NCBI GenBank assembly: GCA_015061805.1
Contig: SUVV01000001.1
Span: forward strand, 62,001-126,000
Source of the DNA: Lentisphaerota bacterium
GTDB taxonomy: Bacteria > Verrucomicrobiota > Lentisphaeria > Victivallales > Victivallaceae
Direction: 5' to 3'
DNA length: 64,000 nt
Every line of letters starts with the position of its first letter. Within the stretch, counting starts at the first letter, position 1. This document shows, piece by piece, positions 1 through 64,000 of this stretch. The position numbers and the translations under genes were made by a program. The notes beneath the pieces are model-generated. The model was given only the letters and a program-made list of their open reading frames with translations. It did not search any database and was not told the DNA's origin.

Positions 1-112
1 CATCGCTTCCGGAATCGACAATTCTCCCCTGCCCGGATGTGCCGCAGAATACTGGAATGCGCTGAACAACTGGTTGAACAGCCTTATCGAGTTTCATCAC
101 CTAAAACGTTGA
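1..112 (+). CDS. 3' end of an unidentified protein (truncated by window edge)
   Basis: An open frame enters from the left edge (codons from base 2) and stops at TGA 110-112. Its last 36 residues are visible and end in LNSLIEFHHLKR. The stop lies 18 bases before the next start, and codon use matches the neighbouring genes, so it is probably the upstream member of the same operon. Too little is visible to name a family. Confidence 0.55.
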   Translation, partial: IASGIDNSPLPGCAAEYWNALNNWLNSLIEFHHLKR

Positions 113-130
113 TTTTCAAGGAGTACATCT

Positions 131-541
131 ATGACTAAATATATTTTCGCTGCCGTTGCCCTGCTTTTTCTCGCTGCCGGGTGCGTTTCCCGTCAGGCGG
201 AAACGGTTTATGGTGACAAATGTGAGAAAATTTCAGATTCTCAAGCAGCTCATCTGGTAAAATACGCCCGGTACATACTGCTCAACAACGTGCGGAAACA
301 CAAATTCTCCGCAGTTGAAAAGCGCATTCTGGAAAATGATATCCCGCAAATCCGCTATGAATACCGGGGCGACTGTTTCGGTTCGATGTATATCCAATGG
401 GAAACTCCCACCCGGCGGCTCGGCATCTGCTTCGACGGAGACCTCAACCAAAATGCACCGGCCAGCGCCATGCTCATCGGTGCTTCCGATGGCAGGAGTT
501 TCAACACCACCAAACCGGACAAAACCCAACGCGGACGCTGA
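131..541 (+). CDS. Small putative lipoprotein of unknown function
   Basis: A 136-residue protein. It begins with a classical lipoprotein signal: a hydrophobic stretch (FAAVALLFLAAGC) with a lipobox ending at Cys18, so it is probably lipidated and anchored in a membrane. The mature part is small and soluble, with no family I recognise. The start is well supported by AAGGAG seven bases before ATG. It lies 29 bases upstream of lysA on the same strand, so it is likely co-transcribed, but nothing links its function to lysine or tRNA modification. The antisense ORF at 233-643 is treated as a shadow. Confidence 0.75.
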   Translation: MTKYIFAAVALLFLAAGCVSRQAETVYGDKCEKISDSQAAHLVKYARYILLNNVRKHKFSAVEKRILENDIPQIRYEYRGDCFGSMYIQWETPTRRLGICFDGDLNQNAPASAMLIGASDGRSFNTTKPDKTQRGR

Positions 542-570
542 ACATACAACCAAATGAGGATTCCCCATAT

Positions 571-1800
571 ATGATTTCCAATACCCGTTTACTTGAACTT
601 GCCGCTGAATACGGCACTCCGCTTTTTGTTTATGACGGCTCATTGATGCTGGAACGCTACTATGATCTTTTCAAATTCATCCACAATCCGCGCTTGAAAA
701 TACACTATGCGCTCAAAGCAAACTACAATCCCGGTCTGCTGGAACTGCTCCGCGATGCCGGAGCCGGTATCGACGCCGTCAGTCCGGCAGAAGTCCGGTT
801 GGCTCTGCATTTGGGCTATTCTCCCGACCGCATCATCTATACCGCCAACAATATGACCGATGCCGAATACGATCGGGTCGCGGCAACCGGAGTCATCATC
901 AATATCGGGTCGCTCTCCCGATTGAAAAAGTGTGCAAAAAACTATCCGGGCAGCCGGATTTGCCTGCGCTTCAATCCCGATGTCTGCGACGGCGATAACG
1001 AAAAGACCATGACCGGCGGCGATCTGACAAAATTCGGAATATTGCTCGATGCCGTCGAAGAGGTCAAGGCAATCGTCAAAAGCGGCAATCTTCACATCAT
1101 CGGTCTGCACGAACACACCGGCAGCGGTTTGCAGCATATCGAATCTGTCCTGCAGAGCATGCGGAATCTGATGGCGATAGCCACCAGAGAAAATTTTCCG
1201 GAACTGGAATTTCTCGACTTCGGCGGCGGCTTCAAAGTCCCCTACCGTCCGGACGAAAAACCGGTCGACTATGTCAGTATGGGTCAGCAGATCGATGCGC
1301 TTTTTGATGAATTCTGCCGCAATTACGGCAAAGATCTGATCATGCGCTTTGAACCGGGCAAATACCTCTCTGCTGAATGCGGAACCCTTATCACCGAAGT
1401 CAACACCATCAAGCACAACCGCACCCGCACCATTGCCGGATGCAACTCCGGATTCCCCCAGTTGATCCGTCCGGTGCTTTACGATGCCTATCACCATATT
1501 GAAAATTTGTCCAATCCCGCCGGCGCCCCGCAGGTCTACGACATTTGCGGCAACATCTGCGAAACCGGCGACCGCTTCGCCGAACAGCGCGAACTCCCGG
1601 AAATCCGCGAATACGATCTGCTGGCGATCAGGAATGCCGGTGCTTACTGCTACTCAATGGGTTCAATTTACAACCTGCGCGCCATGCCGACTGAAATCGT
1701 CGTCGTTGACGGCAAAGTAATTCACATCAACAACCGCATGAACGATGAAGATTTGATCAAAAGCGTTCTTGCCCGAACCGGAAAACAGGTGGCAAAATGA
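571..1800 (+). CDS. lysA: Diaminopimelate decarboxylase
   Basis: PLP-dependent decarboxylase, 409 residues. It would convert meso-diaminopimelate to L-lysine in the cytoplasm, the last step of lysine synthesis. The N-terminal alanine-racemase-type barrel carries the PLP lysine in YALKANYNP (K49). Further on are HEHTGSG (PLP phosphate/glycine-rich region), EPGKY, and CGNICETGDR near the C-terminus, the active-site segment contributed by the partner subunit. The ORF track starts at 397, but homology begins at ATG 571, which is preceded by AATGAGGA, so I use that start. It overlaps tsaB by ATGA, implying translational coupling. Carboxynorspermidine decarboxylase is a related alternative; the overall motif set and length favour LysA. 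Confidence 0.9.
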   Translation: MISNTRLLELAAEYGTPLFVYDGSLMLERYYDLFKFIHNPRLKIHYALKANYNPGLLELLRDAGAGIDAVSPAEVRLALHLGYSPDRIIYTANNMTDAEYDRVAATGVIINIGSLSRLKKCAKNYPGSRICLRFNPDVCDGDNEKTMTGGDLTKFGILLDAVEEVKAIVKSGNLHIIGLHEHTGSGLQHIESVLQSMRNLMAIATRENFPELEFLDFGGGFKVPYRPDEKPVDYVSMGQQIDALFDEFCRNYGKDLIMRFEPGKYLSAECGTLITEVNTIKHNRTRTIAGCNSGFPQLIRPVLYDAYHHIENLSNPAGAPQVYDICGNICETGDRFAEQRELPEIREYDLLAIRNAGAYCYSMGSIYNLRAMPTEIVVVDGKVIHINNRMNDEDLIKSVLARTGKQVAK

Positions 1801-2450
1801 ATAAACTGACCGGTGTTCTCGACCCGCAGCCGGGCAATCTGGCATTTGCGCTTTTTGAAAATGACCGTTTGCTCTTTGTGGAAAACTGCCAGATGCACGG
1901 CAGAGATGCCGCGATACTTCCGGACTTCATCGCCGGAAAACTGGCTGAAAGAAATTTGAAAATCAACGATGTTCTCAACTGGACCATCGGTTCCGGCCCC
2001 GGCAGTTTCACCTTTCTGAGACTGGTCGCCGCGCTTGCTGCCGGTTGGAAGTTTGCCAATGCGGCAATGCAGTTCCGCTGTGTCCCCGGCGCTCTGGCAC
2101 TGGCAGGGAATTCCGGAGCATCCGACAATGAAAGTTGCGGTGTTCTCTACGATGGCCGCAATAAAGAGATACTTTATTTCGGCGCAGTAAAGCGCAACGG
2201 AGCGTGGGAAAGTTCCGGCGAAACTGCCATCCTCAACCGCGAACAGGCAGCCGGATTTTTCGCCGACCGTCCACCGGAAAAACTGGTCTGCTTCGAGTGC
2301 GAAAAAACTGCCATTGAAGCCATTTTGCCGGAAAACTGCTCCATCAAAGCCGTTTCCCCGGATTTATCCGCTCTGGCAGGCAATTCCGTCATCCCCTTTG
2401 ACAATAACCTCGACGATCTCGTTTACATCCGCCCCGCCGTCTTCTGTTGA
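1797..2450 (+). CDS. tsaB: tRNA threonylcarbamoyladenosine biosynthesis protein TsaB
   Basis: A 217-residue ASKHA-fold protein. TsaB is the non-catalytic partner of TsaD in formation of t6A37 on ANN-decoding tRNAs. The diagnostic segment is GSGPGSFTFLRLVAALAAGW, matching the family GPGSFTGLR signature, followed by a short C-terminal domain as in other bacterial TsaB proteins. Its ATG overlaps the lysA stop (ATGA). The gene ends only eight bases before a long perfect inverted repeat (2459-2512) that probably terminates the operon. Sequence divergence is high outside the signature, so the assignment rests mainly on that motif, the length and the overall pattern. Confidence 0.8.
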   Translation: MNKLTGVLDPQPGNLAFALFENDRLLFVENCQMHGRDAAILPDFIAGKLAERNLKINDVLNWTIGSGPGSFTFLRLVAALAAGWKFANAAMQFRCVPGALALAGNSGASDNESCGVLYDGRNKEILYFGAVKRNGAWESSGETAILNREQAAGFFADRPPEKLVCFECEKTAIEAILPENCSIKAVSPDLSALAGNSVIPFDNNLDDLVYIRPAVFC

Positions 2451-2458
2451 CAGATTAT

Positions 2459-2512
2459 GGGAGAGGGGAAAAAACTTTTTTTCACGAGAAAAAAAGTTTT
2501 TTCCCCTCTCCC
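2459..2512. repeat. Long inverted repeat, copy A1 (convergent junction tsaB/GH42-like)
   Basis: Perfect 25-bp arms (2459-2483 and 2488-2512) with loop ACGA. The left arm begins gggagaggggaaaaaac, followed by a T7 run and C. It sits eight bases after the tsaB stop and is followed by the shared tail CCCCTTTTTCAAAAAAAG and CGGGGTAT. It is one of five related copies in the window. It is likely to act as a strong transcription terminator, but its conservation across loci and its presence inside coding sequences mark it as a dispersed repeat. Confidence 0.9.
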
Positions 2513-3120
2513 AAACCCTCTCCCCTTTTTCAAAAAAAGCGGGGTATGTTTGCTCCCGTTGGTCGCAAAACAGGAAACATAAACTTATCATATCCTTACT
2601 CACGAAGTGAGCGCTTCACGTTGATTTACATCACAAACCAACACAATAGCGGGATATGTTATAAATTTATCATCTCCTTACTCACGAAGTGAGCGCTTCA
2701 CGTTTGCCGCAGGCAAACGCTTCACATTGCGAAGCAATGCTTCACGCAGGATTTATCCTGCTCTTCACGTTGGTTTGCAACGCAAAACAACACAATCATC
2801 TCCTTACTCACGAAGTGAGCGCTTCATGTTTGCCAAAGGCAAACGCTTCACATTGCGAAGCAATGCTTCACGCAGGATTTATCCTGCTCTTCACGTTGGT
2901 TTGCATACGCAAACCAACACAAAAGCCGCTCCGTTGTCGCGGCAAGACTATAAATTTATCATGTCCTTACTCGCGTAAGCGAGCGCTTCACGTTTGCCGC
3001 AGGCAAACACTTCACATTGCGAAGCAATGCTTCACGCAGGATTTATCCTGCTCTTCACGTTGGTTTGCATACGCAAACCAACACAAAAGCCACTCCGTTG
3101 TCACGGCATAACGAAAAAAT
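2513..3120. repeat. Composite hairpin-chain repeat array with CTTCAC linkers
   Basis: About 600 bases without a gene. It holds four irregular copies of a chain of short hairpins separated by (G/T)CTTCAC: CTCAC-gaa-GTGAG, GTTTGCC-gca-GGCAAAC, ATTGC-gaa-GCAAT, GCAGGAT-tt-ATCCTGC and GTTGGTTTGC...GCAAACCAAC. The chains start near 2599, 2681, 2807 and 2970, with spacings of 82, 126 and 163, so this is not an exact tandem repeat. I count twelve CTTCAC linkers plus one CTTCAT. Each complete unit ends with a TCCGTTGTC-looped hairpin and TATAAATTTATCAT. The ORFs called here (for example 2689-3111) are just translations of the repeats. Confidence 0.85.
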
Positions 3121-3123
3121 TTA

Positions 3124-3156
3124 AGGCACGCAACTTTTACCTCAAGCTGCGTGCCT
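3124..3156 (-). terminator. Rho-independent terminator of the GH42-like operon
   Basis: Stem AGGCACGCA (3124-3132) pairs with TGCGTGCCT (3148-3156). On the minus strand it is followed by TTAAATTTTTTCG; on the plus strand by CTCTCTTTTT. It lies directly after the stop of the 3163-7338 gene. It may act in both directions. Confidence 0.7.
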
Positions 3157-3162
3157 CTCTTT

Positions 3163-6100
3163 TTACAACGCCGTCTTTTGGTAGCGTTCAGCATCGGCTT
3201 TGCTGCCGATGAAGAAGATTTCCGTCTGACCGCGTTCCATTTTCAACTTCAGCGTTTTGGATTTGCCTGAAACCGGTTTGTTGCGGAACAAATCGAACCA
3301 CTCCCGCGCCTCCGGCAAAGTCAGGACTTTTTCTCCGGAAGTGTTGGCGTGAATGGCAATAAATCTGCCGTCATAGTAGACGGGGTCTTCAGTTTCGGTC
3401 AGGATGTGGATCCCATGCTTACGGAAAAGTTCACGATAGATCGCCGGGGTCATTTCCGGAACCATCGTGACCACCACATTGGCACCGGATTTAAGTTTTT
3501 TGGCGGCGACCGCCACCTGCTTGGACGCGGCAAACACCCCCATCGGCTTGGCGGATTTGTCATTCACATAAAAGGCAGGACTGACAGGAACTCCGCTGCC
3601 GAACTTACCGGCTGCTCCGGTAACTGAACGGGCAACCTTGCCCGGAGCACAGGCAAAATTGATACCGGTCAACTCTTTCATCGCGCCGAGGTCGATTTTT
3701 CCGGACTTCTCCCGGAACGCGCCCGGAGCGTAACCGAAGATGACCAGTTTACCCTTTTTCATAAGTTTTTCCTGAATCGCCTTGCGGACTTTTTCACTGG
3801 GAGCATAGACGTTGGGCAGGATGTAGCAATCGTATTCGGGGAAGTTGTCCTGCAGGATATCTTCCAACAGATATTGGTCGGTGGTGATACCGCTCCAGCC
3901 GAGGTTGCGGCGCATATCCTGACGGATGGGGATGGTGATCGCATTATTGCTTTCGGCAAGGCGCTTGATAGATTCAGTACTGTACAGCACCGCCGCCTGT
4001 CCCCGTTTGAAACCGGGAACACTCAATGCGAATTTACCGATAAGGTTGGTTTTGCGGAGTGCTTCCATGATGCCGGGATGATCGAACCAGCCGCCGGCGA
4101 GATCGTAGAAGACATTGCCGACACCTTTGGTCACCTGCAGGATCAAGTCACGTTTCAATACACCGATAGTTTCGTGCATACTGTCAACGTGACGATGTCC
4201 GCCGGGAGCGCACAAAATAGTACGGGTATCGTTTTCATCCCACCACGACAGGTTGTAGAGCGAAGTTCCGACTACCGGGCCGTGGTGTCCGCCGGGCCAT
4301 CCGACTTTGCGCTGGATGTAGTCGTGCGGCGAACTGATGAAGTCTGCCAGACGGGAACGGTAAAGTTTGCCGAAATTGGCATGGGCGCTGTTCAACAGCT
4401 GATAACCGCTATAGTAGTAGACATATCCGCCGTAAAGTCCGGCAAGTTTATTGGGGGCCTCTTCCCGGACGATCTTGAGGAATTCCATGGCTCCGGTGAC
4501 CATTGAATCAGAAAGGCAATCGACAAAGTCAGCAACATTGCGCGCCTTATCCAAATCCCGGAACATACCCAATTCAGCGGCTTTGCGCTCTTTTCCGGTC
4601 GGAATTTCAGCATCAGCCAACGTTACCGACGGATTGTTCCATGCTTTCTGCAACTTGGCATCGCTGCCGTAACGCTCTTTCAAAAAGGCGCGGAAATAAC
4701 GTTTCATCGCCGGACTGTAGTCGGCATATTTGCGCTGCCAGGTGCCGAGGTACTGGAATTCACCTCCGGAACAATGAGCCTGAATCCGGTAACCGAGAAT
4801 CTTGGAAGCGTACTTGGATTTTTCAAAATAACGGACAAACGCGCGGAATGCGGCTTTACCCTCGTCTCGCCACTTGCGGGAAGCCAGACTGGTCAAACCT
4901 TCCGGAGTGTTTTTGCCTTCGAACCAGACGCACTCATCCGGGTGGGCATCACACCACCACTTTGGAGCATCTATACCGTAAGTGATAATGATTTTGGTTT
5001 CAGGATAGATTTTGAAAAAATTTTCAAGACCGGCTTCTATCTGTGCAAAATCATATCTGCCGGGGCCGAGCCAACTGCGGCCGGAATTGGAACCGTCTGA
5101 TCCGCCCTTCGACACACCATAGAGGATTATCCGGTAATTGCCATCGTGGTACGCCCGTTGGCGCTGACTGGCGCGGCGGGCGCGGAATCCGCTGAACCAC
5201 AGCGGTTTGCCATCGAGTTCCGCTTGCAGATATCCATTTTTTTGCACCATTTTGACTGCGATATTGGCTTCCGGCGCCTGCTTGGGGATGCTGACCTTGA
5301 GCAAGTGATTTTCACCGGCAACGACCGAAGAATCGGCAACGACATCATAATCTCCCGGAAGCAAATGCGCCGCCTTGAGATCGATATTGAAGTCAACGCA
5401 GGAATTTTTCACCGGCAGCAGATATTTGCCGGAAACACCTCCGGGGAAAGTCAACAATACCGGAAGCACCGGATCGGCAAAATCTTTCAACTGCAATCGA
5501 CCGGTGATTTTACCATCTTTGAAAACCAATCCATTCCGGACTATCTCCAGTTTACGCCGCACACGCAATGTGTTATAGGCGACACTGTGCCAGGGAGCGA
5601 TCGGCGGCACACCGAGTTCCAGCGCCGCAGCAGCAGGAGCCAACGCGCCTTTCCCTTCGCTCTGGCGAACCGAAAACTCTTTATCTGTCTTGATGAGAAT
5701 AATTTTTCCATCCGCCATATCGCAACGCAGTTCAGCGATGAATGCGGTAGGGCCGTTGTCATTTACAACAGTAATTTCCATATCATTGCGGCCGGCTTTG
5801 AGCAGCGAGGTCACATCATGACAGGCAGTCTGCTGCCATCCGCCGAGACGTTTACCGACATCTTTACCGTTGATTTTGAGGATATAACCATCATCAGCAG
5901 TCAGCTGTATCCTGCCGTCGATCGGCATTTCCGGAAGTTCAAAAGAGCGGCTGTAGATAAAAGCCGAATGGTTCAAAGTTTTTCTTGCCTGCGGATGACA
6001 GATCCAGGAAGCCTGCCAGTTGTCTCCGGTGCGCCGGGTGGTGGGAGCAAACTTGAAATCATCAATGATATCTCCGCTCTTTCCGGATGCACTCATTTCC

Positions 6101-7338
6101 AAAACCGTGTAAGTGGTACTCCCCGGCAAAGAGAACAGCAGTTCCTGCATACCGTCGGCAGAAATTTTTTCCACAGATTTTTTACCGATGCACTCATCGG
6201 TGTCATTGTAAAATGAAACGGTGGTTTTAACTTTGGCATTGCCTTTACTGCGCAAAGCGAAACGATATTCCCTGCCCTCAAGCAGATCGTAGCGTTTTTC
6301 GACCAGCTTCACCGGAGTTGAGCCAAGTTTCACCGGAACTTCAAAATCTTTGTTCTTGAAATTTTCCGGCAATTTTTTGCTGAACCACAATTTCCGGATG
6401 CTCCACTTCTGTCCGCTCTTGGCAGAAAAATCGAAGCGGATCCGGTCAAAAGAGCCTTTCCAACTTCCGCCGAGGGGGATGGAAATCACCCGCGACTTAC
6501 CGGCGGCAAGCGAAAAACTTGTCCGGCGGTAATTGAAACTCTTGAAATATTTTTCTCCCTTACGCATATAGTATACGGTAAAGTTGCCGGAAACATTGTT
6601 GGGGGATTCGATAAGGCAGTTGAAAAATTTATATTTATCCGCCCGGACATTCACAGGAATCGCGGCAGTATAGGCATAAGGCTGGCTGTGTTCGGCGACA
6701 ATGCAATCGGACTGCTGCGTGAAACTCTTGAATCCGACCTGCGGGTAAATTTTCTGCTTGCCGGGAAACACAACGATATCACTGCTGATATTGGCGTTTT
6801 CATTGGCTTTGACCGGTTTGCTTTTTTTGACCTTTACCGCGTTGGCGGTAACAGGAGCCAGAACGGCGCTTTCATCGCCGGTAAACCAAATCCGGGAAAT
6901 TTTCCAGTTAACCCCTTTTTTACCGGAAAGATCGAAGCGGAACGCCGTGATGACACCTTTCCAATGCTTATTTTTCATTGGTACTGTCACTACCTGCGGA
7001 GTATTGGCAGCGGCATTGAAATTACTCCGGCTGTAACACTCTTTGTGAAATCCCTTTGCTTCTCCTTCGCGCCGGAAATAAATCGTCAATTTGCTCTTGA
7101 GATCACAATCGGCAGCAAGTTCAACATTGAATGCTGTAATTTTGGAAGCATCCAGTTTTACCCGGATCGCACTGCTCCAGGAATATCCCCGGGTCTGCAT
7201 GGCGGTAATGGCATCTTTTCCGCACAGCCACTTATCAAACCCCGCCATGGGATAGACCATTTTTTCAGGGAAAATGCCAATTTCGGCACCGTTAGCCAAC
7301 AGCGCCATGCAGCAAAGCAAAAACAATCCGCGTTTCAT
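3163..7338 (-). CDS. Large secreted multidomain glycoside hydrolase, GH42-like (beta-galactosidase-type)
   Basis: A 1391-residue secreted protein with a signal peptide (KRGLFLLCCMALLANG). Residues about 25-330 hold two copies of a roughly 140-residue beta-rich module (YPMAGF... and YPQVGF...), followed by a third sandwich domain. Near residue 490 is a rhamnosidase-N-type sandwich (ADDGYILKINGKDVG). From about 710 to 1020 there is a TIM-barrel region with GH42-like features (FRAFLKERYGSDAKLQKAWN), then a trimerisation/glutaminase-like domain and a beta tail. The usual Asn-Glu acid/base dyad of GH42 is not obvious; HCSGGEF may occupy that position. The TTG at 7350 would overlap the previous stop, but AAGGA stands 12 bases before ATG 7338, which I use. 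Probably degrades an extracellular plant or host glycan; the substrate is unknown. Confidence 0.75.
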   Translation of the reverse strand: MKRGLFLLCCMALLANGAEIGIFPEKMVYPMAGFDKWLCGKDAITAMQTRGYSWSSAIRVKLDASKITAFNVELAADCDLKSKLTIYFRREGEAKGFHKECYSRSNFNAAANTPQVVTVPMKNKHWKGVITAFRFDLSGKKGVNWKISRIWFTGDESAVLAPVTANAVKVKKSKPVKANENANISSDIVVFPGKQKIYPQVGFKSFTQQSDCIVAEHSQPYAYTAAIPVNVRADKYKFFNCLIESPNNVSGNFTVYYMRKGEKYFKSFNYRRTSFSLAAGKSRVISIPLGGSWKGSFDRIRFDFSAKSGQKWSIRKLWFSKKLPENFKNKDFEVPVKLGSTPVKLVEKRYDLLEGREYRFALRSKGNAKVKTTVSFYNDTDECIGKKSVEKISADGMQELLFSLPGSTTYTVLEMSASGKSGDIIDDFKFAPTTRRTGDNWQASWICHPQARKTLNHSAFIYSRSFELPEMPIDGRIQLTADDGYILKINGKDVGKRLGGWQQTACHDVTSLLKAGRNDMEITVVNDNGPTAFIAELRCDMADGKIILIKTDKEFSVRQSEGKGALAPAAAALELGVPPIAPWHSVAYNTLRVRRKLEIVRNGLVFKDGKITGRLQLKDFADPVLPVLLTFPGGVSGKYLLPVKNSCVDFNIDLKAAHLLPGDYDVVADSSVVAGENHLLKVSIPKQAPEANIAVKMVQKNGYLQAELDGKPLWFSGFRARRASQRQRAYHDGNYRIILYGVSKGGSDGSNSGRSWLGPGRYDFAQIEAGLENFFKIYPETKIIITYGIDAPKWWCDAHPDECVWFEGKNTPEGLTSLASRKWRDEGKAAFRAFVRYFEKSKYASKILGYRIQAHCSGGEFQYLGTWQRKYADYSPAMKRYFRAFLKERYGSDAKLQKAWNNPSVTLADAEIPTGKERKAAELGMFRDLDKARNVADFVDCLSDSMVTGAMEFLKIVREEAPNKLAGLYGGYVYYYSGYQLLNSAHANFGKLYRSRLADFISSPHDYIQRKVGWPGGHHGPVVGTSLYNLSWWDENDTRTILCAPGGHRHVDSMHETIGVLKRDLILQVTKGVGNVFYDLAGGWFDHPGIMEALRKTNLIGKFALSVPGFKRGQAAVLYSTESIKRLAESNNAITIPIRQDMRRNLGWSGITTDQYLLEDILQDNFPEYDCYILPNVYAPSEKVRKAIQEKLMKKGKLVIFGYAPGAFREKSGKIDLGAMKELTGINFACAPGKVARSVTGAAGKFGSGVPVSPAFYVNDKSAKPMGVFAASKQVAVAAKKLKSGANVVVTMVPEMTPAIYRELFRKHGIHILTETEDPVYYDGRFIAIHANTSGEKVLTLPEAREWFDLFRNKPVSGKSKTLKLKMERGQTEIFFIGSKADAERYQKTAL

Positions 7339-7346
7339 CTTTTGTT

Positions 7347-8372
7347 TCAATCCTTATACTCCGGGTTCAAGTAGATCAGGTCTGCCTTTTTGGTTGAACC
7401 GCTCTTAAAAGCACGCATCGTTGAGTTTGCATTCTTTTCCGTAGAAACGTGCCCGTCAACAAAACTCACATTCGCAGAATTGTTATGCCGATCATGAATA
7501 TTGCCGCTACCGGAACCAAGACCGTAGAAATAGGCAAATCCGGCAGTGTACGCAGGCTTGCTGTTGATGGAATCTTTCAACACAGTATCAGCAAATGCCA
7601 CCGTCCGGCCGGGACGAATCGCTTTACCGGCTTTCATACTCGGCACCACACGGATTATCTTGCTGGTCACGCTCGTCTTAATGTAATCGCTGGCGATACC
7701 GGCATTGATACCATAATGGACATAGCGCATTGAAGTCGAGGTACCGGTCTTACTCGGCTTGACAGTCCGGATATCATTTTCATACTGCCATTTATGCACC
7801 GAAGGACACAGCAATACGCCATTGGGAATATAACCGTAAGCAATGAAAGTAGCACTCCATTTATGATAACTGACATTACGGGCACCCAAAACCACATAAT
7901 CATCATAATCAGGCATATAGTGCGAAAGAGCGGTATTCAACTGCTTGATATTATTGGCACAACTTGAAGTTGCACCTCTGGCTCTGGCACTCTGCAGTGC
8001 CGGAAGCAGAATTGCCGCCAGAATGGCGATGATAGCGATGACAACCAGCAGTTCTATTAAAGTGAAAGGCTTTATGGGAGAGGGGAAAAACTTCTTTTCA
8101 CGGGAAAAGAGGTTTTTCCCCTCTCCCAAACCCTCACCCTTTTTCAAGAAAAGCGGGGTATTTTTAAGAGATTCGATCAAGCCCGACCAACGGGATGGGC
8201 GCGACACCTCCGAAGCGGCACGTTTGCCGCTCAAAAAAAGCGGAGTATTTTGCAGCTCCAGTTTGTCGCTGCTCTTGAAAAAACGCAGAGATGAGATAGA
8301 AGTATTTACGAGGAGTTCGATAAGAGTGAAGAATGGCTTCTTCACTCCGGCATGCCGGAGATTCTTTTTCAT
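7347..8372 (-). CDS. Prepilin-type H-X9-DG protein with duplicated FTLIELLV leader (pilin 1)
   Basis: A 341-residue type II pseudopilin-like protein. It has two FTLIELLV motifs, at residues 15-22 and 103-110. Only the second runs into the hydrophobic helix ([17 protein letters not shown]), so it is the functional membrane anchor. The 80 residues between them are translated repeat DNA. The C-terminal [12 protein letters not shown] fits the H-X9-DG motif of prepilin-processing-associated proteins. Such proteins are normally cleaved before Phe by prepilin peptidase and assembled with, or secreted by, a type II system. The start has AAAGGA upstream. It lies between pilin 2 and the GH42-like enzyme, in one transcription unit. 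Whether both motifs are processed is unknown. Confidence 0.85.
8067..8306 (-). repeat. In-frame 240-bp repeat insert in the pilin 1 leader
   Basis: Exactly 80 codons between the two FTLIELLV coding segments (8043-8066 and 8307-8330). In plus orientation it holds long inverted repeat A2 (8076-8127), the shared tail CTTTTTCAAGAAAAGCGGGG, a CCCGaccaaCGGG hairpin, GCGGCA/TGCCGC, and GCAGC-TCCAGTTTGTC-GCTGC. The last loop resembles the TCCGTTGTC loop of the intergenic array. The element therefore runs antisense to the host gene yet keeps its reading frame open. Confidence 0.85.
8076..8127. repeat. Long inverted repeat, copy A2 (inside pilin 1)
   Basis: 24-bp arms 8076-8099 and 8104-8127 with one mismatch that still allows a G-U pair; loop ACGG. 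The left arm begins gggagaggggaaaaac, as in A1. In the gene it encodes part of the leader insert ([11 protein letters not shown]). Confidence 0.85.
8345..8360. repeat. 16-bp palindrome CTCCGGCATGCCGGAG in pilin 1 leader codons
   Basis: A perfect palindrome encoding LRHAG in the leader upstream of the first FTLIELLV. The same 16 bp recur at the same place in pilin 4 (40154-40169). It abuts a second hairpin (8325-8346) that includes the Phe-Thr codons. Confidence 0.8.
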
Positions 8373-8427
8373 TTTAAGTTTTTCCTTTTATAACTCATGG
8401 ATACTATAATTGCATCGGGCCTGAAAT

Positions 8428-9282
8428 TCACAACACCGGATTGTCTACGGTTATCAACTTGCTGCCATCGGTATCCAGCCAGACACAAAGTGAGTTAGTT
8501 TTGCCTTTATATCCGATAACATAGTTTCTGGCTTCGGCGTGGCCGTCCATAAAAAGCGTATTGGCTCCACCGGGATGTGCCGCAAATTTACCGTAAGAAA
8601 TATTGGAGGTATAACGGGCAAGCACGAGATCAAAAGTTTGTGACGTCACCCCCGCCGGAACCGGCTGGGTTGTCGTCCACTTTTCGGTAAACATGATAGT
8701 ATCTTTTATATGCTTATTCGGCTGTGAATTCTTTTTGTAATAGGTGCTGTCATTTATCTTGATACGGGGATTGCTCTGAACCGCACTGGCATATCCGATA
8801 TAATAGTTGTAAGCATAACTTTGAATGATCTTATTACCATTCCAATGAGTGGGGTTTTTGGGGTTACCCGGACATTGGAAAAGATCAAAATAAAGATAAC
8901 CATTAATTTTTTTGGAGGCCTTCACCCAACCGCGCTCGTACAGCATATCATCCCACATACCAACTCCGAGAGCATAAGCCGGGAGCAGCATTTCGCCATA
9001 AGCTTCAGAGTAACGGTAACTGAGAATATTAAGCTGCTTGAGGTTATTGAGACAACTGGTTCCCTGACCGCGCTTACGCGCCTTCTGCAGCGCCGGAAGC
9101 AAAAGCGCTGCCAGAATGGCGATGATGGCGATGACAACGAGAAGTTCAATAAGGGTAAAGTCAACTTTACCCTGCCCATGGGCAGGCTTTTCACGATCAC
9201 AGCAGAGATGTGAACTTTTCACGAGAAGTTCTATCAACGTAAAACATCTGCCGGATTTTCGAGAGAGAGAATGTTTGATCAT
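8428..9282 (-). CDS. Prepilin-type H-X9-DG protein with duplicated FTLIELLV leader (pilin 2)
   Basis: 284 residues from ATG 9282, which has AAAGGG upstream; the track start at 9309 is a TTG with no ribosome-binding site. FTLIELLV occurs at residues 14-21 and 42-49. Only the second precedes the membrane helix ([17 protein letters not shown]). The 20-residue spacer is built from palindromes (9153-9186). The C-terminal [12 protein letters not shown] fits H-X9-DG. The gene is 55 bases upstream of pilin 1 and 36 bases downstream of the SGNH hydrolase, same strand. A pseudopilin-like role at the cell envelope is inferred from the leader; no substrate is known. Confidence 0.85.
9153..9186. repeat. 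Two adjacent palindromes at the second FTLIELLV of pilin 2
   Basis: GGGTAAAGTCAACTTTACCC (9153-9172; 9-bp arms, two-base loop) is followed by CCTGCCCATGGGCAGG (9171-9186). The first palindrome covers the codons for Phe-Thr-Leu of the second FTLIELLV. Both belong to the 60-bp leader insert 9160-9219. Confidence 0.85.
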
Positions 9283-9318
9283 TTTGACACACCCTTTCAA
9301 TATTTTCAACTAAAAATG

Positions 9319-10008
9319 TTACGCCAAAGTTTTTTCCAACAAAGCCTGCATCGGCATCAATTTTTCACGCCAGCCGATCTTGTTGAAATCCACATCAAAA
9401 TAACGGCACAGATTCAATCCGATCAGCATGTTACCGTTTTCGTTGGTATGCAGCGGATCACGCATCAGATTGAATACCCGGTAGTTCCGGTCGATCTTAT
9501 CAAAAAGTGCGTATTGATCAACCAGCAGACAATCAATATCTGCAGCAACTTTACGCACCGCTTTCATGTAACGTACAAAAAACGCCGCCCGCTGGGGCTG
9601 CATAAATTCATATATCCCTTTATAATAGGTCTGCAGAATCACCTCTGAACCATGATTTTTCAACGTATTGACAATGGTCGTAAGATTTGCAGTAAATTCA
9701 TCTTCCGGGACAAATTTCGGCGGGACGATATTGCAATCGTTGCCGGCAAAAGTGACAATGGTAAGATCGGGCTGATAAAAGAGTACATCCCGTTCCATCC
9801 GGGCGAGCGCGTCCCGGGTATTGTTTCCGGAAACCCCGGCGTTAATCAGTTGAAACTTGCGTCCGAACCGGGCGCGCAATCCCAACTCCAACACATCGCT
9901 CCAATGGACACCCGGCAAATGGCGCTCGGTATTTGAAGCTCCGAAAACCACGATCCGCAAATGTTCTTTGGATTCAAACAACTCTACAACACTATTAAAT
10001 ATATCCAT
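9319..10008 (-). CDS. SGNH/GDSL-family hydrolase
   Basis: A 229-residue protein with SGNH-hydrolase blocks: GASNTE near residue 23 (block I, catalytic Ser), a glycine-containing block II (GVSGNNT), GNDCN (block III, oxyanion Asn) and DPLHTNENGN near the C-terminus (block V Asp-x-x-His). No signal peptide, so probably cytoplasmic. Members are esterases acting on acyl or acetyl groups of glycans or lipids; the substrate here cannot be told. It is the first gene of the unit continuing into pilin 2, pilin 1 and the GH42-like enzyme, so deacetylation of imported sugar is plausible but inferred. Confidence 0.75.
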   Translation of the reverse strand: MDIFNSVVELFESKEHLRIVVFGASNTERHLPGVHWSDVLELGLRARFGRKFQLINAGVSGNNTRDALARMERDVLFYQPDLTIVTFAGNDCNIVPPKFVPEDEFTANLTTIVNTLKNHGSEVILQTYYKGIYEFMQPQRAAFFVRYMKAVRKVAADIDCLLVDQYALFDKIDRNYRVFNLMRDPLHTNENGNMLIGLNLCRYFDVDFNKIGWREKLMPMQALLEKTLA

Positions 10009-10023
10009 ATTTCACCGTTCGAT

Positions 10024-10056
10024 AAAAAAAGGGGGAAGTCTGACAACAGCCCCCCC
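10024..10056 (-). terminator. Terminator after the DUF2156 gene
   Basis: On the minus strand a G-rich arm (10050-10056) pairs with CCCCC (10031-10035) and is followed by a T7 run (10024-10030). It lies ten bases after the stop of 10067-10963 and separates the mreB-DUF2156 unit from the SGNH unit. Confidence 0.65.
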
Positions 10057-10066
10057 TCTGAAAATC

Positions 10067-10963
10067 TTAAATATTACGCAAAAAATAACGTTTGAAGAAA
10101 CGTTCCGGATCAAGCGACCGCTTGGCATGGCGCAAACTCTCTTCATTCATATCCTGCTCGCGGTTCATGAACTTGGCTTTACCGCGCAGAGCGATCGCCA
10201 ACTGCCAGGTCAGAGTTTGAGATGCACCCTTGACCGCATGATCGGCTTTTTCAAAGTGAACATCGACCGTATCTGACGGCAGCATGCTGAACACCGACAA
10301 ACCAGCCGGATAATCGGGTTCTGCGAAGAGGATTATTCCCTGCAATCCCAGTTCCTCAAAGTGCTTCCATGCGCTGTCCAGCGCCATGGTTTCCTCTGCC
10401 AGAAATTCGCACCACTCCAAACGGGAGTTGAGATCCCGGGCAAGTTTGGCAGCGATGCCGATATTGTCTTTGGTGATCTTCTGAATCGCCGCATAGGGGC
10501 AATTCGCCTGAAACTGTTTCACTAAATTGTGTTTCTTACGCAGTTTGGAACCGTTGAAAGTTGCGATTTTTTCCACAGAAAAGAGGTAGTCGATAGCACC
10601 TTCATCGTATTCAAGATCAAAAAGCGAATCGCAATCCGGATAGTTGTCCAGAAAATCTTCCGGGACATCGTAGATACCGCCATCGGTAAGACCGGCATCC
10701 ATAAATGCCTTGCTGATTTTGTGAAGCAATTCCGGATCGACCGCTTCTCCGAGCGGATAATGGATGATCCGGGTCTGCCGTTCATAAACCACCATGCGGC
10801 CTTCGATCTCAATACACTCAATGCCGTAGGGCTGACGATACATGAAAATATTGGGGAAACAGGCTTCACAGCTCTGACTGCCCATCATTTTCAGAACTTT
10901 ATCAAAACGCGCCCGATCGGTTATTTCGACCGGACGCAATGAACTCAAATCGATTTCACTCAT
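10067..10963 (-). CDS. DUF2156 / phosphatidylglycerol lysyltransferase-domain protein
   Basis: A 298-residue soluble protein resembling the GNAT-like C-terminal domain of MprF (DUF2156). The characteristic middle segment is NGSKLRKKHNLVKQF, with the C-terminal GASQTLTWQLAIAL region and a final Arg-rich end (RHAKRSLDPERFFKRYF). It lacks the flippase transmembrane part of MprF, as many stand-alone DUF2156 proteins do. The family transfers aminoacyl groups from tRNA or is of unknown function, so substrate assignment is open. Its start is three bases after the mreB stop, so it is co-transcribed with mreB. Confidence 0.75.
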   Translation of the reverse strand: MSEIDLSSLRPVEITDRARFDKVLKMMGSQSCEACFPNIFMYRQPYGIECIEIEGRMVVYERQTRIIHYPLGEAVDPELLHKISKAFMDAGLTDGGIYDVPEDFLDNYPDCDSLFDLEYDEGAIDYLFSVEKIATFNGSKLRKKHNLVKQFQANCPYAAIQKITKDNIGIAAKLARDLNSRLEWCEFLAEETMALDSAWKHFEELGLQGIILFAEPDYPAGLSVFSMLPSDTVDVHFEKADHAVKGASQTLTWQLAIALRGKAKFMNREQDMNEESLRHAKRSLDPERFFKRYFLRNI

Positions 10964-10966
10964 GGA

Positions 10967-11992
10967 TCACGCTGACCAGTGTTTAGTTTCCAAAAGCATT
11001 ACGCCGGTACCATTTGCGACCGCGTTAAGCGGATCCTCTGCCTGAAACACCGGCAACCCAGTTTCGGCAGTAAGCAATTTATCCAGACCGACCAGTTTGG
11101 CACCGCCGCCGGCAAGGATGATACCGCGATCGATAAGATCGCCGGCCAAATCCGGCGGACAATGTTCCAGAGTCGTGCGGACGGCTTCGATAATGGAAGT
11201 CACCGGTCCCTGCAGCGCGGCGCGAACCTCGGCGGCGGTGATCCGGATGGTTTTCGGAACCAGAGATACCTTGTCCAGACCTTTGACATCCATGGATTCC
11301 TCATCGCGCACCGGATAGGCGCTGCCCAACCGGATCTTGATCTGTTCTGCGCTGAGTTCGCCGATCATCAGATTGTAAGCACGCTGCAAGTGCTGGATGA
11401 TCGCCTTGTCCAGTTCGTCACCGCCGACCTTTACGCTGTGGGAGTGGACGATACCGGAAAGAGATATCACGGCGACCTCAGTCGTACCGCCGCCGATATC
11501 AACGATCATGTTACCGGCAGGTTCCGCCACCGGCAGACCGACACCGACCGCAGCCGCCATCGGTTCTTCGACCAGGACGACATCTCCGGCACCGGCCTGT
11601 TTGGCACTGTCGACCACGGCGCGCCGTTCGACCTCAGTGATACCGGAGGGAACTGCGATCAGCACTCTGGGACGAAGCAGACGCTTGTACCAGGGTTCCG
11701 CCCGCATGGCACGCTGGATAAAATAACGGAGCATACTCTCCGTAACTTCATAATTGGCAATAACACCATCTTTCATCGGACGGAGAGCGGCGATATTGAG
11801 CGGGGTTTTACCCAACATCTCCTTGGCTTCTCTGCCGACTGCAAGCACTTCGTGGGTATTGACTTTGATAGCAACCACCGAAGGTTCATTGATGACTACG
11901 CCAAGATCACGAACAAAAACCAGACAGTTAGCCGTACCAAGATCAAGCCCGATATGCGTAGACAACAATTTTGTCAACAACTGAGTACCCAT
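10967..11992 (-). CDS. mreB: Rod shape-determining protein MreB
   Basis: A 341-residue actin homologue forming membrane-associated filaments that direct lateral wall synthesis. Phosphate-1 motif GLDLGTANCLVF lies at about 14-25; the VDIGGGTTEVAVI phosphate-2 motif and the LAGGGAKLVGLD adenosine motif follow in order, and the EEPMAAAVG segment is conserved. The N-terminal TQLLTKLLS may be the membrane-binding amphipathic segment. No mreC or mreD is adjacent; instead a DUF2156 gene follows directly. It is divergent from the glycosyltransferase operon across a 189-base gap that must hold promoters for both. The long opposite ORF (10979-13291) includes mreB antisense and is not a gene in that part. 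Confidence 0.93.
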   Translation of the reverse strand: MGTQLLTKLLSTHIGLDLGTANCLVFVRDLGVVINEPSVVAIKVNTHEVLAVGREAKEMLGKTPLNIAALRPMKDGVIANYEVTESMLRYFIQRAMRAEPWYKRLLRPRVLIAVPSGITEVERRAVVDSAKQAGAGDVVLVEEPMAAAVGVGLPVAEPAGNMIVDIGGGTTEVAVISLSGIVHSHSVKVGGDELDKAIIQHLQRAYNLMIGELSAEQIKIRLGSAYPVRDEESMDVKGLDKVSLVPKTIRITAAEVRAALQGPVTSIIEAVRTTLEHCPPDLAGDLIDRGIILAGGGAKLVGLDKLLTAETGLPVFQAEDPLNAVANGTGVMLLETKHWSA

Positions 11993-12181
11993 GATTCACC
12001 TTTTTTAAAACGTTTACGCATCAGAAAAATATTCGATGTCCTGAAAACTTCTTTACATCTATATAATAGACTATCAAAACAGCAAGATTTCAAGTACAAC
12101 ATAAAAAAACTGGCGTTTTTTTTTGTTTTTTCACACTTTTTTTTTGCAAAATCAACATTGCGATGTTATCTTATACACATT

Positions 12182-13291
12182 ATGGACAAAAAAGAAACAC
12201 AGTTCCGCCCGGTCAGTTCCGGCAATAGAAACAATGCTTTGCGCAATCTTCGCAACGGCATCGTCGTGCGTATCCCCGATCGTTTGAGCGATGCGGTAAT
12301 GACGATCCCTGCCCTCAAGGTGCTCAAAGAAAGCCTGCCGGAACATTGCGGACTTTTTGTCATAATCCCCGCATTCATGACCCAGTTGTTTGAAGCGCTT
12401 CCGATCGTAGATAAGACCGTCACCCTCCGTAAATCCTCAAAGTTGTGGACCGGAAATGAACGCAGGGAAGTCCGTCAACTCCGGGCGGGTGCGATCGTGA
12501 TTTTCAGCCGTTCGGCCAAAGATATCATCTCGGCGAAACTGGCAGGCATCCCGAAGCTCGTCGGTTTCTCCGGAAGCATCTGCGATATTCTGCTCTCGGC
12601 AAAAATTCCCTTTATCGCCAGGAATACCGATGCAGCACACCATTCGCCAATTGCCCTGCAGTATCTTGAACTGGCAAAAGCAGCCGGAGCCGGAGAGTGG
12701 GATGGCATTGTGCCGCCCATTTCGTCAAGGATCGCCACGGCGGAAACAGAACAGGTCATCCACGACATCTGCCGTCACACCCAGGTTCTTTTGATTGCAC
12801 CGGGAGTCTCCGGTGCGCCCTGCTGGCCGAGTTCCGGCTACCGGGCAGTCGCCAGATACTGGATCCGCCACGGCGGAATTGTCGCAATCATCGGTTCAGC
12901 CGGAGAACGCAGTCTTGGCAATGCCATTTGTGCATCTCTGCCTAAAAACAAATATTTCAACCTCTGCGGCAAAACAGATATTTGTGCATTGCTTCATCTG
13001 TTCCGTTCAGCCGCCTATACTATTGCCGGAGATTCCGGACTCATGCGCCTCGGTATTGCGCTGGACATTCACGGACTGGTTCCGGTAGGTCCGGCGGACT
13101 TTGCCGATACCGACCCGGTAACGGCGAAGTGGAAAATACTGTTTTCCAAACGGAACTGTTCCGGAGCCGGGGGCGTTTGCAATCACAACGGCAACTGCAC
13201 TCATCTGCCGACCGTACATCAGGTGCTGAAAGCGATACACCAGTCGGCAAAAGAACTGCATTTTCCTTTCCGTGAAGCAGTAAAAAAATGA
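12182..13291 (+). CDS. Glycosyltransferase family 9 (heptosyltransferase-like)
   Basis: 369 residues, starting at ATG 12182 where family similarity begins; the upstream 400 codons of the track ORF are antisense mreB and intergenic DNA. The N-terminal Rossmann half begins with VVRIPDRLSDAVMTIPAL, matching the heptosyltransferase start. The C-terminal half has LLIAPGVSGAPCWP and the nucleotide-sugar region IAGDSGLMRLG, where the usual His (GDSGPMH) is replaced by Arg. It would add a heptose or related sugar to the LPS core at the inner face of the cytoplasmic membrane. It leads an operon with two GT2 genes. No clear Shine-Dalgarno is visible. Confidence 0.75.
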   Translation: MDKKETQFRPVSSGNRNNALRNLRNGIVVRIPDRLSDAVMTIPALKVLKESLPEHCGLFVIIPAFMTQLFEALPIVDKTVTLRKSSKLWTGNERREVRQLRAGAIVIFSRSAKDIISAKLAGIPKLVGFSGSICDILLSAKIPFIARNTDAAHHSPIALQYLELAKAAGAGEWDGIVPPISSRIATAETEQVIHDICRHTQVLLIAPGVSGAPCWPSSGYRAVARYWIRHGGIVAIIGSAGERSLGNAICASLPKNKYFNLCGKTDICALLHLFRSAAYTIAGDSGLMRLGIALDIHGLVPVGPADFADTDPVTAKWKILFSKRNCSGAGGVCNHNGNCTHLPTVHQVLKAIHQSAKELHFPFREAVKK

Positions 13292-13328
13292 TCCGGTGCA
13301 ATCCCGGAATGCCTTGAGGAGAGATGAA

Positions 13329-14147
13329 TTGATAAAGATCCTACCGGTTATCATCCTTTACCGTCAGGCGCTGACCGCATGCCGGAGTTATAACACTCTG
13401 CTCCGCGGATATGATGGAAAAATATTTGTTTTCGACAACTCTCCGGAAGCGGCCATGCTGCCGGATGATCCCCGGATAATCTATTACCATGCGCCGGAGA
13501 ATCCCGGAATATCCACCGGATACAATTTTGCCGCCGATTATGCGTTGAAAAATGAGTTTTCATGGCTGTTGCTGCTCGATCAGGATTCAGAGTTCACCTT
13601 TCCGCCGGCAGTTTACATTGATGCAGTCTGTAAAAATCCGGAGATCGGACTTTTTGCTCCGGCGATGAAAACTTCGCAAGGTATACCGATGTCACCGGTG
13701 AATTTGCAGACACTTTTTCCGACGGCAGAGGAGATGACTCCGGGCAGATATCCGCTGAAATCTTATGTCCCGGTGAATTCCGGGAGCCTCGTATCCACAG
13801 AACTTTTCTGGAAGTGCGGCGGATATAACGAAAAAGTTTTCCTCGATCACTCGGACTATGATTTCATGGAACGCCTGGCAATGGTAACTGAAAACTTTAT
13901 CCTCATCGACGGAACGGTAATTCAGGATTACTCCGGAGATGAAGTCGATCCGGAACGCATCTGCAAAAGATTCATACTCTTTCTCAAATCGGCGCGCAAC
14001 TGTGTCTGGCGCACCCTGTTCCGGAAATTAAAGATGGATTTCTTTGTTTTCTGCCGGGCGCTGATCGTAGGAAAACAGTTGAATATGCGCCTGAAAATTC
14101 TGCGGGCATGGTTCAAAATATTTGTTTTGCGGAGGGATGAAGCATGA
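13329..14147 (+). CDS. Glycosyltransferase family 2, rhamnosyltransferase-like
   Basis: 272 residues if translation begins at TTG 13329, preceded by GAGGAGA six bases upstream; the track GTG at 13296 has no ribosome site. GT-A fold: FVFDNSPE, ENPGISTGYNFAADYA and the metal/nucleotide motif LLLLDQDSEF, as in O-antigen rhamnosyltransferases. The C-terminal part (LKSARNCVWRTLF) is membrane-proximal. It overlaps the next GT2 by ATGA. It probably acts in LPS or exopolysaccharide assembly; donor and acceptor cannot be told. Confidence 0.75.
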   Translation: MIKILPVIILYRQALTACRSYNTLLRGYDGKIFVFDNSPEAAMLPDDPRIIYYHAPENPGISTGYNFAADYALKNEFSWLLLLDQDSEFTFPPAVYIDAVCKNPEIGLFAPAMKTSQGIPMSPVNLQTLFPTAEEMTPGRYPLKSYVPVNSGSLVSTELFWKCGGYNEKVFLDHSDYDFMERLAMVTENFILIDGTVIQDYSGDEVDPERICKRFILFLKSARNCVWRTLFRKLKMDFFVFCRALIVGKQLNMRLKILRAWFKIFVLRRDEA

Positions 14148-15097
14148 TTTCAGTTGCCATTGCGACCTTCAATGGAGCAGAGTACCTGCAGCCGCAGCTG
14201 GATTCCATCCTCGCGCAGAGCGTGGCAGTCGATGAGATCGTGATCTGCGACGACAACTCCGCCGACGGAACGGTCACTATTCTGGAAAACTATCAAAAAG
14301 AACATCCGGGCAAATTCCGGATATTCCGCAATCCGCAAAATCTGGGCTGTGCCGGAAATTTTGAAAAAGCGCTGTCGCTCTGTTCCGGCGATATCATTTT
14401 TCTTGCAGATCAGGATGATGTATGGCTGGCCGACAAAGTTGAGAAAATGTTGAAATGCTTCACCACACCGCAAATCCTCGGTGTTTATTCGGACAGTCTG
14501 GTGGTCAACGCAAAACTTGAAGCGCAAGGCAAGACCCATCTGGAAATCCGGAACTTCTCCCCTGATCTGCTGAAAAAACTGCCGCAATTCAAAAACTTCA
14601 TCCGCCGGGTCCCGCCTGCGGCGCACGATATGGCGATCCGGAAAACGGCATTGAAATATCTGCTGCCGTTCCCGAAACAACCCAATGTCCACGACAGTTT
14701 CATCGGCATCACGATCGCCGCGCTGAATGGCTGGGAGATGATCCCGGAATGTCTGACCCTCTTTCGTCAGCATGGTGCCAACGCATCCGGTTCCGGCAAA
14801 AGCGATTCCGGTATTGCCGGGCAATTGAGAGCGGCAAAACAGTCGGCAAAGTCGGATACTTTCGCCTGGAATGCCAAACTTCACGCCTTTGTTCTCGCCC
14901 GGCTCAAAGACAGGATCGACGATGAAAACGAAACTCTCCTCAAAGCCCGGGTCGCCCACTCACAGAGTCGATCAAAAATGGGAAAATGCAATTGGTTTCA
15001 CCGGGCATTTCTCGTCGGCATCGAACTCTTTTCCGGAAATTATTTCCGTTTTGCCAGAGGAATAAAAAGCGTGATTCAAGACCTGTTTTTGCGCTGA
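14144..15097 (+). CDS. Glycosyltransferase family 2
   Basis: 317 residues. The N-terminal GT-A domain shows ISVAIATFNGAEYLQPQLDSI, VICDDNSADGT and the DXD-containing LADQDDVW, all typical of GT2 enzymes that build LPS or polysaccharide chains. Its C-terminal region has the basic, hydrophobic segments of membrane-associated members (KCNWFHRAFLVGIELFSG). Third gene of the plus-strand operon, coupled by ATGA to the previous gene. Its 3' end overlaps the 3' end of the convergent 510-residue GT2 by 22 bases. Confidence 0.8.
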   Translation: MISVAIATFNGAEYLQPQLDSILAQSVAVDEIVICDDNSADGTVTILENYQKEHPGKFRIFRNPQNLGCAGNFEKALSLCSGDIIFLADQDDVWLADKVEKMLKCFTTPQILGVYSDSLVVNAKLEAQGKTHLEIRNFSPDLLKKLPQFKNFIRRVPPAAHDMAIRKTALKYLLPFPKQPNVHDSFIGITIAALNGWEMIPECLTLFRQHGANASGSGKSDSGIAGQLRAAKQSAKSDTFAWNAKLHAFVLARLKDRIDDENETLLKARVAHSQSRSKMGKCNWFHRAFLVGIELFSGNYFRFARGIKSVIQDLFLR

Positions 15098-16608
15098 ATC
15101 AACTTCAGACGTCCGGCACGCCCCCGGAGAGAGAAAGATTTTCCGGATAAATTCAAATTGGGGTTGTAAAAGGGATCGCCGTTTTCCAGAATCTTTTGGT
15201 GCCGCGCTTCAAAAAGTGCCGCTTCTCGCGCGATGCGCTGTTGTTTTACCAGCGTATCCTCCCTGCCGCGCGAAAGGGATTCATGGTGAAACAGTTCAGC
15301 ATACGGAGTGAAAATAACCCGCTTTCCGGATTCACGCATCCGCAAACAGAAATCCACATCATTGTAGGCAATGCCCAGAGTTTCATCCAATCCGCCGAGC
15401 GAGAGAAAATCACTCTTTCGCACCACAGCACAGGCGAAGGTCACCGCCGAAAATTCTCTGGCACACCTCAGCGTATTGAGATATCCGGCATCGTCCGGAG
15501 AAACTCCGGACGAGTGATGCGCCGCAATGCTCCCCATGCCGATAATGATGCCGCCATGCTGAAGCGAACCATCCCAATAGGCAAGTTTAGCACCCGCAAC
15601 GCCCACATCCGGCATCTGGGCAAATTGCAGCATCTCCTCCAAAAATCCCGGAGTGATGACTTCGGTATCATTGTTGAGAAACAGGATATATTCCCCGGAG
15701 CAATGCTCAACACCGAAGTTGTTGATTCTGGAATAATTAAATGCCTCTTTCACCGGATAATCGACCACTTTTATCCGGCTGTCCCGGGACAAATCCCTGT
15801 AATAATCAAAGAGTTGCACTTCTGTCGAACCGTTTTCCACAATGACGATTTCAAAATTGCGCCACGAACATTTTCCGATGATCGAATCGACACACCGCTT
15901 CAGCACCGCACAATTATTGTGACTGGGAATGAGTATCGACACCAACGGCTCTCCGGCAATTGCATATTTTATCCTCCGGCATCCGGCATTGAGCGTTATG
16001 CTCTCAACCTCAATACCGCAGCGTTTGAGATGTTCGGCGACACAAACCCTGTTATCAACATATTCCGGTTCTCCGCGATGAGTGTACAACACCTGCGGCA
16101 GGTGTCCTATGGAAAATCCATTTTCAAAGGCGCGCAACATGAGATCGGTATTGGAAGTTTCCGGATACTTGCGGAAAAAATCACTTTTAACCGCGATCAC
16201 TTTGCCGCAGTAATCAAAAGAACGCAGATATTCCAATGCAAAATCCGGACGCAATTCATAGGAAAATTTCCCATCCGGCTCAACGATCGCACTGTCAAAA
16301 TAGAGCACTCCGCACTCCGGATGCTTTTGCAGAAATTCCGCAATATAAAGCAATGCACCACGGCAGAAACGGACATCTCCGGCATTGCCGCAAAGCACCC
16401 ATTCTCCATCCGTATCCACCAATTCCGCAGACTCCGGGTCAACACAATCCGGCAATGAGTCAACCACGGCAAAACGCGGAAATTCCCCCTGCAATTCCGG
16501 AAGAGTTTTGCTCTCTACTTTCCGCGGCGGAAAAATCCGGTCAAGCACCACCATCAAGGTCTGCTTGAAGCCATAGTTCCGGAGGAAAGAAATGAGAGAT
16601 TTCAACAC
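15076..16608 (-). CDS. Glycosyltransferase family 2, large form with N-terminal extension
   Basis: A 510-residue protein. A roughly 220-residue N-terminal domain resembles a degenerate GT2 (LLYIAEFLQKHPECGVLYFDS), as in two-domain rhamnan-synthesis-type glycosyltransferases. A canonical GT2 domain follows: VSILIPSHNNCAVLKRCVDSI, VENGSTE, FLNNDTEVI and a C-terminal GIAYNDVDFCLRMRESG. The start is GTG 16608, with AAGGAG four bases upstream. It is the last gene of the operon that begins with the acyl-CoA ligase. It probably elongates a surface glycan; substrate unknown. Confidence 0.8.
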   Translation of the reverse strand: MLKSLISFLRNYGFKQTLMVVLDRIFPPRKVESKTLPELQGEFPRFAVVDSLPDCVDPESAELVDTDGEWVLCGNAGDVRFCRGALLYIAEFLQKHPECGVLYFDSAIVEPDGKFSYELRPDFALEYLRSFDYCGKVIAVKSDFFRKYPETSNTDLMLRAFENGFSIGHLPQVLYTHRGEPEYVDNRVCVAEHLKRCGIEVESITLNAGCRRIKYAIAGEPLVSILIPSHNNCAVLKRCVDSIIGKCSWRNFEIVIVENGSTEVQLFDYYRDLSRDSRIKVVDYPVKEAFNYSRINNFGVEHCSGEYILFLNNDTEVITPGFLEEMLQFAQMPDVGVAGAKLAYWDGSLQHGGIIIGMGSIAAHHSSGVSPDDAGYLNTLRCAREFSAVTFACAVVRKSDFLSLGGLDETLGIAYNDVDFCLRMRESGKRVIFTPYAELFHHESLSRGREDTLVKQQRIAREAALFEARHQKILENGDPFYNPNLNLSGKSFSLRGRAGRLKLIQRKNRS

Positions 16609-16609
16609 A

Positions 16610-17494
16610 TCACTCCTTGATCTGTTTGAATGTCACCAGCGCTTCTTTGGCGCACTTGCGCAGGAATGCAGCATCGGTTTTACCGATTTTTGGAGCGACA
16701 TAGGTGATCTTTTCGGGATCGATACCGTAGAGGAAACCGCACCAAACTGCCGCCTGCAGATATTCGCCGCGCATATTGAGATGGTTGGTATCGCGGTAAA
16801 TAACCATTTCACCATCGTCATTTTTCCGCCAGCGGAAGTTTCCAACTACATCGCCGGCCTGACGCGGCAGATCTGGCCATTGCAGCGTATCAAGCATCGC
16901 CCAGTCATAGTTTTCAAACTTTTTTTCACTCAATTTGCGGGAAATTTGAACCGCATATCCGGTGGGGATCATCCGGAAACCGTAATCTTTTGCCAATTGA
17001 TCATAGGCTTTTTCCAGACGCGAATACATTTCGCCATTGCCGATATCGTTTTCGCGCAGAAACGGTGCATCGGCGCGATAACTCCAGGTCTGCTGAATGA
17101 TGATCTCCGCCTGCGGCTGATATTTTTTTATTTGCGAAATCAACTTATCCGCATAGGGCTGATATGTCACATAATCAACGCTGTATCGGCTTGCCTGCTG
17201 AATGGTGACGACATCATATTTTCCACTTTTAAGCAAAGCGTTGACATTACCGGGGAACTCCGGTTTTCTCAAGGTGGAACTGTCCCATACGGTAATACGG
17301 TAAGGTTTGAAATCCGGATTTTTTCCGGCTTCAACAAAATTGTTCCAATGAGTTTCCAACGAACAGCCGCCGATGTAGCAGCTGGTCAGCTTCAATTTAT
17401 TACCCGGGAAGCAACGCACCATTTGCGGCAGAAACTTTCCGACGCAGATGGAAAAACTGTTACCAATCATCAGTACATTGAGACTCTTGCCCAT
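16610..17494 (-). CDS. DUF4886-type SGNH-like protein, no signal peptide
   Basis: 294 residues. Begins NVLMIGNSFSICVGKFL, the DUF4886 version of SGNH block I, followed by IGGCSLETHW, YDVVTIQQAS, IIQQTWSYR and a C-terminal DTNHLNMRGEYL carrying the Asp/His pair. DUF4886 proteins are predicted esterases that accompany polysaccharide-degrading genes in Bacteroidota and PVC bacteria; no activity can be assigned from sequence. It lacks the signal peptide of its paralogue upstream (17498-18442), to which it is clearly related along its length, so the pair may act in different compartments. The stop overlaps the ATGTG region before the GT2 gene. Confidence 0.75.
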   Translation of the reverse strand: MGKSLNVLMIGNSFSICVGKFLPQMVRCFPGNKLKLTSCYIGGCSLETHWNNFVEAGKNPDFKPYRITVWDSSTLRKPEFPGNVNALLKSGKYDVVTIQQASRYSVDYVTYQPYADKLISQIKKYQPQAEIIIQQTWSYRADAPFLRENDIGNGEMYSRLEKAYDQLAKDYGFRMIPTGYAVQISRKLSEKKFENYDWAMLDTLQWPDLPRQAGDVVGNFRWRKNDDGEMVIYRDTNHLNMRGEYLQAAVWCGFLYGIDPEKITYVAPKIGKTDAAFLRKCAKEALVTFKQIKE

Positions 17495-17497
17495 GAC

Positions 17498-18442
17498 TTA
17501 CTTTCCCGGCTGTTTGTAAGTGGAAACCGCTTCCTGCGCACACTCCAAAAGGAATTTTGCCCGTTCAGCACTCATGCCCTGGGGGAGATATTTCACCGCC
17601 GTTGCCGGCTGTTCAAACAGAAAACTGAACCATACTGCCCCCTGCATAAATTCACCGTGGGGATTGAGGTGAGACATATCTTTGATAATACAATACTTTT
17701 TAGTTTTCCGGTGTTTCCCCCACTTGCAATATCCGACGACTTCACCCTCAAAGGCGTGAGGTACAGGATTTTTCAAAGCTTCAAGCGCCTTGAAATCCGG
17801 CTTAACGAATTTGACCGGAGTTTTGGCACGGAAAATCTGAACCGCATATCCGGTGGGAATCACCCGGAAACCGTTTTCTTTGGCAAGTTTTGCATAAGCG
17901 GCTTCAAGTTTATTATACATGATGGTGTTGTCGATTTTCCACGATTTCAGCCGAGCGGAATCGCTGCGGTAACTCCAGGTCTGCTGGATGACGATCTCGG
18001 CCTGCGGCTGATATTTTTTTATAACAGCGATAAGATTTTTTGCATAGGGCTGATAAGTTTCATACTTCCAGCTGTTGGCACTGTTCTGCTGAATGGTGAT
18101 GATGTCATATTTATTATTTTTATTTTTGAGCAATTCATTGACATTGCCGCGTCTGTTAGTTTTGCCAGACAAATTGGCACTATCCCAGAAACTGAGACCG
18201 TAAGGAGCATACTTGGGATCTTTCTCTGCCTTGCACCACTCGTCCCAATGGCGTTTCAGAGAACACCCCCCGATGCTGGCTCCGGTAAGAATCAGCCGGC
18301 ATCCGGGAACTGAAGCGGTGAGTTTCGGCAGAGTACGCACCGCAGATGCAGAAAAACTGTTCCCGATTGCCAGAACTTTAAGTTCTTTGCCTGACAACGT
18401 ACAGCAAAAAGCAATAATCAGTAACAAAACAGTTTTTTTCAT
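17498..18442 (-). CDS. DUF4886-type SGNH-like protein, secreted
   Basis: A 314-residue paralogue of the following gene. Signal peptide KKTVLLLIIAFCCTLSG, then LKVLAIGNSFSASAVRTL (block I Ser), IGGCSLKRHWDEW, YDIITIQQNS, VIQQTWSYRS and DMSHLNPHGEFM (Asp/His pair). Probably an exported esterase acting on acylated glycans, inferred from the SGNH fold and neighbourhood only. AAGGA stands nine bases before ATG. It is three bases downstream of the PanE-like gene and three bases upstream of its paralogue, so these form one transcript. Confidence 0.77.
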   Translation of the reverse strand: MKKTVLLLIIAFCCTLSGKELKVLAIGNSFSASAVRTLPKLTASVPGCRLILTGASIGGCSLKRHWDEWCKAEKDPKYAPYGLSFWDSANLSGKTNRRGNVNELLKNKNNKYDIITIQQNSANSWKYETYQPYAKNLIAVIKKYQPQAEIVIQQTWSYRSDSARLKSWKIDNTIMYNKLEAAYAKLAKENGFRVIPTGYAVQIFRAKTPVKFVKPDFKALEALKNPVPHAFEGEVVGYCKWGKHRKTKKYCIIKDMSHLNPHGEFMQGAVWFSFLFEQPATAVKYLPQGMSAERAKFLLECAQEAVSTYKQPGK

Positions 18443-18445
18443 TAT

Positions 18446-19333
18446 TCACAATCCTTTTATTTTTTCCAAAACAAGTTTATTATTTGGTACATCGATTCCG
18501 AATTTTTCAGCAAGATGGCAGACGGTTCCGGCAAAAGCCTCGACTTCAGTTTCCCGTCCGGCTTCGACATCCTGAAGCATGGAGGTCTTGACATCGGCAG
18601 GCATCTTGCAGATGACCATCATGGCGCTGTCGATGACCTCATCGCCGAGCTGGACTCCGGCAGCCCTGCCGACTGCGACCGCTTCCTCCATCAAATCCCA
18701 CGCGAAGCGGAGCATTTTCGGATCTTTCTGAACCGTACCATAATCAGCCTTAAAAAATCCCTGAGTCTGATTGATACCGACGTTGAGAACAAATTTCTGC
18801 CACATCGGGATTTCGAAATTATCCGGCGTTTCCACTTCGACTCCGGCAGTTCTCAAGACTCCGGCGGCAAAATCCAATGCAGACTTCTCTCCGCCGCAGT
18901 AAAAGGCTCCGACGCCGTCAAAACTGATCTTGTTTCCGGTTCGGACGCTGGCGTGACCGAGGTGGAAACCTTTGAGCACGGTCGATCCCGGGAAACGCTC
19001 CTGAATAACGCCGCTTGCGGAAATGCCGTTCAAGACCGGCAGGAACACCGTTTTTTCACTCACCGCCGGAACGACACACTCCAACGCCTCGCGCAGGGAG
19101 GTCATTTTGGTCGCCACGATCACCAGATCGGCGGCGCTCAACTCTTCGGGGGAAACAAAGTTAAGAGGAAGTTTTTCTCCGTTGAGAAAAATACCTTCTT
19201 TGCGGTAACGCTCCAATCGCTCTCCGGAGGCAGCGACCGAGAGTTTCACCGCCGGACACTTTGCCAATTCAGCTGCCGCCAGAACGCCGATCGCTCCGGC
19301 TCCCAGCAGCACTACATGGGTTTGTTTATTCAT
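18446..19333 (-). CDS. Ketopantoate reductase family (PanE/ApbA-like) oxidoreductase
   Basis: 295 residues. The N-terminal Rossmann motif VVLLGAGAIGVLAAAEL is followed by IVATKMTSLREAL and LPVLNGIS, matching the NADP-dependent 2-dehydropantoate 2-reductase family (ketopantoate to pantoate in pantothenate synthesis). The C-terminal all-helical domain has the catalytic-Lys region MWQKFVLNVGINQ. The context (acyl-CoA ligase upstream with ATGA overlap; DUF4886 and GT2 downstream) is not a pantothenate operon, so it may reduce another 2-oxo acid. Hence no gene symbol. Confidence 0.8.
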   Translation of the reverse strand: MNKQTHVVLLGAGAIGVLAAAELAKCPAVKLSVAASGERLERYRKEGIFLNGEKLPLNFVSPEELSAADLVIVATKMTSLREALECVVPAVSEKTVFLPVLNGISASGVIQERFPGSTVLKGFHLGHASVRTGNKISFDGVGAFYCGGEKSALDFAAGVLRTAGVEVETPDNFEIPMWQKFVLNVGINQTQGFFKADYGTVQKDPKMLRFAWDLMEEAVAVGRAAGVQLGDEVIDSAMMVICKMPADVKTSMLQDVEAGRETEVEAFAGTVCHLAEKFGIDVPNNKLVLEKIKGL

Positions 19334-20970
19334 TTTATCTCATTCTGCATGGCGACCAGTTTGTCGGCGCCGTAAAGTTTGCGGAGTTTGGGTTTCTCGA
19401 TTTTTCCGGTGGGGTTGCGGGGGACTTCGGCAAAGATGATCTTGCGCGGCCGCTGATAGCGCGGCAGATCAAGACAGAACTCATCGACTGCCGCCTGATT
19501 AAGTTCAAAATCCGGTTTGACTTCAATAACGGCGGCGGCGATCTCGCCGAGCCGGGCATCTGGCAAACCGATCACGGCGACATCCTTTATTGCCGGATGA
19601 CGGCGGAGGAAATCTTCGATTTGCACCGGATAGAGGTTTTCGCCCCCGGAAATGATAACATCTTTTTTGCGGTCCACAAGATAGATAAAGCCATCTTCGG
19701 ATTCCCGCGCCATATCGCCGGTGTAGAGCCAGCCGTCCGCAGAAAGCACTTCGGCAGTAGCTTTTTCATCCTTGTAGTAGCACTTCATCACCCCATCGCC
19801 ACGCACCGCAAGTTCACCGACGACACCGCGGGGGAGCGGGTTGCGTTTTTCGTCAACAATGGCAGTTTCCCAACCGTAACCGGCAACGCCGATGGCACCG
19901 ACATGATCGATATTTTCGATACCGAGGTGAACAGCACCGGGTCCGATGGATTCGCTCAAACCGTAGTTTGTATCATAGTCATGCTCCGGGAATATCTGTT
20001 TCCAGCGCTTGATCAGACTCGGAGGAACCGGCTGGGCGCCGATGTGCATCAAACGCCAACGCGAAAGGTCATATTCGTCAAGTTTGATATCCCCGCGATC
20101 AATGGCATCAAGAATATCCTGCGCCCACGGCACCAGAAGCCAGACAATGGAACACTTTTCATTGGCAGCGGCACTGATGATCCATTCAGGTTTGACTCCC
20201 CGGAGCAAAACTGCCTTGCCGCCGACCAGAAAACTGCCGAACCAGTGCATTTTTGCGCCGGTATGGTACAGCGGCGGAATGCAGAGGAACACATCATCTC
20301 TGGTTTGTCCGTGGTGCTTCTGCTCAACGATACAGGCGTGCATCAGACTGCGGTGACGGTGGACGATCGCCTTGGGGAATCCGGTTGTGCCGCTGGAGAA
20401 GTAAATCGCGGCTTCGTCATCGTCATCCAGCGGCACGCAGGGTGCCTTGCTGGAGCAGTAGGAGACCAGATCGGTGTATGATTCAGCGAAACTGGGACAA
20501 TCGCATCCGACATAAATAAAGGATTTTATCCGTGGCATGCGGTCGCAAATCGCTTCCACGCGGCCGATAAAGGTGGGACCGAAAAAGAGATAGTCCACAT
20601 CGGCAAGTTCCAGACAGTATTTGATCTCTTCGGCAGTGTAGCGGAAGTTCAACGGCACAGCGATCGCCCCGCTTTTCAGGATACCGAAGTAAAGCGGCAG
20701 CCAGTCCAGACAGTTCATCAGCAAAATACCGACCTTATCGCCCTTTTTGATCCTGCGGGTCAGCAGAAAATTGGCAAGCCGGTTGGCTTTGCGATCGAAC
20801 TCGTCCCAGGTCAGTTCGGAACGGAACGCATCAGAGCGGCCCGGTTCGATCAATGAATACTCTCTCCACGAACTGTGACGTTTTTCCAACTCCTGCGGAT
20901 TGATCTCCACCAGAGCTACATCATTGCCGTAAAGTTCGGCATTTTGTTTCAATATTTCAGTAATCGGCAT
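19330..20970 (-). CDS. Acyl-CoA synthetase / AMP-dependent ligase
   Basis: A 546-residue member of the ANL superfamily. It would activate a carboxylic acid via acyl-AMP and form a CoA thioester. Motifs in order: IYFSSGTTGFPKAIVH (P-loop), NYGLSES, YTGDMARE, the hinge VDRKKDVIISGGENLYP, and C-terminal NPTGKIEKPKLR with the catalytic Lys. A fatty or aryl acid substrate is likely; N-terminal homology alone does not separate long-chain from medium-chain types. Start ATG 20970 has TGGAG six bases upstream; the track start at 20991 has none. It leads a five-gene operon and has a strong divergent promoter (21012-21040). Confidence 0.83.
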   Translation of the reverse strand: MPITEILKQNAELYGNDVALVEINPQELEKRHSSWREYSLIEPGRSDAFRSELTWDEFDRKANRLANFLLTRRIKKGDKVGILLMNCLDWLPLYFGILKSGAIAVPLNFRYTAEEIKYCLELADVDYLFFGPTFIGRVEAICDRMPRIKSFIYVGCDCPSFAESYTDLVSYCSSKAPCVPLDDDDEAAIYFSSGTTGFPKAIVHRHRSLMHACIVEQKHHGQTRDDVFLCIPPLYHTGAKMHWFGSFLVGGKAVLLRGVKPEWIISAAANEKCSIVWLLVPWAQDILDAIDRGDIKLDEYDLSRWRLMHIGAQPVPPSLIKRWKQIFPEHDYDTNYGLSESIGPGAVHLGIENIDHVGAIGVAGYGWETAIVDEKRNPLPRGVVGELAVRGDGVMKCYYKDEKATAEVLSADGWLYTGDMARESEDGFIYLVDRKKDVIISGGENLYPVQIEDFLRRHPAIKDVAVIGLPDARLGEIAAAVIEVKPDFELNQAAVDEFCLDLPRYQRPRKIIFAEVPRNPTGKIEKPKLRKLYGADKLVAMQNEIK

Positions 20971-21011
20971 AATATTCTCCATCGCGAGCAATTAAAAATA
21001 TATACGGGAAT

Positions 21012-21040
21012 AATATAGCGCCGGATGAATGCTTTTTCAA
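21012..21040 (-). promoter_or_regulatory. Sigma70-type promoter of the acyl-CoA ligase operon
   Basis: On the minus strand, TTGAAA (21035-21040), a 17-base spacer and TATATT (21012-21017), 41 bases before the ATG at 20970. It is a near mirror of the efp promoter eight bases away. Confidence 0.75.
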
Positions 21041-21047
21041 GCGGGAC

Positions 21048-21076
21048 TTGAAAAACTCTTGCATTGGTGATATATT
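21048..21076 (+). promoter_or_regulatory. Sigma70-type promoter of efp
   Basis: TTGAAA (21048-21053), a 17-base spacer and TATATT (21071-21076), 53 bases before the efp ATG. The -35 boxes of the two divergent promoters are only seven bases apart. Confidence 0.8.
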
Positions 21077-21129
21077 AGAAAGACAACAGATTCATACAAA
21101 CAAAAAAACAACAATTGGAGAAAGCACAA

Positions 21130-21696
21130 ATGTTCAGCGCTTCCGACTTGAAAAAAGGACTCAAAATCCAGATCGACGGTACCCCCTGGGTCATCACCGA
21201 ATTTGAATTCTGCAAACCGGGCAAAGGCACCGCCCTCTACCGCTGCCGCATGAAAAATATGATCAACGGTTCCGGTATGGAAAAGACCTACCGTCCCACC
21301 GATAAGATCGACGAACCGAACATCGAAGAACGCGAGATGTACTACTCCTACAACGATGGTCACAACTTCGTTTTCAGCGATCCTGAAACCTATGAAGAAT
21401 TGAGCGTCGCTCCGGAAAAACTCGGCGATAAAGCCTACTTCCTGATCGAAGAAAGCCTCTGCAACTTCGTTATCTTCAACGGCGAACCCATCGAAATCAC
21501 CCTGCCGACCTTCATCGAAAAAGAGATCGTCGAAACTGAACCCGGCGTTCGCGGCGATACCGCTACCAACGTGATGAAACCGGCGAAGATCGATAACGGT
21601 TTTGAAATCCAGGTTCCGCTCTTCATCAACCAGGGCGACATCGTCAAGATCGATACCCGTACCGGCACCTACGCCGAACGCGTCAGCAAGAAGTAA
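21130..21696 (+). CDS. efp: Translation elongation factor P
   Basis: 188 residues. EF-P binds between the P and E sites and rescues ribosomes stalled on polyproline. KOW-like N-terminal domain (FSASDLKKGLKIQIDG), then the loop CKPGKGTAL with Lys32 in the position that is modified in many bacteria, the central OB domain, and the C-terminal OB domain ending in DIVKIDTRTGTYAERV. Start ATG 21130 has GGAG nine bases upstream; the track start is an in-frame TTG. Monocistronic, with its own promoter and terminator. No EpmA or EarP homologue is visible nearby. Confidence 0.95.
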   Translation: MFSASDLKKGLKIQIDGTPWVITEFEFCKPGKGTALYRCRMKNMINGSGMEKTYRPTDKIDEPNIEEREMYYSYNDGHNFVFSDPETYEELSVAPEKLGDKAYFLIEESLCNFVIFNGEPIEITLPTFIEKEIVETEPGVRGDTATNVMKPAKIDNGFEIQVPLFINQGDIVKIDTRTGTYAERVSKK

Positions 21697-21729
21697 TCAA
21701 CGCTTCAACAGCTGATCAAAGCGAAAAAC

Positions 21730-21760
21730 ATACCGCACAAAATGTGCGGTATATTTTTTT
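21730..21760 (+). terminator. Terminator of efp
   Basis: ATACCGCAC (21730-21738) pairs with GTGCGGTAT (21744-21752) around an AAAAT loop and is followed by ATTTTTTT. Confidence 0.9.
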
Positions 21761-21768
21761 CCGGATAT

Positions 21769-21797
21769 TTGAATTATTTCCCGCGCAGTGATAAGTT
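21769..21797 (+). promoter_or_regulatory. Possible promoter of the sialate O-acetylesterase gene
   Basis: TTGAAT, a 17-base spacer and TAAGTT, 42 bases before the ATG. The -10 is weak compared with the other promoters in the window. Confidence 0.4.
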
Positions 21798-21838
21798 ATA
21801 AATGTAAAAATTCAGTATATATCAATAAGGAATAAAAA

Positions 21839-23785
21839 ATGCGGCTTGCTTCACTTTTTCAAAATGGTGCGGTCTTTCAACGCAACGCGGTGATCCCGGT
21901 CTGGGGCAAGACGGTCGCCGACACGCTGGTCACCGGTAAATTTCACGATTCAACGGTCTATTGCCGCAGTTCGGCTTCGGGAGAATTCAAACTCTTTTTT
22001 CCGGCAGAAAATGCCGGAGGTCCCTTCACCCTTGAAATCAGCGCCGGAGATGACCGGATCGAAGTCAAAGATATTCTGGTAGGTGAAGTCTGGCTGGCTT
22101 CCGGTCAGTCCAATATGCAGTACAAACTTCTGTCGAACTGGCAGGCTGACAAAAAAGATCAGGCAGAGCCGCTCTCGCACTTGCAGGAAAAAGAGTTCGC
22201 AACTCAAGCGGAAAATCTGAAACATTTCCGCTACTTCTCCGTCAGCCAACTCGCAAGCGGCGGTGAAGAAAGTTACTGCGGAGGAGAGTGGAAAGCAATC
22301 GATACCGGCTGTTCCGCTGTCGCCGCATGGTTCGGACTCTATCTGCAAAGAGAGTTGGACGTCCCGATCGGCATCATCGTTTCAGCATGGGGCGGAACCG
22401 TCGCCGAAGCATGGATGAGTCAGGCCGCACTCAATGCCGATCCCCGAACCCGGCAAAATGTTGTTGACTGCCGCGCCAATCAACTGAATATCAAAAATTT
22501 TGAAATCTCGGAAAACAGTACATTATCTCAACGGATCATCTCCCTGCTCCGTCCGGATGGAAAAAATGAGGGTTTTGAAGCCGGTTTCCACACCCGCGAT
22601 TTCGATGACAGTTCGTGGCAGACGATGGCAGTGCCCAACAGCTGGATCAAACAGGGCTTCGCCGGAAACGGTGCGGTCTGGATACGCCGCAAGATCACCC
22701 TGCCCGAAAATTGGAAATCGACTGATCTGTTCTTTTATGCATCTGCCATTGACAAGCAGGATATCAGTTACTTCAACGGTGTCGAAATCGGCAGAACCGG
22801 TTCCGGAGCCTCGCTAAGCACCTACGACAAGCCCCGACGCTATCCGATTCCGGCGGCGATCAACGATTCCCGCGAAGCCGTTATCGCCGTCCGGGGATAT
22901 TCCGCCTGTTACGATGGAAGTTTCGTCGGCGAATGGTACATCGGAAACAGTGCCACCGGGGAGACCATCGACATCACCGGCGACTGGAAGATCGGCGTTG
23001 AACTCGACCTCGGTATCGCCCGCCCGAAAATGGATAAATCAATCTACGGCCCCGGCAATCCCAACACTCCTTCGATACTTTTTGACAGCATGATCCGTCC
23101 GCTGATCCCCTACGCCATCGCCGGAACCCTTTGGTATCAGGGCGAAAGCAACGCAATAACCATTGAACAATCGACCAACTATTTTGAATTGCTGAAACAT
23201 CTGATCGAAGACTGGCGCTACTTCTGGCAGACCCCGGAGATGCCGTTTTTCATCGTTCAACTTGCCGGATACGGAAAAAATGCTCCTTACCTGCATGATT
23301 CGGCGTGGGCATACCTGCGCGAAGCCCAGCGCCTGCTTGCCAAAAATCATCACGACACCTACATCGCGACTGCCATCGACTGCGGTGACGAACGCGATAT
23401 CCATCCGCAGGACAAAGAGAGTGTCGGCTACCGCCTTGCCATGTGCGCGCTGAATAAAGTCTACAACCGCGCTGATATCGTCCCCGGCGGTCCGGAACTG
23501 CTCCGGGCGGAAAATGCCGCTCCGGGCTGTGTCCGTCTGGATTTCGAGTGGAGCGAAGGCATGCATCTGAACGAAGAAGCCGGACAGAGTTTCTATCTTT
23601 CCGGGAATGGCGAGGAGTTCATTCCGGCTGACCGCGCTGAAATCCGCGGCAACGCGGTGCTTCTTACCAGCAGCAAACTTGATTCCGTCAAGCGTGTCCG
23701 TTACGCGTGGGGAGATTTCAGCATCAGTTCCCTTTACAATGCCGACGGCTTCCCCACCCTGCCCTTTGATGTTGAAGTAATATGA
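21839..23785 (+). CDS. Sialate O-acetylesterase-family protein
   Basis: 648 residues. Catalytic Ser block ASGQSNMQ follows an N-terminal beta domain (FQNGAVFQRNAVIPVWG, typical of the family start). A beta-sandwich insertion domain (FHTRDFDDSSWQTM... WIRRKITLP) separates the two halves of the esterase. The second half has WYQGESNA and DERDIHPQDKESVGYRLA with the catalytic Asp/His. It removes acetyl groups from sialic acids or other glycans. Most relatives carry a signal peptide; this one starts MRLASLFQNG with none, so it may act on imported sugars. It is coupled by ATGA to a GNAT gene. Confidence 0.85.
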   Translation: MRLASLFQNGAVFQRNAVIPVWGKTVADTLVTGKFHDSTVYCRSSASGEFKLFFPAENAGGPFTLEISAGDDRIEVKDILVGEVWLASGQSNMQYKLLSNWQADKKDQAEPLSHLQEKEFATQAENLKHFRYFSVSQLASGGEESYCGGEWKAIDTGCSAVAAWFGLYLQRELDVPIGIIVSAWGGTVAEAWMSQAALNADPRTRQNVVDCRANQLNIKNFEISENSTLSQRIISLLRPDGKNEGFEAGFHTRDFDDSSWQTMAVPNSWIKQGFAGNGAVWIRRKITLPENWKSTDLFFYASAIDKQDISYFNGVEIGRTGSGASLSTYDKPRRYPIPAAINDSREAVIAVRGYSACYDGSFVGEWYIGNSATGETIDITGDWKIGVELDLGIARPKMDKSIYGPGNPNTPSILFDSMIRPLIPYAIAGTLWYQGESNAITIEQSTNYFELLKHLIEDWRYFWQTPEMPFFIVQLAGYGKNAPYLHDSAWAYLREAQRLLAKNHHDTYIATAIDCGDERDIHPQDKESVGYRLAMCALNKVYNRADIVPGGPELLRAENAAPGCVRLDFEWSEGMHLNEEAGQSFYLSGNGEEFIPADRAEIRGNAVLLTSSKLDSVKRVRYAWGDFSISSLYNADGFPTLPFDVEVI

Positions 23786-24288
23786 AAAATCTCACTTTTG
23801 AACAACTCAATACCCCGGATGCGCTGCAGATCGTCCGGGATATTGCAGCTGACATCTGGCCCAAAACTTTTTCAAACATATTAAGTCGGGAGCAGATCGT
23901 CTACATGATGGAGATGATGTACGCCCCGGCAGTCATGGAAAAAGAACTTGCCGACGGTTACCGTTTTGAAATCATACGGGTTGACGATATTCCGGCCGGA
24001 TACATGGTCTGGTCGGCATATCCGGCACACCCCGGCACGGCAAAACTGCACAAACTTTATCTGCTTCAGGAGTATCACCGTCAGGGTATCGGTTCGGCGA
24101 TGCTGACCCACGTTGCCGCCCGCGCCGAAGCCGCCGGATTTTCCCGGTTGCGCCTCAACGTCAACAAAAACAATGAAGCGGCCAAAAGATCCTATCTCCG
24201 CAACGGTTTTTCAACGGTGGAATCGGTAAAAATCGATATCGGCAACGGCTTTTTCATGGATGATTTTGTCATGGAAAAAGCGCTGTGA
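23782..24288 (+). CDS. GNAT-family N-acetyltransferase
   Basis: 168 residues. The acetyl-CoA binding signature lies in LYLLQEYHRQGIGSAML (motif A, R/Q-x-x-G-x-G/A pattern), with motif B in RLRLNVNKNNEAAKRSYLRNGF. The substrate is unknown; small single-domain GNATs act on amines, amino acids or protein N-termini. ATGA overlap with the sialate O-acetylesterase gene indicates coupled translation. It ends three bases before the stop of the convergent AraC gene. Confidence 0.8.
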   Translation: MKNLTFEQLNTPDALQIVRDIAADIWPKTFSNILSREQIVYMMEMMYAPAVMEKELADGYRFEIIRVDDIPAGYMVWSAYPAHPGTAKLHKLYLLQEYHRQGIGSAMLTHVAARAEAAGFSRLRLNVNKNNEAAKRSYLRNGFSTVESVKIDIGNGFFMDDFVMEKAL

Positions 24289-24291
24289 CAA

Positions 24292-25179
24292 TCATCCGTT
24301 GTTCTGCTCAACATAAAGTTTGTAATTACGCGGAGAGATGCCGAAACGTTTTTTGAATTCTGCCGAAAAGTAAGCCGCAGAAGAGAAATTCAGCCGCCGG
24401 GCAACCTCTTTCACCCGCTGATGGGACGCAAGCATGATCTTGGCTTCATTCATTTTCTGCTCGAGATAGTAATTCACCGGAGAACTATTCAGATGCCGGA
24501 CAAAGAGCCGGTGCAGTGTAGCCTGACTCACCCCGGAATATTCCACCAGATCATCCAGAAAAAGTTCACTGCGGATGTGACTGCGGATAAATTCGATCCC
24601 CCGCTGCAGCGGTAAAGGCAGCGTCGAACGTTCCGCCTGCTTGCCAAGTTCGATCAAAAGATTGTACGCCAGAATCGACAAACGGTGATCCACTCCCGGC
24701 GTGGCACTGCCGGAGAGCGCCAGAATCTCATCAAAACAGCGGTCGATTTCGGTGCGGTCAGCTGAACGGATAACGGCAACATCATCCAAACCGCAGGAGG
24801 TGACCAGCGCCTTGAGTGCGCCGCCCTCAAGCCGGATCACCTTTTTGTCGGCATATTCGGTTTCACAGCACATTGAACAATCCGCGCCGAGGTGAACGAT
24901 AAAGATATCACCTTTTTCGCATCGGTGAGAACTCCCGTTGTGAGTAAAAATAAAAACTCCGTCCACGACATATTCGATCGCGCAAGCCTGGCTGCAGTGG
25001 CGCTGGCGGAAACATTCCCGATGCCACTTGTCATAACCGCCGGCATAGACCGTCAGCGGCAGATATTGATCCGGAGCAACGTTATGTTTGAAATCATGAA
25101 GCGGATAGACTCCGTAATCATATCCCCACAGCGGAGTTCCGGGAACGGCCCCGGCTTTACATGGTTTGCGAATTTTCAA
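24292..25179 (-). CDS. AraC-family transcriptional regulator
   Basis: 295 residues. The N-terminal half is a cupin-like sensor (FIFTHNGSSHRCEKGDIFIVHLG). The C-terminal hundred residues are the double helix-turn-helix: FLDDLVEYSGVSQATLHRLF and VKEVARRLNFSSAAYFSAEFKKRFGISPRNYK. Such regulators usually respond to sugars and control neighbouring glycan genes; the convergent sialate O-acetylesterase is a candidate target. A perfect 19-base palindrome (25216-25234) lies upstream of its own start and may be an autoregulatory operator. Confidence 0.88.
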   Translation of the reverse strand: MKIRKPCKAGAVPGTPLWGYDYGVYPLHDFKHNVAPDQYLPLTVYAGGYDKWHRECFRQRHCSQACAIEYVVDGVFIFTHNGSSHRCEKGDIFIVHLGADCSMCCETEYADKKVIRLEGGALKALVTSCGLDDVAVIRSADRTEIDRCFDEILALSGSATPGVDHRLSILAYNLLIELGKQAERSTLPLPLQRGIEFIRSHIRSELFLDDLVEYSGVSQATLHRLFVRHLNSSPVNYYLEQKMNEAKIMLASHQRVKEVARRLNFSSAAYFSAEFKKRFGISPRNYKLYVEQNNG

Positions 25180-25215
25180 AACAATCCTCCTGCTGAAAAA
25201 AGAAAAACATTGTCC

Positions 25216-25234
25216 TTGTGATAAAATATCACAA
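25216..25234. promoter_or_regulatory. Palindromic operator candidate upstream of the AraC gene
   Basis: TTGTGATAAAATATCACAA has perfect 8-base arms (TTGTGATA / TATCACAA) around AAA, 36 bases upstream of the regulator start. AraC proteins more often bind direct repeats, so the binding protein is uncertain; the arms also resemble CRP/FNR-type half sites (TGTGA). Confidence 0.55.
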
Positions 25235-25276
25235 TTTCCGCAAAAGTAAAGTCTTTTTCTTGAAAAGTTCCGGCAA

Positions 25277-25726
25277 TCAGGACGCTGTTATCGCCTTTTC
25301 CAGAATTTCAGCGGCGCTGGCAACCAGTTCGACACAGGGCCGGGTTTGATAATATTCTTTAGAGCGGGGTTCTGAAACGTGGGTAGTTTCGCCATTTTTA
25401 TCCAAGCCGAGCAATTCTCGGCAGATAAGGGAGGAGTTCTGCGTTTCAAACTCTTTGAGCAGTTTCCGGATCCGGGCGTAGTGATCATCTTTGGCACTCT
25501 TATCAGTAATGTCATCATTACCGTAAAGCATATTGGCGATCAGCACCATACCGCTCACCGCGCCGCAGACTTCACGCCGCCGGCCGAAGCCGCCGCCGAA
25601 ACCGGAAGCAAGCTTGAAGAGTTCGACTTCGCTCATGCTGACTTCCGGGGCGAATGCGGCGGCAACTGCCTGTGCGCAATTTGCCCCCTGTTTGAAAAAA
25701 TTTCCGGCTATTTCAGATTTAGTCAT
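25277..25726 (-). CDS. C_GCAxxG_C_C family protein
   Basis: 149 residues with the family cysteine pattern: GANCAQAVAAAF, GFGGGFGRRREVCGAVSGM, SLICRELLG and RPCVELV. Members are small, often redox-associated proteins in anaerobes, probably binding a metal or cluster; biochemical function is not established. It sits 19 bases downstream of the acyl-ACP thioesterase and is likely co-transcribed from the 26553-26581 promoter. Confidence 0.85.
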   Translation of the reverse strand: MTKSEIAGNFFKQGANCAQAVAAAFAPEVSMSEVELFKLASGFGGGFGRRREVCGAVSGMVLIANMLYGNDDITDKSAKDDHYARIRKLLKEFETQNSSLICRELLGLDKNGETTHVSEPRSKEYYQTRPCVELVASAAEILEKAITAS

Positions 25727-25745
25727 GGTACCCCCCTGTATAAGT

Positions 25746-26516
25746 TTACTGCGGCATGGTAATTACTTCACAAACGCCCTGTGCTTTGAAACTGTTTTTA
25801 CCGTTGGCCTCATTGACACCTTCAACATAGAAAGAACCGTCATCATTGAGAATTCCGGAACAGCAGAGCACCTCCTGGAAAGCGGTCGTCTGATTGAAGT
25901 TCAACTGAATACTTTTCATCCGCACCAGTGAGCCGGTATGTTTTCCCAGCCAATCTTCGGTAAACATCGCATAGTAAGCGTTATTAAGATGGCGGTTGTA
26001 ATCGATGAATGCGGTCGACACCTCAAGCTTTACCGGAGTTGTCAATTCGACCTCCGGAGCCGCCAGTTTGCAGAGAGAGTCACCCTGAAACCAGATATCT
26101 CCATCAAATTCCCACTGGGACAGACCGGTGAGATATCTGGCGGGAGAAACCGGGCGGTAATTGGCGGGATTCAAGGTGAGCCAGGCGCTTCCGGCAACAC
26201 CAAGGCGCCTGCCGGTTTCAACCGAAGTCAGAACAAACTGACGATAAGCAAAAAGGCGGTCAAAACCACTGGGATAAGTGGAAATCCGAACCGTTTCTCC
26301 GTAACCGGGAAACTCATCCATCTGCAGACGGATCCGGGAAAGCACCCAGCTCAAATCGCTTTCGCGCAACTGTTTGAGCCCAAGACCGAGCATATCGGCA
26401 TGACGGCCTGCAGCATCCTGCAGAATATTGAAAACATTCCAACTGCGGAGTTTGGCATCAACCGTGACATCATTCAACGGAACCGGATAATCTATGACAA
26501 AGGGCGGATTTTTCAT
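25746..26516 (-). CDS. Acyl-ACP thioesterase
   Basis: A 256-residue double hot-dog protein of the FatA/FatB-like acyl-ACP thioesterase family. N-terminal domain YPVPLNDVTVDAKLRSWNVFNILQDAAGRHADMLG; second domain with the active-site segment VSTAFIDYNRHLNNAYYAMFTEDWL, including the Asn-x-His pattern of the family. Releases fatty acids from ACP in the cytoplasm. The start is supported by a promoter 36 bases upstream. The C_GCAxxG_C_C gene follows in the same unit. Confidence 0.85.
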   Translation of the reverse strand: MKNPPFVIDYPVPLNDVTVDAKLRSWNVFNILQDAAGRHADMLGLGLKQLRESDLSWVLSRIRLQMDEFPGYGETVRISTYPSGFDRLFAYRQFVLTSVETGRRLGVAGSAWLTLNPANYRPVSPARYLTGLSQWEFDGDIWFQGDSLCKLAAPEVELTTPVKLEVSTAFIDYNRHLNNAYYAMFTEDWLGKHTGSLVRMKSIQLNFNQTTAFQEVLCCSGILNDDGSFYVEGVNEANGKNSFKAQGVCEVITMPQ

Positions 26517-26552
26517 ATTGAACCTGTTTTATTAAAATATTTTCCGCTGTAT

Positions 26553-26581
26553 AATATAGCCGTTTCAGGCAGAAAAATCAA
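26553..26581 (-). promoter_or_regulatory. Sigma70-type promoter of the acyl-ACP thioesterase operon
   Basis: On the minus strand, TTGATT (26576-26581), a 17-base spacer and TATATT (26553-26558). Confidence 0.7.
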
Positions 26582-26732
26582 GAATCAGCACAACTTACAA
26601 TATTCATAAAAAGCATAATTTTCACAAAAATCATCATTTCAAGGTTGCATTTCCACAGGGTGTGATGTATTGTATTACCGAAACCCCAAAAACAAACAGC
26701 CGGGAATGAAAAAAAATGCAAGGTAAAACTCA

Positions 26733-26951
26733 ATGGTTGAACGGGTTATGAGAGAACTCGGCAGGCGGTTAAAGAAAACCGCCTACACTTGGAGTGATAA
26801 AGGAGCGACAAAAATCGTAAGAATAATATTAAAACGGTTTACAAATACCAAAGCGTGGGAGGACTATTGGCAAGAAAAAATGAATTGTGCAGGCAATGTT
26901 GCCGTCAACATTGGCAATTATAAATGTTTTTTACCAAATTCAGGACAATAA
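26733..26951 (+). pseudogene. C-terminal remnant of a transposase
   Basis: 72 codons resembling the C-terminal end of DDE-type transposases (RVMRELGRRLKKTAYTWSDKGATKIV, then KAWEDYWQEKM). A stop lies just upstream in this frame, and the preceding codons (MQGKTQWLNGL) fall in another frame, so the 5' part is missing or frameshifted. I cannot assign the IS family with confidence. It ends one base before the ATG of pilin 3, directly beside the most repeat-rich prepilin gene. The rest of the 26517-26952 gap holds the thioesterase promoter and nothing else I recognise. Confidence 0.5.
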
Positions 26952-26952
26952 C

Positions 26953-28008
26953 ATGAAATTAAAAAGTTTCACTTTGATCGAACTTTTGGTGGATACTGTT
27001 ATCTCATCTCTGCGTTTTTTCAAGCGCGGCGACAAACTGGAGGTGCAAAATACTCCGCTTTTTTTGAGCGGCAAACGTGCCGCTTCGGAGGTGTCGCGCC
27101 CATCCCGTTGGTCGGGCTTGATCGAATCTCTTAAAAATACCCCGCTTTTCTTGAGCGGCAAACGTGCCGCTTCGGAGGTGTCGCGCCCATCCCGTTGGTC
27201 GGGCTTGATCGAATCTCTTAAAAATACTTCGCTTTTTTTGAAAGAGAAAGGGGGCGCGGGGGAAAGAGGAAACTTTTTTTCCCGTGAAAAAAAGTTTCCT
27301 TTGTCCCCCGCACACTCCCGTTTCACTTTAATAGAACTGCTGGTTGTCATCGCTATCATCGCCATTCTTGCGGCGATTCTGCTTCCGGCATTGCAGCAGG
27401 CGCGTGCCCGGGGGATCGCTACCACCTGCCTCAACAACATGAAGCAGATATCCACCGCCAATCATGCGTACATGGACGATCACGCCGGATTCCTGCCGAC
27501 CAACCGCTGGCAGGTTGACGGCAGAACCTGGGTAAAGTGTCTTTACACCTACATTACCGGTAAAAGCAATCACTTCATCGCCAATGCCGATACCCAAGTC
27601 CTTGACGGCGTGATCTGGTGTCCGGTTCAGGCGAGCAACACCGCAAGTCAAAGCAGTTTCAACTCCAACAATGTCTCCTACGGACTGAATCACTTTCTTT
27701 CTCCTTTTTCCAGTTATTCCTCCAGCAAACTCACCCATTACAAGCAACTTTCCACGCTGATACTGTTTGCGGAAACCATCAATGCTGATGCAAGCAAGAA
27801 CGTTGCGCAGGCGAAGACCGGCAGATATCTCTTTTCGGAATCTTATCACTACAACGGCCGCCACTTCGGTAAAATCGTTTCCGGAAACAACGGTTACTAC
27901 TTTTTCGACGGTCAAGCCAACCTCATTTTCGCTGACGGTCACGTCGCGCCGGAAAAGGTCATGCCTCTGCGGGACAAGAGCAAATGGGCTCGCCCGATCT
28001 ATCCGTAA
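26953..28008 (+). CDS. Prepilin-type protein with duplicated FTLIELLV leader (pilin 3)
   Basis: 351 residues from ATG 26953; the track start at 26887 lies within the transposase remnant. FTLIELLV occurs at residues 6-13 and 124-131. Only the second leads into the transmembrane helix ([20 protein letters not shown]). The 110 residues between are repeat-encoded, including two in-frame copies of a 29-residue unit ([14 protein letters not shown]...). The C-terminal [10 protein letters not shown] keeps the DG of H-X9-DG, but the His is replaced by Phe. It precedes the secreted DUF4838 protein by 46 bases, so the two probably form a unit. Confidence 0.85.
27047..27220 (+). repeat. Tandem 87-bp repeat, two copies plus partial third
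   Basis: Units begin with AAAATACTCCGC (27047) and AAAATACCCCGC (27134), with a partial third at 27221 (AAAATACTTCGC). The period of 87 is 29 codons, so copy number can change without breaking the frame. Pilin 1 has one full unit of the same sequence. Confidence 0.9.
27256..27311. repeat. Long inverted repeat, copy A3 (inside pilin 3)
   Basis: 26-base arms (27256-27281 and 27286-27311) with two mismatches. The core is GGAAACTTTTTTTC / GAAAAAAAGTTTCC. It encodes [12 protein letters not shown] in the leader insert. Confidence 0.85.
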
Positions 28009-28054
28009 AAAATCGTATTTTTCAGATAAAACATAAAAAAGGAAAAGAAATGAA

Positions 28055-30889
28055 ATGAAAAAATTATTACTCGCATTATTGTCAACGCTGGTGTTCCCGA
28101 TACTAAACGCCGCAACACTTTTTGATAACGGGAAAACCGACTGGCAGATCGTCATCCCGGTCAAAGCCGATGCCGCCGAAAAATATGCGGCAGCCGAACT
28201 GCAAACCGCGCTGAAGAAGATTTCCGGTGCTGAATTTCCAATCGTCAGTTCCGATGAAGTCAAACCCCGCCAGATCATCATCGGCTCCCTTGCCACCGCG
28301 CCTGCGGTCCAAAAGCAGATCAATGCGCTCAAACTGAAAAAGAGCAATACCGAAATGATCTCCGTTAAAACTCTTGACGGCGCGCTTTATCTTACCGGCG
28401 ACGTTCCCCGCGGCGCACTTTACGCAGTCTACACTTTCCTGCAGAAACAGTTGGGTGTTCGCTGGTTCTGGCCCGGTGAAGATGGTGAATTCATCTCAAA
28501 ACAGAGCAAATATGAACTGCCGGAACTGGACTTCACCTACACTCCGAGTTTCCGTTTCCGGGAGATGACCCCCTGCTCCATGCACTATCATATCCCTTCG
28601 GAAAAATGGCTGGCACGCAACCTGATGAATGGCGGTTCCCGCACGCCGAAAGTCCGCGACAATGCCGGATTCTACCGATTGGACGGTCAGCACTGGGTCA
28701 GCATTGACCGGAAACTGTTTCCCTCCAAGCCGGAACTCTTTTCGCTTATCAACGGGAAACGTGTCAAAGAGGGTTATGCCGGCTGCTGGAGCAATCCGGA
28801 ATTTTTTGATTACGTTGTAAAAAAACATCTCAATATTATCAAAACGCGCGGTTTCAACATGCTCAACACCTTCCCGGCAGACATCGTTCTGCGCTGTGAA
28901 TGTGAAAAATGTACCGTAATCAAAGATCCCTCCTCCAGATGGTATGCCTTTTACGCCAAACTCATCGAAGCCATCCGCAAACATTATCCGGAAACACTCT
29001 TTGGCGGCATCGCTTATCAGGAGTACCGCGCCGTCCCCGCCGCCCCGGTGAAATATCTGGAATATGTGGAATACTGCCAATACAATCGCTGCTATGTCCA
29101 CAAACTTTCCGACAAAAAATGCAGCATCAACCAGCAGTCCATGGCGACTTTACGCAAATGGCAGGAAAAAGCGCCGATGGGTATCTACGGTTATGAATTT
29201 GATGTATTCAAAGATGCTTTCTATCTGCCGTTCTGGAACATGCTTGCCGAAGAGATGAAAGTTTTCCGTGACATGAAACTTGTCCGTATGAAAACCGAAT
29301 TCGGCATCAACATCCGCAAAAATGTCCCCAGAGAAAAGCAGAAGCCGCTCGCCCAGCGCCTCGCAAACTACATCTATGCCCGTCTGATCTGGAACGCCGA
29401 CGAAAAGGTTGAAGACATTCTCAACGATTGGTGTTCCACCGTCTACGGCAAGGGCGGTGAAGCCATAAAAGCCTACCACATCGAAATGGCGAAAGCATGG
29501 GATGCCATGCCGGTTCACTTCTCCTACTTCGGCGCCTCCGCCGGAAGTGCCGCCAGGGTCATGCTCAATGACAAGCGGATAAAATTCGCCCGCGAACAGT
29601 TCAAAAAGGCGCTCGCCGCTGTCAAAACAGAAACCGATCCCGAATTGCGCAAACGCCACGAAAAAGAGATCAAGTTTGAAGAAATCCTCTTCGATCGCTG
29701 GGAAAAAGAGTATCACATCGCTAAAGAAAACGCCGTTATCGTCAACCTCCCGCTGCTCAAAACGGATAATGAGTTCGATAAACTCGGCAGATTCAATTTC
29801 AAAGGCAAAGCCGCAAGCAAGGCCAAACCCCATCCGACCTGGATGAAAGCATACTACACCAAAGATGCGCTCCACTTGCAAATCACTGCCATCGAACCGG
29901 AGATGTCCAAACTGCGCAAAGGCAAAACCGGCAAAGATATCAGTCCGTGGAATGACGATATGATCGAAATGTTCCTCGATCTCAACAACGGAACCATCTT
30001 CCGTCAACTCTGCGTCAACCTCAATGGCGGCACCTATGATGCCATGGGCAACGACAAAAACTGGAATCTTGACTGGCAGAGCAAAACGGTCTTTGAAAAG
30101 GACCGCTGGATAATGACCATCAAATTGCCGTTCAAGTCACTTGGAGTAACTCCGCGTGCCGGTTCGCAATGGAAACTGGTGGTTATCCGCAACAGCAAAT
30201 TGGCAGCAAGCGGCTTCCCGGCTCCGGCACATCAGGATGTCGGTCAGGGAGCGACCTTTGTTTTCTCCGGCAAACCGTTTACCGACCGCCGTCTGGTCTG
30301 GATCGCCACTCCGAAACTTCAAAAAGGCGAACGTTTCGATGCCCAGCAGAAATATTATCTGAACAACGGCTGGCAGTTCCGCAAATACCTCGGCGCCGCC
30401 GGTGCGGAAAAAGCCGATTTAACCGACGCAAAAATGATCGTCATCGAAACCTATCAGAATAAGATCCCGATGGATTTCTACCACAACAAACTGCTTCCGG
30501 CGGTGAATGAGGGAGCGGTGGCGGTCTTCGACAGTTACCACTGGATCGACAAGTTGAGTGAACAGTTCAAAGACCCCTCATTCAAAGTGAAGTTTGTGGA
30601 AAATGCAACCCGCCTGCGCAAACCCACTTGGATCGCCCCCGACTTTGACGGAAAACCCTCCAATCTCAAAAAAGCCATCTGGAATACCCCCAGCGGCAAC
30701 TTTATACCGGCAAATCCGGATAAATGGGTGGAACTTGCCCGGCAAGCGACCAAAAACGGCGGGGAAATGCCATTTATCATCGCCCGCCCGGTCGGCAAAG
30801 GCATGGTGGCGATCATCGGAGATGTCCGGGAAAAAATTTCCGTTCTGGGAAATCTTCTCGAATACAACAAGGTCATCAAACGTCCGTAA
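28055..30889 (+). CDS. Secreted DUF4838-domain protein with CBM9-like module
   Basis: 944 residues with a signal peptide (KKLLLALLSTLVFPILNA). Residues about 20-150 form an alpha-glucuronidase-N-type domain (EKYAAAELQTALKKISG, GALYAVYTFLQKQLGVRWFWPG). DUF4838 follows, with CECEKC-like RCECEKCTVIKDPSSRWYAF and GGIAYQEYRAVPA. Near 580-730 is a CBM9-like domain (DDMIEMFLDLNNG, WIMTIKLPFKSLG). The C-terminus resembles a glutaminase-fold domain. Family members are putative extracellular glycan hydrolases of unproven specificity. AGGA precedes ATG 28055. It follows pilin 3 and ends at its own terminator. Confidence 0.8.
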   Translation: MKKLLLALLSTLVFPILNAATLFDNGKTDWQIVIPVKADAAEKYAAAELQTALKKISGAEFPIVSSDEVKPRQIIIGSLATAPAVQKQINALKLKKSNTEMISVKTLDGALYLTGDVPRGALYAVYTFLQKQLGVRWFWPGEDGEFISKQSKYELPELDFTYTPSFRFREMTPCSMHYHIPSEKWLARNLMNGGSRTPKVRDNAGFYRLDGQHWVSIDRKLFPSKPELFSLINGKRVKEGYAGCWSNPEFFDYVVKKHLNIIKTRGFNMLNTFPADIVLRCECEKCTVIKDPSSRWYAFYAKLIEAIRKHYPETLFGGIAYQEYRAVPAAPVKYLEYVEYCQYNRCYVHKLSDKKCSINQQSMATLRKWQEKAPMGIYGYEFDVFKDAFYLPFWNMLAEEMKVFRDMKLVRMKTEFGINIRKNVPREKQKPLAQRLANYIYARLIWNADEKVEDILNDWCSTVYGKGGEAIKAYHIEMAKAWDAMPVHFSYFGASAGSAARVMLNDKRIKFAREQFKKALAAVKTETDPELRKRHEKEIKFEEILFDRWEKEYHIAKENAVIVNLPLLKTDNEFDKLGRFNFKGKAASKAKPHPTWMKAYYTKDALHLQITAIEPEMSKLRKGKTGKDISPWNDDMIEMFLDLNNGTIFRQLCVNLNGGTYDAMGNDKNWNLDWQSKTVFEKDRWIMTIKLPFKSLGVTPRAGSQWKLVVIRNSKLAASGFPAPAHQDVGQGATFVFSGKPFTDRRLVWIATPKLQKGERFDAQQKYYLNNGWQFRKYLGAAGAEKADLTDAKMIVIETYQNKIPMDFYHNKLLPAVNEGAVAVFDSYHWIDKLSEQFKDPSFKVKFVENATRLRKPTWIAPDFDGKPSNLKKAIWNTPSGNFIPANPDKWVELARQATKNGGEMPFIIARPVGKGMVAIIGDVREKISVLGNLLEYNKVIKRP

Positions 30890-30907
30890 AAACGCATAAC
30901 TCCAGCG

Positions 30908-30946
30908 GGACTGCTGCAACAAGCAAAATGCAGCAGTCCTTTTTTG
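30908..30946 (+). terminator. Terminator after the DUF4838 gene
   Basis: GGACTGCTGCA (30908-30918) pairs with TGCAGCAGTCC (30929-30939), followed by a T run. An 11-bp perfect stem. Confidence 0.9.
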
Positions 30947-30970
30947 CATCTTTTTTATTGATTTTTCTGC

Positions 30971-30998
30971 TTGCAAAAGGGCGTATTTAATATATATT
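30971..30998 (+). promoter_or_regulatory. Sigma70-type promoter of fhs
   Basis: TTGCAA (30971-30976), a 16-base spacer and TATATT (30993-30998), 43 bases before the ATG. Confidence 0.55.
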
Positions 30999-31041
30999 AA
31001 GAGAATATATCTTTCATAATTTCAAAGAGGGTCCTCTGAAT

Positions 31042-32658
31042 ATGCTCAGTGATATCGAAATCGCCAGAAACACTGCTATCCGCAATATTTCCTGCGTTGC
31101 CGCCGAACTCGGTCTGCCGGAAGATAATTATGAACTTTACGGCAAATACAAAGCTAAATTAACCGGGATCACCGCTCCGCGCAAAGGAAAACTTATTCTG
31201 GTAACGGCAATGACGCCGACCAGGCAGGGCGATGGCAAGACCACTGTTTCGATCGGACTTGCAGACGGACTGCGGAAAATCGGTAAAAAGTCGATCCTCG
31301 CCCTGCGGGAACCTTCTCTGGGTCCGGTTTTCGGGATGAAAGGCGGAGCCACCGGAGGCGGATATTCGCAAATCGTCCCGATGGAGGATATCAATTTGCA
31401 CTTCACCGGAGATTTTCATGCAATAACCAGCGCCAACAATCTGCTCTGCGCCCTGATCGACAACCATCTGCAGCAGGGAAATCCACTCGGCATCGACCCC
31501 AGAACCATCGTTTTCAAACGTTGTCTGGACATGAATGACCGTGCGTTGCGCCACGTGGTGATCGGCATGGGCGGCAAATCCAATGGTGTCGTGCGGGAAG
31601 ATCATTTCTGCATCACCGTCGCAACTGAAGTCATGGCGATCTTCTGTCTGGCGACCAGCCTTGAAGATCTGGAAGAGCGACTGGGCAATATCACCGTTGC
31701 CAAAACTTATGATAAACGCGAAGTCAAAGCGCGGGATTTGAAAGCCCCCGGCTCGATGACCGTACTGCTCAAAGAAGCCTTCCGCCCCAATCTGGTGCAA
31801 ACTCTGGAAGGGACTCCGGCAATCGTCCACGGCGGTCCCTTTGCCAATATCGCCCATGGCTGCAACTCGGTTCAGGCAACCGATACGGCATTGCGCCTTG
31901 CCGATTATGTAGTGACTGAAGCCGGATTCGGAAGTGATCTCGGCGCAGAAAAATTCCTTGACATCAAGTGCCGCAAAGCCGGTCTTTCTCCGGACTGCAC
32001 GGTATTGGTCGCCACGATAAAGGCAATGAAACTTCACGGCAACGGCGATATAAAAACCGGATTTGCCAATGTCAAAAAACACTTTGACAATCTCCGCAAT
32101 CGTTTCGGAATCAACACGGTAGTGGCACTCAACCGCTTCGGCACCGACACGGCGGAGGAAATTGCACTGTTCCGTCAACTCTGTGCTGAAAACAGTATGC
32201 CCTGCTCCATCTCCAGCGGCTTTGCCGACGGCGGTAACGGCTGCATCGAACTTGCAGAAAAAGTGGTTGAGGAAGCCGAAAAGCAATCAAACCTCCAATT
32301 CCTCTATGAACTTTCCGATTCCATTGAAGAAAAAATCACCAAAGTCGCGCGCAAATGCTATGGTGCGGACGGAGCCGTTTTTTCCGGCACTGCCGCGAAA
32401 AAACTCGCAACTCTTGCCCCGGAATATACCGGATACCCGATCTGTATTGCCAAGACCCAGTATTCATTTTCCGATGACCCGAAACTGCTCAATGTCCCGG
32501 CAAACTTCAATATCAACGTCCGTGATATCGAAGTCAAAAGCGGCAGCGGCTTTATCGTTGTCTACCTCGGAGATATCATCACCATGCCCGGCTTGCCCAA
32601 AGTTCCCAATGCCGAAACAATCAAACTGGAAAACGGCGAAACCGTCGGTCTCTTTTGA
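31042..32658 (+). CDS. fhs: Formate--tetrahydrofolate ligase
   Basis: 538 residues. Converts formate, ATP and THF to 10-formyl-THF, feeding purine synthesis and one-carbon or acetogenic metabolism in anaerobes. The P-loop-like TPTRQGDGKTTVSIGLADGL is near residue 60; LREPSLGPVFGMKGGATGGGYSQ, FTGDFHAITSANNLL and the C-terminal GDIITMPGLPKVPNAE are family signatures. Slightly shorter than the usual 550-560 residues but complete. Monocistronic, with a promoter upstream and long inverted repeat A4 starting 11 bases after the stop. Confidence 0.95.
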   Translation: MLSDIEIARNTAIRNISCVAAELGLPEDNYELYGKYKAKLTGITAPRKGKLILVTAMTPTRQGDGKTTVSIGLADGLRKIGKKSILALREPSLGPVFGMKGGATGGGYSQIVPMEDINLHFTGDFHAITSANNLLCALIDNHLQQGNPLGIDPRTIVFKRCLDMNDRALRHVVIGMGGKSNGVVREDHFCITVATEVMAIFCLATSLEDLEERLGNITVAKTYDKREVKARDLKAPGSMTVLLKEAFRPNLVQTLEGTPAIVHGGPFANIAHGCNSVQATDTALRLADYVVTEAGFGSDLGAEKFLDIKCRKAGLSPDCTVLVATIKAMKLHGNGDIKTGFANVKKHFDNLRNRFGINTVVALNRFGTDTAEEIALFRQLCAENSMPCSISSGFADGGNGCIELAEKVVEEAEKQSNLQFLYELSDSIEEKITKVARKCYGADGAVFSGTAAKKLATLAPEYTGYPICIAKTQYSFSDDPKLLNVPANFNINVRDIEVKSGSGFIVVYLGDIITMPGLPKVPNAETIKLENGETVGLF

Positions 32659-32669
32659 GACGGTGTGAA

Positions 32670-32725
32670 GTGGGGGAAGGGAAAAACTTTTTTTCACGAG
32701 AAAAAAAGTTTTTCCCTTCCCCCAC
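32670..32725. repeat. Long inverted repeat, copy A4 (convergent junction fhs/heparinase)
   Basis: Perfect 26-bp arms (32670-32695 and 32700-32725), loop ACGA, arm core GGGAAAAACTTTTTTTC. It is followed by the shared tail CCTTTTTCAAAAAAAGCGAG. Confidence 0.92.
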
Positions 32726-32890
32726 ACCCCCATCCTTTTTCAAAAAAAGCGAGGTATGTTTTGCTCGCGTTGCTCGCAAAACGGGAAGTATAAACTTATC
32801 ATATCCTTACTCACGAAGTGAGCGCTTCACGTTTGCCGCTCCGCTTGTCACGCCATAGCCTTTGGCGAAGGCGGATTATCGCGGCATGAC
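32726..32890. repeat. Tail and hairpin-chain part of repeat copy A4
   Basis: Contains the tail, TTTTGC-TCGCGTTGCTC-GCAAAA, TAAACTTATCATATCCTTAC, the CTCAC-gaa-GTGAG hairpin, GCGCTTCAC and a degenerate end with GCCTT-tggcg-AAGGC. It is a shorter relative of the 2513-3120 array. No gene is present. Confidence 0.8.
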
Positions 32891-32935
32891 AAAAAAAATC
32901 TGCTGCCGGCACTTTGCCGACAGCAGATTTTTTTT
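32891..32935. terminator. Bidirectional terminator between fhs and the heparinase cluster
   Basis: AATCTGCTG...CAGCAGATT arms with an inner CGGCA/TGCCG, flanked by A8 on the left and T8 on the right, so it can terminate in both directions. It lies 18 bases after the heparinase 1 stop. Confidence 0.85.
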
Positions 32936-32953
32936 GGGGGGAAAAAGCAACTC

Positions 32954-35053
32954 TTACTTGACCGAGAGTTTACCTTTCTTATCGATCACAACTTCGATCT
33001 TTCTGCCGTCGAGCAGCTCGACCGTTGCGCCGTTGACCCCTTTTTGCACAATGGATTTCAACGGACTGTTTTCCTTGTGACCAAGCGGGATGAACATGGT
33101 AAGAAAACGCTGTTCTCCTTTCGCCGCCGCACGGCTGTGGGTGATGGTGGTCGTCTTGCGATAAGGATGAATGGCGTAAACTCCGGCAAGTTCATTCCAC
33201 TTGCCACCGGTCTTACCGGTGATGTGTTCGACCTTGACCCCCTCGGTGAAGAGCGGAGCGACCACCAGACGGTTGCGCTTTTTGTTGCCGCGTTCTTTTT
33301 TAAGCGTGGATGCTTCCGGCGAAGAGATCAGCGCCGGATGACCTTCCAGAGCAGAGGACATTTTCAGCGTATCAACGTGCCAGCGGGCCTGATAAGCGTG
33401 CGGCTGTTTGGCACCGCGTTTGGTCGGGATCATCCGATCCAGCACAATGAAAATATCCGGACGGACAAAGACCACCTGACGGTCATGCAGGACTATCTTG
33501 TTGCCGCTGCGTCCTCCCCAGCCCTTGTCAAAAACGCCACGGGCATAGTCCTTTTTGGCATCACTATTGAAGTCTCCGGTAACCGGCTTTTTAAGGATCC
33601 GATCCGGTGATTTCGGAGCGGAATTGGTCGCCTGTCCGGTTCCATCGACCGAAACAAGGTTGTGCGCCAGACTGGAAACCGTATAATTGCGGAAACGGCT
33701 CCGGGCGTAACTGCCGCCGCCGTCATCGTAAAGCAACTGATCTTTGCCTTTCCAGATGGCGATATTGAGTTTATCCTGATGGGCGTGACGCATACCGAGG
33801 GGACCGATATCGAAAATGAGGTAGTTGGCGTTGGGTTCCCATGATTCGCGCATGACCACAAAACCTGACCACGGCATCAGCACCGAAAGATATTCCGGAG
33901 CCTTGCCCAGTTTACGTCCGGAGTGCATCCAGAGAAAATCCTGACGGTGCGGGAAAAGTTTCACTGCACCTTTGAAAAATCCCATCATATCCGCATGCCG
34001 CGAATCGTTGGTAAGCGGCATATCCGGTCCGGGAGTACTCAAGCGGATAAAGGCATCGTAACTCTTTTCCAACAGACCGATGAAGTCTTCAGGCATCTCT
34101 TTGGCAAATCCGCAGTCTGTTGCCAGCGTGAACATCTGCACCATCAATCCGGTAACCGTCCGGTGGTAACTGTTGGTAAGTTCGTTGAGGAAGCCATCCG
34201 GCAGGAACATATCGCGGGTCTTTTCATAGACCTGCATGACCGCATGTTTACGATTTGCGGCGGCTTTCTTGAATTCGGGGAACATCGCGGCAAAGGTAAA
34301 GAGTCCGTTCATCTCCATGATGAAGATGTTGCCGTAAGAGTTGAATTTGTGCAGTCTGCGGCTGTGAACAAGACTGATATAGCAGTAGAGCATGATATCA
34401 TCATCGGTGAATTCCGGAGCCTTGACAAATGCCGCATAGGCAGGAGCCCAGTAACTTCCCAGACGCAGTCCCATATCAATATTGCGCCATGCGGAATTCT
34501 CGTAGTTTCCGCTCTTGTCTTCCGGCGGCGGCGGACAGTCGACCACCCAGTTGCGCAACTGGCGGGCGAAGGTCGCGGCATACTCTTTTTTGCCGGTATT
34601 CCGGTATTCGGCAGCCATATCCACGAACCAGCTCATCCGGTTCAGCTGGCTCTGCCACTCCCGGTCAAACATTCCCGGGATATCTTTGGTCTTGTTGTAG
34701 AACCAATCGATGCGGCGATTGGGAAACTTATGGCTGTTGGCACCGTAAGTCCAGATGTAATTCAAGCCCTGATTGGCTTTGCCGCGGGTTCCGGCGTGCC
34801 GGGTACGTTCAATCATCACCTGCGGCTGTTTTTTATTGCGGAGGTATTTGACGAATTCAGTCGAAGCACCCTTTTTATCTCCGGCGAGGAAGCACTTTCT
34901 GGCACTTTCCAATCCGGGATAATCCCAGTTGATTTCGGAGAGAACCAGATCGCGCCACTCATCTTTCAGCACCGAACGGTCAAGTTCATCGCCGTGAACC
35001 ATACCGGCGGCAAACACCGCCAGTACCAACAGAAAACAGATTTTCCTGAACAT
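32954..35053 (-). CDS. Secreted heparinase II/III-family polysaccharide lyase (paralogue 1)
   Basis: 699 residues with a signal peptide (FRKICFLLVLAVFAAGMVHG). The N-terminal alpha/alpha toroid contains NYIWTYGANSHKFPN, RIDWFYNKT, WQSQLNRMSW and the conserved catalytic-region GFLNELTNSYHRTV. The C-terminal beta sheet domain has GPLGMRHAHQDKLNIAIW and DDGGGSYARSRFRNY. These match the heparinase II/III superfamily, which cleaves uronic-acid polysaccharides (heparan sulfate, alginate, ulvan) by beta-elimination. The substrate is unknown. Last of three tandem paralogues, with terminator 32891-32935 downstream; nine bases from the next paralogue. Confidence 0.85.
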   Translation of the reverse strand: MFRKICFLLVLAVFAAGMVHGDELDRSVLKDEWRDLVLSEINWDYPGLESARKCFLAGDKKGASTEFVKYLRNKKQPQVMIERTRHAGTRGKANQGLNYIWTYGANSHKFPNRRIDWFYNKTKDIPGMFDREWQSQLNRMSWFVDMAAEYRNTGKKEYAATFARQLRNWVVDCPPPPEDKSGNYENSAWRNIDMGLRLGSYWAPAYAAFVKAPEFTDDDIMLYCYISLVHSRRLHKFNSYGNIFIMEMNGLFTFAAMFPEFKKAAANRKHAVMQVYEKTRDMFLPDGFLNELTNSYHRTVTGLMVQMFTLATDCGFAKEMPEDFIGLLEKSYDAFIRLSTPGPDMPLTNDSRHADMMGFFKGAVKLFPHRQDFLWMHSGRKLGKAPEYLSVLMPWSGFVVMRESWEPNANYLIFDIGPLGMRHAHQDKLNIAIWKGKDQLLYDDGGGSYARSRFRNYTVSSLAHNLVSVDGTGQATNSAPKSPDRILKKPVTGDFNSDAKKDYARGVFDKGWGGRSGNKIVLHDRQVVFVRPDIFIVLDRMIPTKRGAKQPHAYQARWHVDTLKMSSALEGHPALISSPEASTLKKERGNKKRNRLVVAPLFTEGVKVEHITGKTGGKWNELAGVYAIHPYRKTTTITHSRAAAKGEQRFLTMFIPLGHKENSPLKSIVQKGVNGATVELLDGRKIEVVIDKKGKLSVK

Positions 35054-35062
35054 AAAAAAACC

Positions 35063-37234
35063 TTACTTTACAGTTGCAGATAATTTACCTTTTTTATCAA
35101 TGGAAACGTTGAGTTTTCTGCCGTCAGTGAACTCAACGACTGCTCCGTCATTGCCTTTCTGAACGATGGATTTCAGCGGATTGGCTTCCTTGTTGCCCAA
35201 CGTAACGAACAAAGTGAGGAAACGCTTTTCTCCCTTGACTTTGGGGAAAGTATGGGTGATGGTGGTCGTCACCCGGAACGGATGCACCGCATAGACACCG
35301 CCAAGTGTCGTCCAGTCACCTTTTGACTTGCCGGAAACCGTTTCGACCTTGAGATCTTTGGTAAAGAGCGGAGCAACGATCAGGCGGTTGCGGTTCTTGC
35401 GGGCGCGTTCATTATCTTTGTTGCTGATAGAAGATTCCGGAGTGGTGATCAGCGCCGGGTGTCCATCCAGCGCAGGAAGAACTTTCAGCGTATCGACATG
35501 CCAGCGGGCCTGATAGAGATGCGGCTTTTTGACACCGTTTCTGACCGGGATCATCCGGTCGAGCACCACAAAAAGATTCGGGCGCAGATAGAGAACCTGC
35601 CGTTCCTGAACCACATATTTGTTATTGCCGTTGCGGTCACGTCCCCAGCCCTGATCGAAGATGCCTTTGGCATAATCGGTCTTGCCGTCTGAAATCAGGA
35701 CGTTTTTCAGCGGTTCACGCAGAATACGGTATTTGTCGCCGCCGGTACTGGTGGACTGCCATTTGCCGTCAACCGAAATCAGGTTATGAGCCAGACTGGA
35801 GAGGGTATATTTACGAACCATGCTCCGGGCGTAACTTCCGCCGCCGTCATCATAGAGCAGCATATCCTGACCTTTCCAGATGGCGATGTTGAGTTTATCC
35901 TGATGCTGATGGCGCATACCGAGGGGGCCGACATCAAAGCAGAGGTAAGAGGCTTCCTTGTCCCAGGATTCACGCATGATGACAAACCCAGCCCACGGCA
36001 TGACGGTCGAAAGATATTCCGGATGTTTACCGGCTTTGCGGTTGCTGTGAACCCATTTGAAATCTTCCCGGTGCGGGAAGTATTTTACCGCTGCCGAAAA
36101 ACGTTCAAACAGTTTGGTGTGACGGCTGTCGTTGGTCAGCGGCATATCAAATGCCGGAGTCATCATATGCACCTGGGCATCGTAGGCGCGTTCCAGCAGT
36201 GCGATAAAGTCTTTGGGCAGTTCATCACCGACTCCGCAATCGTTGGCAATGCGGAAAGCGTGGAGCATATCACCGATAACGCCGCCGTGATAACTGTTGG
36301 TAAGTTCGTTGAGGAAACCATCCGGCAGCAGCATTTTGTTGACATTGGTATAAAGCCCATTGATCGCCAAAGCGCGGGCGGCCTTGGATTCCTTGAATTC
36401 CGGGAACATGGAGTTGAAGGTCAGAACACCATTCATCTCCATAACGTAGATGTTACCGGTGTTGGTGAATTTCTGCAGATGGCGGCTCTGGATGAGTCCG
36501 AGATAGCAGTAGAGGATGATGTCTTCGTCCTTGAATTCCGGAGCGCTCAAAAATCCGTAAAAAGCCGGAGCCCAGAAATTGGCAAGACGCAATCCCTGTT
36601 CAATACCGCGCCAGATCGAATCCCTTCCGTTGGCGTGTTTCGCCGGAGCCGGGCCGCAGATCGCCGCCCAGGAACGCAGCTGCCGGACAAAGGCGGTCGC
36701 CCAGCGGGGATCTTTATCGACCTGATAAGCCGCCGCCATCGCGGCAAACCAGCGCATGCGGTTGAGCTGCCACTGCCATTCAAAGTCGGTCATGCCGGGG
36801 ATCTCTTTGGTCTTGTTGTAGAACCAGTCGATTTTCTGATTGGGGAACTGGTGGCTGTTGGCGCCGTAAGTCCAGATGTAATTCACGCCTTCATAGGCGC
36901 GTTTTTTATCGATCCGCTGAAGTGATTCACGGAAAAGTGACGGTATTTTGCGGCTGCGAAGATATTTGGCAAAGGCGAGAGCCGCGCCCTTTTTATCATT
37001 GGCAAGATAAAGTTTTTTGGCATTTTCCAAACCGGGGTAGTCCCAGTTTACGGATTTGAGTACCTCGTCACGCCACTCATCTTTGAGCAGCGGCTGGGAA
37101 AACTCATCTTTGACTTCGGTTGTCCACAAAATTTTTCGCGGAGAAACGAATTTTGCTTTACCTGCCGGTTTGGCAAATGCGAAGATCGATGCCGCACACA
37201 GCAAAGTTGCCAAAACGAATTTGGATTTTTGCAT
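35063..37234 (-). CDS. Secreted heparinase II/III-family polysaccharide lyase (paralogue 2)
   Basis: 723 residues: signal peptide (QKSKFVLATLLCAASIFAFA) plus a roughly 25-residue extension before the common LLKDEWRDEVLKS start. The toroid and sheet motifs of paralogue 1 recur (NYIWTYGANSHQFPN, GFLNELTNSYHGGV, GPLGMRHQHQDKLNIAIW, DDGGGSYARSMVRKY). One of the His-rich positions is altered (MRHQHQD versus MRHAHQD), which may tune substrate. Middle gene of the cluster, 17 bases from paralogue 3 and nine from paralogue 1. Confidence 0.85.
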   Translation of the reverse strand: MQKSKFVLATLLCAASIFAFAKPAGKAKFVSPRKILWTTEVKDEFSQPLLKDEWRDEVLKSVNWDYPGLENAKKLYLANDKKGAALAFAKYLRSRKIPSLFRESLQRIDKKRAYEGVNYIWTYGANSHQFPNQKIDWFYNKTKEIPGMTDFEWQWQLNRMRWFAAMAAAYQVDKDPRWATAFVRQLRSWAAICGPAPAKHANGRDSIWRGIEQGLRLANFWAPAFYGFLSAPEFKDEDIILYCYLGLIQSRHLQKFTNTGNIYVMEMNGVLTFNSMFPEFKESKAARALAINGLYTNVNKMLLPDGFLNELTNSYHGGVIGDMLHAFRIANDCGVGDELPKDFIALLERAYDAQVHMMTPAFDMPLTNDSRHTKLFERFSAAVKYFPHREDFKWVHSNRKAGKHPEYLSTVMPWAGFVIMRESWDKEASYLCFDVGPLGMRHQHQDKLNIAIWKGQDMLLYDDGGGSYARSMVRKYTLSSLAHNLISVDGKWQSTSTGGDKYRILREPLKNVLISDGKTDYAKGIFDQGWGRDRNGNNKYVVQERQVLYLRPNLFVVLDRMIPVRNGVKKPHLYQARWHVDTLKVLPALDGHPALITTPESSISNKDNERARKNRNRLIVAPLFTKDLKVETVSGKSKGDWTTLGGVYAVHPFRVTTTITHTFPKVKGEKRFLTLFVTLGNKEANPLKSIVQKGNDGAVVEFTDGRKLNVSIDKKGKLSATVK

Positions 37235-37251
37235 GATATTACCTCGCTATA

Positions 37252-39345
37252 TCAATTTTTGATAATTGCTTTCAACACATTTTTTACTACAGAAACTTCC
37301 AGTTTTCTTCCATCATTGAAAAGAACTTCCGCAGAATCAATGCCGGTTTGCCGGATCGATTTCAATGGAGAAATTTCCTTGTTGCCGAGAGTGACAAACA
37401 TGGTGAGAAAACGCACTTCCCCTGCCCCGGCGCGCTCGTGCATCACCGTCGTCGTCGCCCGGTAGGGGTGAAAGGCAAAGAGTCCGGCAAGTTCATTGCA
37501 CTTGCCCTTATCCTGTCCGGTAAGTTGTTTTACCGAAAGACCTTCAGTAAACAATGGAGCAACAATAAGTTTGGCACGTTTGCCGGAGGGATTGCCGCGC
37601 ATTTTGGGAAGTTCGATCGAAGATTCCGGGGATGAGATCAGCGCCGGATTCCCATCAAGCACCGGGGACATTTTCAAAGTATCTACATGCCAGCGCGCCT
37701 GATAAACGTGAGGTTTTTTCGCGCCGCGTTTGGTCGGGATCATCCGGTCAAGCACCAGAAAAATATTCGGGCGCAAAAACAACACCTGCCGTTCCTGACG
37801 GACGATACGATTTCCGGAACTGCCCCACCCCTGATCAAAAATTCCGCTGGCATAATCCACCTTGCCGTCACTCTTGAAGTTTCCGGACACGGGATTGCTC
37901 AAACGCCGGTTTTTCATGCTTGCCGAAGTCACCTGCGGCAAACCGTCAACCGTAACCAGATTGTGGGCATAACTTGAAATGGTATATTTACGGGATTCCG
38001 TCTTGGCATAATTGCCGCCGCCGTCATCGTAAAGCAGTTGATCCTGGCCACGCCAAATTGCAATATTCAATTTATCCTGATGCGCATGACGGACACCGAG
38101 GGGGCCGACATCAAAGACGAGGTAACTTGCATCATGTTCCCAGGAGCCGCGCATGATGACCAATCCTGACCACGGCAGCACGGTAGATAGATAATCCGGA
38201 GCACCCCCCTTTTTCCGGTTGCTCTGCACCCAGAGGAAATCTTTGCGGTGCGGGAAAAGTTTCGCCGCCGGAGCAAAAAACGAAACCAGACGCGAATGTC
38301 CGGAATCGTTGGTCAACGGAGCATCAAAAGCCGGAGTTGCCATTTTGAGCAGAGCCTCAAAACTCTTTTCCAGCAAAGTGACAAAATCTTTCGGCAGTTC
38401 CTTTTTCACGCCGCACTCATCGGCGAGAGTGGCAAGTTCGTAAACGTTGGCGACGACCAAACGGTGATATCCGGTGGTCAATTCATTGAGGAAGCCATCT
38501 TCAAGAAGCATGTTTTTAGCGCTGTTGTAAAGCGTTTTTACCGCATATTTGCGGGCTTCTGCGGATTCTTTGAATTCCGGGAACATGGCGCCAAAAGTAA
38601 ACAATCCGCGCATTTCCATCGTCAGGATATTGCCGGTATTGTTATATTTTTTCAAATGCCGACTCTGCAGCAATGTAAGATAGCAATAGGTCAGCACGTC
38701 ATCATCAGTAAACTCATTTGCCTTGATGAATGCCACATAAGCCGGGGGCCAGAAGCGGTACAAACGCAGTCCGCAGGTAATGCCGCGCCACGCCGAATCC
38801 GGACGGTTGCCGCTGTGTTCCGGTACCTGATGACACGCCGCCGCCCAAGAACGCAACTGCCGGACAAAAGCGATAACATATTCCTTATTGCCGCTTTTGA
38901 GATAAGCGCCAGCCATTGCCGGAAACCACGGCATCCGGTTCAACTGCCATTGCCATTCATAGTCGAGTCTGCCGGATTCGCGGGTCTTGTTAAAAAACCA
39001 GTCGATCTTTTTATTGGGGAAACAGTGGGAAGTTTTTCCGTAAGTGTAGGTATAATTCAAGCCTTGGGCGGCGCGGGATTTGTCGTAGGAAGCAAGAGAA
39101 TTAAGGTAAGACGCCGGCTGTTTTTTAGCACGGAGATATTTGACGAATTCAAATGAAGCCGCCTTCTTATCATTGGCAAGATAGAGTGCTTTCACCTTTT
39201 CCAGTCCGGGGAAGTCGAGATCGAGGCTTTTCAAAACCTCTTCCCGCCACTCTTCCCGAAGCACAGGAGAAACGAATTCATCAGCAAAAACCGCGATGCA
39301 AAAGATCGCGGTCAGTAAAAAAAGCGCCTTTTTCAAAAACATCAT
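37252..39345 (-). CDS. Secreted heparinase II/III-family polysaccharide lyase (paralogue 3)
   Basis: 697 residues with a signal peptide (FLKKALFLLTAIFCIAVFA). Same architecture as the other two: NYTYTYGKTSHCFPN, IDWFFNKT, GFLNELTTGYHRLV, GPLGVRHAHQDKLNIAIW and DDGGGNYAKTESRKY. It departs most at the TYGKTSHCF segment, which is TYGANSH in the others. It is the first lyase after pilin 4, 17 bases downstream, so the pilin gene and three lyases look like a single operon from the 40242-40270 promoter. Confidence 0.85.
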   Translation of the reverse strand: MMFLKKALFLLTAIFCIAVFADEFVSPVLREEWREEVLKSLDLDFPGLEKVKALYLANDKKAASFEFVKYLRAKKQPASYLNSLASYDKSRAAQGLNYTYTYGKTSHCFPNKKIDWFFNKTRESGRLDYEWQWQLNRMPWFPAMAGAYLKSGNKEYVIAFVRQLRSWAAACHQVPEHSGNRPDSAWRGITCGLRLYRFWPPAYVAFIKANEFTDDDVLTYCYLTLLQSRHLKKYNNTGNILTMEMRGLFTFGAMFPEFKESAEARKYAVKTLYNSAKNMLLEDGFLNELTTGYHRLVVANVYELATLADECGVKKELPKDFVTLLEKSFEALLKMATPAFDAPLTNDSGHSRLVSFFAPAAKLFPHRKDFLWVQSNRKKGGAPDYLSTVLPWSGLVIMRGSWEHDASYLVFDVGPLGVRHAHQDKLNIAIWRGQDQLLYDDGGGNYAKTESRKYTISSYAHNLVTVDGLPQVTSASMKNRRLSNPVSGNFKSDGKVDYASGIFDQGWGSSGNRIVRQERQVLFLRPNIFLVLDRMIPTKRGAKKPHVYQARWHVDTLKMSPVLDGNPALISSPESSIELPKMRGNPSGKRAKLIVAPLFTEGLSVKQLTGQDKGKCNELAGLFAFHPYRATTTVMHERAGAGEVRFLTMFVTLGNKEISPLKSIRQTGIDSAEVLFNDGRKLEVSVVKNVLKAIIKN

Positions 39346-39362
39346 CTATCTTTGCAATACTC

Positions 39363-40184
39363 TTACTTTGACTCATCGGTGCCGCGGAAGTTGCGCCCGC
39401 GCAAATAGTATTCAACCGCTTTGATGTTGCCAATATTGGGAACATTGATCATGGTAGAACCGGCAATATGGGAGAAGCGGTCGGCGTGTCCATCGATCGC
39501 AACAAACTGAACCGCCTTGTTATGAGACAGCCACAACAGACCGTTATAACTCTGAGTATCAGGATTAAGCGAGCTGGCGCCCCAATAGTCCATACTGTCA
39601 CCCATAACGGCACGGGTAGCATCGGCAAAGGCGAATTTATGAGAGGGCCAGCGGAACTGACTGATTTTCTGCCCGCGCCATTGTCTGCCGCCGACGCGGA
39701 TAAAAGCGCCGAGATAATCGGATTTACCGTAACCGCCATACTGAGCGCGAACACTGACTTTACCATCCTCTTGCCAATATGTCATCATGTTTCCGCTGGA
39801 AACCTTAATTTTTCCTTCGAGATGCATGCTGGCGGGGCAAAGCGGAGTCGCCGCGATCCGACCATCAGTGCCGACGCGACTGCAGAGGGAATCTGCATAT
39901 TTTCCATCAAAAAAGAGACTGTACCACTTGCTGCTGGTCGATTTGAAAGGAATTTCAACCGGAACCACATAACCATCATTGTCGCTGGCGTAACTCTGTC
40001 CGGCGGCACCGAGTTGTTTCAAGTTATTGATACAACTGCTTGATTTACCGCGTTCACGCGCTTTCTGCAATGCCGGAAGCAGCATCGCCGCAAGAATAGC
40101 GATGATAGCGATAACGACTAACAGTTCGATAAGAGTAAAGCCAAAGGGCTTTACTCCGGCATGCCGGAGTGAAGATTTTTTCAT
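39363..40184 (-). CDS. Prepilin-type H-X9-DG protein with a single FTLIELLV (pilin 4)
   Basis: 273 residues from ATG 40184, with AGGTGG upstream; the track GTG at 40193 overlaps that site. One FTLIELLV (residues 16-23), preceded by Gly (PFGF), followed by [24 protein letters not shown]. No leader insert, making it the reference form for the other three. The leader contains LRHAGVKP, encoded by palindromes shared with pilin 1. The C-terminal [12 protein letters not shown] fits H-X9-DG. Heads the operon of three heparinase-family lyases. Confidence 0.87.
40135..40170. repeat. Two adjacent palindromes in the pilin 4 leader
   Basis: GTAAAGCCAAAGGGCTTTAC (40135-40154; 8-bp arms) overlaps by two bases ACTCCGGCATGCCGGAGT (40153-40170; perfect 18-bp palindrome). 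In gene sense the 3' arm of the first covers the Phe-Thr codons of FTLIELLV. Confidence 0.85.
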
Positions 40185-40241
40185 AATGACCACCTGTTTT
40201 ATATTGTTAACGTTCGCAAATAAATACTATACCGCTATTAT

Positions 40242-40270
40242 AATATATCACCTAACTGCAATATTTACAA
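40242..40270 (-). promoter_or_regulatory. Sigma70-type promoter of the pilin 4/heparinase operon
   Basis: On the minus strand, TTGTAA (40265-40270), a 17-base spacer and TATATT (40242-40247), 57 bases before the pilin 4 ATG. Confidence 0.6.
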
Positions 40271-40323
40271 ATCTTTCTCCTGCAACTTGTATAAAAAAGT
40301 CATCTCCTTTTCAGAATGCACCA

Positions 40324-40351
40324 TTGATTTCCACTGCGCAACGTTTATATT
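40324..40351 (+). promoter_or_regulatory. Sigma70-type promoter of the nitroreductase gene
   Basis: TTGATT (40324-40329), a 16-base spacer and TATATT (40346-40351), 43 bases before the ATG. Confidence 0.65.
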
Positions 40352-40394
40352 ATGATTGCAGACCAAGATATTTTACAACGAAAGGAAGCGATTT

Positions 40395-40907
40395 ATGAAC
40401 TTCACCGCCCTTACTCTCGAACGTTATTCAGTACGCAGTTTCAAAGATGAACCGGTCACCGAAGCCCAGATCGAAGCAATTCTGGAAGTTGCCCGCAACG
40501 CCCCGACCGCCTGCAACCGTCAGCCCCAGCGGATATTCGTGGTATACTCCGATAAAGGCCGGGAAAAGATCAAGCGTTCGACCGAATGTCACTTCAACGC
40601 GCCATTATTTTTCCTCGTCTGTTACGACCGCAATGAATCGTGGAAACGGGCATTCGACAATCAGGATTACGGCATGGCGGATGCTTCGATCGTTATGACC
40701 CAGATGATGCTTAAAATTCAGGAGATGAAACTGGGCAGCACCTTTGTCGCCTGGTTCGATCCGGAAACGCTCCGCAAAGAGTTTGCTCTTCCGGAAGAAC
40801 TCGTTCCGGTCGGCATATTGCCCTGCGGAATTCCGGCAGAGAATTCCGCGCCGATGGAGATGCACTCCGACAAAAAACATCTGAATGAAATCACGACTTT
40901 CGTATAA
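40395..40907 (+). CDS. Nitroreductase-family flavoprotein
   Basis: 170 residues. FMN-binding N-terminus RYSVRSFKDEPVTEAQIEAIL and RNAPTACNRQPQRIFVV, then DYGMADASIVMTQMML and a C-terminal GILPCGIPAENSAP segment, as in small nitroreductase-family oxidoreductases that use NAD(P)H. The physiological substrate is unknown. ATG 40395 has AAAGGAAG upstream; the track start at 40356 has none. Ends five bases before the stop of the convergent unknown gene. Confidence 0.85.
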   Translation: MNFTALTLERYSVRSFKDEPVTEAQIEAILEVARNAPTACNRQPQRIFVVYSDKGREKIKRSTECHFNAPLFFLVCYDRNESWKRAFDNQDYGMADASIVMTQMMLKIQEMKLGSTFVAWFDPETLRKEFALPEELVPVGILPCGIPAENSAPMEMHSDKKHLNEITTFV

Positions 40908-40912
40908 AAAAG

Positions 40913-41698
40913 TTACACCACATCCGTCAAATGGCGCCGCATCGCGGCAAAAGAGCATTTCCCGGTACGCGGCCGGAAGGGTAAAATTCCGGTCGCACGG
41001 ATCTGCCGGATGTATTTCATATTCATACACCCGCGTGCGTTGTAGAGAAATCCCCAACTGCCGACAGTCATCCCCGGAAGCCGTTCCGGGTGAGCAGGAG
41101 TCAGCGATGACAAAAATTCCTCCGGGAAAAACTTGAGCCAGCGAGCTTCTTCATTGAGCCACGTTGAGGTGATAAGCGTATCGGCATTGAAACGCAATTC
41201 GCACTCTTTCATCAGAAGCAGGAAACAGAGTTTCAGATATTCCCGGTCGGCAAACAGAGAGTTGGGCGAAACGGTATTGTAAATGTGGAAGCGGCACAAA
41301 TGAGGCTCTTCCGGAGCCGGAAGATCGTACTTCAAACTGCCGCAATTCCACGAAGCAGGCGTCCCGATGCCGCGGGATTTACCGTAAAGTTCAGCACCGC
41401 GCTCGCGCAGGGAACTTCCGCAGCGCTCCCACATGGCTTCTTCAAAATCAGCTGCCGGGTATTCTGAAAATTTTTCTGCAGACTCTTTCAGGAGACGGCA
41501 CAAACTGATGTCATCAAATCGCTCTTTTTCCCGGAACTCCAGACCGTGAAAGAGCAATATGGTGTGATCGCAGATCGTTTCAAAAAGAGTTTTTTCCGGC
41601 AGTTTCGGCTTGGCATATTCCGCCGCGTAAAAAAAGGAAAATCTCGCCATATCTTCAATTGATTGAAGATGTTCGTCCATACTTTTCAACTGATTCAT
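40913..41698 (-). CDS. Unidentified protein
   Basis: A 261-residue soluble protein I do not recognise. No signal peptide, membrane segment or common nucleotide-binding motif. It is rich in aromatic and acidic residues (TICDHTILLFHGLEFREKERFDD; STWLNEEARWLKFFPEEFLSSL) and has scattered Cys/His. The second half (RFHIYNTVSPNSLFADREYLKLC) suggests a compact enzyme-like fold, but this is impression only. The start at ATG 41698 has GGAG eight bases upstream. Single gene, convergent with the nitroreductase gene and divergent from the IPMS-family gene. Confidence 0.75.
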   Translation of the reverse strand: MNQLKSMDEHLQSIEDMARFSFFYAAEYAKPKLPEKTLFETICDHTILLFHGLEFREKERFDDISLCRLLKESAEKFSEYPAADFEEAMWERCGSSLRERGAELYGKSRGIGTPASWNCGSLKYDLPAPEEPHLCRFHIYNTVSPNSLFADREYLKLCFLLLMKECELRFNADTLITSTWLNEEARWLKFFPEEFLSSLTPAHPERLPGMTVGSWGFLYNARGCMNMKYIRQIRATGILPFRPRTGKCSFAAMRRHLTDVV

Positions 41699-41807
41699 CA
41701 CCCAAACTCCGCCTGAAAATTATTTTTCCCGGATAATATAACCTGCCCCATGCGGTAATTCAAATCCCGTTTTCTCCGGAAAAAAACATTTTTTTGCCCG
41801 GAACAAT

Positions 41808-41836
41808 TTGATATCCGGTAAAATACGGCGTATATT
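41808..41836 (+). promoter_or_regulatory. Sigma70-type promoter of the IPMS-family/holA operon
   Basis: TTGATA (41808-41813), a 17-base spacer and TATATT (41831-41836), 30 bases before the ATG. Confidence 0.8.
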
Positions 41837-41866
41837 ATTCAATTGAAATTTTTGAAAGAATGAACC

Positions 41867-43405
41867 ATGAATGATAAAAACCGAAACGATTCCTTCATCG
41901 AAATAATGGACACCACCCTGCGGGATGGAGAACAGACTCCCGGCGTGAGTTTTTCACCCCGGGAAAAGCTGGATATCGCCCGTTTTCTGCTCTCCCGGCT
42001 CAAGGTCGACCGTCTGGAACTCACCAGCGCCCGCAGTGCCGAAAGCGAAATCGATGCGGTTCGGGATATCGTTTCGTGGGCGGACAACCACGGATTTATC
42101 GATCAACTGGAAATCCTCGGGTTTATTGACTCCGGCCGTTCCATTGAATGGATCAGTTCGACCGGATGCCGTACCGTAAATCTCCTCGCCAAAGGTTCAG
42201 AGAACCACTGCCGCATCCAATTGAAAAAAACTCCGCAGCGCCACTTCGACGATCTGCGGCGGGAAATCGATAATGCCGACAAACTCAATTTGCACGTCAA
42301 TCTCTATCTGGAAGCATGGTCGCAGGGAGTGACCGAAAACTTCAATTACATCTGCAATCTGGTCGACTCTCTACGCGATCTGCCGGTCAAACGTTTGATG
42401 CTTGCCGATACATTGGGAGTTCTTTCTCCGGAAATGACCTCTCATTATCTGGAATTGATGCATACCGCATTCCCCGGATATCTCTTTGATTTCCACGGTC
42501 ACAACGACTACGGCATGGTGACAGCGAATTCACTTGCCGCCGTCCGCGCCGGAGTCAATGGCATCCACTCCACCATCAACGGTCTGGGCGAACGCGCCGG
42601 AAATCAGCCGCTGGCACAACTGGTCGCGGCGATCCACGATTTCACCCGCTGCCGCTGCCGTATTGTGGAAAAAGAACTGCAAAACGGCTCCATGCTTCTG
42701 CAGTCGCTCTCCGGCAAACGCTGTGCCTGGAACACTCCGATCGTCGGCAGCGATGTCTACACCCAAACCTGCGGAGTCCATGCCGACGGTGACAAAAAAG
42801 GGGGTCTTTACATCAACAATCTCACACCGGAACGCTTCGCCAGACAACGCGACTATGCGCTGGGCAAACTTTCCGGCAAAGCCTCGGTCGAACGCAATTT
42901 GCATAATCTTGACCTGGACAGCGATCTGGACGAGGAAGAACGTTCCCGGCTGCTCGCGGAAATCATCCGCCTCGGTGAAAGAAAACATACCGTTTCCCCC
43001 GCCGATCTGCCATTCATCATCTCCGGCATCAAAAAAACTCCGACCGAAAAGAAAATGCAGATCGTTGCAGTGGAGAGTTTCAGTTGTTTGAACGGATTCC
43101 CCAAAGCGAAAGTCACCTTGCGTTTCGGAGATACGGTTTCAGAAAATTCCGCCAAAGGTACCGGCGGATACGATGCTTTTGTAAAGGCGCTGAAAAAGTG
43201 TCTTAAAACTTTCGGATTTTCCATGCCGAAACTGGTCGATTACGAGGTGCGGATCCCCCCCGGCGGCAGAACTGACGCACTGGTGGAAACCACCATCACC
43301 TGGAGTTTCGGCGGCAAGAGTTTCGTCACGACCGGAGTCGATTCGGATCAGCTGCTCGCCGCTATCGGTGCCACAGAAAAAATATTGAACATCATGGTAA
43401 AGTAA
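41867..43405 (+). CDS. 2-isopropylmalate/citramalate synthase family protein
   Basis: 512 residues. The DRE-TIM barrel begins IMDTTLRDGEQTPGVSFSP (metal-binding Asp and Arg), with FDFHGHNDYGMVTANSL giving the HxH metal ligands and NGLGERAGNQPL the acetyl-CoA region. The C-terminal 130 residues form the LeuA-type regulatory domain (GGYDAFVKALKKCLKTFG, GGRTDALVETTITW), so feedback control by an amino acid is expected. Leucine (2-isopropylmalate) and isoleucine (citramalate) roles cannot be separated by eye. Its stop is immediately followed by holA. Confidence 0.82.
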   Translation: MNDKNRNDSFIEIMDTTLRDGEQTPGVSFSPREKLDIARFLLSRLKVDRLELTSARSAESEIDAVRDIVSWADNHGFIDQLEILGFIDSGRSIEWISSTGCRTVNLLAKGSENHCRIQLKKTPQRHFDDLRREIDNADKLNLHVNLYLEAWSQGVTENFNYICNLVDSLRDLPVKRLMLADTLGVLSPEMTSHYLELMHTAFPGYLFDFHGHNDYGMVTANSLAAVRAGVNGIHSTINGLGERAGNQPLAQLVAAIHDFTRCRCRIVEKELQNGSMLLQSLSGKRCAWNTPIVGSDVYTQTCGVHADGDKKGGLYINNLTPERFARQRDYALGKLSGKASVERNLHNLDLDSDLDEEERSRLLAEIIRLGERKHTVSPADLPFIISGIKKTPTEKKMQIVAVESFSCLNGFPKAKVTLRFGDTVSENSAKGTGGYDAFVKALKKCLKTFGFSMPKLVDYEVRIPPGGRTDALVETTITWSFGGKSFVTTGVDSDQLLAAIGATEKILNIMVK

Positions 43406-44479
43406 ATGGCTGCTTTTTATATCATTTCCGGAGATGACGATTTTGCCCGCAAACGCCGGGTGAGAGAACTGTGTTCATCTCTCTGCGGCAACCCGGAACC
43501 GGAAGAGGATGAAACCGTCGAAATCATCGCCGGTGATGACCAAAGCGTAAAACCGGATGAAATGGCGGCGGCATTCGTCGAATCGTTGCGGACTCCGCCA
43601 TTCTTATGCGAACGCAAGATCATCTGGATGCGCCACCACCCCGATCTCGATCTGCTGCTGGCTGAAAAATGTTCACAGGCGTACGCGGAACTGTTTTCGC
43701 TCCTCTCCTCTCCCCTGCCCCCGGAAGTCGATGTCATCATTGACGGCCCCGGGGTCGATCGACGCCGTTCAAAAGTAAAAGAGTTGAAAAATGCCGGTGC
43801 GGAAATCGAAATCTGTACCGCTGCAAAGGCGACTGATAAAGCCGCTGCCGAAAACAAACGGGAGATCATCAATAATTTCTGCCGCAAAAACGGCAAACGA
43901 CTCACTCCGGATGCCCAGCAGTATCTGCTCGAAGTCGTGGGCGGAGATTCCGGTACCTTGACCAATGAGCTGGAGAAACTGAATTGCTATACCGGCAACG
44001 CTCCGGAAATCACACTGGCAGATTGTCAGGCAATCATCAGCCGCACCCAGGAGGCACTGAATTGGGAATTCACCGGAGCGGTGGTCGAAAACAACCGCGC
44101 CAAAGCATTACTCACCCTTTCCAAGTTACTCTCGCAAAAAGAGAACGGTATGGAGATACGGATGCTGTACAGTCTCTCCAACGAATATCAACGCCTGATA
44201 CAGACCCGGCTGGCAATGAAACAACTCAATGTATCCAGAGCAAATCCCAATACGTTCAGCACCCTGCCGCCGGATGTAAAAGAACGTTTCCCGGATAATC
44301 CGCTGTTGAAAATGCACCCCTACCGGGCATTCAAGACCTGCGAAGCCGCAATGCGCTTTTCCGGAAATATGCTGGCTGAAAAACTCACCGCCATCCGCGA
44401 TGCCAACCGGGCATTGGTTTCCGGCGGCGGAGATAACCGGATCCTGCTGGAACAACTCGTCTGCAAACTCTGCAAATAA
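43406..44479 (+). CDS. holA: DNA polymerase III subunit delta
   Basis: 357 residues. Clamp-loader delta subunit; opens the beta clamp. Begins AAFYIISGDDDFARKRRVREL (family N-terminus), has the domain II/III region AQQYLLEVVGGDSGTLTNELEKL and the helical C-terminal collar NPLLKMHPYRAFKTCEAAMRFSGNMLAEKLTAIRDANRAL. The highly diverged sequence is typical of delta. No gap from the IPMS-family stop, so co-transcribed. Long inverted repeat A5 starts 21 bases after the stop. Confidence 0.85.
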   Translation: MAAFYIISGDDDFARKRRVRELCSSLCGNPEPEEDETVEIIAGDDQSVKPDEMAAAFVESLRTPPFLCERKIIWMRHHPDLDLLLAEKCSQAYAELFSLLSSPLPPEVDVIIDGPGVDRRRSKVKELKNAGAEIEICTAAKATDKAAAENKREIINNFCRKNGKRLTPDAQQYLLEVVGGDSGTLTNELEKLNCYTGNAPEITLADCQAIISRTQEALNWEFTGAVVENNRAKALLTLSKLLSQKENGMEIRMLYSLSNEYQRLIQTRLAMKQLNVSRANPNTFSTLPPDVKERFPDNPLLKMHPYRAFKTCEAAMRFSGNMLAEKLTAIRDANRALVSGGGDNRILLEQLVCKLCK

Positions 44480-44500
44480 CGGGAGAGACATTGGAGAGAC

Positions 44501-44556
44501 ACGGGGGAAGGGAAAAACTTTTTTTCCCGGGAAAAAAAGTTTTTCCCTTCCCCCGT
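44501..44556. repeat. Long inverted repeat, copy A5 (convergent junction holA/membrane protein)
   Basis: 26-bp arms (44501-44526 and 44531-44556), loop CCGG, arm core GGGAAAAACTTTTTTTC as in A4. Followed by the tail CCCTTTTCAAAAAAAGCGGG. Confidence 0.92.
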
Positions 44557-44703
44557 ACCCCCATCCCTTTTCAAAAAAAGCGGGGTATTGGCCGCTCCGT
44601 TGTCGCGGCAAGACTATAAATTTATCATATCATTACTCACGAAGTGAGCGCTTCATGTTTGCCAAAGGCAAACGCTTCACATTGGGAAGCAATGCTTCTT
44701 ATC
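44557..44703. repeat. Tail and hairpin-chain part of repeat copy A5
   Basis: Order: tail, GCCGC-TCCGTTGTC-GCGGC, TATAAATTTATCAT, CTCAC-gaa-GTGAG, GCGCTTCAT, GTTTGCC-aaa-GGCAAAC, GCTTCAC, a degenerate ATTGGGAAGCAAT and GCTTCTT, ending at the stop codon of the 44704-45423 gene. The repeat thus reaches exactly to the neighbouring reading frame. Confidence 0.85.
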
Positions 44704-45423
44704 TTACAGCAAAAACAATCCGATGCCGAGCAATGTCCATTCGGCGATATAACCGGCACGGCTGATGTTTTCCGCAGAGAAGCCATCTTCGGCAAATTTG
44801 CGGTTGTAAATGATAAATAACACACACACCGCGGCAATCACGCCGATCGTACCGAGGCGGCAAAAGATAAATCCAACTACTCCGATAAGCACGAGAGCCG
44901 CCCGGAAAATCATGATACTGCGCTCATTTACAGGAATAAATCTGATCTGACAATCATCGCTGCTGACCAAAGCCGCTTGCAGAGCAAACGCACCGGAAAG
45001 CAGAATAGCAAGATAAAATGTTCCCCCGGCAAGCCCGATAAAAAGCAGAATAGCGAACTTCAGCAACACCGGAAAAATATTCATGATGTTGCGGATAAAT
45101 TCCCGGTTTCCTTCGTGCTGAAGTTTGCTGACGGCATAATTGCCGAACCACGCATCACCTCTGCCGGAATCTTTGAAACAGAGAACTGCCCAACTAAGCA
45201 GAGCAAACAACACCCCGCCGGCATGCGGATTGAAAATCACCGTGACCAGAGATGAAATCAACGCAACCAGGGCGCCGACCAAAAATCCAAGCAACGGAAA
45301 AGCCGCCAGAGTAAAAGAGGTTTCGCCGTTTCCGGAAGAACTGTTCCGGAAAATATTCTGCAGAGGCAAATCAAAGAGTTCGCCCCAGGCAAAGCCCATG
45401 GCATCGAGCAGATCTTTAAGCAT
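44704..45423 (-). CDS. Multi-pass membrane protein, distantly CobS-like
   Basis: 239 residues with about six hydrophobic segments (FPLLGFLVGALVALISSLVTVIF; LLKFAILLFIGLAGGTFYLAILL; YIAEWTLLGIGLFLL). Length, the opening FPLLGFLVGAL and the DSGRGDAWFGNYAV...LLKFAILL region recall adenosylcobinamide-GDP ribazoletransferase (CobS), but the family's Asp-rich HLDGLAD motif is absent. Either it is a diverged member with another role or the likeness is fold-level chance. Starts at ATG 45423, overlapping the plsC stop by eight bases; the ORF track's longer start is antisense context. Confidence 0.6.
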   Translation of the reverse strand: MLKDLLDAMGFAWGELFDLPLQNIFRNSSSGNGETSFTLAAFPLLGFLVGALVALISSLVTVIFNPHAGGVLFALLSWAVLCFKDSGRGDAWFGNYAVSKLQHEGNREFIRNIMNIFPVLLKFAILLFIGLAGGTFYLAILLSGAFALQAALVSSDDCQIRFIPVNERSIMIFRAALVLIGVVGFIFCRLGTIGVIAAVCVLFIIYNRKFAEDGFSAENISRAGYIAEWTLLGIGLFLL

Positions 45424-46186
45424 TTTTTTCAATTTTCCAATACTCCTTTTCCATAAGGTCATGAATTTCTGCAGCAAGAGTTTTGCGCTCTTCATAACCG
45501 GAAAGATGCCTTTCCGGCAGGATATACATATCGATATCCACTCCGGCACAGCCGAGAGTGCGCCAAACGTGTACTCCGAAAGGAGTATCATCGAACCACG
45601 CAACATTATGTTCGCCTTTGCCGCGCAGATGGTAAAACAGCAATGTCGGCAAAATCGCAGTCCGGCTCTGCAATGCCGCGGCAAAAGGGGTGCTCTTAAA
45701 GGGGAGCAGCCCATGTTTGCCATCGGTACTGGTGCCTTCCGGATAGACGATCATGGATATCCCATGCTCCATTGTCGCCTTGAATTCTTCGGCGTAACGC
45801 GCGGACATCCGGGGATTCTTGCGGTCGATCCACACCGGACACCCCAGCGCGGTAAGCCAGCCGAAAAACGGCCATTTGCGAATTTCCGCCTTGGGCGCAA
45901 AACGAAGATTGAATACCGATCCGTGCGCCGGAATATCCAGATATCCGAGATGATTTGACACCACCAGAAAACCAGTCCCCTCCGGAACCGATCCATGCAC
46001 ATTCACCCGGATGCCGACGATAAATGCCGCTCCCCGGCTCCACCAGCGCGACCAGAATGCGCCCAGCCGAATCCGGCGCCAGCGGCCGAAAGTCAGGCTG
46101 AGCGAAACGGCGGCGGCAACCATCAGCACCGTACAGAACAATATCAGCGCAATGATCCGGAAACTCCGGCGGACTGCAGATATCAT
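45416..46186 (-). CDS. plsC: 1-acyl-sn-glycerol-3-phosphate acyltransferase
   Basis: 256 residues. One N-terminal membrane segment (IIALILFCTVLMVAAAVSLSL), then the acyltransferase motif VVSNHLGYLD (HX4D), CPVWIDRKN, the motif III segment VYPEGTSTDG and LPTLLFY. Transfers the second acyl chain to lysophosphatidate in phospholipid synthesis. ATG 46186 has TGGAG five bases upstream; the track start at 46252 precedes a promoter-like sequence. First gene of a two-gene unit with the CobS-like membrane protein. Confidence 0.85.
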   Translation of the reverse strand: MISAVRRSFRIIALILFCTVLMVAAAVSLSLTFGRWRRIRLGAFWSRWWSRGAAFIVGIRVNVHGSVPEGTGFLVVSNHLGYLDIPAHGSVFNLRFAPKAEIRKWPFFGWLTALGCPVWIDRKNPRMSARYAEEFKATMEHGISMIVYPEGTSTDGKHGLLPFKSTPFAAALQSRTAILPTLLFYHLRGKGEHNVAWFDDTPFGVHVWRTLGCAGVDIDMYILPERHLSGYEERKTLAAEIHDLMEKEYWKIEKNA

Positions 46187-46223
46187 ATCAACTCCATCAA
46201 AATATTGAATCGTACAATATATT

Positions 46224-46252
46224 AATTTAACTGTATAACAGTATGAAATCAA
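46224..46252 (-). promoter_or_regulatory. Probable promoter of plsC
   Basis: On the minus strand, TTGATT (46247-46252), a 17-base spacer and TAAATT (46224-46229), 37 bases before the ATG. Confidence 0.5.
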
Positions 46253-46272
46253 GTTTTATAGAAATTTTTCAA

Positions 46273-48792
46273 TCAACTTTTTTCCGGCATTACCAGAATC
46301 GAACATCCGGCAACGTTGGAAAAAACCTTTTTCAATGCTGCTTCAAATTTCGCTCTGGGGTAAGAGCGGAGCATATCGCTTTTCTGCAGACAGACTCCTG
46401 CATCGAAACCGTAATAGTTTTCCAGCAGCGCACTACGCAGTAACAATTCCGGCTTGGCAAAATGCAATTCGCACTCAAAACCGGCACTGCGGCGGGCGGC
46501 TTCAAACTCCTCATCGCTGAATCGTCCGGCGGCGAGCCGTTCGATCTCAGCTTCAAACAGTTCCAACACCTGCTCCCCTGCCCCCGGAGTGGTCATCGCG
46601 TAGAAACTGACCATACCGGAGTGAAATCCGCTGGAAAAAGTCATGCCGACCGAATAACTCAACGCATTATCTTCCCGAACTGTCTTGAACAACTTTGAAC
46701 CCAAACCGTTTTCCATCGATGAGAGTATTTCCAAAGCATTGACCGTATCGGCATCATCCAGAGCCGCGCCCGGGATCTCGCGAAGTGCGACTGTCTGTTC
46801 CCGTTTGAGCGAAAAGGTTTCGCGGCAGTGTGCCTCCGGGAAGTGCGGTTTTTCCGGCAGGCTTCCGGCACAGCCTTTGCAGAAATTCAATTTGGCAGCG
46901 AACTTCTCTGCCAAAGCAAGCGCTTCGGCAACCGAACAATCTCCGCCGATGGCAAGCGCCGCCCGGTCGATATCCCAGAGTGAACTGTAAAAGGCTTTCA
47001 CATCTTCAAGCGTAAGATTTTGCAAATCAGCCTCGTTCCCGGAAGTTCCGAAAGCGTAAGGATGAGTGCCGTAAAGCAGTTTTCCCGCCCGGTCAAAGGC
47101 GGCCTTTACCGGATGTTCGGCACGGACTTTGAGTTGTTCGAGCAAATAGGTGCGTTCCCGCTCAAAAATCTCCTGAGTAAACACCGCATCCGCAAGAAGC
47201 GTACTGATAAATTCCATCGCCGGAGCAAATTTGCGCTTCGGCACACTGAAATCAAGCATCAACGAATTTCCTCCGGAGGAAACATCGATATCAATACACA
47301 ATTCATCAAGACGCTTCAATACCGCCGTTTCGCCCATATCAGCAGTACGGGAGCAGATCATCGCGGCACAAAGTTGGGATATCCCGGCTTTGCCCGGTGC
47401 TTCAAAAATCGTCCCGCCGGGCAGGATCATGGAGAAACAGCACAGCGGCAGCGATTTATCCGGAGCAATGATCAGGGACAAGCCGTTTTCAAGTGAAGAA
47501 ACTTTCAACTCTGGAGTTCCGGTGCTCCCGGGAGCCGGAACTTTCCGATTCTCCGGAACCTGACGCACTTTTATCCAGCGGTCACTGCCCAGCATGGAAG
47601 AAGCAATCGTTTTTATGGTATCGATATCGACAGCTTGAAGTTGTTCCACAAAGCGGTCGCCGGCGCCGGGATCTCCGGCATGATGGACACCCTCAGCGAT
47701 TTCGGCAGCAACATTGAGCAGATTCCGCAATCCCCGCAGACGGTCGGCATACTGCTGACCTTTTTCCCGGTTCATCCGGGCGGCGCTGATTTTGCCGGCG
47801 GCACAATTTTCGAGGATTTTTTTCAGCTCTTTTTCGGCGCGGTTAAAGTTGCGCGGCTCACACTCCAGACTGACCCCGGCAAGCGACCGGTTGCCCAGCG
47901 GGAAACAGAAACTCCGGGCGGCAAGCGCAGAACGGCTGCCGATGACCATTTCCGCGTTGAGTACAGCCCCCTCTCCGGTGCCGAGCATGCCAAAGAGAAT
48001 ATCTGCCGCCGGAAGCAGCGGAGAACCGAATTCCGGAGCCTGCACACCCCACATCAACCGGGTCAGCGGGTCATTGAAAATCAGATCAGCCGACCTGCCG
48101 CCGGTCGGAACATTTTCCTGCGGAAGAACGATTTCCGCAAGATTTTTTCTCTGCCATGAACCGAATTTTTCGCCGATATATTCATAAACTTCTTCCACCT
48201 GCGCATTACCGACGATCACCGCGAAACTGCGGCCGGGAGTATAGCGCGCTTCATGATATTCCCGCGCCATATCACAGGTAACGCTGGAGATCAGTTCCCG
48301 GTATCCGATGACCGGATGGCGCAGCGGATGGGAAACAAACATGGTACGCAGGAATTTTTCCAACATCCGGGTAGAAATATTATCCATGGAGCGTTCACAC
48401 TCCCGGAGGATGACCTCTTTTTCCCGGATGAAGCGTTCCGCCGGAAGTTCCGGGAAACGTACCATCGAACTCAACATATCGATTCCGGTGCGCCACGATT
48501 CTTTCGGCAGGGTCATCCGGTAGCAGGTGCGGTCACAACCGGTGTAGGCGTTGAGATCGCCGCCGAGAGCAGTCACCGTATCCGCAACAGCGTGTCCGGG
48601 ATAGCCCTGACACCCCTGAAACAGCATGTGTTCAAGAAAATGCGAAAGGCCGTATCCAAGAAATTTACCCTCATGGATACTTCCGGTGGCTACATGGATC
48701 TGCATTTCCACCCCGGGACCGTTCCGGTGCAGAAAATAGAGCCGGAAACCGTTTGCCAATTCAAAACTGGCGGTATTTTTCAAAAAATCCAT
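46273..48792 (-). CDS. M16-family zinc metalloprotease, two-domain fused form
   Basis: 839 residues holding two M16 halves. The N-terminal active half has the inverted zinc motif HFLEHMLFQG (His51, Glu54, His55) and downstream Glu residues in KEVILRECE. The second half, from about residue 430 (VSSLENGLSLIIAP), lacks HxxEH, as in pitrilysin-type enzymes; it holds the SYSVGMTFSSG substrate-binding region. No signal peptide is evident, so it is likely cytoplasmic, a peptide-degrading enzyme. It is 15 bases downstream of the Minf_1886 gene in the mla-associated operon. Confidence 0.87.
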   Translation of the reverse strand: MDFLKNTASFELANGFRLYFLHRNGPGVEMQIHVATGSIHEGKFLGYGLSHFLEHMLFQGCQGYPGHAVADTVTALGGDLNAYTGCDRTCYRMTLPKESWRTGIDMLSSMVRFPELPAERFIREKEVILRECERSMDNISTRMLEKFLRTMFVSHPLRHPVIGYRELISSVTCDMAREYHEARYTPGRSFAVIVGNAQVEEVYEYIGEKFGSWQRKNLAEIVLPQENVPTGGRSADLIFNDPLTRLMWGVQAPEFGSPLLPAADILFGMLGTGEGAVLNAEMVIGSRSALAARSFCFPLGNRSLAGVSLECEPRNFNRAEKELKKILENCAAGKISAARMNREKGQQYADRLRGLRNLLNVAAEIAEGVHHAGDPGAGDRFVEQLQAVDIDTIKTIASSMLGSDRWIKVRQVPENRKVPAPGSTGTPELKVSSLENGLSLIIAPDKSLPLCCFSMILPGGTIFEAPGKAGISQLCAAMICSRTADMGETAVLKRLDELCIDIDVSSGGNSLMLDFSVPKRKFAPAMEFISTLLADAVFTQEIFERERTYLLEQLKVRAEHPVKAAFDRAGKLLYGTHPYAFGTSGNEADLQNLTLEDVKAFYSSLWDIDRAALAIGGDCSVAEALALAEKFAAKLNFCKGCAGSLPEKPHFPEAHCRETFSLKREQTVALREIPGAALDDADTVNALEILSSMENGLGSKLFKTVREDNALSYSVGMTFSSGFHSGMVSFYAMTTPGAGEQVLELFEAEIERLAAGRFSDEEFEAARRSAGFECELHFAKPELLLRSALLENYYGFDAGVCLQKSDMLRSYPRAKFEAALKKVFSNVAGCSILVMPEKS

Positions 48793-48807
48793 AACAGCAG
48801 CAGAACC

Positions 48808-49200
48808 TCAATCAATGGTAGAACAAAACGGTTCACGCCAGGAACATTCTTTCTCCGTAAGCGCCGGAACCGGTTCAAAATCAATATTGAAATCTTCCGG
48901 TGAATCATCTTCCGAAGCCGAAAGCAGATTTACCGAAATCAGCAGATAGACAACTTTACCCACATCCGAAGCCCGGCGCAAACCGAACTCCTGCAGTACC
49001 AGATGGGCAACTGCCCCATACTCTTTGATCGCCAGCGCCCTGGCGCCTTTGAGCAGTTCAAGAGCGGTAACATGCCGATGCGCAGGAAGTCTGCCGACAG
49101 TAAAATTCACCGCTTCCGCGACAAAGCGGTAAGCGTCGGCGGTATAAGCTGTTTCTCTTTCTGTTAAAAGAGCAATTTTATTTTCAAACTCACGATCCAT
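48808..49200 (-). CDS. Minf_1886 family protein
   Basis: 130 residues. Matches the small conserved family named for Minf_1886 and found in Planctomycetes, Verrucomicrobia and relatives: YRFVAEAVNFTVGRLPAHRHVTALELLKGARALAIKEYG, then a C-terminal SEDDSPEDFNIDFEP. Function unknown. ATG 49200 has GAG at eight bases; GTG 49209, overlapping the mlaD stop, is an alternative. Its place directly after mlaD suggests co-expression with the lipid-transport genes. Confidence 0.75.
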   Translation of the reverse strand: MDREFENKIALLTERETAYTADAYRFVAEAVNFTVGRLPAHRHVTALELLKGARALAIKEYGAVAHLVLQEFGLRRASDVGKVVYLLISVNLLSASEDDSPEDFNIDFEPVPALTEKECSWREPFCSTID

Positions 49201-49205
49201 AGATA

Positions 49206-50186
49206 TCACTCATTCTTACTTTCAGCCCCCAGCAGAAAACCGGGGTTATTGCTGATCAGGTCACACAATTTACGCATCGCTTCAAGCATATCGTTGAGTT
49301 TGCTGATGCTGACCGCCAACTCCTGCCGGGTATCGGTGACTGCGGCAGAAACCTTGCGGATTTCGCTGGAGGTTTCCGGGAGCTGCATTTCACCTGCGGT
49401 TTTGGAAAGCTGATTCATCAAACTGCTTACGCCGTCAAGATTGCGGTCGACCTTGTCCACGATTTCACTCATGCGCCGTTCGCTCATGACCTTATTCAAA
49501 GTGGAGGTGGTTTTCTCCAGATTGGCAGTAAGTTTTGCGACATTGAGCATGGTTGTCTTGATTTCCGGCGCGGAAAGGGTGGAATTCAACTCCTTGAGCA
49601 CTTCTTCAACTTCGTCGAAAATACCATCAAAGTTGACCTTGGACAACCGGTCGAGCGACCGGGTCATCGCCACCATCAAATCTTTGAAAGGTGAACCTTT
49701 GGACGGGATGAAGATATTTCCACTCTGCCGGACAACAACGGGAACTGCGGCGATTTCCGAACCGGGTTTTTCATAATAGTCCAGACTCACATACTTCATA
49801 CCGGTGATACCGGCGAATTCCAGACGACAGCGCAATCCCTGTTCGATATCCTTATTGATAAACTCACGGAAATTATTTTCAGATGTCTCAAAGTCGCCGA
49901 TGTCGCCCACACCTTGAAAGTGGTCAAGTTCGATTGCCATATCGACTTTGATAAGTTTATCGTTGGCAACGATGGTGATTTTACGGACGGAACCGACCTT
50001 TACCCCCTGATATTTGACTTCAGAACCGACACTCAATCCCTGAACTGATTCCGCAAACACCGAAGATATCAACGTCTTGCGGACAAAGACCTGCGAAAGT
50101 CCGAAATAAAACAGCATCAGAATAAACAACAGCAAACTCAATGCCACAAAAATACCTGACCGCAAACGGCTTTTACGCTCATTCAT
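49206..50186 (-). CDS. mlaD: MlaD/MCE-family substrate-binding protein
   Basis: 326 residues. One N-terminal transmembrane helix (IFVALSLLLFILMLFYFGLSQVFV), then the MCE domain (VQGLSVGSEVKYQGVKVGSVRKI; GLRCRLEFAGITGMKYVSLDYY) and a long C-terminal helical region with coiled-coil character (NSTLSAPEIKTTMLNVAKLTANLEKTTSTLNKVM). MCE proteins form rings carrying lipids across the periplasm. ATG 50186 has AAGGAG 11 bases upstream. It follows the ATPase and permease genes in the usual mlaE-F-D order. Confidence 0.87.
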   Translation of the reverse strand: MNERKSRLRSGIFVALSLLLFILMLFYFGLSQVFVRKTLISSVFAESVQGLSVGSEVKYQGVKVGSVRKITIVANDKLIKVDMAIELDHFQGVGDIGDFETSENNFREFINKDIEQGLRCRLEFAGITGMKYVSLDYYEKPGSEIAAVPVVVRQSGNIFIPSKGSPFKDLMVAMTRSLDRLSKVNFDGIFDEVEEVLKELNSTLSAPEIKTTMLNVAKLTANLEKTTSTLNKVMSERRMSEIVDKVDRNLDGVSSLMNQLSKTAGEMQLPETSSEIRKVSAAVTDTRQELAVSISKLNDMLEAMRKLCDLISNNPGFLLGAESKNE

Positions 50187-50204
50187 TATTATATACACTC
50201 CTTT

Positions 50205-50975
50205 TCAACAACAGCGGTTATGGGAAAGTCCACCCCGGTTGAGAAAATCTCTCACCCACGGGTCGTCACAATTTTTCAAAAGATATTCCGGAGAACCGTC
50301 AGCAACTATCGTCCGTCGTGCTTTGTCCAGCATCAATCCCCGGTCACCGATGGCGAAAATACTGTCAAGTTCATGGGTGATAACCACGACCGTTGCGCCG
50401 ATGGTGTCGCGCAAATTCAGGATCAGACGGTCAAGGTCAGCCGAACTCAAAGGGTCAAGCCCGGCAGATGGTTCATCAAAAAACAAAAGATCAGGATCAA
50501 GCGCCAGCGCCCGGGCAAGTCCGGCGCGCTTACGCATACCTCCGGAAAGTTCCGACGGCATAAAATCTCCGAAATCGGCAAGTCCGACCAATTCCAGTTT
50601 TTTGCGGACGACCTCCATTCGTTCGTCCGGCGGCAGATCGGTATATTCACGCAACGGCAGTTCGACATTTTCCGCGACGGTCATTGAACCGAAAAGCGCT
50701 CCGCCCTGATAGGTGACTCCGAAACTCCGCATGATCGCCTTTTTTTCCTCTTCTGAAGCGGTCACAATACTGCGGTTACGGATAAAAACATCACCTTTCA
50801 TCGGCTCATAGAGACCGATCAGGTGCTTGAGCAAAGTACTTTTTCCACAACCGGAACCGCCCATAATGCAGACGATTTCACCGGCGGAAATCGAAAAATT
50901 GAGATTTTCCAGCACGACACGTTCTCCGTATCCGATGGTAAGATCCTGAACTTTTATCACATTCTCTTTTGCCAT
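50205..50975 (-). CDS. mlaF: Phospholipid ABC transporter ATP-binding protein MlaF
   Basis: 256 residues. Walker A MGGSGCGKST, Q-loop TYQGGALFGSMTV, signature LSGGMRKRAGLARAL and Walker B LLFFDEPSAGLDP. The GGALF and SGGMRKR variants are characteristic of MlaF-type ATPases. Drives lipid transport with MlaE and MlaD at the inner membrane. The track start extends upstream into mlaE; ATG 50975, with GGTGAG, is preferred. Confidence 0.92.
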   Translation of the reverse strand: MAKENVIKVQDLTIGYGERVVLENLNFSISAGEIVCIMGGSGCGKSTLLKHLIGLYEPMKGDVFIRNRSIVTASEEEKKAIMRSFGVTYQGGALFGSMTVAENVELPLREYTDLPPDERMEVVRKKLELVGLADFGDFMPSELSGGMRKRAGLARALALDPDLLFFDEPSAGLDPLSSADLDRLILNLRDTIGATVVVITHELDSIFAIGDRGLMLDKARRTIVADGSPEYLLKNCDDPWVRDFLNRGGLSHNRCC

Positions 50976-50977
50976 GC

Positions 50978-51763
50978 TCACCACCCCGCAAAAGAAAAGA
51001 GTACCGTCATCACGGCATCCGAGATCACGACCAGAAAAATCGACATCACCACCGCTTTGGTGGCACTGCGTCCGACCCCTTGAGCATCTCCGCTGCCGGA
51101 GAAGCCGCAATAGCATCCGGCGAGAGTGATCAAAACAGCATAAACCAGACTCTTGGACAGACCGACCAGCATGCTTCCGGCATCAAGGACATCAATTGTC
51201 CGGGTCCAGTATGCGGCGGCAGGGATGCCGGAGACTGTCACGCCGACGGACATGCCGCCGAGAATACCGGCGGCATCGCCGCAAACACTCAAAAGCGGCA
51301 TTGCCAGAATCATCGCACAGAGTTTGGGCAATACCAGATACCCCTCCTGAGAAATACCGAGAGTTGTCAATGCGGAGAGTTCTTCATTGACCTTCATAGT
51401 GCCGATTTCGGCGGCGAAAGCAGAACCTGCTCTGCCGGTGGCAATGATCGCCACCATCAGCGGGCCGAGTTCCTTGAGTACGGAAAATCCGATCAAATCA
51501 ACCAGAAAAATCTCCGTTCCGACCTTGCTCATCTGGATCGCCCCCTGAATTCCCAGGACAACGCCCATCAGGTAACAGAGCAGCAGCACAATGAGCAGAG
51601 ATTGACAACCGCAGAGGTCAAAGTAGTAAAAAAATTCCCGCCACCGGCGCCCCCGGCGGTGGAACAATTCCGGCAGGGCCTTGGTGACAGCACCGATGAA
51701 AACCAGAACTTCCACAGTCGGAGCAAGGATTTTTTTCAGGCGGTCCACCGTGATCATCTCCAC
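50978..51763 (-). CDS. mlaE: Phospholipid ABC transporter permease MlaE
   Basis: 261 residues. Five or so hydrophobic segments with the family hallmark LKELGPLMVAIIATGRAGSAFAAEIGTMKVNEELSALTTLG, the coupling region, and C-terminal VVMSIFLVVISDAVMTVLF. Starts at GTG 51763 (GGA eight bases upstream); ATG 51757 is in frame. Co-transcribed with mlaF (two-base gap) and downstream of the unknown 265-residue protein. Confidence 0.9.
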   Translation of the reverse strand: MEMITVDRLKKILAPTVEVLVFIGAVTKALPELFHRRGRRWREFFYYFDLCGCQSLLIVLLLCYLMGVVLGIQGAIQMSKVGTEIFLVDLIGFSVLKELGPLMVAIIATGRAGSAFAAEIGTMKVNEELSALTTLGISQEGYLVLPKLCAMILAMPLLSVCGDAAGILGGMSVGVTVSGIPAAAYWTRTIDVLDAGSMLVGLSKSLVYAVLITLAGCYCGFSGSGDAQGVGRSATKAVVMSIFLVVISDAVMTVLFSFAGW

Positions 51764-51778
51764 ACCGTTTTTCCGGGA

Positions 51779-52576
51779 TCAAAACATCCGTCCGCCCCGG
51801 CGCTGGGGCTTCATTTTAGGTTCTTCAAGCATCAGGGCATACCACATCTCGTTGAATCCGGAGTTGCTGAAATGCTTGACTTTGCCGTTGACAAGATGTT
51901 CGATATTGTCGAGCAGCACCTGATGGTCGCTGAGTTTTTTTGCGTTGAGCAGAGCATCCAACGCCGACTTGGTGTCATCTTTTTTGAGTTTCATCCAGGC
52001 GTAAACACAGGCGATGAAGGCTCTGGTATCGCCGCGGAAGCGGCGGATGATCCGCTTGTAGAATTTATCCAGTCCGGCATCATTGGTACGGTACATGCGA
52101 ACCATTTTCACCGCAACCGTCTGAGGGTCAAGCATCATTGCCTGCGGGAGCAGTTCATCGACCATCTTGTTGTCCTTGAGCTGGAAATAAAGCTGAACTT
52201 TCATCGAAGCGATCTGCTTTTTGAGCATCGGACTCCACTTGTAGAGCGATTTGAAATCGTCGGTGGCTTCCAGAGCGCGCAAAGTGGCATCACGCTGGAT
52301 CTTTTCGATGATGGGGCGAACGCCATTCATACTGGACTGGGGGCGGCGGCTGAACATGTCCACCTGACGGTTGACCTTGTTCTGACCGTCTTCCATGATC
52401 TGCTGGATTTTAAGTTGTTTCGCCATACTGGCGCGGCGCAGCAGCAAACCGAGGATGACCCATCCGACCAGCATAAAGACAATACCGGTGGCGATTCCCC
52501 ACCCGGTTCCCCACTGGGTATAAGCGCCGTAAGCGCTGCAAAAACCGATAAAAACGATTAAAAAAGTTCCCAACAT
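51779..52576 (-). CDS. Unidentified membrane-anchored protein with helical repeats
   Basis: 265 residues. Two N-terminal hydrophobic segments (LGTFLIVFIGFCSAYGAY; IATGIVFMLVGWVILGLLL), then a soluble, basic, probably helical-repeat domain (KKQIASMKVQLYFQLKDNKMVDELLPQAMMLDPQ; AFIACVYAWMKLKKDDTKSALDALL) resembling TPR-type helices. Family unknown to me. It lies between ffh and mlaE, 15 bases before mlaE. AAGGAG precedes the ATG. A role in protein or lipid insertion is only suggested by the neighbours. Confidence 0.78.
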   Translation of the reverse strand: MLGTFLIVFIGFCSAYGAYTQWGTGWGIATGIVFMLVGWVILGLLLRRASMAKQLKIQQIMEDGQNKVNRQVDMFSRRPQSSMNGVRPIIEKIQRDATLRALEATDDFKSLYKWSPMLKKQIASMKVQLYFQLKDNKMVDELLPQAMMLDPQTVAVKMVRMYRTNDAGLDKFYKRIIRRFRGDTRAFIACVYAWMKLKKDDTKSALDALLNAKKLSDHQVLLDNIEHLVNGKVKHFSNSGFNEMWYALMLEEPKMKPQRRGGRMF

Positions 52577-52594
52577 GATAAAAACTCCTTGAGT

Positions 52595-54040
52595 TTAGCG
52601 TTTACGTTTACGCTGTTTGGCACGTTCTTTTTTGGCAAGTTTGGCAAGTTTCTTGCGTTTTTCCTGCTCTTTTTTGCTCAAACCGGCCGGCGCGCATTGG
52701 AAGCCGCCGCCGGGGACGAATTCCGGCATGGTTCCGCCCGCCATCATTTTGCCGAGCATGCCGCCGGGACGCATCATCTTGCGCATCATTTCAAACTGCT
52801 TGATAAATGAACTGACCGCTTCCGTCGGCATACCGCAACCTCTGGCAATACGCTTGCGGCGGGAGAAGTCCATCAGATCGGGGTTTTCACGTTCAGCCGG
52901 AGTCATGGACAAGACCATGGCTTCCATGCGTTTGAGCGCGCCGGTATCGACTCCGGACATCGCGTTGGAAAGCTGTTTTCCGCCGGGCAGAAATTTCAAG
53001 ATTCCTTCCATACCGCCCAAACGGGAAATCTGCTTGAGCTGAGTGAGGAAGTCATTGTAATCGAACTGGTTCTTTTTAAGTTTGGCATAGAGTTTTTTGG
53101 ACTCTTCTTCGTCGATTTCGGCGGCAGCTTTTTCCACGAGAGAGACGACGTCGCCCATGCCGAGAATACGGCTCGCCATGCGGTCGGGATAGAAGACCTC
53201 CAGAGCATCAAGTTTTTCACCCATACCGGCGAACTTGATCGGCACTCCGGTAACCTGACGGATGCTCAATGCCGCACCACCGCGGGCATCACCGTCAAGT
53301 TTGGTCAGGATGAAACCGGTAAGTTCAAGTGCTTCGTGGAAGTGCTTTCCGACCGAAACCGCCTCCTGACCGAGCGCGGCATCCGCCACCAGGAGGATAT
53401 CATCCGGCATAACGGCCTGACGGATGCGGATGAGTTCCTGCACCATCATATCATCGATCTGAAGCCGTCCGGCGGTATCGATGATCACACAATCCATTCC
53501 CTGCGCCCGGGCTTCCGCGACGGCATCCGAAGCGATAGCGGCGACATTTACACTGGTGCGTTCAACGTGTACCGGAACCCCGATCTCCTTACCGAGAGTT
53601 TCCAACTGATCGATAGCGGCGGGACGGTAAACGTCACCGGCGACCAGCAGAACCCGCTTGCCGTCACGCTTGAGTTTGAGGGCAAGTTTACCGGCGGTGG
53701 TGGTTTTACCGCTGCCGTGGAGACCTACCAGCATGATGACCGAGGGACGGCTTTTGAATTCCAGTTCCCGGACACCGCCGCCGAGCAGTTCGACGATAGC
53801 ATCATTGACCACCCGGACGACCTGCTGTCCCGGGGTAACGCTTTTCAGCACTTCCTGACCGATGCATTCGGCTTTTACCTTTTCGATAAAAGCGGAAACG
53901 ACTTCGATATTTACGTCGGCCTCCAACAAAGCCAGCCGGATCTCCCGCATCGCATCTGCGATATTGGATTCCGAAAGGCGGCTCTCTCCACGCAGTTTCT
54001 TGAATACTGCGTGGAGTTTGTCACTCAGTGAATCAAACAT
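52595..54040 (-). CDS. ffh: Signal recognition particle protein
   Basis: 481 residues. NG GTPase domain: GLHGSGKTTTAGKLA (G1), DTAGRLQIDD (G3), TKLDGDARGG (G4). C-terminal Met-rich M domain (MEAMVLSMTPAERENPDLMDFSRRKRIARGCG; QFEMMRKMMRPGGMLGKMM) binding SRP RNA and signal sequences, ending in a basic Lys/Arg tail. The SRP RNA gene is not in this window. Promoter at 54098-54126. The unknown gene and mla genes follow. Confidence 0.95.
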   Translation of the reverse strand: MFDSLSDKLHAVFKKLRGESRLSESNIADAMREIRLALLEADVNIEVVSAFIEKVKAECIGQEVLKSVTPGQQVVRVVNDAIVELLGGGVRELEFKSRPSVIMLVGLHGSGKTTTAGKLALKLKRDGKRVLLVAGDVYRPAAIDQLETLGKEIGVPVHVERTSVNVAAIASDAVAEARAQGMDCVIIDTAGRLQIDDMMVQELIRIRQAVMPDDILLVADAALGQEAVSVGKHFHEALELTGFILTKLDGDARGGAALSIRQVTGVPIKFAGMGEKLDALEVFYPDRMASRILGMGDVVSLVEKAAAEIDEEESKKLYAKLKKNQFDYNDFLTQLKQISRLGGMEGILKFLPGGKQLSNAMSGVDTGALKRMEAMVLSMTPAERENPDLMDFSRRKRIARGCGMPTEAVSSFIKQFEMMRKMMRPGGMLGKMMAGGTMPEFVPGGGFQCAPAGLSKKEQEKRKKLAKLAKKERAKQRKRKR

Positions 54041-54097
54041 CTAATTCCTGCTTTCCTTATTTATTTTATATTTTACATAAAGACACATTCATCTTTT

Positions 54098-54126
54098 AAT
54101 ATAACATTAATAATGCGCTTCGTCAA
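54098..54126 (-). promoter_or_regulatory. Sigma70-type promoter of ffh
   Basis: On the minus strand, TTGACG (54121-54126), a 17-base spacer and TATATT (54098-54103), 57 bases before the ATG. Confidence 0.75.
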
Positions 54127-54175
54127 GATGCCTTAAAATTTTTCGATAAAAAATCATAGAATTCCCTCTCACGAC

Positions 54176-54204
54176 TTGACAGGAAATAAAAAATCGTTTA
54201 TAGT
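54176..54204 (+). promoter_or_regulatory. Sigma70-type promoter of the zinc-ribbon gene operon
   Basis: TTGACA (54176-54181), a 17-base spacer and TATAGT (54199-54204), 45 bases before the ATG. Confidence 0.85.
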
Positions 54205-54249
54205 ATATCGGATTATGATAACGAGAACGTCAAAAGAAGGATTTTTACC

Positions 54250-54957
54250 ATGCCGACGCCCAAAATATCCGCTTTGCTCAAACTTCAAGCCCTCGATATG
54301 CGCTGCCGCGACCTCAAACTGCGCGCGACGTCCATCCCCAAAGAACTGGACAAGATCATCGCCCGCCGCGATTCTCTCAATGCGGCAACTGCCGCCGCCG
54401 CCGACAAAGTCAAAAAGATGGAACTTGCCATAAAAGCACGCGAAGGTGAGATCCAGACCCTCAACGCCGAAAGCACCAAACTCCAGCAGCAGTCTGCGCT
54501 GGTCAAGAAAAATAATGAATATCAGGCAATGCTCGCCGGTATCGCCCAGAATAAAGAAAAAATCGGCGCTATCGAAGAAGATCTGCTGATAAAATTCGAT
54601 GAACTCGAAGTTATCAAAGCAGAAGCCGAACGCGTCCGCCGTACCAATGCCGCCGAATTGCGCGCCGCCCGGCAGGAGTTTGAAGAACTCCTCGGTTTCT
54701 CAAAAACCTGCGAAGCGGAAGTTGCCAAACTGATCAAGGAACGCCCCGCATTACTCTCCGGTATTCCGACCGATCTGCTTTCCCGTTACGAACGGCTGCT
54801 CAAAGGCAAAGATCAGGGCGCCCCGCTGGTTCAACTGGAAAACGGCTGCTGCGGCAACTGCCACATGCGGGTAACGCTGCAAACTTTGAACCAGCTTTCC
54901 AAAGGCGAACTGGAAAGCTGCGATAACTGTCAACACCTCATCTACACCGAAGATTGA
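54250..54957 (+). CDS. Coiled-coil zinc-ribbon protein (CT398/DUF164-like)
   Basis: 235 residues. A long antiparallel coiled coil (about 10-165; AADKVKKMELAIKAREGEIQTLNAESTKLQQQ), then a C4 zinc ribbon near the C-terminus: GCCGNCHMRV and SCDNCQHL. This architecture matches the bacterial C4-type zinc-ribbon family that includes chlamydial CT398. Proposed partners are sigma54/type III components in Chlamydia, but the role in this organism is unknown. AAGGA precedes the ATG. First gene of the operon with the AlbA_2 and DinG-like genes. Confidence 0.85.
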   Translation: MPTPKISALLKLQALDMRCRDLKLRATSIPKELDKIIARRDSLNAATAAAADKVKKMELAIKAREGEIQTLNAESTKLQQQSALVKKNNEYQAMLAGIAQNKEKIGAIEEDLLIKFDELEVIKAEAERVRRTNAAELRAARQEFEELLGFSKTCEAEVAKLIKERPALLSGIPTDLLSRYERLLKGKDQGAPLVQLENGCCGNCHMRVTLQTLNQLSKGELESCDNCQHLIYTED

Positions 54958-54969
54958 TCGGAAATATTT

Positions 54970-56205
54970 ATGAGTGGTTTCTTTTCCTCCAAAGAACGGG
55001 ATTTTGAAGAACTGGTCTACCGGGGCGTTGAATCCGACGAACTGGACTACAAAACCCACATGTCATGGAATTCCATGCCGCGCAGTGCCAAAGGTAAACT
55101 TTTGCGCCACCTGGTCGCATTTGCCAATACCCGGGGCGGTTATCTGGTCATCGGAGTAGGAGAAGACCAATTCGGCAACCCCAATTTGTACACCGGGGTC
55201 AGCGCCGAAGAAGCCGGAAGTTTCGATCCATCTGCCGTCGGCAATTTTTTGAACAGCTACGTTGAACCTGCCATCGACTTCACCATTGAACGTCCGATCA
55301 TCCGGGGCAAACGTTACGTTATCTTTGTCATCAAACCGTTCAAGACCCTGCCTCACGTCTGCACCCACACCATTGAGGGAGAGATCCAAAGCGGAGTTTT
55401 CTACATCCGTACCGTTGAAGCTTCCAGCCGCCCGGCCCGCCGCGCGCTGGAAATGCAGGATCTCATCCGCCGCGCCATGCGTAACGAAAGAGAAACTCTC
55501 GGCAGAGTTCTGCGCGGCATCCTCTACGAAAACGGTTCCATTCCCTCCGGCGACAGCCATATCCGCTGTGCCGATGCCATCGAAGAGAGTGAACACTATT
55601 TCCGGCGCCGCACCTCCAGTTTCGATCTGCCGCAGATCAAATTCACCGTTGAACCGTCTCACTTTTCACCTGGAGAATTTTCGATCGAACAGTTGAAAAA
55701 AACGGTCTTCCAATCCCTGCGCCCGGATATCCGCTTTTTGCAGAAATCGGAAACCGAAGCACTGCCGACTCCCGGTTCATTGCGATACATCTCAACCAAT
55801 ACCAAACGGATGTGGCAATTTTTCGACACCGGGATATTCTGCTTTTTTGCAGTGATTTCCGAAGAAAAAGTCAACTTTGACGATATCGTTAAATTGAGCG
55901 CCGCTGCGGTGGAATTCTGTTCAAAACTCTACACCGCCTTGAACTGGCACGAAGAACTGCTTACGCTCCGGTTGGAGATCATCAATCCGGCCGCCGTAAA
56001 ATTGATCGATTGCGGTCAGGATTTCACCTTTGATGCCAACGGGAACTGCCGTTCTGAAATCATCCGCAGTGCCGCTGACCTTGCCAGCGGCAAAGAATCC
56101 CACGCCGCCCGGCTCGCCTGTAAAATCGGCGAACAATACCACATTTGCGGCTCCAAACTGGAACGGCTTTACGAAGTTGTCACCAACTGTCTGGAGTCCA
56201 AATGA
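54970..56205 (+). CDS. AlbA_2 (Schlafen-type) domain protein
   Basis: 411 residues. The N-terminal 150 residues form an AlbA_2 domain: ESDELDYKTHMSWN, LLRHLVAFANTRGGYLVIGVGED, then YVIFVIKPF. Such domains bind nucleic acids or nucleotides and often occur in transcriptional regulators. The remaining 250 residues have no domain I can name (YISTNTKRMWQFFDTGIFCFFAVIS). Overlaps the DinG-like helicase by ATGA, so it may act with it. Function unproven. Confidence 0.78.
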   Translation: MSGFFSSKERDFEELVYRGVESDELDYKTHMSWNSMPRSAKGKLLRHLVAFANTRGGYLVIGVGEDQFGNPNLYTGVSAEEAGSFDPSAVGNFLNSYVEPAIDFTIERPIIRGKRYVIFVIKPFKTLPHVCTHTIEGEIQSGVFYIRTVEASSRPARRALEMQDLIRRAMRNERETLGRVLRGILYENGSIPSGDSHIRCADAIEESEHYFRRRTSSFDLPQIKFTVEPSHFSPGEFSIEQLKKTVFQSLRPDIRFLQKSETEALPTPGSLRYISTNTKRMWQFFDTGIFCFFAVISEEKVNFDDIVKLSAAAVEFCSKLYTALNWHEELLTLRLEIINPAAVKLIDCGQDFTFDANGNCRSEIIRSAADLASGKESHAARLACKIGEQYHICGSKLERLYEVVTNCLESK

Positions 56206-58298
56206 TACGATTGCCGGATTTCCCGGAGCAGTTCCGGGATGAACATATTGCAGGAGAAGATTTTTCCGGGGATGATTGCGGATTCGATCTGGACGAATTC
56301 GCCGTCGACTACTCCCCCGATCCGGAACCGGAACTTGATCTGCACGAAGAGTGCCGCAAGTTTTTCTGTCCGGACGGCACGCTCTCTTCGCTCAACGCCA
56401 TCAACGGCAGACCCACCGAAGAACGTCCCCAGCAGCTGGCAATGGCATCAGCCATCGCCGATGCGTTGCAAAAAGGCGAAAACCTCTGCATTGAAGCCCC
56501 CACCGGAGTCGGCAAGAGTTTTGCCTATCTGGTTCCGTTGATCTTCCGTTCCCAACTCAGCCGCCGTCCGGCGCTGATTTCAACGGAAACGATCAACCTC
56601 CAACAGCAATTGATCGAAAAAGACCTCCCCTTTCTCCGCGAAGCAACCGGAATAAACTTTCGCGCCGCTCTCGCCAAAGGACGGCAGAACTATGTCTGCC
56701 GCCGCCGTCTGGCGATGCTTTCCGGAGATCAGCGCGATGCCCTGCTCCCGGTGCCGTCACTGCTGCTTGATACCGAAAGACTGATCCGCAATCTGGAAAA
56801 CGGCATGGATGGCGAGCGCGGTTCTGCCGGAGACACTATCGACCCATCGGTGTGGAATCTGGTCTGTTCCGAAAGCGGGAACTGCGCCGGCCCCAAATGT
56901 GAATTTTACCGCAACTGCTACTATTTCAAGGCTCGCCGCCAGTGGGATGAAGCGGATATCGTCGTTGCCAATCATGCGCTGTTCCTGACCGACCTCGCCA
57001 TCCGCTACAGCAACGGCGGTACCTCCGGGGCCCTGCTCCCGGATTACGGAGCCGTCCTCATTGACGAAGCCCATTCACTGGAAAACAATGCCGCCGAATA
57101 CCTCGGTTTGCGGATAACCCAGCCCGGTATCGTCGGGATGCTCAACCGGCTTTTCAATCCGGAAAAAATGCGCGGTTTACTCATGCGCCCCGGAAACAAC
57201 CTCATGCCGGAACTGCGGATGCTCACCGCTTCGGCCAGAGATGAAGCGTACGGATTTTTCGCGCCCTACACCGAACTCATCCGCCGCAGTCAGGATAATG
57301 CTCTGCGCTTGAAAAACACCGCCGACGAATACCCTGACCGCCTCACTCCGGCACTGACTCAACTGGGCAGAAAACTCGATGAACTGCTCGAAGATATCGA
57401 AGACAACTCTTTCCGTACGGAACTTGAAGGCGCAAGAGAACGCTGCCGCAGTACGATCGACAGCATCAACACCTTCACCCAACGCATCATGGATGATGCC
57501 GTATACTACATTGAAGAAAACGGACAATCGGCGAATCTTTTTGCTTCGCCGCTGAATATTCCTGAACTGCTCAACTCGATGCTTTTCAACGGTACTTGTC
57601 CGGTAATGCTGTGCAGTGCCACCTTGACGGTTCGCAACTCATTTGATTACTTTGTCAGCCGCACCGGATTCTCCGGCGGCAGAATGATCCGGCTGGATTC
57701 GCCGTTTTCGCCCGATCAGGCGCGGGTGATCATCCCCAGAAATCTGCGCGACCCCGGAGATGAAGATTATCTGTCAACCCTGGTTTCCCATATCCGCGAA
57801 AATGTAAAATTGACCTCCGGCAAAGCGTTTGTGCTTTTCACCAGTTATCAGGCGTTGAGTTACTGCGCCGATGCACTCAAGGATGAATTCTGCGACAACA
57901 ACTGGCGCTTGCTCGTTCAGGGCGGAGAACTCAGCCGCAACCGGATGCTGGAAGAGTTCCGCAATGACATAAATTCGGTGCTGTTCGGCACCGACAGTTT
58001 CTGGACCGGAGTCGATGTACCGGGGGAAAGTTTGAGCAACGTCATCCTCACCCGGCTGCCCTTTGCTTCTCCCGGTCACCCGCTGATCGCCGCCAGGCTG
58101 GAACGCATAACGGCTTCCGGGAAAAGTTCGTTTGCCCACTACAGTCTTCCGGAAGCGGTCTTGAAATTCCGGCAGGGCGTCGGCAGACTCATCCGGAGCC
58201 GGAGCGACACCGGCTATATTGTGATACTCGATCCCCGGATCATTTCCAAGGGGTACGGCAGAGCGTTTCTGGATTCGATACCATACAAAATAATATAA
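56202..58298 (+). CDS. DinG/XPD-type ATP-dependent DNA helicase
   Basis: 698 residues from ATG 56202 (CTGGAG upstream; ATGA overlap with the AlbA_2 gene). Walker A EAPTGVGKSFAYL near residue 98-110; Fe-S cysteines in NYVCRRRL and SGNCAGPKCEFYRNCYYF (four Cys spanning the cluster); DEAH box LIDEAHSLENNA; motif VI in KFRQGVGRLIRSRSDTG. A 5'-3' superfamily 2 helicase with an Fe-S cluster, acting in repair or R-loop removal. The N-terminal 60 acidic residues are extra. Confidence 0.9.
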   Translation: MIRLPDFPEQFRDEHIAGEDFSGDDCGFDLDEFAVDYSPDPEPELDLHEECRKFFCPDGTLSSLNAINGRPTEERPQQLAMASAIADALQKGENLCIEAPTGVGKSFAYLVPLIFRSQLSRRPALISTETINLQQQLIEKDLPFLREATGINFRAALAKGRQNYVCRRRLAMLSGDQRDALLPVPSLLLDTERLIRNLENGMDGERGSAGDTIDPSVWNLVCSESGNCAGPKCEFYRNCYYFKARRQWDEADIVVANHALFLTDLAIRYSNGGTSGALLPDYGAVLIDEAHSLENNAAEYLGLRITQPGIVGMLNRLFNPEKMRGLLMRPGNNLMPELRMLTASARDEAYGFFAPYTELIRRSQDNALRLKNTADEYPDRLTPALTQLGRKLDELLEDIEDNSFRTELEGARERCRSTIDSINTFTQRIMDDAVYYIEENGQSANLFASPLNIPELLNSMLFNGTCPVMLCSATLTVRNSFDYFVSRTGFSGGRMIRLDSPFSPDQARVIIPRNLRDPGDEDYLSTLVSHIRENVKLTSGKAFVLFTSYQALSYCADALKDEFCDNNWRLLVQGGELSRNRMLEEFRNDINSVLFGTDSFWTGVDVPGESLSNVILTRLPFASPGHPLIAARLERITASGKSSFAHYSLPEAVLKFRQGVGRLIRSRSDTGYIVILDPRIISKGYGRAFLDSIPYKII

Positions 58299-58315
58299 CT
58301 TCAAGAACTGAAAAA

Positions 58316-60007
58316 ATGAAAAAACATCTCGATCTCTGGAGAAAATTATTCTCTCCCGCCGATAAAAAGAAATTTATGGCGATCGTAATGCTGATGGCTA
58401 TTGCCGGAATCATGGAAATGGCCGGAGTGGGACTCCTCGCCGGAGTGATAACGCTCTTTCTCGCACCGGAAGGCGAATTTCAGGATATGATCTATCAGAA
58501 ATTCTGCAGTTTCTTCCCCGGTATTTCCCACGGAAATTTTATTGTATGTGCCGTCATTGCGGTGGTCTTGCTGATGATTTTCAAAAATCTCTTTTCACTT
58601 CTCATCATCGCATTGCAGACCAGATTTCTGCGCCGGCGCCAGAGCACGATCACCTGCCGTCTGCTCAACACCTATATCAATGCCGACTACCGTCACTACA
58701 TAATGAATTCCGCCGACCGGTACAACGGCGCTGTCGAACGGCTCAAACGGCTGTTTGACAACTTTTTTCAACCGGCACTCCAACTGCTTGCCGATGCTAT
58801 CGTGATCTTCGGTCTGATGCTGATCGCGCTGCTGATGCTGCCGGGAACCGCGATCATCACGATGGCGACGGTGCTGGGCGCAGCGTGGCTGATCAACAAA
58901 GCATTCCAGAAACTCAACAAACGTCTGGGAGATAAGCAATATCATCAGGAAGTAAAAGAGAACAAACTGCGGCTTAATGTGCTTTTGGGCATGGAGCAGA
59001 TCAAAATCTCCGGAACCGGAGAATACTTTTCAAATCGCTTACGGGAATTGAACTCCGATATCTGCCGCCGCTCCGGGACATTGTATATTCTGGGGCAGAT
59101 CCCCCGGCTTTCGCTGGAATCAGTCGCGCTGATACTGCTTTGTGTGATCTTTGTCATACTCATTGTTTCCGGGGGAACACCGCAGGAGATCCTGCTGGTA
59201 TTCACTGTGATCGCGGCCTCGATGGCGCGGATGCTTCCGGCATTGAGCCGGGCACACTACAATCTGACCCAGTTGAAACAATACGGAGTCCTGCTGGAAG
59301 AGTTGACCGGAAATCTCACCTCCATCCCGGCTGAACTCAACTCCGCCAGCGCAGATGCACCCGACTTTGCTGGAGATATCGTCATCGAAAATCTGAATTT
59401 CGCCTACACCCCGGAACTCCCGGTGATTTCAAACTTGAACTGCACATTCAAATACCGGGAAATCACCGGTATCGCCGGACGTTCCGGTATCGGTAAAACG
59501 ACATTGCTCAATCTTATCACCGGATTGTTCAATCCGGCATCCGGAAAAATTTCCGCCAACGGGAATGATATTTCCGGCAACGCATTGCTGTGGAGAAAAC
59601 AGATCGGTTTTGTCCCGCAGAATGTATTTATTTTTGATGGCACTCTCCGGGAAAACATCGCCCTGGGCATCCCGGAAAATGAGATCGACGATCAAAAGAT
59701 ATCTTCGGTGCTCAAGTGCGCCCAGTTGCCGGAATTTGCCGATGATCCGGCAATGCAGCTCAATTCCAACTCCGGACTCTCCGGCGGTCAGCGTCAGCGT
59801 ATCGGCATCGCCCGGGCACTCTATCGGGATCCCGGCGTACTCATTCTCGATGAAGCGACCAGCGCTCTGGACGGAAAGACGGAAAGCGGAATACTGGAAC
59901 TTCTGGATTCTCTGCGCGGGAAAAAGACGGTGATCGTGATCAGTCACCGAAAGGAAACGCTGGATATCTGCGATACACTCATCGATCTTCAGCAAAACGC
60001 CGGATAA
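58316..60007 (+). CDS. ABC exporter, fused permease and ATPase
   Basis: 563 residues. Six membrane segments in the N-terminal 310 residues (MAIVMLMAIAGIMEMAGVGLLAGVITLFL onward), then the ATPase: Walker A GRSGIGKTT, Q-loop VPQNVFIFDGTLRENI, signature LSGGQRQRIGIARAL and Walker B VLILDEATSALD. Resembles MsbA/PglK-type flippases of lipid-linked sugars or lipids. The substrate is not deducible. Ends one base before the dciA stop on the other strand. Confidence 0.88.
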   Translation: MKKHLDLWRKLFSPADKKKFMAIVMLMAIAGIMEMAGVGLLAGVITLFLAPEGEFQDMIYQKFCSFFPGISHGNFIVCAVIAVVLLMIFKNLFSLLIIALQTRFLRRRQSTITCRLLNTYINADYRHYIMNSADRYNGAVERLKRLFDNFFQPALQLLADAIVIFGLMLIALLMLPGTAIITMATVLGAAWLINKAFQKLNKRLGDKQYHQEVKENKLRLNVLLGMEQIKISGTGEYFSNRLRELNSDICRRSGTLYILGQIPRLSLESVALILLCVIFVILIVSGGTPQEILLVFTVIAASMARMLPALSRAHYNLTQLKQYGVLLEELTGNLTSIPAELNSASADAPDFAGDIVIENLNFAYTPELPVISNLNCTFKYREITGIAGRSGIGKTTLLNLITGLFNPASGKISANGNDISGNALLWRKQIGFVPQNVFIFDGTLRENIALGIPENEIDDQKISSVLKCAQLPEFADDPAMQLNSNSGLSGGQRQRIGIARALYRDPGVLILDEATSALDGKTESGILELLDSLRGKKTVIVISHRKETLDICDTLIDLQQNAG

Positions 60008-60445
60008 TTACTTGCGGATGGCTCCGACTGTAAATATCACATCCGAACAGATATTTGCAGAAATTTTGTTGACGGCGGCAATAAAAAGGTCTTTGGATGG
60101 AGCCAATTCAGCGATCAGCACGCTGTGTTTCACCTCAACGACAAGTTTACCATCCCGCAGGGATTTGGGATTTGTGTATGCAGAAAAACAACCGCCGACC
60201 AACTCTTTCCAATGAGTTTGCAATCCGGCGATAACACTGATGTTGTTGCGCTGATCCGGTTCAAGCAGAACCTTGTCAATAATATTCGCTATCGGCTCCG
60301 GCTGACAGGTGTGAGCGGCGATCTCTACATCGGCACGCTCATTGCCATACCACAATGCGAGCAAATTATGACGAATCCGGCGTTTACCGTAGGAACGCGC
60401 CGGAATTCTCAATGAAAAATTTTCTTTTTCAGCAGATTTTTTCAT
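60008..60445 (-). CDS. dciA: DciA-like protein (DUF721)
   Basis: 145 residues. The DUF721 core lies at the C-terminal end: HWKELVGGCFSAYTNPKSLRDGKLVVEVKHSVLIAELA, as in DciA, the widespread replicative helicase loading/DnaA-associated factor. The N-terminus is basic. ATG 60445 overlaps the stop of the small membrane-protein gene upstream. Assignment is by the DUF721 signature; the role in replication is established for the family, not shown here. Confidence 0.75.
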   Translation of the reverse strand: MKKSAEKENFSLRIPARSYGKRRIRHNLLALWYGNERADVEIAAHTCQPEPIANIIDKVLLEPDQRNNISVIAGLQTHWKELVGGCFSAYTNPKSLRDGKLVVEVKHSVLIAELAPSKDLFIAAVNKISANICSDVIFTVGAIRK

Positions 60446-60834
60446 CAGATATTGATGTCAGCGCCGATCATATACGCCGGCAGTAAGAGGGAGTGCAAAA
60501 TCAATCTTATCGGAGCAATAACTCCGCCGCGGATCACATGTTTCACCCCGGTGCGGAAGCGCTTGAAAGGCGCACCGATGGTCATCTCCAAAAGCCCGAG
60601 AGGCAGATAAAGTATGTGAAAGGCATCCCGGCTGATCTTGATAAGTCCACGCCCGGTACCAATTACGCTTTTGATAATATAAGGTTTGGCAATTTCGGCG
60701 GCTTTGACTGCTACCGGAGCCAGAATCATCAAAGTAATCGGATCGATTGCCCGAGCCTTCATCGCACCGAACGGCAGGACAAGGACAGCGACCAGAAGGA
60801 TCATTATAAATTTTTTCATCCCCAACATCTGCAT
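60445..60834 (-). CDS. Small membrane or exported protein of unknown function
   Basis: 129 residues from ATG 60834, preceded by AGGGTG. The N-terminus looks like a signal or anchor (KKFIMILLVAVLVLPFGAMKARA). The rest has two moderately hydrophobic stretches (ITLMILAPVAVKAAEIAKPYIIKSVIG; GGVIAPIRLILHSLLLPAYMIGADI). Family not recognised. Directly upstream of dciA with one-base overlap and downstream of murG, so probably in that transcript. Confidence 0.65.
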   Translation of the reverse strand: MQMLGMKKFIMILLVAVLVLPFGAMKARAIDPITLMILAPVAVKAAEIAKPYIIKSVIGTGRGLIKISRDAFHILYLPLGLLEMTIGAPFKRFRTGVKHVIRGGVIAPIRLILHSLLLPAYMIGADINI

Positions 60835-60908
60835 TGTAAACACCCTGAATCAAATTTGAATGCTGTTTCTGCTTACTATACACTCAAAATGTGATTATGT
60901 CCAATCTT

Positions 60909-62027
60909 TCAACGGATTATTGCTGAAATTTCTTTCAACATGGCGATCGCCGCATCCGGACGGGCAAGATTTGCCGCTGCTTTTCCCCGATCTTCCAGAT
61001 TTTTCCGGTCGCCGCAAATATCGTTTTGCAGTAATTCCGAGGCTTTTTCCACGGTGAAACCACTGTTGCGGACGATGACTGCGGCGTTGTTGCGTTCAAA
61101 ATATTCGGCATTGTCCTGCTGATGTCCTTCCGAAGCGTAGGGGTAAGGAATCAGGAAAGCACCTTTGCCGAAAAGTGCCAATTCGGCAAGTGTACTGCCG
61201 CCGGAACGGCAGAAAACGGCGTCTGCCGCACCGAGAAAATACTCCATACGGTCGCTGGATTCCAACAGCAGAACCGGAAAATCGGCTTGAGCGTACAACT
61301 TTTCAGCTTCGGCTTTTTTACCTTTTCCGCAAAGGTGAAGCACCTGAAAATTCCGTTCCCGGCACTGCATAAATGCCTGCGGCAGGATCGAATTGAATAC
61401 CGCCGCCCCCTGACTGCCGCCGAAAACCAGTACGGTGGTCAGATCTTCTTTGAGATCACAGGCAAAGAGTTCATTGAGCATCTTCAATGCTTCTGCACGG
61501 GAAATTGAATACTTCTCCAGCAATTCCGGGCGCACCGGCATTCCGATATCGACCACGCGACAGCGGCACTTATCGGCATTGACCGCCGGGAATCCCGCCC
61601 CCAGCACCCTGGCAAAAAGCGTTGCCCAACGGTTCGCTCTGCCGATACGCGCGTTGCCGTCATGCAAGGCGATCGGCACCCGGTGCAATAACGCGGCACT
61701 CAAGACCGGAACCATCGAAAATGAGCCCATTCCCAAAACCGCCTGCGGTTTGAATTCTTTGATGACCCGCCAGGATCGCACACATCCGGAGATGCTTCCG
61801 GTGATAAATTTAACCGGGTTGCGTTTCAGAGAGGGCATCATCGGAAGCGCGATGGCTTCGATACCGCACGCGGCGGCGCTCTGCACTTGAGCTGCCGAAT
61901 TCACTCCGGACAACAGCAGCAGCACCTTACCGCCCTGCTGCTGAAAAGTTCTGGCGATACTCAATCCCGGGAAAAAGTGTCCTCCGGTTCCGCCGCAACT
62001 TATGATCAAACGTTTTAATTCCCCCAT
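60909..62027 (-). CDS. murG: UDP-GlcNAc:undecaprenyl-PP-MurNAc-pentapeptide GlcNAc transferase
   Basis: 372 residues. GT28 fold: N-terminal SCGGTGGHFFPGLSIA and GMGSFSMVPVLSAALL; C-terminal donor site FCRSGGSTLAELALFGKGAFLIPYPYASEGHQQDNA. Makes lipid II at the inner membrane. The usual H-E-Q-N block in the acceptor domain reads LHDGNARIGRANRW here, a departure worth noting. Follows ftsW by two bases, with GGAGGG eight bases before ATG. Confidence 0.9.
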   Translation of the reverse strand: MGELKRLIISCGGTGGHFFPGLSIARTFQQQGGKVLLLLSGVNSAAQVQSAAACGIEAIALPMMPSLKRNPVKFITGSISGCVRSWRVIKEFKPQAVLGMGSFSMVPVLSAALLHRVPIALHDGNARIGRANRWATLFARVLGAGFPAVNADKCRCRVVDIGMPVRPELLEKYSISRAEALKMLNELFACDLKEDLTTVLVFGGSQGAAVFNSILPQAFMQCRERNFQVLHLCGKGKKAEAEKLYAQADFPVLLLESSDRMEYFLGAADAVFCRSGGSTLAELALFGKGAFLIPYPYASEGHQQDNAEYFERNNAAVIVRNSGFTVEKASELLQNDICGDRKNLEDRGKAAANLARPDAAIAMLKEISAIIR

Positions 62028-62029
62028 TT

Positions 62030-63268
62030 TCAGAACCCTCCATCCAATTCATCATCATCTTTACGGCGAAAGAAATTCCGATATCCCGGATTGTCGCTGT
62101 AGGCGGCAATCGAGATCAGAATTCCGGTAGCGATCAGGCATCCCATAAGATTACTGCCGCCGTAACTTATAAACGGTGCGGGCATTCCCTTGGTCGGAAA
62201 GCACCCGGACATCGCACCGAAGTTGATCGCCGCCTGAAGCATCACCCCGGCAGTCAGCGCCCATCCCAGAAGCATTCCGCAACGGTCACGGGATTTGAGA
62301 GCGATCCGGAGCGCAAAATATCCCCATAGCGTATACAATATCAACACTGCAAGAATACCGACAAAACCCAACTCTTCACCCACGATAGCAAGAATAAAGT
62401 CGGTCTGCTTCTCCGGCAGATAGTCCGCCTTGAAACGGCTCTTGGTAAGCCCGACCCCGAACCAGGAACCGCTGCCCAGAGCCAGAAGCGAAAACCACAA
62501 CTGCATTCCCTGATCACTCTGATAGCGTTCCGGGTCAAAAAAGATCGTCATTCGAGCCCAGCGCATGGCGTCAAAAGCCTTGATGCACCACACAACGATC
62601 GTGCAGAATACCATCGGGATCACCCAGTAGAGCCAACTCAATCCGGCAACAAAAATGGTAACAAACGACATAGCGCCGACAAGAGCGGTGGTACCGAGAT
62701 CGTTTCCGAGCCAGATCAGCCCCATAATTCCGGCGACCACGCCGCCCAGCACCCAGATACCGTTACGTTTTTTGCGCCAACTGGCAAAGGTGCGGATGTT
62801 TTCAGAACAGTACCAGGCGACAAAAATCGCCACGGCGATCTTTGCCATTTCCGAAGGCTGAAAGGTGTAACCTGCCAGGTGGATCCAACGGTGTGCGCCG
62901 TTGACCGCTTTGGAACAGCGCGCCCAGAGCAGCAGTAACGAAACTCCTCCCAGCAACCAGTAGGAAAGCCGGCTCAACAATTTGTGCCCCATGAAAAACG
63001 CGGTAAGTCCGCTGACACATCCGAGGATCGCCCAGATAAACTGATTGCGGAAAAGCGAAGCGGTTTCCCTGCCGTTGAAATGGCTGGTTGCGGAGTTGAT
63101 CATCATCAAACCGAAAGCGGTGAGGATGATCGTCGTCAACAGCAGACCGAGCGCATCGCCGAAAGAGTTTGGCAAAGACTCTTCGACATCACTGTTTTCG
63201 ATGACGATATCATCATTGGCTGCCTGTGACGCCAGTTGTTCAAGATGGCTGCGAGAACTCTTTTTCAT
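62030..63268 (-). CDS. ftsW: Peptidoglycan glycosyltransferase FtsW
   Basis: 412 residues. SEDS-family integral membrane protein with about ten helices; begins with a 40-residue acidic cytoplasmic extension (SQAANDDIVIENSDVEESLPN). Conserved segments: AHRWIHLAGYTFQPSEMAKIAVAIFVAWY, GNDLGTTALVGAMSFV, the extracytoplasmic PEKQTDFILAIVGEELGFVG and NFGAMSGCFPTKGMPAPFISYGGSNLMGCLIATGIL. Polymerises lipid II during division with a class B PBP. RodA is an alternative, but the pairing with murG favours FtsW. Confidence 0.9.
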   Translation of the reverse strand: MKKSSRSHLEQLASQAANDDIVIENSDVEESLPNSFGDALGLLLTTIILTAFGLMMINSATSHFNGRETASLFRNQFIWAILGCVSGLTAFFMGHKLLSRLSYWLLGGVSLLLLWARCSKAVNGAHRWIHLAGYTFQPSEMAKIAVAIFVAWYCSENIRTFASWRKKRNGIWVLGGVVAGIMGLIWLGNDLGTTALVGAMSFVTIFVAGLSWLYWVIPMVFCTIVVWCIKAFDAMRWARMTIFFDPERYQSDQGMQLWFSLLALGSGSWFGVGLTKSRFKADYLPEKQTDFILAIVGEELGFVGILAVLILYTLWGYFALRIALKSRDRCGMLLGWALTAGVMLQAAINFGAMSGCFPTKGMPAPFISYGGSNLMGCLIATGILISIAAYSDNPGYRNFFRRKDDDELDGGF

Positions 63269-63269
63269 T

Positions 63270-64000
63270 TCAGAGCGCCACTTTCTGACCGGGGAGGATC
63301 GCTTTCAAACCGGTTGCCGCAACCAGAGCGGCGGCATCGGCATCGTCGCAGACAAGGCGGGGGTCGATTTCGATCTCCGCGTTACAGGAACCATCGGCGT
63401 TGCGCGGGATGTCGACACCGCAGGCGGCAAGGCGCCGGGCATTGCGGTCAGAGATCATCCGGCGGCAGCTTTCCACAGAATCGACTCCGGTGAGGTTTTT
63501 GGTGGGGGCAAAAAGTTCGTTGCGGTCGCCTTCAAAAAGGATGACCTTTTCGGCAAGCGGGAGAGCATCGAAAATAAAGGATTCCAGTTTGACACCGTTG
63601 TTGTCGGCAGGGGTGCAGAGTTCGCCCGCATCATTGATGGAAGCAATTTTTTTATCAGCACGGTGCCAGGGAAGCTGCAGGGAATTTCCGGCGGTGAGGC
63701 GTTCAATATAGTTCCGGGAAAAGACGTGGATGGCGGGGCTTCCGGCGGAGTATTGCAGAGAACCGTCGGCGTTGCGTTTTTCGGCAAGTTCTGCGGGCAG
63801 ATCGCTGTATTCGATGATCATCGTCCGGCCGCAACTCATGCAGAAGTTACCCAATTTTTCAAAGGGGCCGGTCTTGGAAAGGACAATGGCGCCGACTTCA
63901 GCATTTTCCAAAGCCAGGAGACCGGCAAAACGGGGAGAAACCACCGGAACCAGCGGATTATCCACCTGAAAATAGGAGACGATCTCCGTACCATCCTGCT
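63270..64000 (-). CDS. UDPGP-type nucleotide-sugar pyrophosphorylase (5' end beyond the window)
   Basis: The visible 243 codons are the C-terminal part. YFQVDNPLVPVVSPRF is the sugar-binding signature of UDP-N-acetylglucosamine/galactosamine pyrophosphorylases of the UDPGP family. GNFCMSCGRTMIIEYSDLP, HVFSRNYIERL and VKLESFIFDALPLAEKVILFEGDRNELFAPTKN follow in family order. Probably makes UDP-GlcNAc or a related UDP-sugar for wall and surface glycans; UTP-glucose-1-phosphate uridylyltransferase activity is possible. One base from ftsW, so it leads this envelope operon from beyond the window. Confidence 0.85.
   Translation of the reverse strand, partial: QDGTEIVSYFQVDNPLVPVVSPRFAGLLALENAEVGAIVLSKTGPFEKLGNFCMSCGRTMIIEYSDLPAELAEKRNADGSLQYSAGSPAIHVFSRNYIERLTAGNSLQLPWHRADKKIASINDAGELCTPADNNGVKLESFIFDALPLAEKVILFEGDRNELFAPTKNLTGVDSVESCRRMISDRNARRLAACGVDIPRNADGSCNAEIEIDPRLVCDDADAAALVAATGLKAILPGQKVAL

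Follow-up and report, generated by a model that had tools for sequence, protein, structure and literature searches.

REP sequences are defined as extragenic, palindromic, multi-copy repeats that share a common motif, are seldom found in protein-coding regions and span about 14-40 nt in E. coli (PMC12306157). Those associated with RAYT (REP-associated tyrosine transposase) are recognised in addition by a head sequence and by a transposase gene that is flanked by copies (PMC2817692). Rickettsia palindromic elements (RPEs) enter many unrelated genes (PMC10969869).

Here we describe a palindromic repeat family identified in 64,000 nt of a Lentisphaerota genome (contig SUVV01000001.1, positions 62,001 to 126,000), referred to as the window. 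The family occupies two niches. About 60 copies in this genome stand at a fixed place and in a fixed direction behind stop codons (class I), and about 17 lie in frame at the signal box of one expanded gene family, the prepilins (class II). Class I copies match the REP definition in being extragenic, palindromic, multi-copy and built on a common motif, and the likeness to REP/BIME repeats extends to a copy number of tens to hundreds, restriction to one genus, compensatory arm changes and the many copies behind stops. The element is nevertheless longer (a main palindrome of 52-60 nt in a unit of more than 100 nt), carries two extra hairpins, occurs as single copies in strictly fixed orientation and includes an in-frame coding sub-family. 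It also lacks the GT(A/G)G head of RAYT-associated REPs, as the positions outside the G-run vary (TGT, TTT, CTC, TGC, ATA) while remaining paired, and no linked Y1 transposase gene was found, either with a pair of inverted copies around it or otherwise.

Other known systems share single features with the element. Class II copies resemble RPEs in being palindromic, about 100-150 bp long and read in frame within protein genes, but those found belong to a single gene family and sit at one fixed box, whose duplication rebuilds the signal. MITEs, including the terminator-like SPRITE, RUP and BOX repeats of pneumococcus, are likewise small, non-autonomous, foldable intergenic repeats that nest in one another; in the element, no terminal inverted repeats are seen at the ends, no parent insertion sequence is known and no target duplication is visible, the empty sites of class I being too diverged to read one. 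Elements that integrate and then restore the target gene, as at tRNA 3′ ends, resemble it in bringing the missing part (here a half-box), rebuilding the product and inserting repeatedly, although the element has no integrase, its insert is only about 200-350 bp and it targets a coding box that dozens of paralogues share. Finally, its hairpin is stable and stands in the 3′ flank, where genes would have a Rho-independent terminator, but with an A/T-rich inner stem, 9-13 C-rich nucleotides instead of a T-run, and near-identical dispersed copies.

We are evenly divided on the reading we nonetheless prefer, that the copies represent a non-autonomous, REP/MITE-like hairpin element that is not linked to RAYT and has settled in both niches.

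Structure and distribution of the element

The five inverted repeats of the original prediction (A1 to A5) are all present in the window (Table 1). Their arms are near-perfect as described, with no mismatch in A4 and A5, one in A2 and two in A3, and the pattern of their common core has 12 matches in the window, where shuffled sequences gave 0.85 on average and never more than 5. Some details required correction. The four-base loop is as described except in A5, where it is self-complementary and thus forms no real loop, and the shared tail follows the palindrome on the plus strand in A1, A2, A4 and A5 but precedes it in A3 because A3 is inverted. The genomic context had been missed altogether: A2 and A3 (class II) lie within prepilin genes, and A1, A4 and A5 (class I) share a fixed orientation 5-18 nt behind stop codons, extended arms counted. 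The frame upstream of A1 has a weak TsaD-like match.

Table 1 Coordinates of the five copies and their associated features in the window.
Feature	Position	Strand	Context
A1, class I palindrome	2459..2512	+	8 nt behind stop of ORF 1797-2450
A1 tail, comprising a C-rich stretch, a small hairpin (CCCCTTTTTCAAAAAAAGCGGGG) and a third one (TGTTTGCTCCCGTTGGTCGCAAAACA)	2513..2572	+	from sequence
A2, class II palindrome	8076..8127	+	in prepilin gene 7347-8372 (minus), antisense, read in frame
A2 tail, towards prepilin N-terminus	8128..8162	+	
Second prepilin box (FTLIELLV), A2 gene	8043..8066	-	first half element-borne (TTCACTTTAATAGAA)
First, native prepilin box, A2 gene	8307..8330	-	
A3, class II palindrome	27256..27311	-	in prepilin gene 26887-28008 (plus), antisense, read in frame
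A3 tail, left of palindrome on plus strand	27221..27255	-	
Two tandem 87-bp units, 29 codons each, within A3 class II insert	27047..27220	+	
First, native prepilin box, A3 gene	26968..26991	+	
Second prepilin box, A3 gene	27322..27345	+	
A4, class I palindrome	32670..32725	+	about 11 nt behind stop of formate-tetrahydrofolate ligase gene 31042-32658
A4 tail with two smaller hairpins	32726..32784	+	
Ordinary terminator-like hairpin (A-run, GC stem, T-run) downstream of A4, separate from element	32890..32936	.	
A5, class I palindrome	44501..44556	+	about 21 nt behind stop of DNA polymerase III delta subunit gene 43406-44479
A5 tail with two smaller hairpins	44557..44611	+	

The whole element measures about 110-140 bp. 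Its left end, TGTTCCCGATAAGGGGAGATG, forms a small hairpin that is often truncated at the gene end in the copies fetched. The main palindrome, with arms of 24-28 bp, is followed directly by the C-rich stretch and by one or two smaller tail hairpins: one of the type CCCTTTTTC-AAAAAAAGCGGG and, mostly present in this genome, a third of the form TGCCGC-TCCGTTGT-CGCGGCA or TTTTGC-TCCCGTTGGTC-GCAAAA, whose stem likewise varies on both sides. Five copies (L076, L091, L103, L106 and L107), drawn from both classes, carry a further small palindrome, GCCGAACGTCGGC, at one point of the right arm. A search of the window against Rfam at gathering thresholds returned no known RNA family.

Several neighboring features were noted along the way. 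Another repeat family (TTATCATATCCTTACTCACGAAGTGAGCGCTTCACG...), often in tandem, follows the tail regions at 2578-3033, 32789-32872 and 44615-44698. At two loci, L072 and L275, the upstream frame has its stop codon inside the left end (CGATAAGG), so the element may supply the stop of the gene. The class I left end (GTTCCCGATAAGGGGAGA) looks similar to some FTLIEL codons in reverse complement (GTTCGATAAGGGTGAA), a likeness that was noticed post hoc and does not count as evidence. Three tandem paralogues about 2.1 kb apart occupy 33138-39255; the one tested is heparinase II/III-like, and most matched stretches show 63-79% DNA likeness.

The family is not confined to this contig. A covariance-model search of the genome (2.29 Mb in 34 contigs, incomplete) gave 149 matches over both strands at about 76 loci, corresponding to about 75 dispersed family copies, and core matches occur mostly as the paired arms of one palindrome. 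Closer analysis of this genome covered the stretches surrounding copies and prepilin genes. The element is present across the genus, with matches in 16 of 18 sampled congeners (dozens in several); the other two, 94-97% complete, had none. In 12 genomes that represent other genera of the order it is essentially absent, one of them holding three weak matches. Among the named MAGs with matches are Lentisphaeria of sheep colon, roe deer cecum and goat rumen, so the host of the window is very likely a gut Lentisphaeria. Contigs C4, C6, C9, C12, C21, C24 and C34 of genome G000 terminate inside or beside a copy, which truncates some copies and prepilin genes.

Covariation of the palindrome arms

The original prediction noted outer arm bases that differ between copies and yet remain paired. 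With pairs counted from the center outward and alignment gaps not used, outer-arm pairing reaches 93-98% in 59 distinct palindromes of this genome, compared with 60-78% when left and right arms from different copies are combined. This comparison reveals the expected excess of paired over unpaired substitutions, and the paired changes in the outer arm are real. Across 81 distinct non-coding class I copies from four species, 1918 of 1944 cells over 24 pairs (98.7%) are Watson-Crick, although these cells are not independent events, as many copies share ancestry. The left arm varies at 11 positions, giving 32 haplotypes that the right arm follows; 64 of the 81 copies are perfect over all 24 pairs, and half-changed intermediates are strikingly rare. 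One-sided departures comprise 6 G-U, 11 A-C and 9 other pairs; the lack of a G-U preference argues for a cause at the DNA level over selection on an RNA fold.

Class II copies behave differently. None of nine distinct copies is perfect, and shared mismatches persist across species. Between this genome and G018, the sister species and closest congener, a neighboring pair is altered on both arms of a class II copy, and the change alters amino acids twice (GERGN to GEREN and KKFPL to KKFSL). A putative mechanism that preserves the palindrome, as originally proposed, fits class I best.

Class I copies behind stop codons

Among class I copies with usable flanks, 52 of 57 lie no more than 60 nt after a same-strand stop of a frame of at least 100 codons, compared with 18% of random intergenic points drawn from the same fetched loci (p about 1e-32). 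The median distance from the stop is about 12 nt, the orientation is single and fixed, and only two copies stand behind a gene ending towards the tail side. The arrangement recurs in the congeners G018, G016 and G015, where 29 of 33 class I copies follow a same-strand stop. The upstream genes include those for formate-tetrahydrofolate ligase and the DNA polymerase III delta subunit, along with others that, from their C-termini, we take to encode TyrS (tyrosyl-tRNA synthetase), enolase, TrpB (tryptophan synthase beta), HydF and RarA.

Occupancy of these sites differs between sister species. G018 has no copy behind its FTHFS, HydF, RarA, enolase, MurJ, GDPD-like and CBS-protein stops, and its TrpB gene carries a copy of a different sub-family. 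Its TyrS gene has, at the place of the element, a compact terminator of ordinary type whose outer stem is similar, GGGAGAGG-TTTTA-CCTCTCCC-TTTTTT. At class I sites the intergenic DNA has diverged too far between species for a clean target-site duplication to be read from the empty sites of sister species.

A strict scan for terminators returned next to nothing and overlooked the one at 32890, and a relaxed, energy-based scan therefore replaced it. The relaxed scan detected no ordinary terminator between stop and element in the 52 cases and one within 420 nt behind the element in 12 of them. Of 38 control gene ends, nine have a terminator within 200 nt of the stop, with the T-run mostly 35-59 nt after it, and in G016 several copies (L267, L278 and L274) stand directly after a complete ordinary terminator. 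The element therefore occupies or displaces the terminator zone and is not itself a canonical terminator, a candidate identity that was rejected on the missing T-run.

This placement also invites a functional account, in which class I copies are 3′-UTR RNA elements whose long hairpin terminates transcription, impedes 3′ exonucleases or delays ribosomes at termination, and in which selection on the RNA maintains pairing, position and orientation. The fixed orientation and short distance from the stop, the predicted fold of A4 RNA (-61 kcal/mol, z -7), the position of control terminators at about the place of the hairpin and the compact terminator of TyrS in the sister species are all consistent with such a role. 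E. coli REPs within 15 nt of the stop lower translation (PMC12306157). The hairpin, however, lacks a T-run directly after the main stem, its one-sided changes do not favor G-U over A-C, the G016 copies named above come after a terminator that is already complete and that of A4 lies further downstream, and orthologues in the sister species do without the element. We consider this account possible but rather doubtful.

Class II copies in prepilin genes

The class II copies of this genome lie in prepilin genes with otherwise divergent bodies, the only genes in which in-frame copies were recognized here. Typically, the insert is bounded by two FTLIELLV boxes, the first of which is native, and the gene reads as native start, native box, leader, optional 29-codon units, palindrome, second box and body. 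The frame is open through the insert in all copies uncut by contig ends, and in relatives. Translation from the upstream ATG would give very long leaders; in one class II sub-family an in-frame TTG within the palindrome could start a leader of normal length.

The second box is a composite. Its first half is nearly constant (TTCACTTTAATAGAA in 13 of 17 copies) and its second half varies; in G003, the constant half is TTCACTCTCATCGAA in the three copies read. A half-box that is constant within a genome and differs in G003 indicates that it travels with the element. The prepilin at L049, which is filled in this genome and in G003 and empty in G018, resolves the junctions: the initial 17 nt of its first box (TTCACCTTGATCGAATT) and the final 9 nt of its second (TTGCTGGTC) are identical to the G018 empty site. 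Recombination within the box would give just such hybrid junctions. At the left end the junctions show less regularity, the first box being partial or missing in some genes, and L094 and L113 each hold two successive insertions.

Box-centered hybrid junctions, variable left junctions and near-identical leaders before divergent bodies would also arise if class II had no mobile history of its own, leader and palindrome being shuffled among prepilin paralogues solely by ordinary gene conversion, with class I as older fossils. Yet the main palindrome and tail also stand behind dozens of unrelated genes, and class I copies are both more perfect and more diverse than class II copies, the opposite of what fossils should be, which makes this an improbable history.

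Prepilin genes without the element were found to harbor further structure at the box. Many of them contain different palindromes, perfect or nearly so, in which the FTL(IE) codons themselves mostly form the right arm (for example GAGTAAAGCACGCGTGCTTTACTC, GGGTAAAGGAGAACTCCTTTACCC and TCAATCAGCGTTCACGCTGATTGA), at 40116-40139 and 9136-9159 (minus strand) in the window and at L059, L086, L109, L111, L292, L293, L297, L299, L304 and L306; in these genes the codon choice of the box and the upstream arm vary together. A second, unrelated insert (K.SHLCCDR...PAHGQ.K...) lies between two FTLIELLV boxes at 8428-9309 (minus) in the window, at L293 and at L306, and two of these three genes contain the palindrome TTCACCTGCCCATGGGCAGGTGAA. 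A search of the literature on prepilin palindromes in Lentisphaeria found nothing relevant.

Search for a parent element

REPs are reported to be extragenic palindromes with many near-identical copies whose changes compensate one another (PMC2817692), and a classical REP family moved by RAYT would account for these traits in the element. The GT(A/G)G head, though, is not a constant feature of the element, a Y1 transposase was detected in only 7 of 19 genomes and not in the copy-rich G002, G003, G005, G015 and G018, and the examined flanks of Y1 genes contain no copy at all, leaving a RAYT-driven origin very unlikely. A RAYT/IS200 parent was similarly rejected, as the only Y1 gene in this genome is broken and no copies lie beside those of congeners. 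A phage origin was discarded after zero matches in phage records (distant mode) and zero exact matches in viral contigs. Inverted DNA-uptake sequences doubling as terminators, an idea to which the location behind genes and the many prepilins (possible parts of competence machines) lend some appeal, are exceedingly unlikely given only about 75 copies, a unit above 100 bp and core matches that are mostly paired arms of the palindrome.

Discussion

We propose that the element spreads by a hairpin, single-stranded DNA or foldback-type process that would re-create perfect arms, and that the palindrome may be restored at the DNA level by template switching or foldback synthesis during copying. Entry into prepilin genes would proceed by recombination within the box of about 24 bp, through integration of a circle or gene conversion, and such box-to-box entry would rebuild the signal peptide. 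The one-directional placement of class I behind stops could reflect targeting of transcribed gene ends or a selected role in the 3′ UTR. Several points weigh against the mobile-element reading: no transposase or recombinase is tied to the element, class I sites yielded no readable target-site duplication, the strict orientation and position could also mean a selected 3′-UTR function, the box homology (24 bp, partly diverged) is short for ordinary homologous recombination, and the paired cells reflect in part the shared ancestry of many copies.

A broader and more tentative proposal, which we think less probable than the mobile-element reading, is that the FTLIELLV-coding box may generally act as a site for in-frame integration. 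Short palindromic modules from two or more unrelated families would enter by recombination within the box, restore it, be able to stack and so rebuild leaders, and their palindromes would be kept perfect by DNA-level repair or foldback and not by RNA selection.

These results describe one palindromic repeat family with two niches, a fixed place and direction behind stops and the signal box of one expanded gene family. The prepilin cases offer filled and empty orthologues together with stacked insertions, so the insertion route is directly testable. How bacterial palindromes stay perfect is an old question; with half-changed arms nearly absent in more than 80 distinct copies, RNA selection and DNA correction can be tested against each other within one genus.
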